From NCBI GenBank assembly GCA_035656635.1, contig DASRSD010000174.1, forward strand, positions 1 through 33,970: a stretch of DNA of 33,970 bases, given 5' to 3'. Made by a program: the position numbers and the translations under genes. Shown here piece after piece: positions 1 through 33,970 of this stretch. Origin of the DNA: Pirellulales bacterium. Lineage in GTDB: Bacteria > Planctomycetota > Planctomycetia > Pirellulales > JADZDJ01. Position 1 is the first letter of the stretch. The number at the start of each line of letters is the position of its first letter. The notes beneath the pieces were generated by a model. The model did no database searches. It saw nothing but the letters and a program-made list of their open reading frames with translations, and was not told the DNA's origin.

Positions 1-353
1 GGACAACATTTCTGGCGCTGAAAGCGGTGGAATATTATGTTGACTATCGAGAAAACTTAGTGCCGCGGTTGGCGTTCGATCCGGCGGAATGGACGGAATC
101 TGGAGTTCACCCACAAGAAGTGCAATTATTTTTGGTGTTCTACTACTGCCTGACGGGGCTGCACGCAGTTCACCTCACGATTGGCATTTCGGTCGTGCTT
201 GTGTTGGCTGCGCTAGCACGAAAAAAACATTTTACGGAGGGCTATTATTCTCCTGTCGAATCATGGGGCTTGTATTGGCACTTTGTCGACGTGATTTGGA
301 TCTTTTTGCTGCCGCTGTTGTATTTAGTGGGGACACGAACTTCGCTGTGGTGA
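1..353 (+). CDS. cytochrome c oxidase subunit III, 3' part
   Basis: This is the C-terminal part of a haem-copper oxidase subunit III, an integral membrane subunit of the terminal oxidase. The frame is open from base 3 and the true start lies upstream of the window; the GTG at 27 is internal. About 116 residues are visible. They include KAVEYYVDY, a helix with FYYCLTGLHAVH, and the C-terminal helix with the ESWGLYWHFVDVIWIFL signature typical of the family's last helix. The subunit IV-like gene follows after 20 bases, as in many bacterial oxidase operons. The family call is secure from these motifs; which oxidase branch it belongs to cannot be seen here. Confidence 0.93.
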   Translation, partial: TTFLALKAVEYYVDYRENLVPRLAFDPAEWTESGVHPQEVQLFLVFYYCLTGLHAVHLTIGISVVLVLAALARKKHFTEGYYSPVESWGLYWHFVDVIWIFLLPLLYLVGTRTSLW

Positions 354-373
354 TCAGCCGCGGGGAAATTGCA

Positions 374-667
374 ATGAACGAAAAATCGATTTCGCCGGCA
401 CTCTATTACATCGTGTTTGCAACTCTGGCGCTGTTGACGCTACTGACTTGTGGTATATCGTTTTTGCACGAGGCACCGGCGTGGCATACGGTTGTGGGAT
501 TGGCGATCGCCGCAGTAAAAGCAACGCTGGTGGCTCTCTACTTTATGCATTTGCTGCACAGCGGCCGCGTAACCTGGTTGGCCGTGCTGGCCGCGCTGTT
601 TTGGCTGGCAATTATGCTGGGGCTGACATTGGCTGATTTTTTAACGCGCCACTGGCTCGCTTATTAG
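374..667 (+). CDS. cytochrome c oxidase subunit IV-like (COX4/CtaF type) membrane protein
   Basis: This is a 97-residue, almost entirely hydrophobic protein with three predicted membrane helices, at about residues 10-30, 37-60 and 67-90. The middle helix carries KATLVALYFMHL, the signature of the small bacterial oxidase subunit IV/CyoD-like family, where a Lys and a His-containing helix follow the first segment. The ATG at 374 is chosen because the frame upstream is only the antisense-like shadow of subunit III, and MNEKSIS gives the usual short N-terminus. It lies 20 bases after subunit III and is very probably cotranscribed. It ends 23 bases before the convergent DUF3175 gene. Confidence 0.85.
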   Translation: MNEKSISPALYYIVFATLALLTLLTCGISFLHEAPAWHTVVGLAIAAVKATLVALYFMHLLHSGRVTWLAVLAALFWLAIMLGLTLADFLTRHWLAY

Positions 668-690
668 CGCGGAATGCCGCATAGGAACCG

Positions 691-1026
691 TCATGTGGAT
701 TCTCGTTTAGTCTGCAAAATATCCTTCGCCTTTTCTAGTTCGCGCCGGCGCGATTTTGGCAATGTCTTGCCCGCCCTGTTGATGAAAAACTGAACCATCC
801 GGATGGCCGAGCCAATTCCCTTGGGGCTAACTTTTTTGGTGGCCATGACACGGGCAATAGTTTCGGCATCCTTGGTGTACAAGCCTGCCGGCGGATAGGT
901 GGATACGGTTTTTACCTTCCCGCTCCATTTTTTGTTGCTACCTTTTTTATGCGATCTGGTTTTCGCGTGGCGCGTGGTGTTTTTCTTGGGCGAGGCCCCT
1001 GCTTTCTTGGCCGACTTCTTTGCCAT
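691..1026 (-). CDS. DUF3175 family protein, basic N-terminus
   Basis: This 111-residue, strongly basic protein begins with a Lys/Ala/Ser-rich tail of about 35 residues that resembles histone H1 or HU tails (AKKSAKKAG). The rest matches the DUF3175 family as I recall it: a W-S-x-K-V start, a GLYTKD segment, a Ser-rich helix (GSAIRMVQFFINRAGK) and a C-terminal LPKSRRRELEKAK helix. The molecular function of DUF3175 is unknown; the basic tail suggests nucleic acid contact, which is inference. The ATG at 1026 has an upstream AGAGGTGA Shine-Dalgarno sequence. It starts 6 bases after the stop of the ROK-kinase gene, so the two probably form an operon. Confidence 0.75.
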   Translation of the reverse strand: MAKKSAKKAGASPKKNTTRHAKTRSHKKGSNKKWSGKVKTVSTYPPAGLYTKDAETIARVMATKKVSPKGIGSAIRMVQFFINRAGKTLPKSRRRELEKAKDILQTKREST

Positions 1027-1032
1027 CGCAAA

Positions 1033-1776
1033 TCACCTCTGTGTTGAATGGTTACTATTTGCGAGTTCTTTTTTCGGCTCGGCTTCGACGGCTTTCGAGC
1101 GATCATCGCCGGGCGGATGGTTGGCATCGGGTTCCCACATTCGAACGCCGCCAATGTAGGCCATTTCGTTGGAGCCGCGCCGGCATCCTTCAGGAAGCTT
1201 GCTCAACTTTTTTGCTTGTCCGCCGCCAAGCACGACGTAGTCTGCTAAAAAGGCGGGCTTGAGCATGGCAATCGCATCTGTCACCGCCTGTTGCCATTTC
1301 TTACCGCCGTGCGTTTCGTAGGCTTGGTGATTCAGATGAGATTCCAATGTCTCGTCTTTGTACAATTTGAGGTGGCCTAGCGCCAGCGGGATGATTTTGC
1401 CGTCGATCATGTAAACCGAGCCCATGCTGGTTCCTAAGCCAAGGAACAGCATTCGACCTCCTTCGTAGCTGCCAAAGGCCTGCATGCAGGCGTCGTTCAT
1501 AATTTTTAGGGGCGCTTTAAAAGCTTTGGCGAAGTCGAACCCAACCCAACCCGGCGCCAGGTTATATGGGTCCTGGGTAGGATATCCGTGCAAAACATCG
1601 CCGGGATAGCCGATGGAAACGCGGTCATATTTCCATTCGTCGATGTGCTTCTTGACAGTTTTTACAAATTCCTCCGGCGTCATCTTAGGGCCCGATTCAA
1701 ACTTAATTTTTTCGCTCTCGCCGGTGCGCCAAATTTTGACATTGCTACCGCCGATGTCGATGACAAGAGTGTTCAT
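1033..1776 (-). CDS. ROK-family sugar kinase, polyphosphate glucokinase-like
   Basis: This 247-residue kinase is of the ROK/ASKHA fold. The N-terminus shows the phosphate-1 loop DIGGSNVK (residues 7-14). A central NDACMQAFG matches the ROK catalytic-Asp/adjacent region. LFLGLGTSMGS is the phosphate-2 loop and VVLGGGQAKK is the C-terminal adenosine-side motif. Length and motif spacing resemble polyphosphate/ATP glucokinases (PpgK), but substrate and phosphate donor cannot be fixed from motifs. The ATG at 1776 is preferred over an upstream in-frame start at 1830 because it places the glycine loop right at the N-terminus, as in the family. The C-terminal tail after about residue 215 is hydrophilic. 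The gene diverges from the HAD phosphatase across about 118 bp and is followed by the DUF3175 gene. Confidence 0.82.
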   Translation of the reverse strand: MNTLVIDIGGSNVKIWRTGESEKIKFESGPKMTPEEFVKTVKKHIDEWKYDRVSIGYPGDVLHGYPTQDPYNLAPGWVGFDFAKAFKAPLKIMNDACMQAFGSYEGGRMLFLGLGTSMGSVYMIDGKIIPLALGHLKLYKDETLESHLNHQAYETHGGKKWQQAVTDAIAMLKPAFLADYVVLGGGQAKKLSKLPEGCRRGSNEMAYIGGVRMWEPDANHPPGDDRSKAVEAEPKKELANSNHSTQR

Positions 1777-1894
1777 AGATGGAAATATCAACAGAATTTT
1801 TGAGTAGAAAATGCAATTGTTGAAGTGCAAGCGTTATACCAAATTCCCAATCTTAACTGGCATTCGGCATACTTTTTGCCGTACTTGGATGTTC

Positions 1895-2608
1895 ATGCAG
1901 TATTCAGTGGCCGCCTTCGATTATGACGGAACTCTCGCTGGCGATGGGCGCATTTCTGAAGCCACCGTCGCGGCCTTGGAAGCCTGTCGCAGGTCAGGCC
2001 GGAAGCTAATTATGGTAACGGGCCGCGAGTTGCCCGATTTGCTAAGCGTCTGTCCGCATTTGGGCTTGTTCGAATGCGTCGTGGCAGAGAACGGGGCACT
2101 CTTGTATCATGCCGACGGCAAGAAGGAGAAGGTCCTGGGGCCGGCTCCCTCGGCGGAATTCGTGGCCACGTTAAAACGGCGTGGTGTTACCCCGTGCACC
2201 ACAGGTCGCGTGATTGTTTCGACTAAACATCCCCATGAAACGGTCGTGTTGCAAACGATCCGCGATTTGGGACTGGAATTGCAAGTAATCTTCAATAAGG
2301 GCTCGGTCATGATATTGCCCTCTGGAATCAATAAGGCGACAGGATTGGCAGCGGCGATTAAGGAATTGGGCCTTTCTCCAGAAAACACCGTAGCAATTGG
2401 CGATGCGGAAAACGATCACGCGCTGTTAGAAGGCTGTGCGCTAGGAGTGGCGGTAGCAAACGCAGTTCCACTATTAAAAGCCCATGCGGATTGGGTAACC
2501 GATGACGAAAACGGTGCGGGCGTAAAACAGCTTATTGACCGTCTCTTGCAGAACGACTTAGCCGATTTGCACCCCAAACAAATCGCGGACGCCAGTCAGA
2601 CGAACTAA
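1895..2608 (+). CDS. HAD-superfamily (Cof-type) sugar phosphatase
   Basis: This 237-residue protein is a haloacid dehalogenase hydrolase of the Cof/C2-cap class. Motif I is FDYDGTLAGDG (nucleophile Asp at residue 9, second Asp at 11). Motif II is MVTGRE, a Lys follows in SGINKATG, and motif IV is GDAENDHALL. This class dephosphorylates sugar phosphates or nucleotides; the exact substrate is unknown. The ATG at 1895 is chosen because it puts motif I at the N-terminus; an ATG two codons upstream is an alternative. A possible functional link with the divergent ROK kinase (kinase and phosphatase acting on the same sugar pool) is inference from position only. Confidence 0.85.
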   Translation: MQYSVAAFDYDGTLAGDGRISEATVAALEACRRSGRKLIMVTGRELPDLLSVCPHLGLFECVVAENGALLYHADGKKEKVLGPAPSAEFVATLKRRGVTPCTTGRVIVSTKHPHETVVLQTIRDLGLELQVIFNKGSVMILPSGINKATGLAAAIKELGLSPENTVAIGDAENDHALLEGCALGVAVANAVPLLKAHADWVTDDENGAGVKQLIDRLLQNDLADLHPKQIADASQTN

Positions 2609-2622
2609 AGGGAAAAGCGCAC

Positions 2623-2660
2623 AAAAAAACGCAGCCGAGGCTTGTGTGCTTCGGCTGCGG
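2623..2660 (-). terminator. intrinsic terminator downstream of the DUF4142 gene
   Basis: A 9-bp GC-rich perfect stem (arms 2630-2638 and 2651-2659, CGCAGCCGA paired with TCGGCTGCG) has a 12-base loop. On the minus strand it is followed immediately by seven T residues (2623-2629). It ends minus-strand transcription about 85 bases after the DUF4142 stop codon. There is no T-run on the plus strand, so it is not an obvious terminator for the HAD gene that converges on it. Confidence 0.85.
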
Positions 2661-2743
2661 CTAGCGGAGTTATGCAACCGCGTGCTTTCGGATCACTTCC
2701 CACGCATCGTCGATTTTGGATTCAAGACCGATTTTTGCGTAAG

Positions 2744-3448
2744 TTATTCCTTCTCCAATGCTTTGGCAATTTTCTTCGCGTGTTCTAAGTGCGACTTGGT
2801 GGTTTCGATTCCCTTATCCAGCACCGCAGCCAATTCCGGTGAAGCTTGATTACGAACTACTTCCAACGTGGCCAAAACTTGCATGTGGGCGCCGATTTGA
2901 CCGCCGATATAACACTTATCAAACTCGCTGCCTTCTTTTTCATTCAAGTCTTTCTTCACCATATCCAGGAGTTTCTGTCCAATTTCCTGTTTCAACATGA
3001 CGAAATTGAGCTGCTGGCTACCCAGCGGCTGCGTAGTGGACCCAGGAACGGCTGTTTCCGTTGCCGCGGTTTGTGTGCTGACGGTGTTTCGCGCTTCTGG
3101 ATCGCGTCCGGGGCCGCCCTGAGTACCTGCGAAACGCTCTAACTGTTGCATAAACTCCGTATGGTCCTTCACCATTTTTTGGCCAAAATCTTTTACGTCT
3201 TTGTCTTTTGCCTTTTGCTCGGCAAGCTGTCCCAATGCAATTTCACCTTGATTGTCGACAATTAAGCAGCCGGATAGTTGCGAATCCGCGTTCATTGCCA
3301 TGTTTCCGAGCACAGGCTTGTTCATTTCATGCCGCTGGGCGGTCGGTGCTTGTCCTGTTCGTAGGGGATCTTGGGCTATCGCGGCTTGGGCAATTGAAAA
3401 AATCACTATCAGAGCGACGGCAAGAGGCGTTATTTTGCGTACTAACAT
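2744..3448 (-). CDS. DUF4142 family secreted/periplasmic protein
   Basis: This is a 234-residue exported protein. The start at 3448 (ATG, with AAGGAG eight bases upstream at 3457-3462) gives a clear signal peptide, LVRKITPLAVALIVIFSIAQAAIA, with cleavage near AQAAIA-Q. A longer in-frame extension upstream lacks a ribosome site and encodes an implausible N-terminus. The mature part matches DUF4142: a helix around GEIALGQLAEQKAKDKDVKDF, then KMVKDHTEF, and a C-terminal HAKKIAKALEKE helix. The family is helical and ferritin-like with unknown function, often seen in stress-related settings. A low-complexity Gly/Thr/Pro linker sits near residues 115-150. A strong terminator follows. Confidence 0.85.
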   Translation of the reverse strand: MLVRKITPLAVALIVIFSIAQAAIAQDPLRTGQAPTAQRHEMNKPVLGNMAMNADSQLSGCLIVDNQGEIALGQLAEQKAKDKDVKDFGQKMVKDHTEFMQQLERFAGTQGGPGRDPEARNTVSTQTAATETAVPGSTTQPLGSQQLNFVMLKQEIGQKLLDMVKKDLNEKEGSEFDKCYIGGQIGAHMQVLATLEVVRNQASPELAAVLDKGIETTKSHLEHAKKIAKALEKE

Positions 3449-3570
3449 AAAACATACTCCTTGAAAAAAGCCCGCGAGGGTTCGGCTGTCTACAGTTTGC
3501 TGTTGATTGCAAACGTTGTGCCTCAGGCGCGCTCTTTGGTGACGGTTGCCACCAAAGCCATCGCCACTGA

Positions 3571-3741
3571 TCAATCTCCAAACTGACATCCAAAAAGCCG
3601 ATGCTGTAGCAATAACGCCAAGCGAGCTCGGTGGTGCCGCTCGCCAGTAGTCCAACCCTGGCAAATTTCGGCAGTTAAAGTGCGGATAGTTTTGCAGTTG
3701 GGTTTATGCTCTCTGTCGCGATGTTTTGTGGCGGTGGTCAT
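3571..3741 (-). CDS. small hypothetical protein (56 residues)
   Basis: This is a short reading frame with an excellent ribosome binding site: GGGAGG (3750-3755 on the plus strand, read in reverse) lies about eight bases before the ATG at 3741. The product is 56 residues and basic, with many His and Arg residues. It contains LTAEICQGWTTGERHHRARLA, here described only in part: a Trp followed by T-x-G-E-R and an Arg/His-rich helix. That looks like the 'W-S/T-x-x-E-R-x-x-R' segment of short uncharacterised planctomycete proteins, though I cannot verify this. It lies 122 bases upstream of the DUF4142 start on the same strand and downstream of a terminator, so it may be the first gene of a two-gene unit. 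Function unknown. Confidence 0.5.
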   Translation of the reverse strand: MTTATKHRDREHKPNCKTIRTLTAEICQGWTTGERHHRARLALLLQHRLFGCQFGD

Positions 3742-3835
3742 GAAAATTTCCTCCCAAGCGATTCATTAATTCCTTTGCAATTCCATGCTTTACGCATGGA
3801 CAGATTTGGAAGCCAACAGACGCAACAACTGTGCC

Positions 3836-3881
3836 AAATAAAAAACCGGTTCAATCGTCTATTTGAGCGATGAACCGGTTT
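3836..3881 (-). terminator. intrinsic terminator downstream of the DJ-1/PfpI gene
   Basis: A long stem has arms at 3843-3857 and 3868-3881 (AAACCGGTTCA paired with TGAACCGGTTT, extended by ATCG/CGAT with a one-base bulge). It is followed on the minus strand by a T-rich run (TTTTTTATTT). It lies about 110 bases after the stop of the DJ-1/PfpI gene and separates it from the 56-residue gene and DUF4142. Confidence 0.8.
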
Positions 3882-3988
3882 GACTCCACACGTTGAGTTT
3901 GGTCCGAATGTCACCTCCCTGGCTGCTGTACTGCCAATGGCAATGCTAGTAATTTGTTAGTGGATGCTGATTTGCTTTGCGGACGCCT

Positions 3989-4552
3989 TCAGGCAGCATG
4001 CACCCCTTCGCCAATTTCCTCAATCAGCTTGCGGTTAAAAGCAGGAATATCGTCTGGCTTGCGGCTAGTAACCAGGCCGTTATCGACAACCACTTCCTCA
4101 TCGACCCAGTTTGCGCCGGCATTTTTCAAGTCGGTTTGAATCGATGGATACGACGTCATTTTCCGACCTGAAACAACGCCTGCATCGATCAATGTCCAGG
4201 GCCCGTGACAAATAGCAGCCGTCGGTTTTCCCGATTCCATGAAGGCGCGAACAAATTGCAACGCCCATTCATTGCGGCGTAGCTTATCCGGATTCATTAC
4301 ACCGCCGGGTAGAACCAATGCATCGAAGTCATCAGCTTTGGCTTCGCTCAGTGGAATATCGACCTGGAACTCGTCGCCCCAATCGGTGTGCTTCCAACCT
4401 TTTACGGTGCGTTGCTCCGGCGAAATAATAGACACCGTGGCCCCAGCATTTTCCAGCGCTTCCTTGGGTCCGGTAAGTTCGATTTGTTCAAAACCATTGG
4501 CGACCAAAATGGCCACTTTTTTGTCCTTGAGCGTGTTTGTATTGCTTGCCAT
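3989..4552 (-). CDS. DJ-1/PfpI family protein (YhbO/protease I-like class I glutamine amidotransferase fold)
   Basis: This 187-residue, full-length member of the DJ-1/ThiJ/PfpI superfamily shows ANGFEQIE near residues 18-25, with the conserved Glu22, and the nucleophile elbow AICHGP with Cys115 and His116. The adjacent LPGGVMNPDKLR segment (81-92) is typical of the PfpI/YhbO branch, linked to general stress resistance and to deglycase or chaperone activity (family knowledge; activity debated). The ATG at 4552 has AAGGAG ten bases upstream. The gene is on the same strand as the LigD block, 121 bases after the polymerase ORF, and is closed by a terminator, so it may be the last gene of a repair and stress transcription unit. 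Confidence 0.9.
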   Translation of the reverse strand: MASNTNTLKDKKVAILVANGFEQIELTGPKEALENAGATVSIISPEQRTVKGWKHTDWGDEFQVDIPLSEAKADDFDALVLPGGVMNPDKLRRNEWALQFVRAFMESGKPTAAICHGPWTLIDAGVVSGRKMTSYPSIQTDLKNAGANWVDEEVVVDNGLVTSRKPDDIPAFNRKLIEEIGEGVHAA

Positions 4553-4673
4553 AATATGGCGCTCCTTGTGAGATAGTGCATAAAGTGCGTTTCAATTTGG
4601 CCTTCAAATCTTGTGCCAAGGCGTTACGGTGCGGTGATTGTTTGAGAATACTTTGAAATAGCAGGATTACAAC

Positions 4674-5630
4674 TTATCGTTTCCGTCCCGGCGGCAGGGA
4701 CTGGCGCACCCGCCAAATTTCACGCCAAGGATCAGACCGCAGCTTCTTCAACCGTTCGACAGCATTTTTAACCGAGTATTGCTGCGGACCTTTTTGCGTG
4801 GAAAGCTCTGCCCAAGTGATTGGCATCGATACGCTGGCTCCCGGCTTGGCGCGAGTGGAATATGGAACTACTGAAGTTGCCCCGCGTTCATTCCGCAAAT
4901 AGTCGACGAAAATTTTGCCGCGTCGTGCCGCCTTTGACATCGTGGCAATGTATCGGTGCGGCGCGGCAGCGACCATGCTGTCGGCGAAGTCGCGAGTAAA
5001 CTGCTTGACTTCAGGCCAAGTTTGCTTCTGCGCCAGCGGCACCACAATGTGAAGTCCCTTTCCACCTGTCGTTTTGACAAAGCTGGTTAAGCGAAGCCGT
5101 TTTAAATTGTCGCGGACTAAAAAAGCTGCTTCGACCACTTCGTGCCAGGAAACGGCCGGATCGGGATCGAGATCAAAGATCATTCGATCGGGGCGCTCGA
5201 TATCGCCGGTCGGCGAACCCCAGGCATGAATTTCCAACGTCCCGAATTGCACCAACGCAATCAACCCTTCCAAATCCTGAACGACGGCGTACCTGCGGGT
5301 TTCGGTTTTCTCGCGAATGGAAATTTGCTGCACCGACGAGGGCATGCCGACAGGGGGATGTTTTTGGTAGAAGCAACCCGCGGCAAGACCTTCGGGGCAG
5401 CGAACCAGGACCAATGGCCGATTGGTAACGTGCGGTAATATCCAATCCGCCACTTCGATGTAGTAATTGGCGATTTGTCCCTTGGTAACTCCCGCATCTG
5501 GATAAACGATACGGTCTGGGTGGGTGATACGAAATGCGGATTTCACTTTCCCTTGGGCGGCTGCTGCCTTGGAGCGTGGTTTGCGCTTCGAAGCAGGTAG
5601 TGATCGGTGCGTGTTTGTTCGGGATGGCAT
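4674..5630 (-). CDS. ligD: LigD polymerase domain (archaeo-eukaryotic primase-type, NHEJ)
   Basis: This 318-residue stand-alone polymerase module of bacterial non-homologous end joining fills gaps with (ribo)nucleotides at broken ends. The catalytic metal ligands are visible: DLDPD (Asp153 and Asp155) and FVDYLRNERG (Asp243). KTTGGKGLH (186-194) is the nucleotide-binding loop. The N-terminal THPDRIVYPDAGVTKG is the usual start of the POL domain. The first 30 residues form a basic, low-complexity tail. The ATG at 5630 lies nine bases after the ligase stop and is in the same frame as the ligase gene, with only TAA and three sense codons between them. All catalytic residues are intact, so the protein should be active. 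No Ku gene is seen in the window. Confidence 0.93.
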   Translation of the reverse strand: MPSRTNTHRSLPASKRKPRSKAAAAQGKVKSAFRITHPDRIVYPDAGVTKGQIANYYIEVADWILPHVTNRPLVLVRCPEGLAAGCFYQKHPPVGMPSSVQQISIREKTETRRYAVVQDLEGLIALVQFGTLEIHAWGSPTGDIERPDRMIFDLDPDPAVSWHEVVEAAFLVRDNLKRLRLTSFVKTTGGKGLHIVVPLAQKQTWPEVKQFTRDFADSMVAAAPHRYIATMSKAARRGKIFVDYLRNERGATSVVPYSTRAKPGASVSMPITWAELSTQKGPQQYSVKNAVERLKKLRSDPWREIWRVRQSLPPGRKR

Positions 5631-5639
5631 AGCAAAATA

Positions 5640-6554
5640 TTAGACAGCCCTTTCACGTTTCACTTCACGCGAGGGCTTGTCTTGGCGCAGACCGAGGAAA
5701 GCTGCTTGTCGCAGCAGGCTGTCGTCGGTCCAGTTGTTAAATTGAATTTGTGCTACTAATTTTGGTTGAACCCAATGTACAGCGCCGGTCGCGCCTGGGA
5801 TGCGTTTGGTGGCGAAGGAAGACGCTTTTTGCTCCAGAGATTTCAAGCGGCTCAAAATGTCGCGCAGAGAGCGGCTGTTAAAGCCTGTGCCAACGCGCCC
5901 AGCATAAATTAATTTGCTTCCAGCCTGATAGTAACCCAGCAACAATGCGCCGAAACCGATGCGCGAGCCGGCAGGTCGCGTGTAACCGCCAACCACAAAC
6001 TCCTGCTCTTGGCGACATTTGCTTTTTAACCAGGCGCCGGTTCGGCCGGGTATGTACGGCGCATCTCGGCGTTTGGAAATCATTCCTTCCAAGCCCAGCC
6101 TGCACATCTTGCGGAGAAAAGCAGCGCCGGAGCCGAGCAAATGTTCGCTGTACCGTAAGCGATGCACGCGGGTAGGCAAATTGTCGATGAGCGATTTTAC
6201 AACGGCCTTGCGGCGTTCCAGGGCTGCGCCGGTGAGGTCAAAGCCATCCAGATGCAAGATGTCGAACACAAAATAGACCAGCCGATTCGTTTGCCGCTCG
6301 CTGAATGAGTTTTGCAATGCTTGGAAACTGCTGATGCCTTTGGAGTCGAGCACGACAACTTCACCGTCGAGGATGGCTTGCTTCACTTTCAGTTCGGTCG
6401 CCAGGGTCACGAGCGAAGATACTTTACCAGTCCAGTCTTGTTGGTTACGACTAATGAATTGCACCTTTCCAGCGCCAATTCGGCAAAACATGCGATAGCC
6501 ATCAAACTTTTGCTCGTGCAGCCAGCTCTCGCCGGAGGGCGGTTGCTTTACCAA
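5640..6554 (-). CDS. ligD: ATP-dependent DNA ligase domain of LigD (NHEJ)
   Basis: This is the ligase module with nucleotidyltransferase and OB-fold parts. Motif I is EQKFDGYR, with Lys16 as the adenylated residue. ILDGEVVV and FVFDILHLDG (motifs III/IIIa), GLEGMISKRRDAPY (IV) and GAWLKSKC (V) follow, and the C-terminal OB fold holds GRVGTGF. The start is uncertain. The first usable codon is TTG at 6554, but the frame is open back to 6665, and the upstream residues GAQRAAF-P-KKTDAQLATL are typical of the LIG domain. No ATG occurs before motif I. Expression may therefore come from the TTG, or from a -1 frameshift at the A9 run in the upstream phosphoesterase gene, giving a PE-LIG fusion. Confidence 0.88.
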   Translation of the reverse strand: MVKQPPSGESWLHEQKFDGYRMFCRIGAGKVQFISRNQQDWTGKVSSLVTLATELKVKQAILDGEVVVLDSKGISSFQALQNSFSERQTNRLVYFVFDILHLDGFDLTGAALERRKAVVKSLIDNLPTRVHRLRYSEHLLGSGAAFLRKMCRLGLEGMISKRRDAPYIPGRTGAWLKSKCRQEQEFVVGGYTRPAGSRIGFGALLLGYYQAGSKLIYAGRVGTGFNSRSLRDILSRLKSLEQKASSFATKRIPGATGAVHWVQPKLVAQIQFNNWTDDSLLRQAAFLGLRQDKPSREVKRERAV

Positions 6555-6628
6555 TGTGGCGAGTTGAGCGTCGGTTTTTTTAGGAAATGCCGCGCGTTGC
6601 GCGCCGGGAATTTCATCCAGAGAACTTC

Positions 6629-7333
6629 CTAGGTGGTGTTGCTGCTCAGCCTGCGACGTTTTTTTTTAACTAGACGGCGGCGATGCGCCTTGGTGCTTGA
6701 GACATCATCTGAATTACGAACAGCAGACTTTGCTGGGCCACGAATGGGGCGCATGTGTCCCGTCCGACGGGCGGCAATTTCGGCCAGCGTCCGGCCAGAT
6801 TTGGCGCTATTGGGAAATTCGACAAGCACATCTCCTTCCGACAATGGTTGCGCCGCTCCATCATGCTCTTTAATCAATAGCCAATTCACTCGGCCGCGAG
6901 AGGATGTCCCCCCCCTCATTCGTAACAGCATCCAGTTGCCGTGCAGTTTTTTGCCATTTAACGTGAATTTGAGCTTTCCTTGGCGATAACCTTGATCGGG
7001 ATCGCCTGCAGGCTTCCAAGAACCGTAATCCCACACCATCACGGTGCCTCCGCCGTATTGACCGGCAGGAATAATTCCTTCGAAACTTCGATAATCGATC
7101 GGGTGATCTTCCACCTGGACGGCTAGTCGTTTTTCTGCAGGATCCAAACACGGTCCTTTGGGTACAGCCCAGCTCAGCAGCACACCGTGCAATTCCAGGC
7201 GAAAATCGTAATGCAGATGACTAGCGTCATGCTTTTGAATGACGTAATGATGACCGCGCGGTATCGCGCCATTGCCCTGCGGTTCTGGGGTTCGGGAGAA
7301 GTTTCGTTTTTTATGATAAATGCAGAGGGCCAT
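6629..7333 (-). CDS. ligD: LigD 3'-phosphoesterase domain
   Basis: This 234-residue LigD phosphoesterase (PE) module trims 3'-phosphates and ribonucleotides at DNA ends. The start ATG at 7333 gives ALCIYHKKRNFSRTPEP, the usual start of this domain; a longer TTG start at 7387 would overlap the UdgX gene and adds nothing recognisable. Catalytic residues compare with the Pseudomonas aeruginosa enzyme with a constant offset: His35, His41, Asp43, Arg45 and His77 (in KHDASHLHYDFRLE and EDHP). The C-terminal 50 residues are a basic linker that ends in KKKRRRLSSNTT, and the lysine codons come from the A9 run. The gene lies 31 bases after the UdgX stop. It was probably a fused PE-LIG-POL ancestor, or is one by recoding. 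Confidence 0.9.
   Translation of the reverse strand: MALCIYHKKRNFSRTPEPQGNGAIPRGHHYVIQKHDASHLHYDFRLELHGVLLSWAVPKGPCLDPAEKRLAVQVEDHPIDYRSFEGIIPAGQYGGGTVMVWDYGSWKPAGDPDQGYRQGKLKFTLNGKKLHGNWMLLRMRGGTSSRGRVNWLLIKEHDGAAQPLSEGDVLVEFPNSAKSGRTLAEIAARRTGHMRPIRGPAKSAVRNSDDVSSTKAHRRRLVKKKRRRLSSNTT
6659..6667 (-). other. A9 homopolymer: candidate -1 slippage site joining PE to LIG
   Basis: On the minus strand the phosphoesterase frame reads GTT AAA AAA AAA CGT near its end and stops ten codons later. The run contains the heptamer A AAA AAA in the correct phase for -1 ribosomal slippage, and nine A residues also permit transcriptional slippage by one base. A -1 shift here enters the ligase frame at ACG TCG, which is open to 5640 and adds the conserved GAQRAAF..QLATL segment. 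This would give a PE-LIG product of about 564 residues. Alternatives are a sequencing or assembly error in the homopolymer, or a genuine split gene. Confidence 0.5.
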
Positions 7334-7364
7334 GATGAGACAAGTGCGATCACCAGCTTTGTAG

Positions 7365-8024
7365 TTATTTTGCGCTTTTGACAGCAATTTTGAGATCGTG
7401 AATCAATCGGTTTTTAATCCGATGCCGTTCGGCCAAATCTGGCGCTCGCAACGCCGATGATGGGTGATAGGTCGCAATCACGAAGTGCGCCAATGGAGAG
7501 GACATCAATTTACCCAGGTGCTGCGTTAGCCTAAAATTACGATCAAACACTGTCTGCGCTGCAGTCGCGCCTAGACAGACTATAGTGCGCGGGCGAACCA
7601 CTTCAATTTCCGCTTCTAACCAGGGGCGACAGGCCCGAATTTCGCGCATGCTAGGTTTCGTATGCAACCGCCGTTTGCCACGCTGTTCCCATTTAAAATG
7701 TTTTACCGCATTGGTCAAATACACTTCGCTACGAGCGGCGCCCGCTGCTTCCAGGCACTGCACAAGTAATTTTCCGGCCGGACCCACAAAAGGCTTTCCT
7801 TGGCGATCTTCTTGATCGCCCGGAACTTCGCCAATGATCATCAGGCGCGCTTGAGCAGGCCCGCTGCCAAACACCGTTTGGGTGGCATGACGGAACAGCT
7901 CACAACCCCGGCATCCCTGGGCCGATTCGCGTAGCGATTTCAACGAAAAGTGCGACGGCAAAAACTGTATGGCCGAATCGTGAAGTTTCGTTGGATCGGC
8001 GCGAGAAAGCGAAGCGAATCGCAT
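7365..8024 (-). CDS. UdgX-type uracil-DNA glycosylase (4Fe-4S, covalent His)
   Basis: This 219-residue glycosylase removes uracil from DNA and, in the UdgX branch of the UDG superfamily, forms a covalent bond with the resulting abasic site through a histidine. Visible signatures are the four cluster cysteines C38, C41, C132 and C150; motif A GEVPGDQED (65-73) followed by GKPFVGPAG; and the UdgX-specific loop GKRRLH with His121, which corresponds to the covalent His109 of the Mycobacterium smegmatis enzyme. NAVKHFKW precedes the loop, ACRPWLEAE follows it, and motif B HPSSALR is at 187-193. These features separate it from ordinary family 4 enzymes. It lies directly upstream of the LigD PE gene and downstream of a DUF3309 gene on the same strand. 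The ATG at 8024 lacks a clear ribosome site. Confidence 0.9.
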   Translation of the reverse strand: MRFASLSRADPTKLHDSAIQFLPSHFSLKSLRESAQGCRGCELFRHATQTVFGSGPAQARLMIIGEVPGDQEDRQGKPFVGPAGKLLVQCLEAAGAARSEVYLTNAVKHFKWEQRGKRRLHTKPSMREIRACRPWLEAEIEVVRPRTIVCLGATAAQTVFDRNFRLTQHLGKLMSSPLAHFVIATYHPSSALRAPDLAERHRIKNRLIHDLKIAVKSAK

Positions 8025-8038
8025 GGGGACGCTCGACT

Positions 8039-8194
8039 CTAAATGCGGCCGGTGAGCAACAGGATTACAAGGATTAGTACAACCAAGCCGAGTCCGCCAC
8101 TTGGATAATATCCCCAGCCCCTGCTATAGGGCCACGTAGGGATGGCGCCCAACAACAATAAAATCAACACGATCAACAAAATTGTGCCAAGCAT
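8039..8194 (-). CDS. DUF3309 family small membrane protein (51 residues)
   Basis: This 51-residue protein has two hydrophobic segments, MLGTILLIVLILLLLGAI and GLGLVVLILVILLLTG, joined by a short loop WPYSRGWGYYPSGG. This two-helix layout, with a W-P-Y-S/H..W-G-Y-x-P-S-G-G loop, matches the DUF3309 family. Function is unknown; it is a predicted inner-membrane protein. The ATG at 8194 is supported by a GAGGAG ribosome site eight bases upstream (8202-8207). The stop lies 14 bases before the UdgX start, so it probably leads the UdgX-LigD transcription unit. Confidence 0.85.
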   Translation of the reverse strand: MLGTILLIVLILLLLGAIPTWPYSRGWGYYPSGGLGLVVLILVILLLTGRI

Positions 8195-8570
8195 ATCGAT
8201 TCTCCTCGGCTAAATGATTTCCCCTCCGTGCCGGTGATCAAAAAATCCGTACTTCAAACAACGGACAAAATGGAACGCAAATTGCGCGCCATTGATGAAT
8301 TGCTCGTTTTCTTGAGAATTGCAATTTCAATAGATCATCTTTGCATGATCAATTCCGCGATGATGGCGGTAACGCTCAGAAAAGAAGGCACATAGTCTGC
8401 CATTCTGGTTGTTCCGAAACCAGTTTGAGTTAGGTTGTGCATGGCCATTGGTTTGCAAATGTTCTTCGCATTGAAGAATCCGTTAGGAGAATGAGGCGGC
8501 ATATTTATTGCGTTTAACAGGGGGCAATCGAACTTGCACGCAACCACGTCCGGTCTACGCCCCAAAGCAA
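8195..8570. other. intergenic region between divergent DUF3309 and DUF4112 genes
   Basis: This region of about 375 bases must hold the promoters of the minus-strand repair block and of the plus-strand DUF4112 gene. I see no convincing -35/-10 pair, terminator, repeat or RNA motif. A minus-strand open frame at 8335-8565 starts with TTG, has no ribosome site and encodes no recognisable protein, so it is not annotated. AGGAG followed by ATG at 8485-8493 on the plus strand opens a frame of only eight codons. Confidence 0.6.
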
Positions 8571-9143
8571 ATGTTATCCGCCCCAGACAATCGTGATGCA
8601 GGTCAAAACCTCTCCGACAACAGAGCCTTTGCCGAGCGCTCTACAACTTTTCATGAAGTAACCGATTCCGATCGTCTCGCACATTTAGAATGGATTGCCC
8701 ATTGGCTGGACGACGGCTTTCAAATTCCTTCCCTACACATTCGTTACGGCTGGGACGCGCTGGTGAAATTAGTTCCCGTAATCGGCGACACCTTGGGCCT
8801 ATTTGCATCGCTATATTTGTTTTGGGCGTTTCGCCGCTTCGAGCTTGCCCGGGTTACTAGGATGCGAATGGCGGTGAATATTGCAATCGATTATTTCGTC
8901 GGCATGATTCCCCTGATTGGCACCGTGTTCGACGTGTTCTGGAAACCGAATGTGTGGAATGTGGAGTTGCTGCGGCGTCATTTATCCGTGACAACTTGGG
9001 ACCAGGCACGTCGAGCTCGACGAAGCGATTTGTGCTATGTAATTGTTGTTGGTTTAATCGCAGTACTTATTTTGGTGCTTATTGGCATGGGCATCTATTG
9101 GTTGTTAGCTGCCATTGTGCATTGGCTGACACAAAACGTTTAA
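8571..9143 (+). CDS. DUF4112 family membrane protein
   Basis: This 190-residue protein has an N-terminal polar part of about 35 residues and then the DUF4112 core: LEWIAHWLDDGFQIP, IRYGWDALVKLVPVIGDTLG and MIPLIGTVFDVFWKPN. The two P-x-I-G-x-x-x-D repeats sit in hydrophobic helices and are the family hallmark. A final membrane helix, YVIVVGLIAVLILVLIGMGIYWLL, lies near residues 155-178. Function is unknown. The start is uncertain: ATG at 8571 is preferred, while a TTG at 8508 would add 21 residues without similarity. Neither has a strong ribosome site. The PAP2 gene follows after 139 bases. Confidence 0.8.
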   Translation: MLSAPDNRDAGQNLSDNRAFAERSTTFHEVTDSDRLAHLEWIAHWLDDGFQIPSLHIRYGWDALVKLVPVIGDTLGLFASLYLFWAFRRFELARVTRMRMAVNIAIDYFVGMIPLIGTVFDVFWKPNVWNVELLRRHLSVTTWDQARRARRSDLCYVIVVGLIAVLILVLIGMGIYWLLAAIVHWLTQNV

Positions 9144-9282
9144 TAGGCGTAATCTGCCCCGCACACGTGATTGACGGGAGCCGGAAAAAAGCTCTATTCT
9201 TTCAGTCCGCCAAAAGATTTAACCTTAGTAGGTGACCATTCGGACCTTCGTCGACCGCACGCCAACCCAGATCATTTGATCG

Positions 9283-9960
9283 ATGAATATCAGCCGGTTA
9301 CTCTTGCAAACGGTGGGCGCGCTATTTCTTTGTGCAGGGTTGGTGACCGTTTCATTCTTCTGCGTCGATTGGCCGGTGGCAGTGTGGGTTCACGAACATG
9401 CGAACGTGGCGCCTAGTTGGTTGCGAAACCCCCCGGATGTTGTTACAGGACTCGTCTACATATCGCCAGTGCTGTTGCTATTGGCTCTGCTAAAGCGATG
9501 GTGGAAGCCATGGCAGCGAGAGGAGGCCCTCGCCATAGCCGGATTTCTCAATATCGTTGTTGCGGCAGCGCTAAAATATTTGCTCAAATGGATTTTTGGC
9601 CGACCTGGTCCTAATATGTGGTTTGGCCAGGGGCATTTTTTGACGGATCAGAGCCAATTCGTTTTTCATTGGTTTCATGGTCATCCGGACGATGGCTTCC
9701 CGTCAGGACACATGGCTATTGTTTGTGCATTGTGTGCGATGGTGTGGGAAACTTGGCCAAAGTGGCGCTGGCTAGCCGTGGGGACGATATTCGTCGCGGC
9801 GATATCGCTGGTGATCACCAATTACCATTTCGTCGGCGACACAATTGCCGGCGGTTGCATTGGTTGGTTGGCCGGTTTATGGACCCTTCGGCGTTCGTTG
9901 CCATGGTTAGGGTTGGCGGAATGCAATTCGCGGGATTCGCTCCAGCGCGCAAATAACTGA
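9283..9960 (+). CDS. PAP2-family membrane phosphatase (lipid phosphatase-like)
   Basis: This 225-residue integral membrane protein with about six helices belongs to the type 2 phosphatidic acid phosphatase superfamily. Visible motifs are the first signature KWIFGRPGP (102-110), the second PSGHM (140-144), and the third HFVGD with catalytic-type His182 and Asp186. The third motif normally reads SR-x5-H-x3-D; here the Arg position is Leu176 (SL-VITNY-H), and the spacing of Lys in the first motif is also off. Substrates of this group include undecaprenyl pyrophosphate and phosphatidate; the true one is unknown. The start ATG at 9283 gives a short cytoplasmic end before the first helix. Confidence 0.85.
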   Translation: MNISRLLLQTVGALFLCAGLVTVSFFCVDWPVAVWVHEHANVAPSWLRNPPDVVTGLVYISPVLLLLALLKRWWKPWQREEALAIAGFLNIVVAAALKYLLKWIFGRPGPNMWFGQGHFLTDQSQFVFHWFHGHPDDGFPSGHMAIVCALCAMVWETWPKWRWLAVGTIFVAAISLVITNYHFVGDTIAGGCIGWLAGLWTLRRSLPWLGLAECNSRDSLQRANN

Positions 9961-10241
9961 CCGATCGATAGTTTTTCCTTGCCGCTTTCGCCTGGTTTGG
10001 CCCAAACGCTTGCTATAGGGATGTGGCTTTGATACGCTACAGCGAAGTCAACCGAAGAGCCTGGTTGAATTCCTGTCTGATTTTGGTTTGCCGATTAATG
10101 GATCGACCCGCTTCGACGGTTGAATTTTCTCGCCGCTTGTTTCCCTACCCATGTCGCATCTTGCGACCGTTTGTTGAAGCTCTCCGTCGCGCTGTGTTGC
10201 CACCACATCAAGTCACATAACGTTGTGTTCAAGGAGAATTT

Positions 10242-10790
10242 ATGAGCCAGCCGAAGTTGATTTCTCTCATTGCCGCCATTGCCCTGTTAAGTCCGCTGTC
10301 GGCATTTGCCCAACGTGCTCGAACGAGTCCGCATGACACGATCAGCACGGTGATCGACGGCGACCGTGTGACGTTGGTTTATGGCCGGCCATATTCAAAA
10401 GATCCGCGCAGCGGCGAAGTTAGAAAAATTTGGGGAAAGCTAGTCCCCTATGGGAAAGCCTGGCGATTGGGCGCCGATGAAGCCACTTTGTTGGTCACTC
10501 AAAAGCCGCTCGAGATCGGCGATACTTCGGTTCCAGCCGGTGCGTACACGCTGTATATGGTTCCCGACGAAAACGGCGCCAAATTAGCGATCAGCCAGTC
10601 GCTTGGCGGCTGGGGAATTCCGGTTGATGAAAAGCACGATTTGGCCCGCGTCGATTTGAAAAAAGAACCGCTCGATAAACCGAATGATCAACTGGCAATG
10701 GCGCTGGAAAAAAATCCCTCGGGCGGAGGCGCGATTAAAATTATGTGGGACGACACGGAGTATTCGGTGCCCTTCACGGTTAAAAAGTGA
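10242..10790 (+). CDS. DUF2911 family exported protein
   Basis: This 182-residue protein has a signal peptide (residues 1-23, cleavage near SAFA-Q) and a single DUF2911 domain: TLVYGRPYSKDPRSG, KIWGKLVPYGKAWRLGADEAT, PAGAYTLYMVPDE and a C-terminal beta strand EYSVPFTVK. The family is a secreted beta-rich domain of unknown function. An AAGGAG ribosome site at 10231-10236 fixes the ATG. The upstream 281 bases (9961-10241) hold no supported gene and should contain the promoter of this operon, although I cannot point to it. The stop overlaps the GTG of the PIG-L gene (GTGA), suggesting translational coupling. Confidence 0.88.
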   Translation: MSQPKLISLIAAIALLSPLSAFAQRARTSPHDTISTVIDGDRVTLVYGRPYSKDPRSGEVRKIWGKLVPYGKAWRLGADEATLLVTQKPLEIGDTSVPAGAYTLYMVPDENGAKLAISQSLGGWGIPVDEKHDLARVDLKKEPLDKPNDQLAMALEKNPSGGGAIKIMWDDTEYSVPFTVKK

Positions 10791-13312
10791 AAATCGCGCG
10801 CTTTTTAGCAGCCGTAGTGGTACTAATGCCCATCCTGCATGGCATCGTCTCGGCGCATGCCGGCGATTCTCCCTCGGGGTTGGCAATACTTCAGCAGTTG
10901 CGTGGCTTTCAGCAGTTGGGCAGTGTGTTGCACATCGCCGCCCACCCAGATGATGAAAATACGCAGCTCATTACGTACTTGGCGCGGGGCCGGCATGTTC
11001 GCACAGCTTACCTGTCGATCACACGCGGCGACGGCGGGCAAAACGTGCTTGGTCCGGAATTCGGCGATGAATTAGGATTGATCCGCACCGAGGAGTTGCT
11101 TTCTGCACGGCGTTTGGATGGTGGCCAGCAATTTTTCACTCGGGCCATCGATTTTGGCTTCTCCAAAGATTACCGTGAAACGCTGCGAATTTGGGATGAG
11201 CAGGCGGTGCTCTCCGACGTGGTGCGCGTGATCCGCACGTTTCAGCCGGATGTGATTATTACTCGGTTTTCTCCGGAAGCCAGCCGTACGCACGGCCATC
11301 ATACTGCGTCGGCTGTGTTGTCCGTCGAAGCGTTTAAACTGGCGGGCGATCCGGCGGCGTTTCCCGAACAACTGAAAGATTTAACGCCGTGGCAACCTAA
11401 GCGATTGTTGATGAACAGCGGTGGCTTTGGGCGCGGCGGGCCGGCTGGAGGGACGCAAGGCAATGCGCCCGGGGGCGGTGCGGAAAATAGCACTGCCGTG
11501 CGAATGGATATTAGCGGCACCGATCCGGTGCTGAATGAATCGTTCGCAGATATTGCGGCACAAAGCCGGGCCATGCATAAAACTCAAGGCTTTGGCAATT
11601 TCGGCGGCGGTGGACGCGGCGGCGCAAGGGTTGAATCATTCCAATTGCTTGCCGGTGAACCAGCCAAGAACGACATTTTTGACGGCGTGGACACCACCTG
11701 GAATCGTATTCACGGCGGCAATGAAATTGGAAAGTTAATTGACGGCATCATTGCCAAATTCAATCCAGCAGATCCCGCGGCAAGTGTGCCCGATTTGCTC
11801 GAATTGCGCAGCAAAGTGAATGCGCAGCCAGCCAGCCGGTTGGTTGACGAAAAACGCCGGCAGCTTGATCGAATTCTTCAGGCTTGCCTGGGACTAACCG
11901 TAGAAACGACAGTGGACCATGCAGAAGTCGTTCCCGGCGAGACCATCGTCCTTCGTCACACAGCCACCATGAGGAGCGATGCTCCGGTCCATTGGCTGGG
12001 CGTTAGGTACCCGAATATTTCAAAAAGCACCGACGAATCCATGGAACTGCATTCTAATCAGCCAGCCGAGCGCAAAATTACGCAAATGATCCCAACCAAT
12101 ACTCCGCTCACTCAGCCGTATTGGTTGCAAGAACCGCCAGGCATTGGATTGTACCATGTGTCGGATGCATCGCTGATTGGTCGGCCAGAGAATCCGCCAG
12201 TGTTTCCGATTGAGCAAATCTTCGAAGTGGGCGAGCAAAAACTTGTTGTCGCCGATGAGCCAGTGGAAATCATTGGCGAATCCGGTAAACAAAAAATGCG
12301 GCGGCTGGAAGTGGTCGCGCCAGTGGCCCTGAGCTTTGATTGCGATGTGCAAAATTTCATTCCTGCCGCTGCACGGCCGGTGCAAGTTCAAGTCACCGCC
12401 ATGCGCGGTAACCTCTCAGGCAAGTTGAAATTGGACGCCCCGTCGGATTGGAAAGTTTCCCCTGAGTCGCAAACATTTGAGCTTCTCAAAATTGGCGAAA
12501 GTGCGAAGCTTTCCTTTACCGTAACGCCACCGGCGCAGGCGACTTCAACGGAAATCATTGCGCAGGCCGAAATAAATGGCGCGACTTTCGACAATCGCCG
12601 TGTGGAAATTCATTACGATCATATTCCCCCACTTTTGCTGCAGCCGGTCGCGCGTCTCAAGGCTGTGGCGCTCGATCTGGCAATTCGTGGGCACACCGTT
12701 GGCTATTTGCCTGGCGCGGGGGATAGCGTGGCGGAATGCCTGGCGCAAATGGGTTACATGGTCAAGCAACTCGCTGCGGCTGATCTTACTGAAGACGGAT
12801 TGCGCGGCCTGGATGCCGTGGTCATCGGCATTCGCGCTTTCAATGTGCGGACAGATTTAGCTCCGCACTTGCCGGCGCTGTTTGCATACTGCGAGTCCGG
12901 CGGCAACGTCATCGTGCAATACAATCGACCAGATGGTATTAAGGCCGATAAGCTCGCCCCGTACGATCTGCGAATTTCCTCGGAGCGTGTGACCGATGAA
13001 CAATCGCCCGTCACGTTTTTGGCGCCCGATCATCCGGCGCTCAACACGCCCAACAAAATTACACAGGCCGATTTCGACGGTTGGGTGCAGGAACGCGGCA
13101 TCTATTTTCCGAATCAGTGGGACGAACATTTCACGCCTCTGATTGCCTGCAACGATCCGGGCGAAGCGCCGCTGAAAGGGGGCATTCTCGTGGCCAAGCA
13201 TGGCCGTGGTTATTTTGTATACACTAGTCTGGATTGGTTCCGCGAGCTCCCCGCGGGCGTGCCCGGCGCCTATCGATTGTTTGCGAATCTGATTTCTTTG
13301 GGTAAAGAATGA
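10787..13312 (+). CDS. large secreted PIG-L/LmbE-family deacetylase with C-terminal domain
   Basis: This 841-residue protein begins with a signal peptide (1-25, ending SAHA). The PIG-L/LmbE zinc hydrolase domain covers about residues 44-300. HIAAHPDDEN (49-58) supplies the zinc-binding His53 and Asp56, and RTHGHHTAS supplies the third metal His. A Gly-rich insertion (about residues 208-230 and 265-285) is present. A middle beta-sandwich region (about 370-600) and a C-terminal ThuA/glutamine-amidotransferase-like alpha/beta region (about 620-835) follow, with no nucleophile Cys obvious. PIG-L enzymes deacetylate N-acetyl-glucosaminyl compounds. The substrate is unknown, but its place ahead of bshB1 and bshA suggests sugar or thiol-conjugate processing. 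GTG start at 10787 overlaps the previous stop. Confidence 0.88.
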   Translation: MKIARFLAAVVVLMPILHGIVSAHAGDSPSGLAILQQLRGFQQLGSVLHIAAHPDDENTQLITYLARGRHVRTAYLSITRGDGGQNVLGPEFGDELGLIRTEELLSARRLDGGQQFFTRAIDFGFSKDYRETLRIWDEQAVLSDVVRVIRTFQPDVIITRFSPEASRTHGHHTASAVLSVEAFKLAGDPAAFPEQLKDLTPWQPKRLLMNSGGFGRGGPAGGTQGNAPGGGAENSTAVRMDISGTDPVLNESFADIAAQSRAMHKTQGFGNFGGGGRGGARVESFQLLAGEPAKNDIFDGVDTTWNRIHGGNEIGKLIDGIIAKFNPADPAASVPDLLELRSKVNAQPASRLVDEKRRQLDRILQACLGLTVETTVDHAEVVPGETIVLRHTATMRSDAPVHWLGVRYPNISKSTDESMELHSNQPAERKITQMIPTNTPLTQPYWLQEPPGIGLYHVSDASLIGRPENPPVFPIEQIFEVGEQKLVVADEPVEIIGESGKQKMRRLEVVAPVALSFDCDVQNFIPAAARPVQVQVTAMRGNLSGKLKLDAPSDWKVSPESQTFELLKIGESAKLSFTVTPPAQATSTEIIAQAEINGATFDNRRVEIHYDHIPPLLLQPVARLKAVALDLAIRGHTVGYLPGAGDSVAECLAQMGYMVKQLAAADLTEDGLRGLDAVVIGIRAFNVRTDLAPHLPALFAYCESGGNVIVQYNRPDGIKADKLAPYDLRISSERVTDEQSPVTFLAPDHPALNTPNKITQADFDGWVQERGIYFPNQWDEHFTPLIACNDPGEAPLKGGILVAKHGRGYFVYTSLDWFRELPAGVPGAYRLFANLISLGKE

Positions 13313-13333
13313 GACATCCGGCAGGCAGATTTG

Positions 13334-13489
13334 ATGATCGATTCGACCGACAACCGGCAAGTTGCAATCGATGACGAGGCAACCGATTTGCCAGCGCTGC
13401 GCACCTGGCCGGCGGTGTATGCGTTTGTGTTAGTCACGTTTGTCGTTTGGGTTGCTCTTTTGACCGCGCTCTCGAGGGCGTTTTTGTGA
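13334..13489 (+). CDS. small single-helix membrane protein (51 residues) upstream of the symporter
   Basis: This is a 51-residue protein with an acidic N-terminus (IDSTDNRQVAIDDEATDLP) and one C-terminal membrane helix (VYAFVLVTFVVWVALLTALS). Its stop TGA at 13487-13489 overlaps the GTG start of the symporter by four bases, the same junction type used elsewhere in this operon, and this supports it as a real gene. It begins 21 bases after the PIG-L stop. Function is unknown; a small accessory subunit of the symporter is a plausible inference, like the short membrane partners of some SSS carriers. Confidence 0.75.
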   Translation: MIDSTDNRQVAIDDEATDLPALRTWPAVYAFVLVTFVVWVALLTALSRAFL

Positions 13490-15192
13490 ACGCACTTGAT
13501 TATGCCGTGCTCTTTTGCGCCATCCTGGGAATTGCGTGTTATGGAACCTGGCGTACGCGTGATCGGCGGACGTTCAGTGCCTATCTCAAAGGCGAAGGAA
13601 AAACGCGCTGGTTTAGCATTGGGCTTTCGGTCATGGCCACGCAGGCCAGCGCCGTGACATTTCTTTCGACGCCGGGCCAAGGCTATGAAAGCGGTCTGGG
13701 GTTTGTGCAACTTTATTTTGGGATGCCGATTGCGCTGGTGATTATTGCGGCGGTGTTCTTGCCGATTTATCGACGGTTGAACCTGTATACCGCCTACGAA
13801 TATTTGGGGCGACGGTTCGATAAGAAAACGCGATTGTTGGGAGCAGCGGTTTTTTTATTGCAGCGCGGACTTGGCGCCGGCATTACCATTTATGCGCCGG
13901 CCATTGTGCTTTCCAGCGTGCTCGGCTGGCGGTTGGACGTAACGATTGTGTGCAGCGGCCTGGTGGTCATTGTTTATACGACCTTGGGTGGCAGCGATGC
14001 GGTGAATATCACGCAGAAGCAGCAGTTTGCCGTGATTATGGCCGGAATGCTGGCGGCCGCTTTTGTGCTGTGCTCAAAATTGCCGTCCGGGCTTTTACTC
14101 AGCGATACCTTCAGCTTGGCCGGCGGATTTCACAAATTGCAGGCTACGAACTATTCGTTTGATCTGAAAGAGCGCTATACGTTTTGGTCGGGCCTGCTGG
14201 GCGGCACGTTTTTAATGCTGGCCTATTTTGGCGCCGACCAATCACAGGTGCAGCGCTACATTTCCGGCGCTTCGCTGCGAGAAAGCCGGCTGGGGCTAAT
14301 GTTCAATGCCGTGTTCAAAATCCCGATGCAGTTTTTCATTCTGCTGTTGGGCGTGCTGCTGTTTGTGTTCTATCAATTTCAGCTGCCGCCGGTGTATTTT
14401 AACCGCGTGGCGTGGCAGCAACGGTTAGAGCACGGTGACCGCCAGCAGCTCAATGCGCTGGAAATGAACTTTAACGCCGCCCACGATGAACAGCAACAGA
14501 ATCTGCAAGCCTGGATCGATGCACGGCATGGGCACGATTCGGATGCGGAAGCTGCGGCCCGCGCCGCTGCGACAGCGGTTCAGCAAAGGATGGACGACAT
14601 TCGCCAAGAAGTCGCCGAGGCCGTCGATCCACGCAAAAAAACGAACCAATCGGATTACGTATTTATCGATTTTATTCTGGATTATCTGCCGCATGGGCTA
14701 ATCGGACTGTTAATCACGGCATTTTTCGCAGCGGCACTATCGGCCAAAGCGGCGGAGTTGAACGCCCTGGCGACCAGCACCACGATCGATTGGTATCGAT
14801 ATCTTATCCGGCCGCAGGCCAGCGACGAGCAATGTTTGCTGGCTTCGAAATGCTTCACCGTGATGTGGGGATTCGTGGCGATTGCCTTCGCACTGTTTGC
14901 GGCCATGTCGGAAAATTTAATTCAGGCAGTCAACATCCTGGGGTCAATTTTTTATCCGGTAATGCTGGGGTTATTCATGGTCGGTTTCTTCATTCGCTGG
15001 GTTGGGGGAACTGCCATATTTTGGGGAGCAATCTTGGCGCAAGTACTTGTGATTGCGCTCTATTTTTCGCTGGAGATTAGTTACGTCTGGTATAATTTGA
15101 TCGGTTGTGTGGTGTGCATGGTGTTCAGCATGCTGTTGCAAATTCCACTCCCTCGGCGGCCTCAACCGATCGGCCCAAATCTCACCCCATGA
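13486..15192 (+). CDS. sodium:solute symporter (SSS family)
   Basis: This 568-residue transporter has about 13 membrane helices. The N-terminal region carries FLSTPGQGYESGLGFVQ and a helix-3 segment around PIYRRLNLYTAYEYLGRRFD, the SSS signature. YTTLGGSDAVNITQKQQF is the conserved helix-5/6 segment. A hydrophilic, charged insertion of about 80 residues (roughly 318-398, Gln/Ala/Arg-rich, likely helical) separates helices in the second half. GTG at 13486 is chosen as start because it overlaps the stop of the 51-residue gene; an upstream TTG at 13447 lies inside that gene. The substrate is unknown. An SSS carrier beside bshB1 and bshA is a recurrent arrangement that I recall from Bacteroidetes. 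Confidence 0.92.
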   Translation: MNALDYAVLFCAILGIACYGTWRTRDRRTFSAYLKGEGKTRWFSIGLSVMATQASAVTFLSTPGQGYESGLGFVQLYFGMPIALVIIAAVFLPIYRRLNLYTAYEYLGRRFDKKTRLLGAAVFLLQRGLGAGITIYAPAIVLSSVLGWRLDVTIVCSGLVVIVYTTLGGSDAVNITQKQQFAVIMAGMLAAAFVLCSKLPSGLLLSDTFSLAGGFHKLQATNYSFDLKERYTFWSGLLGGTFLMLAYFGADQSQVQRYISGASLRESRLGLMFNAVFKIPMQFFILLLGVLLFVFYQFQLPPVYFNRVAWQQRLEHGDRQQLNALEMNFNAAHDEQQQNLQAWIDARHGHDSDAEAAARAAATAVQQRMDDIRQEVAEAVDPRKKTNQSDYVFIDFILDYLPHGLIGLLITAFFAAALSAKAAELNALATSTTIDWYRYLIRPQASDEQCLLASKCFTVMWGFVAIAFALFAAMSENLIQAVNILGSIFYPVMLGLFMVGFFIRWVGGTAIFWGAILAQVLVIALYFSLEISYVWYNLIGCVVCMVFSMLLQIPLPRRPQPIGPNLTP

Positions 15193-15965
15193 GCGCCGCA
15201 CCTGTTATTTGCTTTGGCCAGCAGCCGTGCGGTTTTTTTCCCAGGCGATATTTGTACGCCAAAATCCAAACCGCCCGGCGATTGCAGGCGGAATTGGGCG
15301 GCAAAATTGTGTACTTTTGCCACGACAGCGACCACGATCCGCGCGAAACCAAAACCACATTGCGGCATCGCATGTTCGGCGACGCGGCCGATTTCAACTT
15401 CGAGTTTGAGAATAAGGTACAAAAGAAGTATTCGCCTTTGTATTTAAAACGGATTCCCGAAAATTGGCGGCCGCACATGGCGCGAATTTTGAGCGAATAC
15501 GTGGATGCCAGCTTGTTCGACATGTTCGAACAAACTGTCGCCAAGCACGCAGCCGATTTCTGCCTGGAAATCTATAGCCAGATGGGATTGCTACACGGCA
15601 TTCAAGTGGTCCGTTCCAGTGATCCTAAGTTTCGTCGCGCTGCCTGCGAAATTTCCGATTTTTTTGTCGATGTGCCCTATGAAGGTGAAATTGTGCGGGC
15701 CCGCTGCATTGACGGCGCGCTCAAACTGCATAAAGGGGGAGATTCGTTCATCACCTTGCCAGAAATGCCATTTCGCACCGATCAGGTCAGTCCTGCTCGA
15801 GATGCGCGGCTGCGATGGATGCAATCGGTGATTCATTGCACGCATTATGTGGCCGGCGCGAGCGAAAAGTTATATCTCCATCGCGACGATGCACCCGAAA
15901 TACAGTATGTTGAACGAGACTTTATTGAGCGATGCGAAGAGGCCTATGTCGAACTCGACAATTAA
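15189..15965 (+). CDS. short BshC-like protein (candidate bacillithiol cysteine-adding enzyme)
   Basis: This 258-residue protein lies between the symporter and bshB1; its ATG overlaps the symporter stop (ATGA), and its end overlaps bshB1 by 20 bases. The N-terminus reads VICFGQQPCGFFPRRYLYAKIQTARRL and then VYFCHDSDHDPRETK. This parallels the BshC core, where a VVTGQQ-x-G-x-F-x-G-P segment leads to a KI helix and an E/D-DHD-x-x-E motif. GQQ is at residues 10-12, HDSDHD at 45-50 and Glu53 after it. Typical BshC is about 540 residues with a long coiled coil; that part is missing here. BshC performs the last step, adding cysteine to GlcN-malate. The BshC link is an inference from motifs plus position. 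Confidence 0.6.
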   Translation: MSAAPVICFGQQPCGFFPRRYLYAKIQTARRLQAELGGKIVYFCHDSDHDPRETKTTLRHRMFGDAADFNFEFENKVQKKYSPLYLKRIPENWRPHMARILSEYVDASLFDMFEQTVAKHAADFCLEIYSQMGLLHGIQVVRSSDPKFRRAACEISDFFVDVPYEGEIVRARCIDGALKLHKGGDSFITLPEMPFRTDQVSPARDARLRWMQSVIHCTHYVAGASEKLYLHRDDAPEIQYVERDFIERCEEAYVELDN

Positions 15966-16674
15966 ATCTCCAGTGCTAATGGCGTTCGGTCCACATCCGG
16001 ACGACATCGAGTTTGCCTGCGGCGGCGTGATTGCCAAGACGACACGCGCCGGGCACGCGGCGCATTTGGTGATTTGCTCTCGTGGTGAATCTGCCACTCA
16101 CGGCACACCCGAAGAGCGAGTTAAAGAAGCGCAACTTGGCGCTGAAATTCTGCGTGCCACGGTTGAATTTGTGGAGCTCGACGGCGATGCCCATTTGGAA
16201 GTTCGCCCCGTCCATGCCATCAAACTGGCGGGAATCATTCGCCATCTGCGGCCGCAGATTGTTTTAGCGCCCAGTCTGGTGGAAAATCAGCATCCGGATC
16301 ATGCACGCTTGGGGAAGCTTGTCCGCGATGCTACTCGGCTTGCGCGGTATGGCGGCTTGCAAGAACTTCGCGAGCAAACGCCGCATACGATTCGGCATTT
16401 GTTGTATTACGCCGTATCGCCCGATGCGGAGCCGCGCGATATTACTCCAGTGCTAATCGATGTTTCGGCCGCGGAAATTATTGCCGATTGGACCGCGGCC
16501 ATGGAGGCGCACCGTTCGCAAACGCAAGCCCGGGCATACGTGGAATTGCAACTAACGCGCGCTCGTTTCCACGGATTGCGTGCGGGCGTTGGTCATGCGG
16601 TGCCATTGTTTCCCAACGATCCCGTGGTGTTGGATTCGCTGAATGTGCTCAGCGGAGGCGTTAACCGCTTTTAA
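15946..16674 (+). CDS. bshB1: bacillithiol biosynthesis deacetylase BshB1
   Basis: This 242-residue zinc-dependent PIG-L/LmbE deacetylase should remove the acetyl group from GlcNAc-malate, the second step of bacillithiol synthesis. Metal ligands are visible: FGPHPDDIE (His17, Asp20) and NQHPDHARLG (His119). CSRGESATHGTPEERVKEA and the C-terminal GVGHAVPLFPNDP are BshB1-like. The ATG at 15946 is chosen because it places HPDD at the usual position; it overlaps the BshC-like gene by 20 bases. bshA follows after one base. The symbol is supported by the family motifs together with the adjacent bshA. Confidence 0.9.
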   Translation: MSNSTIKSPVLMAFGPHPDDIEFACGGVIAKTTRAGHAAHLVICSRGESATHGTPEERVKEAQLGAEILRATVEFVELDGDAHLEVRPVHAIKLAGIIRHLRPQIVLAPSLVENQHPDHARLGKLVRDATRLARYGGLQELREQTPHTIRHLLYYAVSPDAEPRDITPVLIDVSAAEIIADWTAAMEAHRSQTQARAYVELQLTRARFHGLRAGVGHAVPLFPNDPVVLDSLNVLSGGVNRF

Positions 16675-16675
16675 T

Positions 16676-17809
16676 ATGGCCAGCGAGCATCCCTTGAACA
16701 TTGGCATCGCGTGCTATCCTACCGTGGGCGGCAGTGGCGTGTTGGCTTCGGCCTTGGGCGAAAAGCTGGCGGAGCGCGGACATGAGGTCCATTTTTTCAG
16801 TTATGAGCGCCCATTTCGATTGCCCCTTGATGTGCCCCGGTTGCATTTTCATCGTGTCGAGGTGAACGATTATGGACTGTTCAAATATCCCGATTACACG
16901 CTGCCGCTCTCTGTGAAAATGGCGGAAGTTAGCCGCCAGCATCAACTCGACGTGCTGCATGTTCACTACGCCGTGCCACACGCCACTGCTGCAATTCTGG
17001 CGTGTGGCATGTTGCCAGCGGAACATCGGCCGCGGATTGTTACAACGCTGCATGGAACAGATACCACCTTGCTGGGCCGTGACCCCGGCTATATGGCTGC
17101 TATTCGTCACGCACTCAACAGTTCGGACGCCGTAACAACCGTTTCCGATTTTTTAAAGCAGGAAACACAACGGCTGCTGAATTTTGATCGTCCGATTGAA
17201 ACCATCCACAACTTTTTCACGCCGCGGCCTGTGAGTCGTTCCCGTGACGAAGTGCGCGAAGAGTTGGGGCTGAACAGCGAGCTGCTGCTGTTTCATAGTT
17301 CCAATTTGCGTTCGGTCAAGCGGATCGATTTACTGCTGGAAGCGACCGCCCGCATTCGTCCACGAGAAGCGTTTAAACTGCTGATTCTCGCGGGAGAGGA
17401 TTTCACGCCGTTTGAAGCAGACGTGCGCCGACTGGGTTTGACTGATCGAGTCACAGTGCGGGCAAAGGTTATGGAAATTGAAGACTATCTCCAAGCCGCT
17501 GATTTGGGGCTATTCACTTCCGAGTTGGAAAGTTTCGGCCTGAGCATTCTGGAGGGCATGTGTTTTGGCTGCCCGAGTGTGGCGATGCGAGTGGGGGGCG
17601 TGCCAGAGGTAATCGATGACAATGTTTCGGGCTTGCTCACGCCATTTGGCGATGTGGGCACTTTTGCCAAGGCGGTGGAATCACTCATGCAAAACGGTGC
17701 CCGCCGCCGAGCCTTTGGCTACGCCGCCCAGCGTTATGCGCAGGAACGTTTCTCTGCCGAGGTGATTGTGCCGCGGTACGAGAATTTGTATCGCAGAATT
17801 TGTGGCTGA
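16676..17809 (+). CDS. bshA: N-acetyl-alpha-D-glucosaminyl L-malate synthase BshA
   Basis: This 377-residue GT-B (GT4 family) glycosyltransferase transfers GlcNAc from UDP-GlcNAc to L-malate, the first step of bacillithiol synthesis. N-terminal GIACYPTVGGSGVLA (10-24), the HVHYAVPHATAA segment, TLHGTDTTLLG, and C-terminal SELESFGLSILEGM (acceptor/nucleotide E-x7-E region) and GVPEVI match BshA closely. LHGTDTTLLG and the P-T-V-GGSG start are the BshA-specific features. The ATG at 16676 is one base after the bshB1 stop. A 41-base gap then leads to the GH28 gene, possibly still in the same transcript. Confidence 0.93.
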   Translation: MASEHPLNIGIACYPTVGGSGVLASALGEKLAERGHEVHFFSYERPFRLPLDVPRLHFHRVEVNDYGLFKYPDYTLPLSVKMAEVSRQHQLDVLHVHYAVPHATAAILACGMLPAEHRPRIVTTLHGTDTTLLGRDPGYMAAIRHALNSSDAVTTVSDFLKQETQRLLNFDRPIETIHNFFTPRPVSRSRDEVREELGLNSELLLFHSSNLRSVKRIDLLLEATARIRPREAFKLLILAGEDFTPFEADVRRLGLTDRVTVRAKVMEIEDYLQAADLGLFTSELESFGLSILEGMCFGCPSVAMRVGGVPEVIDDNVSGLLTPFGDVGTFAKAVESLMQNGARRRAFGYAAQRYAQERFSAEVIVPRYENLYRRICG

Positions 17810-17850
17810 TGCTTGCATGGTGCGGTCAATGCGTTTACTCTGAACTCACC

Positions 17851-19398
17851 ATGAAGCGAATTCTTATTTTGAGCTGGATGATGTTGGTCGGTTGGATACT
17901 GACCGCAGAATGGCAGGCACCGGCGGCGACTGCCGCAACATCTTCAGAGCCTGCCGCAACCGATGATTTTTCGCCACCGCAGATTCCGCTGCCGACGTTT
18001 GCCGACAAGAATTTCGATGTCAAAGAGTTTGGCGCCACTGGCGATGGTCAAACGAATGACACGTCGGCCGTGAACAAAGCCATCGAAGCTTGCAACGCAC
18101 AAGGAGGTGGAACGATCCGTTTCCCCGAGGGCAAGTACATGGTGGCGTCGGTGCACTTGCTCAGCAATGTGCGGCTGTTGTTGGACGACAAGGCAGTCAT
18201 CGAGGGGAGGAAAGATGGTTATGATGCGCTTGAGCCTAATCCGACGAATGGGAAATACCAGGATGTGGGGCACAGTCACTTTCATGACGCCGTGATGTGG
18301 GGGGAGAATATCGAGAATTTCGCGGTAATTGGCGGGCAGGTGAACGGTGGCGGCGTGACGCAGGGCAATCCGAAGGAAGGAGGCGGCGACAAAGTATTTG
18401 CCATCAAAGTTGGAAAGAATTTGCTATTCAAAAATACCAAGCACGTCACGGGTGGGCACTTTGTTTATTTGCTCAACGATTGTGAGAACATCACGATTGA
18501 CCATGCCGTCATCAAAAAATCGCGAGACGCCATCGATTTGATGGGTTGCCGTAATGTGGCTATGACCGGCTGTAGCTTTACCGGCTGCAGCGATGACACG
18601 CTGGGAATTAAAAGCGACTACGCACTTGGCCGGCGCATCAAAAGCGAAAACATTTACGCTTGGGATGATTATTTTGAGTCGGGCTGCAATGGGCTGCAAT
18701 TCGGATCGGAAACGGCGGGAGATTTTCAGCATATTCGCATCTGGAATATTAAAATCGGCCGAGCGATGAAAGCTGGAATCGGCATTACATCCAACGACAG
18801 CGGGCGAATTGAAGATGTAAGGTATCGCAATATCGAAATTAAAGGCGCGGCTAATCCCATCTACATTCTCATTACCGACCGACTGCGAACTGGCGAGCCG
18901 CACGTAACGCCGGGACAAATTAAGGATGTCACCATTCAAAATGTCACGGTCACAGAATGTGCCGCTGGTCGACAAGGAGAGGTAAATCCGACCAGTATTT
19001 GCGGTTTGCCGGATTATCCAATCGAAAACTTGACGCTGAAAGATGTGAAAATTGTGATGCCCGGCGGCGGGTCAAATCGCGATGCAAGCGTTGATCCACC
19101 CTACCCGAAGGATTATTCTCCCCGTTCGTTAGGACCACGTCCGGCATCGGCTTTTTTTATTCGCAACGTGAAAGGATTGACGCTGAAAGACGTGGAAGTC
19201 TCGTACGAAAAACCCGACCAGCGGCCGCCGCTGGCGATCGTAAACGCCGATGGCATCACTTTGGATCATGTAACCATTTCTGACAAACCCTCTGACGTTG
19301 ATTGGATGCGGCTCACTAAGGTGAAAGGCTTAATGCTGCGTGATTCGCTAGGCTTGGCCGACATTCAAGGTGAAGCCATCGACCAAGGAACAAAATAA
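17851..19398 (+). CDS. glycoside hydrolase family 28-like (polygalacturonase-fold) secreted protein
   Basis: This 515-residue protein has a signal peptide (1-29, ending in Ala-rich ATAAT). It starts with FDVKEFGATGDGQTNDTSAVNKAI, the common start of GH28 and pectate-lyase-like parallel beta-helix proteins, followed by many beta-helix coils. Comparison with GH28 shows DAID (226-229) in place of the first NTDGID motif and CSDDTLGIKS with the catalytic-type Asp248-Asp249. The third motif reads SGCNGLQFGSETAG (277-290) where GHG is expected, so the conserved His is replaced by Cys279. A plausible RIK equivalent is RAMKAGIG. It may be a divergent GH28 or a non-hydrolytic relative. The ATG at 17851 is chosen for its signal peptide. 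Confidence 0.85.
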   Translation: MKRILILSWMMLVGWILTAEWQAPAATAATSSEPAATDDFSPPQIPLPTFADKNFDVKEFGATGDGQTNDTSAVNKAIEACNAQGGGTIRFPEGKYMVASVHLLSNVRLLLDDKAVIEGRKDGYDALEPNPTNGKYQDVGHSHFHDAVMWGENIENFAVIGGQVNGGGVTQGNPKEGGGDKVFAIKVGKNLLFKNTKHVTGGHFVYLLNDCENITIDHAVIKKSRDAIDLMGCRNVAMTGCSFTGCSDDTLGIKSDYALGRRIKSENIYAWDDYFESGCNGLQFGSETAGDFQHIRIWNIKIGRAMKAGIGITSNDSGRIEDVRYRNIEIKGAANPIYILITDRLRTGEPHVTPGQIKDVTIQNVTVTECAAGRQGEVNPTSICGLPDYPIENLTLKDVKIVMPGGGSNRDASVDPPYPKDYSPRSLGPRPASAFFIRNVKGLTLKDVEVSYEKPDQRPPLAIVNADGITLDHVTISDKPSDVDWMRLTKVKGLMLRDSLGLADIQGEAIDQGTK

Positions 19399-19428
19399 CT
19401 TTCATCGGACCAGGCACATTGATTTCCC

Positions 19429-21288
19429 ATGACTTGCCGCGTTAACCCGTTTGTAATTCTCGGCACATTGCTTGTTGCATTCTTCACTTGGAGGGCGCAA
19501 GTCTGCCATGGCGACGTTATTCGCGTTCTGGTCAATCACATCGGTTACGAAAAAGATGGACCGAAGCATGCGGTAATCCAGGGCCGTGCGGGCGATCAAG
19601 TGCAGGGTTTTAAGGTGCTTGATGCGCAGTCAGGTGCGGTAGTTTTCTTGGGCGACACAGTCAAAGTCGGCGCGGTCGATCAGTGGAAGGACTGGATTTT
19701 TTGGACCGCAGATTTTACTCCCGTTCAGACGGAAGGCACATACATTTTGGAATGTGCGACGGGTAGCGGCGCGGTACGCTCGTATCCCTTCGCAATTCAA
19801 CACAATTTGCTTGAGCGAAATACCCTTTCCAACGTCGTCAGTTATTTTAAGGCGGAGAGATGTTCCGGCTTGTTAGACGATGCCGACGCGATGTTGCCAT
19901 TCGAGGGTCATCGCGGCAATTTAGTGGATGCACACGGCGGTTGGTACGACGCCACCGGCGATTACGGCAAGCATCTTTCACACCTGTCGTTTTCCACCTA
20001 TTTCAACCCGCAGCAAATTCCGCTGGCGGATTGGAGTTTGTTTAAAACGTACGAGCAGTTGACGCAGCGCGATGATCCGAATTTTCGCGAATACCGTCGT
20101 CGTTTGCTCGACGAAGCCAGGTTTGGGGCCGATTATTTGGCGCGAGTAAAAAATCCTAAGGGTTCATTCTACCGGTCAGTCGATGCGCCGGGCGGGGAGA
20201 AGAAACCGGAAGATCGGCGGATTGGAAAAGAGGGACAAGGCTTTGCTATTAAGACGTTGCAGACTAAAAACAAATCGCCCAACGAAGAAATGAAGAGTTT
20301 GTCTGTCGCCTTTCCGTACGAAGTGGGTTACCGCAACGGCGGCGGCATGGTGATCGCCGCACTGGCGCTGGCCCGTAATCACCGTGTGCCCGAAGACAGT
20401 TCAAGCGAAGCCTACAGCAGAGCCGCCCACGACGCGTTTAATTATTTGGAACAGCATAACCTGCAATATGCCAACGACGGCCAGGAAAACATCGTCGACG
20501 ATTATTGTGCTTTGCTGGCGGCTACAGAACTATTTCGAACAACAGACGAGGCCGATTATAAAGCCGCCGCTGAGCGCCGTGCCAAGAATTTGCTGAACAG
20601 GTTAATCAGCAGCGGCAAATACGCCAATTACTGGCGTGCCGACGAGGGCGATCGTCCATTTTTCCACGCCGCCGACGCTGGCCTGCCTGTGGTCAGTTTG
20701 CTCAATTTTTATCCGTTGGCCGATGATTCGTTGCAAAAGGAAATTTTGGCCGCTGTTCGCAAGGCGATGGAATTCGAACTGCACACGACCGACGAAGTTC
20801 CCAATCCCTTCGGCTACGCACGCCAATTGGTGCAAAGCACGGATGGAGATCGCCGCACAGCCTTCTTTTTTCCACACGACACCGAAACCGCGCCGTGGTG
20901 GCAGGGAGAAAATGCGCGCCTAGCATCGTTGGCCGCAGCCGCCCGCTTAACGGCCAGATGCTTTAAGGATGATCGCGCTTTCCACGATCGGCTGCTGGCT
21001 TATGCTACGAATCAATTGAATTGGATATTAGGATTGAACCCATACGATGCCTGCATGTTGCACGGCTCGGGCCATAATAATCCGGCGTACATGTTTTTCG
21101 ATTCGTACCAGTACACGAATACTCCCGGCGGAATTTGTAATGGCATTACCAGTGGCTATAAGAATCCGCACGATATTGACTTCAACCTAAGCTTTGCCGT
21201 CACGGGAAAAGACGAAGATTGGCGCTGGAGCGAACAATGGCTCCCACACGCAGCCTGGTATCTATACGCGATTTCGCTGGGCGAGTAG
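19429..21288 (+). CDS. glycoside hydrolase family 9 (cellulase/endoglucanase-like)
   Basis: This 619-residue exported enzyme has a signal peptide (1-28) and an N-terminal Ig-like (CelD_N) domain (about 30-125) with VLVNHIGYEKDGPKHAV. The (alpha/alpha)6 GH9 catalytic domain begins with HGGWYDATGDYGKH (169-182), giving the conserved Asp174 and Asp178. C-terminal motifs are LGLNPYDACMLHGSGHNNPAY and WRWSEQWLPHAAWYL; the latter Glu is a candidate catalytic acid. The family hydrolyses beta-1,4-glucans and related polymers; the real substrate is not visible. It starts 30 bases after the GH28 stop, so both probably share the transcript. Confidence 0.92.
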   Translation: MTCRVNPFVILGTLLVAFFTWRAQVCHGDVIRVLVNHIGYEKDGPKHAVIQGRAGDQVQGFKVLDAQSGAVVFLGDTVKVGAVDQWKDWIFWTADFTPVQTEGTYILECATGSGAVRSYPFAIQHNLLERNTLSNVVSYFKAERCSGLLDDADAMLPFEGHRGNLVDAHGGWYDATGDYGKHLSHLSFSTYFNPQQIPLADWSLFKTYEQLTQRDDPNFREYRRRLLDEARFGADYLARVKNPKGSFYRSVDAPGGEKKPEDRRIGKEGQGFAIKTLQTKNKSPNEEMKSLSVAFPYEVGYRNGGGMVIAALALARNHRVPEDSSSEAYSRAAHDAFNYLEQHNLQYANDGQENIVDDYCALLAATELFRTTDEADYKAAAERRAKNLLNRLISSGKYANYWRADEGDRPFFHAADAGLPVVSLLNFYPLADDSLQKEILAAVRKAMEFELHTTDEVPNPFGYARQLVQSTDGDRRTAFFFPHDTETAPWWQGENARLASLAAAARLTARCFKDDRAFHDRLLAYATNQLNWILGLNPYDACMLHGSGHNNPAYMFFDSYQYTNTPGGICNGITSGYKNPHDIDFNLSFAVTGKDEDWRWSEQWLPHAAWYLYAISLGE

Positions 21289-21422
21289 TCCGAAGCACAG
21301 GAGCTTATGTGGAGTCGCTCTAACCTAGTGCGACGGGCGAAAGAGATGGCCGGCATGCTTCGTAGCGACAGGCGAAAACATGTTGAAGCTCAAAATGCAA
21401 TTGACAGCCGACTGAGAAAAAA

Positions 21423-21496
21423 TGCGCGCACTTAGATTCGAACTAAGGACCTCCACCTTATCAGGGTGGCGCTCTAACCAACTGAGCTATGCGCGC
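21423..21496 (-). tRNA. tRNA-Ile (anticodon GAU)
   Basis: This is a 74-base cloverleaf on the minus strand. The acceptor stem is GCGCGCA/TGCGCGC (21490-21496 with 21424-21430), and the discriminator is A at 21423. The D arm is GCTC-AGTTGGTTA-GAGC. The anticodon stem is CCACC/GGTGG with loop CTGATAA, so the anticodon is GAT (Ile). The T arm is CTTAG-TTCGAAT-CTAAG. The 3' CCA is not encoded. A TATAAA sequence lies about 15-20 bases upstream on the minus strand (21511-21516 in plus coordinates), a possible -10 element. A T-rich stretch follows the 3' end. Confidence 0.97.
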
Positions 21497-21820
21497 TAGC
21501 TTTGCTGTCTTTTATACTGCCTTGGCTTTCGCCTGATGCTGATTTTGCTCAAATCCATCGTTCTACGAGAATAGCGTATTTTATTGACTGGTTACGTGCT
21601 GTCAAAGGCTTGGACGCCGGACAATTCGGATCCCATCAGGCAAAATTGGGTGCCTGCAGATTGCTGAAAGTCTTTGCCACGCCACGGATAAGTTTCGCGA
21701 TCGGAAAATCCGGCACACAGGGCTGATGGGCCGCACCCGTTTAAGCCGACAAAGGTAGCAGAATCCTAGTTCGCGCTGTGGTTGCGCGCCGGCGATACCA
21801 ACCCGTTGAGGATGGATCCA
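21497..21820. other. intergenic region between tRNA-Ile and the thioredoxin-like gene
   Basis: The first 20 bases hold a possible promoter (-10 TATAAA, minus strand) of the tRNA gene. The remainder up to the ribosome site at 21807-21812 has no supported gene. Short open frames on both strands lack ribosome sites and recognisable residues. A GC-rich, structured-looking stretch at 21716-21770 was considered as a riboswitch leader, but no known motif could be matched. Confidence 0.6.
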
Positions 21821-23731
21821 ATGCGACACATGTTTTGCCGAGTTTTTTCCGTGCAAATTTTATTGGGTATTGTGCTGTATTTGCCGGCGGCGGCCCACGC
21901 GGCAGCGCCCAGCGTCGATCAGGCCTTAAAGCTGACGCCAGTGCAAAAAGACGTGGATTACGATATTCCAGCGCCGGCCGACATCGCCAAATGCACCATC
22001 AAAGCCGAAAAGATTAGCAATCAAACCGGCTGGGTCGTCCGTGCACCTAACGGTCAAATCTTACGTGAATTTGTGGACACGAACGGGGATAATGTAGTCG
22101 ATCGCTGGAGCTATTTTAAGGACGGTATCGAGGTTTACCGCGACATCGACGAAAACTTCAACGGCAAGGCCGACCAGCACCGTTGGCTGAACACGGCCGG
22201 CAGCCGCTGGGGCTTGGATCCGGGCGAAGATGGCAAAATCGATTCGTGGAAAGTGATTTCCCCGGAAGAAGCTAGCGCGGAAGTAGTCATGGCCATCCGC
22301 GATAAGGATACGGGCCGTTTCAACCGCTTGTTAATTACTCCGGCGGAAATTAAATCGCTCGGCCTGGGGCCGGCAAAGACAAAGGATTTAAGCGAAAAAG
22401 TAACTGGCGCCACTTCGAAATTCAGTGAGCTAATTCACAACCAACGGGCCATCACTCCTAATACGCAATGGGTGCATTTTAGTGGCGCTCGTCCCGGCTT
22501 AGTTCCTGCCGGCACCGACGGAGCCACGGGCGACATCACGGCCTATGAAAACGTGATGGCCATGACCGAAACCGATGGCAAAGACGGCCAGGTTTCGATC
22601 GGTACGTTGGTCAAAGCGGGCGACGTATGGCGCGTAATTGGCGCTCCATCAATTCCAGATCCAAACAGCAAACTGGCCGAGGTCGATGGCTTTTTCTTTC
22701 AAACTGCCAACCGCTTGAACGATACGGCGGCAAACGAAACCAATCCAGACGGGCCGCCCGAAAAAATTCAAAAGATGATGGATGAGCTTTCGAAGCTGGA
22801 CGAAGCGGTAGGCAAAGCCAGCAGCGACGCGGAGCAAACTCGGCTAAATGACCGCCGAGTGGAATTAATGCTGACCATTATCGATGAAATTGGCGAAAAG
22901 GACCGTGCCCAATGGATTCGTCAATTTGCCGATTCCGTTAGCGCCGCGACACAAACTGGCGGCTATCCGGCCGGTATCGATAAGCTCCAGTCCTTGCTTG
23001 AAACGGTGCAAAAAAATCCGGCGGATGCGGCCTTGGTGCCCTACGTAAAATACCGTTTGTTGACCGCCAAATACGCCTCCGACCTGAAGCAGAAAGACTT
23101 CGTGAAAGTGCAGGCCGAATGGCTCGATAATCTCGAACAGTTTGTACAAGATTATCCCAAAGCCGCGGATTCCGCCGACGCGCTCCTGCAACTAGGAATT
23201 GCCCAGGAATTCGCCGGCCAGGAAGACAAAGCCCGAAAGTGGTATGGCGAATTGGTTTCGGACTTTGAAACCACATCCCAAGCCACGAAAGCCCGCGGCG
23301 CACTGCACCGAATGGACAGCGTCGGCAAACCAATGCAACTGCGGTCCAAAACGGTTACGGGCGCGGCGGATGATTTGGCCAAATATCGCGGCAAATACGT
23401 GCTGATTCACTACTGGTCCACCTGGTGCGAACCGTGCAAGACGGATTTCGCAGAGCTAAAGGAACTGTACGCGAAGTATGGGAAGAGCAATTTTGCGCTA
23501 ATCGGGGTGAATCTTGACGGCAACCTGCCCGATGCCACCGATTATTTGGCCAAGAATCGTCTGCCTTGGTCGCAACTTTGGGAACCTGGCGGGTTAGACA
23601 GCCGCTTGGCCAACGAAATGGGCATTCTCACACTGCCGACAATGATTTTGGTCGACGACAAAGGAGTTGTCATCAATCGCAACGTGCACATTTCCGAATT
23701 GGAAACGGAATTGAAATCGCACCTCAAATAG
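21821..23731 (+). CDS. secreted TlpA-like thioredoxin-domain protein with EF-hand-like loops and helical repeats
   Basis: This 636-residue exported protein has a signal peptide (1-29). Residues 86-143 hold three acidic loops of the D-x-N-x-D-G-type ending in Asp and then Trp, such as DTNGDNVVDRW and EDGKIDSW, similar to calcium-binding EF-hand or thrombospondin type 3 loops. A middle helical region follows (about 300-500, TPR-like, with AADSADALLQLGIAQEFAGQEDKA). The C-terminal thioredoxin fold (about 510-636) contains YWSTWCEPCK with Cys536 and Cys539, and the cis-Pro region LTLPTMILV. TlpA/ResA-type domains reduce disulfides in the periplasm. The ATG at 21821 is chosen for its upstream TGAGGA site; in-frame ATG 21812 is an alternative. 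Confidence 0.87.
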   Translation: MRHMFCRVFSVQILLGIVLYLPAAAHAAAPSVDQALKLTPVQKDVDYDIPAPADIAKCTIKAEKISNQTGWVVRAPNGQILREFVDTNGDNVVDRWSYFKDGIEVYRDIDENFNGKADQHRWLNTAGSRWGLDPGEDGKIDSWKVISPEEASAEVVMAIRDKDTGRFNRLLITPAEIKSLGLGPAKTKDLSEKVTGATSKFSELIHNQRAITPNTQWVHFSGARPGLVPAGTDGATGDITAYENVMAMTETDGKDGQVSIGTLVKAGDVWRVIGAPSIPDPNSKLAEVDGFFFQTANRLNDTAANETNPDGPPEKIQKMMDELSKLDEAVGKASSDAEQTRLNDRRVELMLTIIDEIGEKDRAQWIRQFADSVSAATQTGGYPAGIDKLQSLLETVQKNPADAALVPYVKYRLLTAKYASDLKQKDFVKVQAEWLDNLEQFVQDYPKAADSADALLQLGIAQEFAGQEDKARKWYGELVSDFETTSQATKARGALHRMDSVGKPMQLRSKTVTGAADDLAKYRGKYVLIHYWSTWCEPCKTDFAELKELYAKYGKSNFALIGVNLDGNLPDATDYLAKNRLPWSQLWEPGGLDSRLANEMGILTLPTMILVDDKGVVINRNVHISELETELKSHLK

Positions 23732-24062
23732 CAAGCACGTTTCTGAATTTGGAAGGAGTTGCAGTTGCCAGGGATATTTCCTGCATCAATAAAGTCTTCC
23801 GATTGTAGAAATTGCAAGAGTTTGGCAGCTTTGGAGAGCTTGTCTTCAGGCGTGTAATGCACGTGGGGAAATATTTTCGTCACGCAAAACGCGGCATAAC
23901 TTACGCCTAATTGGCACAGATCGCACTGCTAGCAACGTTTTGACAGCAGATATTTTTGTGCGGCTGGCACAATAATCGCATTGGCACTCCCGTGATGCCC
24001 AGCATGGAAGCTGTGGCTAAAAACTCATCCGACGAACCGGATGGAACCGGGAGGGAACCGTC
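23732..24062. other. intergenic region upstream of the small membrane protein gene
   Basis: The region follows the thioredoxin-like gene and holds no supported coding frame or clear terminator. It contains a GG-N10-GC sigma-54-type candidate promoter at 23965-23980 and, just before the next gene, a strong ribosome site (GGGAGGGA, 24050-24057). Confidence 0.6.
23965..23980 (+). promoter_or_regulatory. candidate sigma-54 (-24/-12) promoter
   Basis: The sequence TGGCACAATAATCGCA has GG at 23966-23967 and GC at 23978-23979, exactly ten bases apart, and a full TGGCAC -24 element. The -12 element is TCGCA instead of the TTGCA consensus. It sits about 80 bases before the ATG of the small membrane protein gene on the same strand. 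No activator binding site could be identified, so this is only a candidate. Confidence 0.35.
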
Positions 24063-24341
24063 ATGCAAGATGTGCATTTCTCTGCACTGCTTTGGCTATT
24101 TGGGCTCGTGCAGTTCGCTGGCTGGAGCTGTGGCTTTGCTGCGCGCTTAAGCGTCCGCTGGCGGTGTCCAACCCTGTGCCATGCTGCCTTTGCTTTTACG
24201 CTGGTGATCGTGGGAATTTCGACGGCGCTAGCATTGGCTCTGGGCACGAAATGCTGGCTGCTATCGGCGACAACTTTGGCGGGCATGATTCTCCTGGCCA
24301 TTTGGGATTTCGACCACAGCCGCCGTCCCGCGACCATTTAG
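24063..24341 (+). CDS. small hypothetical membrane protein (92 residues)
   Basis: This 92-residue protein has three hydrophobic segments, at about residues 8-25, 40-60 and 64-81, and a charged tail DFDHSRRP. It is Cys-rich for its size (4 Cys, around residues 23, 35, 39 and 64). The ATG at 24063 follows GGGAGGGAACCGTC, giving a well-spaced ribosome site, which is the main support for the gene. No family is recognised; an inner-membrane location is inferred. It is separated by several hundred bases from both neighbours, so it may be monocistronic. Confidence 0.55.
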   Translation: MQDVHFSALLWLFGLVQFAGWSCGFAARLSVRWRCPTLCHAAFAFTLVIVGISTALALALGTKCWLLSATTLAGMILLAIWDFDHSRRPATI

Positions 24342-24732
24342 CGCATTTTGCAACAATTGAGTGACCGCCAGATGGGAACCATCCTGCTGATTTCCTTGCT
24401 GCTTGCTAAGATTTTCCGCACAGGGCTTCGGTCCTGAAAAGTTTGCGTGCCAGCATTGCCAGCGGCGTTTCAAGCGCCACTCTCGGCAAATGCGAAAAAA
24501 AACTCCCCTTCGGCACAATCCGCAACCGACACCTATTCTCAGCGGCATGCTCCGACGACGGATTGCGCAGGGAGCATGCGCTGCGGAATACAACTTTATT
24601 AATCGACGAGCAAACCCCGAGCGATAACGCCGACGTCACCCAGCCGTCGGAACGTGGCCAGTCCATCAACGCTGGTTGTCGGGACGCTTAGCGAAAGATT
24701 GTCAGGGCACGGTTTACATTAGGAGGGGAATC
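24342..24732. other. intergenic region upstream of the BON-domain gene
   Basis: This region of about 390 bases has no supported gene. Open frames on both strands (74 and 87 residues) overlap each other, start with non-ATG codons or without a ribosome site, and show no family features. One has a C-x2-C pair followed by Arg/His that looks like a partial zinc knuckle but has no second pair. The region ends with the AGGAGGGG ribosome site of the BON gene (24721-24728). Confidence 0.6.
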
Positions 24733-25836
24733 ATGCGACGTGTGTTATGGTCGGCAGCGCTTGCCAGCATTGCCTTATCCGCCGGTTTAGTTCTGGCCGG
24801 CGATCAAGAGACTTCGCAGCAAATTGCGGATAGCCTCAGCAGCCGTTTGAAGAATTATAGCGTGGGTGTAAAAGTAGAAGACGGCACCGTGTGGCTGAAT
24901 GGTTTTGTCGCCAACCAAAAACAAATGGCCATGGCTATCCAAACGGCGCAGCGTTGTCCTGGCGTCGAGCGGGTCGTAAACAATTTGGCCATCGGCAGTG
25001 TTGCGCCAGCCTCGACTGGCAGCGTGCACAACACAGCAACCAGTGGCGGCAATACACAGTTAGCTAACAACAAATTCAACGACGACGCCGCACGCCCTCA
25101 AATTCCGCAAGCCAATATGGACATGCCGGAACAAGCCCGACAGCAGTTGGCGCTGGCCGGGTCCAACGCCAACTTGGAAGGCCCTGCCTCGGCAAGTGTC
25201 AATGGACAATCTGCCCAGGCACGCCCATCGAATGCACAAACCAGCTTTGCCAATGCACAAACCAGCTTTGCCAATGCACAAGGCAGCTTTGCCAATGCAC
25301 AAGGCGCCCCGGGTTATTTTCCTGGGAACGGTGGATATCCGATGAATACTGGCTATTACGCCAGCGCCCCAGGCGCTTCCGGCAATACGAACGCAGCGTA
25401 TTATGCTCCGGCTCCGGGTGGCATGGCGCCCGCCGCCAATGGCATGCGGCCGATGGCTCCGCCACAAGGCCCGCTACCGCTGGCCGCCGCCAATCCGACC
25501 TTTCGTCCTGCCGCGATGCAAGGCAATCCGGGCAACATGGGAGAATCCATTGGTGCGCCGCAACCGATGCAGCCAGCCGCGCCAATGGGCGCCGGGGCAC
25601 CGGCTCCGTATCACTTCGACCATCCGCAAATGCCGGGCTATGCGTGGCCGAGTTATGCGGCGTATCCAAACTACGGTGCCGTGACATATCCGAAGCAATA
25701 TTCACCGACTGCGTGGCCGTACATTGGTCCGTTCTATCCGTATCCGCAAGTGCCATTAGGTTGGCGGAAAGTGTCGTTGGAATGGGAAGACGGCTGGTGG
25801 TTCCTCGATTTCAAAGACTCGCATAACTCGAAGTAA
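24733..25836 (+). CDS. BON-domain exported protein with low-complexity body and Trp-rich C-terminus
   Basis: This 367-residue protein has a signal peptide (1-22). The BON domain (about 25-90) contains SSRLKNYSVGVKVEDGTVWLNG and CPGVERVVNNLAI, the usual beta-alpha-beta pattern; BON domains bind lipid membranes or periplasmic partners. A long Ala/Gly/Pro/Met/Asn-rich body (95-330) includes a 21-bp tandem repeat (NAQTSFA units). The C-terminus VPLGWRKVSLEWEDGWWFLDFKD is compact and Trp-rich and resembles a planctomycete-specific tail that I recall from similar proteins. The ATG at 24733 has AGGAGGGG just upstream; a longer frame upstream lacks support. A strong terminator follows directly. Function is unknown; an envelope location is likely. 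Confidence 0.82.
   Translation: MRRVLWSAALASIALSAGLVLAGDQETSQQIADSLSSRLKNYSVGVKVEDGTVWLNGFVANQKQMAMAIQTAQRCPGVERVVNNLAIGSVAPASTGSVHNTATSGGNTQLANNKFNDDAARPQIPQANMDMPEQARQQLALAGSNANLEGPASASVNGQSAQARPSNAQTSFANAQTSFANAQGSFANAQGAPGYFPGNGGYPMNTGYYASAPGASGNTNAAYYAPAPGGMAPAANGMRPMAPPQGPLPLAAANPTFRPAAMQGNPGNMGESIGAPQPMQPAAPMGAGAPAPYHFDHPQMPGYAWPSYAAYPNYGAVTYPKQYSPTAWPYIGPFYPYPQVPLGWRKVSLEWEDGWWFLDFKDSHNSK
25231..25305 (+). repeat. 21-bp in-frame tandem repeat, 3.6 copies
   Basis: Units start at 25231, 25252 and 25273, with a partial 12-base copy at 25294. The consensus aatgcacaaaccagctttgcc encodes NAQTSFA; the third unit and the partial copy have ggc for acc (Gly for Thr). The copies are near-identical at the DNA level, so recent expansion by slippage is likely, and copy number may vary between strains. 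Confidence 0.95.
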
Positions 25837-25849
25837 TTTAATTGCTCCA

Positions 25850-25881
25850 AGCCCTGGGGTTGCAACCCCAGGGCTTTTTTT
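25850..25881 (+). terminator. intrinsic terminator after the BON-domain gene
   Basis: A 12-bp perfect stem (25850-25861 and 25864-25875, AGCCCTGGGGTT with AACCCCAGGGCT; a four-base loop in practice) is followed by TTTTTTATT on the plus strand. It begins 14 bases after the BON stop codon and is a very strong rho-independent terminator. Confidence 0.95.
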
Positions 25882-26071
25882 ATTGGTGGAATGCCTGTGG
25901 TCTGAGACACGGGAGAAATACCGCGACAAGCTACGGTGTGATGCTATCGTGCTGGCGGCCACTTTTTCGTCAGAAACCGAAAAACCTGCAAGTTCCGCCT
26001 AGCTTTACTCGATAACAAGAAACAACTGGCGGTGCCGTGCGCCGCTGGGTTCGAATCGAGGAGCTTTTGGC

Positions 26072-26647
26072 ATGTTACGCCGATCAACCTGGCTCGCTGT
26101 CGCACTACTTGCCCTGACAACGCTTACCAATAGCGGGTGCTTTTGGATCGCTACGCAGGGACCCAACATCGGACCTTTGGCAATTCCTATTCCCGTTAGT
26201 CCGTACTTGCAAAAGGAACAGGAAGATCGCTATTGGGTTCACTTGCGTTATGAGCGTGTGCCCATTCTTGGCCCGATTACGGCGGGTGGTCCGGTGCACG
26301 CACTCGATCCGCCTAGCGACGACGAAGTGATGCGGGCGTTGGAAAAGGCCCGTCCGATTCAAGGCGGTCTTCCTATGTTGCACGAAGAGCAGCGCAACAA
26401 TGTACGCATTGTGAAAGAAAAGATTGCAGATTATGTCGATCCCCCGCGGTTTTATCCGCTGATTGGACCGGCTCAATTACACCATGCCCATTACAAATGC
26501 ACGGTGTACTTCACCGAGATCATTCGTGTCGGCTGGCCGGTGCCGCATACGAAGATTGATGAGGACGCCTCCGAAGTGCTGTACATCGATCACAACCACT
26601 TCCACGTCGTGGGAGATGTTGATTTCGGGCCGACGAATGGATATTAG
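26072..26647 (+). CDS. putative lipoprotein, hypothetical
   Basis: This 191-residue protein has an N-terminal signal sequence LAVALLALTTLTNSGC, with a lipobox-like end at Cys23 (weak: N-S-G-C rather than L-A-G-C). The mature part has no family I recognise. It contains PLAIPIPVSPYLQKEQED, a Pro/Ile-rich strand region, and a C-terminal IDHNHFHVVGDVDFG segment with several His residues. A GAGGAG ribosome site at 26058-26063 supports the ATG. It is preceded by the BON terminator and followed by its own terminator, so it is probably monocistronic. Envelope attachment is an inference. Confidence 0.75.
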   Translation: MLRRSTWLAVALLALTTLTNSGCFWIATQGPNIGPLAIPIPVSPYLQKEQEDRYWVHLRYERVPILGPITAGGPVHALDPPSDDEVMRALEKARPIQGGLPMLHEEQRNNVRIVKEKIADYVDPPRFYPLIGPAQLHHAHYKCTVYFTEIIRVGWPVPHTKIDEDASEVLYIDHNHFHVVGDVDFGPTNGY

Positions 26648-26696
26648 TTGCAGCAATTGCTCAGGCCAACGTGCCAGCTAAAAGATTCGCATTCAT

Positions 26697-26722
26697 AACC
26701 CCGGTTAAGCCGGGGTTTTTCT
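26697..26722 (+). terminator. intrinsic terminator after the lipoprotein gene
   Basis: An 8-bp stem AACCCCGG/CCGGGGTT (26697-26704 and 26710-26717) with loop TTAAG is followed by TTTC and further T residues on the plus strand. It lies about 50 bases after the stop at 26647. Confidence 0.85.
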
Positions 26723-27095
26723 TTGCTTAGGCAGAAACCGCACCGTTCGCGTTCCTTGTGCTGGCGCTGCCATGCTAGCGAAGAATTTGTGATTTCTCCC
26801 ATCTTTGCAGTTCTTGCAGTCTGTCGAAACTGCACCGATCGGGCCGATAACACCGATAGCGGGACGAAAGAGCGCGCGTTCATCGGGCCTTTTGTCTGGC
26901 TGTGCAGAGCCGAGGAGAACGCCAACGTTTTTGACGCGCCACCCGGCGTGACAAATAGGGCACTCCGGCTTTGTACCGATTTTTGTGTGCCAGCCGCAGG
27001 GCAGGCACAAAAAATCAAAACCATTCCAGTGCCGGGCAGCAATGACCCGCACCGCGCTGTAGCGAGTTCCCAATTCAGGCAGAGGGGGTACAAGG
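26723..27095. other. intergenic region upstream of the TPR operon; possible minus-strand zinc-ribbon frame
   Basis: Promoter and leader of the TPR-ExbB-ExbD operon should lie here; no clear -35/-10 pair is visible. A minus-strand frame running from about 27060 down to a TAA at 26705-26707 would encode DFLCLPCGWH, then ECPICHAGW and later DCKNCKDG, that is three C-x2-C pairs, the first two spaced like a zinc ribbon. It lacks an ATG start and ribosome site and ends inside the terminator hairpin. The opposite strand also shows C-x2-C pairs, so it is not called as a gene. Confidence 0.5.
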
Positions 27096-30000
27096 ATGTC
27101 CAACACTGCCGTTCGGCTGTTGTTGAAGGTTACGCTTGGCACTGTGTTGTGCGGCGCATTGGTGAGAGGGGCCTGCGCGGACGAGGCCGATGATCAATTC
27201 GCTCTTGCTTCCAACCATTACGCGTCGAAGCACTGGGATGCCTCGGCCGAGGCGTTCCACAAATTCTTGCACGATCATCCCGACCATGCCAATCGTTGCA
27301 AAGCCATGTTTTACGAAGCGGAGTCGCTAGTTCAGCTGGGCCGTAGCGCAGAAGCTTATCCGCTCTTTTTGGATGTGCTTGCGGAAGAACCGACCGGCGC
27401 CACGGCGCGAGTGGCCTTATTTGGCGCGGCGGAAGCGGCCGTGTTCAATGGACAAGCCGACGAAGCGCAAATTCGTTTGCTGCAATTTCAATCGCAATTC
27501 CCCGGCGACAGCCTCAACGCCAAGGTGTCAATCTACCTTGGTGATTTGGCGATGAAAGCCGGTGACCTTTCTCGCGCCGAGCAATTGTATCGCGAGTCGA
27601 TGCAAAAATACGCCGACCAGCCGATCACCGACCAATGCCGCTTGAATTTAATCCGCATCTTCGAGCAGCAAAAACAATTTGAAGCTGCAGAAAATATGCG
27701 GCACGAAGTGGCCCAACGCGGCCATAGTCCGTGGGCAGAGACGGCGCTGTTACAACTGGCCAGTCAGGAACTTGTCGAAAACAGGCCGCAATCCGCTCTG
27801 GAGCAATACAAGGCGATTGAAGAGCATTTTCCCAGCACTCCGCTGCTGCCACAAACACATTTAGGTTGCGGGCGCGCCTTGTATCAGCTGGCGCATTATG
27901 CCGAGGCGGAAGATGTATTGGGCGCTTTGACGAAAAATCCTGCCGTCGAGGATGATGCGCAGCATTGGCTTGCGCTATGCCAGGAGGCCGACAAACAAGC
28001 CAAGCTTGCCGCTGAAAAGCGCCAACAGGAGGCGGAAGTCGCGGCCAAGCAAGCGGAACAGAAAGCAAAGGTCGCCACGGAACTGCGAAAGGCGGAAGCA
28101 CAGAAAACCCAGGCGGTTGCCAAGGCAAAATCCGATGCAGACGCAGATCGTGCGGCGAAAAACAATCAATCGCCGGTTGTCGCAGCGCCCATCAACCCGA
28201 TTCAATCGACCCTTAAATCGATTCTATCTTCGCGCCGCGACCCCAAAGCCGTTCCCGCACCTGCGCCATCGAGCGTGGCCGCCAATACCAAAGAAAACGG
28301 TGATCATCCGGCGACGAAAGAGCCCAGCGCGAAGGAGGGTTCCTCGGCGAACACGACCGTAGATCCGTTTGCGGCAACCAATCCTGCCGCTTCAACAGAC
28401 AGCACTGCCGCGGCTGCGATCACAACGAAGCCAGCAGGATTACAACCGGTTTCGCCGGAAGTGGCCGCCGCCCAGGAAGAGCAAACTCGCCGCCGTTCCG
28501 CCGTAGTACGTTATCAGGCGGCGGAGAGCATGATTCGCGCCCACCAATACGATCGCGCCATTGCCACCTTGCAAATAGGAGATAATTCGGGCGACGACCC
28601 GCATTCACTGGCCAACCGCTATTTGTTGTATACCGCCTTGCAAGCCGACAAGCGAAGTGACGAGGCGCAAGTTACTCTGGACGATTTAAGTGAAAAGCTG
28701 CAAGTGAAGCTGGCGGCAAGCAATTCGTCGTCCAGTTCAGCGCAGACCACGCCACTTTTTCCGGACGATTTGACAGCTCTTCGCACGCTGAACGATCAGG
28801 TGCAAATGGCGCGCGCCACGCTATTGTTAAGCCATGAAAAATATGCCGAAGCGATCGTTCCATTGCAAACTTATTTAGACACACCGCGCAAAGACGTCGG
28901 TGCGGAAAAGGCCCGTTACGCTTTGACGGTTAGTTTGACGCACGTGCCGGGCCGCCTCGCCGACGCTCAGAAAGCATTGGAGGAGCTGAAAGCGAATCAT
29001 CCCAGCAGTGCATTCATTATTCCCGCCACCGAACAAGTGGCTGACGCGGCCTACGCTGCTAACCAATATTCACTTGCCGCTACCGCATTCAAAGACTTGG
29101 CTGCCGACGGCAATCCGTCCGACATGGTCGCCAAGGGTTTGTCCGGCGCGGCCTGGTGTCATTTGCAAATGAATGAGGAAGAAGCCGCCGATCAAGCGTT
29201 CGCCAAATTTTTGGAGCGCTGCCCGAGCGATTCGCGAGCTCCTATGGCAGCCTTGGCGCGCGGCCAAATTCTGGAGCGTGAAAATCATGTTCAAGCCGCC
29301 TTGGTCGTTTATCGCGAAGCCATTAAGCGCTACGGTCAATCGCAGCAAATGCCAAAGTATTTGCACGCGGCGGCGCGGCTGTATGACCGGGTGAATCAGC
29401 AGCAGGATGCCGCTTCGTTGTATCAACGCTTAGCGCGAGATTATCCCACATATCCGGAAATTGACGCGGTCTTGTACAGTTGGGCCTGGTCGCTGCGCGA
29501 TCTGGGACACGCTGCTGAATCGGATAAAGTGTTCCGGCTGTTGTACGACAATCAGCCGCATAGCCACTATTGGGCCGATGCCACGTATCGGTTGGCGGAG
29601 CGGGCTTCGCAACAAGGAGATAACGACACCGCCAGCGCATTTCTGAAGCAAGTTGTGGAAAGCAGCTGTCCGACGCCCGTGTTGCAACACGCTTTGTTTT
29701 TGCAATCGCAACTTGCAATTGCCGGCGAAAAGTGGGCAGACGCGGAGCCGGCGCTGACACGCATCGTTCGCGACTTTCCTGATGGTTCCATGCATTTAGC
29801 AGCCGAATTCTGGCTCGCAGAAATTGCCTACCGCGCCGGCGATTATACGCTGGCTCAGCAGCGATTTGAAGAACTTGCCCCACGGGCGGCCAATGGAACC
29901 GAGAAATGGGCGGCCATTGTGCCATTGCGGCGCGCGCAAATTTTCGGACAACAGAAGCAATGGGGCGCCGCCCTGGAGTTGGCAGCATCTATTTCCCACG

Positions 30001-30404
30001 ATTATCCGCAGTTCTCGCAGCAATATGAGGCGGATTACCTGATTGGCCGCTGCCTGGCGGAGCAGGCCGATTTTGACGGGGCTCGTGCCGCCTTCGATAA
30101 AGTGATCCACTCCAGCGTCGGCGGAAAAACAGAACTAGGCGCCATTGCCCAATGGATGACCGGAGAAACCTATTATCACCAGGGCAATTACTCGGCCGCC
30201 TTGCACGAATATTTGCGTACCGAGGTGGTTTACTCATACCCGCACTGGCAGGCCGCCGCGTTGCTCCAGGCCGCTAAATGTTACGAGCAGTTAGGTCAAG
30301 CGCAACAAGCCTCCGAAATGTATAGTCGTGTGTTGCAAAGTTATCCGCAAACAGAATTCGTGGCCGAAGCGAGCAAGCGGTTAGTTGATACGACACGGAG
30401 ATAA
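27096..30404 (+). CDS. large exported TPR protein with TolA-like coiled coil
   Basis: This 1102-residue protein has a signal peptide (1-28). Residues 30-295 are helical TPR-type repeats with YbgF/CpoB-like spacing (A-x-x-x-F-x-x-F-L/P pairs, such as AEAFHKFLHDHPDH). Residues 296-354 form a charged Ala/Lys/Glu/Gln helix (QAKLAAEKRQQEAEV) that strongly recalls the TolA domain II helix. A disordered Pro/Ser/Ala linker of about 110 residues follows, and then a second, longer TPR array (about 470-1095). It is the first gene of a four-gene set with ExbB/TolQ, ExbD/TolR and a TonB-like protein, and may be the periplasmic scaffold. The ATG at 27096 lies shortly after a GAGGGGG sequence. Confidence 0.88.
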   Translation: MSNTAVRLLLKVTLGTVLCGALVRGACADEADDQFALASNHYASKHWDASAEAFHKFLHDHPDHANRCKAMFYEAESLVQLGRSAEAYPLFLDVLAEEPTGATARVALFGAAEAAVFNGQADEAQIRLLQFQSQFPGDSLNAKVSIYLGDLAMKAGDLSRAEQLYRESMQKYADQPITDQCRLNLIRIFEQQKQFEAAENMRHEVAQRGHSPWAETALLQLASQELVENRPQSALEQYKAIEEHFPSTPLLPQTHLGCGRALYQLAHYAEAEDVLGALTKNPAVEDDAQHWLALCQEADKQAKLAAEKRQQEAEVAAKQAEQKAKVATELRKAEAQKTQAVAKAKSDADADRAAKNNQSPVVAAPINPIQSTLKSILSSRRDPKAVPAPAPSSVAANTKENGDHPATKEPSAKEGSSANTTVDPFAATNPAASTDSTAAAAITTKPAGLQPVSPEVAAAQEEQTRRRSAVVRYQAAESMIRAHQYDRAIATLQIGDNSGDDPHSLANRYLLYTALQADKRSDEAQVTLDDLSEKLQVKLAASNSSSSSAQTTPLFPDDLTALRTLNDQVQMARATLLLSHEKYAEAIVPLQTYLDTPRKDVGAEKARYALTVSLTHVPGRLADAQKALEELKANHPSSAFIIPATEQVADAAYAANQYSLAATAFKDLAADGNPSDMVAKGLSGAAWCHLQMNEEEAADQAFAKFLERCPSDSRAPMAALARGQILERENHVQAALVVYREAIKRYGQSQQMPKYLHAAARLYDRVNQQQDAASLYQRLARDYPTYPEIDAVLYSWAWSLRDLGHAAESDKVFRLLYDNQPHSHYWADATYRLAERASQQGDNDTASAFLKQVVESSCPTPVLQHALFLQSQLAIAGEKWADAEPALTRIVRDFPDGSMHLAAEFWLAEIAYRAGDYTLAQQRFEELAPRAANGTEKWAAIVPLRRAQIFGQQKQWGAALELAASISHDYPQFSQQYEADYLIGRCLAEQADFDGARAAFDKVIHSSVGGKTELGAIAQWMTGETYYHQGNYSAALHEYLRTEVVYSYPHWQAAALLQAAKCYEQLGQAQQASEMYSRVLQSYPQTEFVAEASKRLVDTTRR

Positions 30405-30479
30405 GGGGCAATCGCTTGGCATGACCTGCAACGAACATTCAGGGCCTTGGAAAGACACTCGTCGCAAAAGGATTTGTCG

Positions 30480-31343
30480 ATGAAAATTGCCGTTGCTTCG
30501 GGTCGTCGAACGTTTGCCATTACGGCCATTGCCACGCTGCTGGTGTGCAGTAACTTCTTGTTGGCGCAGTCGTGGGCACAGAACACGCCGGCTCAAAACT
30601 CGGCCCCGATAGCGGTTCCACAAGCAGCAGCCGGCGGCGAATTACCGCCGGCCGACGATAGTTTGGGGATCGCCAATAAAAGCCTGCTGAAAATTATTCG
30701 AGACGGCGGATTCGTAATGTATCCGTTGTTTCTCTGCTCGTTCGTATTGCTGATGTTCACCTTCGAACGGGCCATCAGCTTGCGTACTGGCCGCGTGATC
30801 CCGGGTCCATTCATCAAGCGTTTCTTGCATCAGTTGCAGGATGGGCAATTAGATCGGGATGAAGCTCGGCTGGTATGCGAAGAAAACGGCAGCTCGGTGG
30901 CGCGAATTTTTGAGGCCGCGGTTCGAAAATGGGGCCGGCCGGCAGTCGAAGTGGAACAAGCCGTGATCGATTCCGGCGAGCGCGTCGCCGGCGATTTGCG
31001 CCGTTACCTTCGCATTTTCAACGGCGTGGTGACCATCGGCCCCCTGTTGGGCTTACTGGGCACAGTGTTTGGCATGATCCGCTCGTTCAGCGATATTGCC
31101 GCGTCGGAAAACACCGGACGCTTGGAGACCTTGTCGCACGGCATCAGCGAAGCATTATTTTGCACGGCAACTGGGCTCTCGGTCGCGATCCCCGCCGTGG
31201 TGTTGCATTTGTATTTTGTGAGCCGCGTGGATCGTCTGGTCATTCAGCTCGATACACTCGGTCAGGACGTGGTGAACACCATCTCCGCCGAAGCATTGCA
31301 AGAAGCCGGCCAATCGCGCCGCAGCCGCAAATCGGCCGCATGA
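30480..31343 (+). CDS. MotA/TolQ/ExbB proton channel family protein
   Basis: This 287-residue inner-membrane protein has an unusual N-terminal extension: a signal-like hydrophobic segment (12-33) and a Pro/Ala-rich periplasmic stretch to about 65. Three helices of the ExbB/TolQ core follow, near residues 78-97, 180-202 and 225-246. Core motifs are NGVVTIGPLLGLLGTVFGMIRSF (181-203), and GISEALFCTATGLSVAIPAVVLH, the proton-pathway helices of the family. It forms the pentameric stator with ExbD. The ATG at 30480 is preferred over 30447 because it starts the hydrophobic segment directly. It follows the TPR gene by 75 bases and precedes ExbD by 125 bases. Confidence 0.93.
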   Translation: MKIAVASGRRTFAITAIATLLVCSNFLLAQSWAQNTPAQNSAPIAVPQAAAGGELPPADDSLGIANKSLLKIIRDGGFVMYPLFLCSFVLLMFTFERAISLRTGRVIPGPFIKRFLHQLQDGQLDRDEARLVCEENGSSVARIFEAAVRKWGRPAVEVEQAVIDSGERVAGDLRRYLRIFNGVVTIGPLLGLLGTVFGMIRSFSDIAASENTGRLETLSHGISEALFCTATGLSVAIPAVVLHLYFVSRVDRLVIQLDTLGQDVVNTISAEALQEAGQSRRSRKSAA

Positions 31344-31468
31344 GAAAGTGATTTTTGATGAAAACTTACTTGCCCCTGGTCTAAGCGCCGAGGGTCCTAC
31401 GCAGTTTCCACTCTCACCTCCGTCCGTTTTGATCCCCCCGATCCCGCCTTTCCGTCTTGTGTCACGCC

Positions 31469-31888
31469 ATGCCACTGAAAATCGCTGATCCTGAAGAACC
31501 GACGTTGAATTTGACGCCGATGATTGACGTCATCCTTACGCTCGTCATTTTCTTCATGGTCGCCACGAAGTTCACAGATGAAGAAAAAGCGATGAGCGTG
31601 AAAGTGCCGTCGGTCTCCAGCCAGCAAGCGGTGAATTCTGCTGCGGAGCCGAAGGTGGTGAACGTGTTTGCCGACGGACACATTTTGCTCGGCACGCAGC
31701 CGGTTTCGCTCGACGATTTAACGCAGCAATTGGCCGCTGCTCATGGACAGTATCACAAGCTCAGCGTGTTGGTTCGCGGTGATCGCGATACAACTCACGG
31801 ACGCATGACGGAAGTGTACGACGCCTGTCGCCGCGCCGGCATAACGGAAGTAGCAATTTCAGTTAAGGTCGGCGCCAAACAAAGATGA
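31469..31888 (+). CDS. ExbD/TolR family biopolymer transport protein
   Basis: This 139-residue protein is of normal length for ExbD/TolR. The short cytoplasmic end is followed by the single helix LTPMIDVILTLVIFFMVAT, which carries the essential Asp20 of the proton pathway. The periplasmic domain then holds VNVFADGHILLG, LSVLVRGDRDTTHGRMTEVYDACRRAGI, matching the ExbD fold. The ATG at 31469 is used; an upstream in-frame TTG at 31457 is less likely. The gap to ExbB (125 bases) is the longest in this operon and holds a tiny eight-codon frame. The TonB-like gene follows after ten bases. Confidence 0.93.
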   Translation: MPLKIADPEEPTLNLTPMIDVILTLVIFFMVATKFTDEEKAMSVKVPSVSSQQAVNSAAEPKVVNVFADGHILLGTQPVSLDDLTQQLAAAHGQYHKLSVLVRGDRDTTHGRMTEVYDACRRAGITEVAISVKVGAKQR

Positions 31889-31898
31889 GCGGATTGCT

Positions 31899-33935
31899 GT
31901 GCTTGCCTCGATTTTTGAACCCATTCACCGCTTTCTTACGCATCCGCAGTTGGTATGGATTCTGCTGTGGCTGGGGTTGGCGTTTTTGATCGTGACGTTA
32001 ATCGTCATGATTCGCACCAGTTGGGGGCAATCGCATCCGCTGCGTAAATGTGTTGCGTTGTCGCTTCTGGCGCATCTGCTATTGTTGTGTTACGCCACAT
32101 CGGTCCACATTGTGACCGCCAACGGCAACGGTCATACCGGTGGCATGAGCTTGTTGCTGGTTGATGGTGGAGAGAATGGTAATGATTCGGGCACGGACGA
32201 TGGTCCCGATCAACCGTCGGTTACAGTCGCCGACTCCGCAGAATCCATTTCTGCATCCGCACCGCCGCTGTTAAAAGTTGCTGAGCCTTCTGCTACAACG
32301 CTGCCCAAACCGGTTGAACAGCCTATGGTCGCTCCGGCGATCACGGAAACCGCACAACCAACAGCGCCCCAACCGACTACTTCCGATGAGCCCCGCCCAA
32401 CGTCGGTTGCAGAGAAGTCAACACCGGCGGATGTGGCCGCAGTTAAGCCGGACGATAAGCCCGAAAAGCCAAGCGAGCCACTGCCCACCGATGCGCCCCC
32501 TGCCCCGCTGACAAAACTGCCCGATCCGCCCACGACGAACGACTCGAGCGAGTGGGTGGCAGGCGATCCCAGAGGCACTGCTACGCCGGCGCAGCCGACA
32601 ATTCAAGGCCCGCCGAAAACCGTACCCTTGGTAGACAGCCCGGAAAGTAAATCGGCCGACAACATCGAGACGAATCCCGCGCCGAAAGATGACCGCAGCA
32701 CCGTGGCGGTGCGTGTTCCAGCGACAACCAATGCGGCGGCAAACAATTCCACGACATCGAACGCCGGCGTCACTGCCCCCTGGGTCGAAAACGCAGCGGC
32801 GCCTGTTGCTGGACGCGGAGTTCCGGAAATTTATTCCGATCGGATAGCGCCTAATCGAGCGGAAATTGGCCGTCGTCGCGGCGGATCGCCTGGTTCAGAA
32901 TCGGCCGTGGAGGCAGCACTGCAATGGTTGGCGCTGCATCAAGGCAGCGACGGCGGTTGGGACGCCAGCAAATTCGGCGCGCACCAGGAAACTGCGGAGC
33001 CGCCTGCACAACGCCAAGGCGCCGGAAGCGTAGGCTCTCACGCCGATACGGCGATGACAGGATTAGCGCTATTGGCATTTCTCGGGGCGGGCAATACGCA
33101 CCAGCGAGGCGATTATGCGGCTAACGTCCAGCGCGGGCTGGAGTTTTTAATCAATTCACAAGCTCGCGACGGCAACCTGGCGGGCCAAGCCGAAACTTAT
33201 GCCTTTATGTATTCGCACGGCATGGCCACGCTGGCAGTGAGCGAAGCGTACGCTATGACGGGTGACAAACGGCTGGAACCGACGGTGTCTGCGGCGATTA
33301 ATTACACGTTGAGCGCCCAAATTCGCACCACCGGCGGTTGGCGCTACCGAGCCACGGAATCGCCGGGCGAGCGCGGCGATACCAGCCAACTCGGTTGGCA
33401 ATGGATGTCGCTCAAAAGCGCCCAATTGGCGGGAATCAATATCCCTGCCAGCGCCTCCGACGGCGCCGTGCGGTACATCAAAAGCGTTTCCGCCGGGCAA
33501 TTCGGAGGCAAAGCAAGTTATCGTCCTGGAGAGCGCCCTACTCGGCCGATGACTGCTGAGGCCCTGGTGTGTCGCCAGTTTTTGGGCATGGCTCGCGATA
33601 ATCCGGCCAGCGATGAAGCAGGCCAATATTTGCTTTCTGATTTGCCGCGGCCGGATCGAATCAATTTGTATTACTGGTATTATGGCACGCTGGGGATGTA
33701 CCAGTTGCAAGGCGATGCCTGGAAGCAATGGAACGAAGCGCTACAAAACACGCTCATTGGCAAGCAACGGACCGACGGCGATTTGGCCGGCAGTTGGGAC
33801 CCAGAATGCATTTGGGGCGGTTACGGAGGACGGGTGTATAGCACCGCACTTTCGGCGCTGTGTTTGGAAGTATATTACCGCTACCTGCCGCTCTATCAGG
33901 CCAATCGCCAGTTGCCACAAGCGGCCGATAAGTGA
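31899..33935 (+). CDS. TonB-like anchor fused to a squalene-cyclase/prenyltransferase-like toroid domain
   Basis: This 678-residue protein is encoded right after ExbD (GTG start, ten bases). Two N-terminal membrane helices span about 18-38 and 51-71. The second reads CVALSLLAHLLLLCYATSVH, with Ser55-x3-His59 matching the SxxxH motif that couples TonB to ExbB/ExbD. A Pro/Thr/Ala-rich linker (about 85-325) follows, like the TonB linker. The C-terminal 340 residues form an (alpha/alpha) toroid with prenyltransferase/squalene-cyclase repeats: ALQWLALHQGSDGGWD, FLINSQARDGNL, YTLSAQIRTTGGWRY and DGDLAGSWDP, ending ALSALCLEVYYRYLPLY. Terpenoid-cyclase catalytic DxDD was not seen, so enzymatic activity is doubtful. 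It may be a force transducer with a toroid end domain. Confidence 0.85.
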   Translation: MLASIFEPIHRFLTHPQLVWILLWLGLAFLIVTLIVMIRTSWGQSHPLRKCVALSLLAHLLLLCYATSVHIVTANGNGHTGGMSLLLVDGGENGNDSGTDDGPDQPSVTVADSAESISASAPPLLKVAEPSATTLPKPVEQPMVAPAITETAQPTAPQPTTSDEPRPTSVAEKSTPADVAAVKPDDKPEKPSEPLPTDAPPAPLTKLPDPPTTNDSSEWVAGDPRGTATPAQPTIQGPPKTVPLVDSPESKSADNIETNPAPKDDRSTVAVRVPATTNAAANNSTTSNAGVTAPWVENAAAPVAGRGVPEIYSDRIAPNRAEIGRRRGGSPGSESAVEAALQWLALHQGSDGGWDASKFGAHQETAEPPAQRQGAGSVGSHADTAMTGLALLAFLGAGNTHQRGDYAANVQRGLEFLINSQARDGNLAGQAETYAFMYSHGMATLAVSEAYAMTGDKRLEPTVSAAINYTLSAQIRTTGGWRYRATESPGERGDTSQLGWQWMSLKSAQLAGINIPASASDGAVRYIKSVSAGQFGGKASYRPGERPTRPMTAEALVCRQFLGMARDNPASDEAGQYLLSDLPRPDRINLYYWYYGTLGMYQLQGDAWKQWNEALQNTLIGKQRTDGDLAGSWDPECIWGGYGGRVYSTALSALCLEVYYRYLPLYQANRQLPQAADK

Positions 33936-33970
33936 TGAACGCAAAACGGCTGATGAAGGTGAAATGGCGG
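33935..33970 (+). CDS. start of a further gene of the ExbB/ExbD operon (partial)
   Basis: An ATG at 33935 overlaps the stop of the toroid gene (TGATG) and opens a frame, beginning MNAKRLMKVKWR, that runs off the window end after 12 codons. The start is basic. The junction type suggests translational coupling with the previous gene. Too little is visible to name it. Confidence 0.4.
   Translation, partial: MNAKRLMKVKWR

Follow-up and report, generated by a model that had tools for sequence, protein, structure and literature searches.

A putative TonB/TolA-type force transducer with a toroid head in Planctomycetota, most likely part of a Tol-like envelope machine

Introduction

What might an ExbB/ExbD-type motor act on when the gene directly behind it encodes a protein that starts like TonB and ends like a terpenoid cyclase? 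This question is raised by the last gene in a stretch of 33,970 nucleotides (hereafter the window; contig DASRSD010000174.1) from the 4.9 Mb genome of a Pirellulales bacterium. The original prediction, made from the sequence without database searches, suggested a machine driven by the proton motive force that pulls on something other than a TonB-dependent receptor, in an architecture for which no described system was known. TonB-like anchors with vWA end domains beside TPR-tolQ-tolR genes have already been described, however, and PorE of Bacteroidetes has been read as CpoB, TolB and Pal fused into one protein (Williams-Jones et al. 2025, PMC12204202). Among the planctomycetes examined earlier, TonB was found in only four (PMC3422733).

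Results

The open reading frame at 31899..33935 on the plus strand is real and encodes, from a GTG start, a protein of 678 residues, which we regard as a toroid-headed TonB/TolA-like force transducer on the basis of the reading frame, an alignment of orthologues, an AlphaFold2 model, a structure match, linkage and distribution. It closes a set of four plus-strand genes. The first encodes a TPR protein with a signal peptide and YbgF/CpoB-like repeats (27096..30404; TIGR02795, the YbgF model, 2.8e-64, and TPR Pfams), the second an ExbB/TolQ-like motor subunit (30480..31343, with an open frame from TTG at 30447; PF01618, MotA/TolQ/ExbB, E 5.6e-27) that has a signal-like segment at its N-terminus and a short periplasmic extension, and the third an ExbD/TolR-like motor subunit (31469..31888, with an open frame from TTG at 31457; PF02472, 1.4e-27) whose transmembrane Asp lies within TPMIDVILTLVIFF; 10 bp separate its stop codon from the GTG of the transducer gene. 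Among the NCBIfam models, TolQ (6.1e-25) beats ExbB (5e-16) for the second gene, and TolR (2.4e-17) is the best for the third, yet the scores of these best equivalog models remain below the models' own cut-offs.

Upstream of the set, on the same strand, lies a gene for a conserved lipoprotein (26072..26647; lipobox TNSGC), which in Pirellulales is a linked neighbour and a possible partner of the set; it was present in 26 of the 51 loci whose flank reaches 5 kb. Its family is highly conserved (about 60% identity across the order), and neither a Pfam match nor a recognised fold was obtained for it: the structure predicted by AlphaFold2 is weak, with a mean pLDDT of 74, a Foldseek comparison with known structures gave nothing at E < 0.001, and the best VIA Z was 4.8. 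As a universal partner the lipoprotein was rejected, being restricted to the class and without linkage outside the order. A BON-domain protein (24676..25836, plus strand; PF04972, 2.6e-12) is a linked neighbour in 16 of the 51 loci, and a thioredoxin-like protein (21782..23731, plus strand; PF13905, 5.4e-16) is a looser one, encoded close to the set at a number of orthologous loci. Because only 35 bases of the contig follow the transducer gene, downstream partners cannot be read at this locus, and the orthologous loci hold no recognised conserved gene downstream of the transducer. Elsewhere in the window (4674-7387), three consecutive minus-strand reading frames resemble, on a sequence reading only, the primase, ligase and phosphoesterase parts of LigD, separately encoded.

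The AlphaFold2 model of the transducer, built on an alignment of 31 orthologues, begins with two helices. Helix 1 (residues 16-39, 31944..32015) is an extra transmembrane helix that is absent from TonB, and helix 2 (residues 47-74, 32037..32120) is a TonB-like anchor helix; conservation falls from helix 2 (0.64) through helix 1 (0.49) to the linker (0.24). The motor-coupling motif S55-x3-H59 (32061..32075), which the original prediction had recognised as Ser55 and His59 of a TonB-like helix, proved to be conserved in the orthologues: H59 is invariant in all 31, where it is the sole invariant residue among the first 110, and S55 is nearly so, with one orthologue having Ala. An automatic test for the motif was passed by 72 of the 78 best relatives, and two of the remaining six have it on inspection. 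When 50 toroid proteins were sampled across the phylum, S-x3-H was present in the last helix preceding the toroid in 43; 1000 shuffles gave 3.6 on average and never more than 11, and other spacings gave 0 to 10. Four canonical TonBs of the same order, which served as a positive control, show the identical motif. Since H59 is invariant, S55 is nearly so and the count of 43 stands against a shuffled mean of 3.6, the anchor motif exceeds chance.

A short basic loop before helix 2 (R39, R49, K50) would fit insertion from the cytoplasm to the periplasm as in TonB, an orientation that is inferred. After helix 2, most orthologues have an alternating hydrophobic, strand-like segment, here MSLLLVD (residues 83-89, 32145..32165), which we infer to be comparable to the motor box of TolA and TonB (PMC12204202) and treat as a candidate. 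The linker (residues 75-309, 32121..32825) is rich in Pro (16%) and predicted to be disordered, with a pLDDT of about 35-45 over most of its length. When the first 110 residues were compared by sequence with proteins of solved structure, only chance matches resulted. The profile of the orthologues does match TolA chains among solved structures (E about 1e-3), but this is weak support only, because the linker is rich in Pro and Ala and its composition may drive the match.

The end domain (about residues 310-665, 32826..33893) is an alpha/alpha toroid, modelled with a pLDDT mostly above 90. Pfam SQHop_cyclase_C (PF13243) is matched at 3.8e-7, and the structure comparison gives squalene-hopene cyclase 2sqc a VIA Z of 25.9 (rmsd 3.2 over 294 residues), with AprG, cellobiose epimerases and GH76 at a Z of about 21-23. 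The Pfam scan of the transducer yielded no PF03544 and no vWA match. The structure prediction that had been named as a way of checking the claim thus upholds a Pro-rich linker followed by a toroid in place of the TonB fold. The six inner helices of the toroid are conserved at 0.76-0.84 and the outer ones at 0.52-0.68, as would be expected of a ring with a ligand pocket.

Searched with a profile of the N-terminal anchor, 83 of 97 Pirellulales genomes (73 of the 80 good ones) proved to encode the protein, almost always in a single copy, and the best relatives include Blastopirellula marina DSM 3645, Planctomycetales bacterium 10988 and many Pirellulales MAGs. For the survey of the four-gene set, which had also been proposed as a check, the best 80 loci of the genome collection were used; all of them are labelled as planctomycete groups, and other phyla were not searched systematically. 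ExbB and ExbD lie upstream in 69/69 of these loci with at least 1.6 kb of upstream sequence, and the TPR gene in 46 of the 51 with at least 5 kb of flank. Because the loci were chosen by similarity, the former figure favours orthologues; when loci were instead drawn genome by genome, ExbB and ExbD were present at 32 of 33, the remaining one being a paralogue. The predicted position of ExbB and ExbD directly upstream therefore holds across the order, and it extends beyond it. In the ExbB tree, all 33 members of the order fall into one starred clade (100/99), except the second motor of the same genome, and on this clade the motor would appear to be inherited vertically in the order.

That second motor belongs to another ExbB-ExbD-toroid set of the source genome (contig C153, L041 1-2834), in which a single-helix anchor (SLVIH) has a Pro-rich N-terminus ahead of it, and whose motor branches outside the clade that holds the window's motor. 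The same genome also encodes short toroid proteins that are secreted and have no TonB-like anchor (L045 6638-7690 and L046 7414-8667), flanked by genes resembling MoxR/DUF58/BatA-type operons.

The transducer system is phylum-wide in Planctomycetota. In the sister order, a two-helix transducer adjoins ExbD and usually not ExbB, and the gene order TPR-ExbB-ExbD-transducer recurs in distant classes (L129-L131, L299-L305 and L307, with L306 cut by the contig end). The transducers of distant classes are about 1190-1547 residues long and consist of a first helix, a PD40 beta-propeller, two helices, a linker and the toroid, with the motif present in most. The propeller stands ahead of the anchor helices in every one of the 11 relatives that were tested from other classes; it scores to the PorE and CHU_0125 models, and one also to TolB. 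This arrangement may explain helix 1, because a periplasmic propeller before the helix requires an N-out start in the relatives, and an N-out start is inferred for the Pirellulales protein as well. The single-helix toroid proteins of the wider phylum usually have no adjacent motor genes, and many genomes encode several toroid proteins.

Some variants deserve separate mention. A protein of 2017 residues (L308 2911-8961) starts with a vWA domain, followed by the same anchor of two helices and a Pro/Ala linker of great length, and no toroid is matched in its C-terminal part; its gene lies beside ExbD, ExbB and TPR genes; on its predicted domains it is a bridge to the described vWA transducers. 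Another transducer of the phylum (L299 3749-7318) has a PDZ domain after the toroid. Tandem toroid proteins occur in other planctomycete classes (L140, L142, L147, L149, L155 and L157) with no motor genes nearby, and most of them have single-helix SxxxH anchors.

As regards possible loads, TonB_C (PF03544) was not found in 35 of 57 Pirellulales genomes, among them the source genome, and 27 of the 57 have no Plug domain. Receptors are absent from many genomes with the transducer, and since nearly all of these genomes have the transducer, the claim that the load is something other than a TonB-dependent receptor gains indirect support. The source genome does encode a diverged outer-membrane protein resembling a TonB-dependent receptor (contig C61, L257 1-1323, truncated; full length in L258 6649-9474), whose family occurs where canonical TonB_C is missing. 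As no more than 27 of the 97 Pirellulales genomes have this family, a TonB-dependent receptor was rejected as the universal partner. TolB and Pal were found in 0 of 57 genomes above the curated cut-offs, with weak propeller and OmpA-like matches in most; these TIGR cut-offs are not tuned to Planctomycetota, and a canonical Tol-Pal system in the order appears unlikely but is not excluded.

Discussion

We are confident, though short of certain, that the protein is a motor-coupled transducer with a toroid head, its docking and the force on it being inferred. By membership it is neither TonB nor TolA, because its end domain fails the test; it most likely works like them. In the mechanism that we propose, ExbB and ExbD would form the proton channel, S55 and H59 of helix 2 would dock onto the motor, and the strand after helix 2 may bind the periplasmic domain of ExbD. 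The Pro-rich linker would cross the periplasm, so that the toroid could take hold of some partner at the wall or outer membrane, which the motor would then pull. Against such coupling it counts that helix 1 is without a counterpart in TonB or TolA and that the motor is not always adjacent in relatives.

If the protein is indeed a motor-coupled, toroid-headed transducer, a Tol-like role is the assignment to which we lean with moderate confidence, meaning that it would serve the energised linkage and remodelling of the envelope together with the CpoB/YbgF-like TPR protein. We prefer this role over one in uptake mainly because of the propeller fusion, the CpoB/YbgF-like TPR protein and the TolQ/TolR-like motor; as far as can be judged from sequence, genes and domains alike speak for a machine of the Tol type more than for an importer of the Ton type. 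The whole proposal, a trans-envelope force transducer of the TolA/TonB type, driven by the proton motive force and acting in a Tol-like envelope machine, is accordingly somewhat better than an even guess.

The vWA force transducer (PMC12204202) is the closest described kind. It shares with the Pirellulales protein a TonB/TolA-like anchor helix with Ser and His, a disordered Pro-rich linker, an end domain other than that of TonB, adjacent TPR and TolQ/TolR-like genes, occurrence in the PVC group and an unknown function, whereas the Pirellulales protein ends in a toroid, goes with one ExbD/TolR instead of a pair, has an extra transmembrane helix and has relatives with a fused PD40 propeller. The novelty claimed by the original prediction is therefore narrowed: a related vWA architecture is on record, and within the literature covered here only the toroid form remains without a description. 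PMC12204202 does not mention a toroid or cyclase, and no description of the toroid transducer architecture was found in the literature, with most subscription journals and all preprints outside our scope. As far as titles and abstracts reveal, no paper within this scope joins ExbD with squalene-cyclase-type domains in the sense of a force transducer, and the main text of an essential-gene paper on Planctopirus limnophila is without ExbB, ExbD and TonB.

With TolA and Tol-Pal the system has in common the TolQ/TolR-like motor, the CpoB/YbgF-like TPR neighbour, the SxxxH anchor and, fused in relatives, the TolB-type propeller; it differs in that the toroid replaces the C-terminal fold of TolA and that TolB and Pal were not found above curated cut-offs. 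TonB-ExbB-ExbD likewise combines an SxxxH anchor helix, a Pro-rich linker and ExbB/ExbD, but the transducer has no TonB_C, has two N-terminal helices and occurs in many genomes in which receptors are missing. In PorE, too, Tol parts are fused, and the propeller of the phylum-wide relatives scores to its model, although PorE is an outer-membrane lipoprotein with neither anchor nor toroid and the transducer is inferred to be anchored in the inner membrane. Squalene-hopene cyclase shares the toroid fold and a weak sequence profile match, but it is the transducer that lacks DxDD, is tethered by a TonB-like helix and is linked to a motor.

The strongest competitor of the Tol-like role is uptake instead of tethering, in which the toroid would bind either a substrate, for instance a polysaccharide, or an outer-membrane gate of a non-canonical kind and pull it inward, as FusB does with ferredoxin. 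This reading stays attractive because planctomycetes take dextran into the periplasm in a CCCP-sensitive manner by an unknown outer-membrane route (PMC5394234) and because FusB, which is TonB-like, can bind its substrate directly (PMC7593965); the scarcity of TonB among the planctomycetes examined earlier (PMC3422733), the many carbohydrate enzymes among the fold relatives of the toroid and the several toroid proteins of many genomes would also suit it. Nevertheless, the set shows no linkage to a gene for a transporter or binding protein, the two-helix type occurs almost universally and as a single copy, more in the manner of a housekeeping protein, and the fused propeller and the TPR protein point to Tol, so that we consider uptake unlikely.

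The toroid could also be a periplasmic enzyme, terpenoid- or carbohydrate-active, which the anchor merely positions. Its fold is common to squalene-hopene cyclase, AprG and GH76, the conserved inner helices suggest a ligand pocket, and Pec_lyase profile matches occur in 24 of the 31 orthologues. The DxDD motif, which had been singled out beforehand as a sign of known enzymatic function, is absent from the sequence, as are DxC and CGEQ, and a purely enzymatic role would leave the invariant H59 and the strict linkage to ExbB and ExbD unexplained; we regard it as distinctly improbable. Still weaker is the idea that the protein is a TonB that has diverged and passes energy to TonB-dependent receptors by way of the toroid. 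The truncated receptor with a plug-like domain in the source genome, where TonB_C was not found, and the receptors without TonB_C in other genomes of the order speak for it, but it would be hard to reconcile with the distribution: 83 of 97 genomes have the transducer, whereas the receptor family reaches only 27 of these 97, and 27 of 57 are devoid of Plug. That the anchor is an ordinary membrane helix, with SxxxH and the ExbB/ExbD linkage implying no motor coupling, can hardly be maintained against the motif conservation, the shuffles, the positive control in real TonBs and the phylum-wide gene order, even though no docking model or experiment places helix 2 on ExbB and some toroid proteins lack an adjacent motor.

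It is probable that planctomycetes exert force on their cell envelope through a previously undescribed head. We further speculate, although we rate this as less likely than not, that Planctomycetota have rewired the Tol machine by making propeller, motor anchor and toroid head the modules of one protein, in which the toroid would be an unrecognised force-bearing head that replaces the grip of TolA and Pal and underlies the linkage of inner and outer membranes, and perhaps macromolecule uptake dependent on the proton motive force. If the proposal is true, it names an energised trans-envelope machine of a phylum that is mostly without canonical TonB and in which Tol-Pal was not found at curated cut-offs, and the force-transducer superfamily gains a new kind of end domain. 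It would also provide a concrete gene set for deletion in genetically tractable planctomycetes, which would bring two questions within reach of testing: by what means these bacteria keep their outer membrane in place and reshape it in the course of budding, and which energy source drives their CCCP-sensitive macromolecule uptake (PMC5394234).
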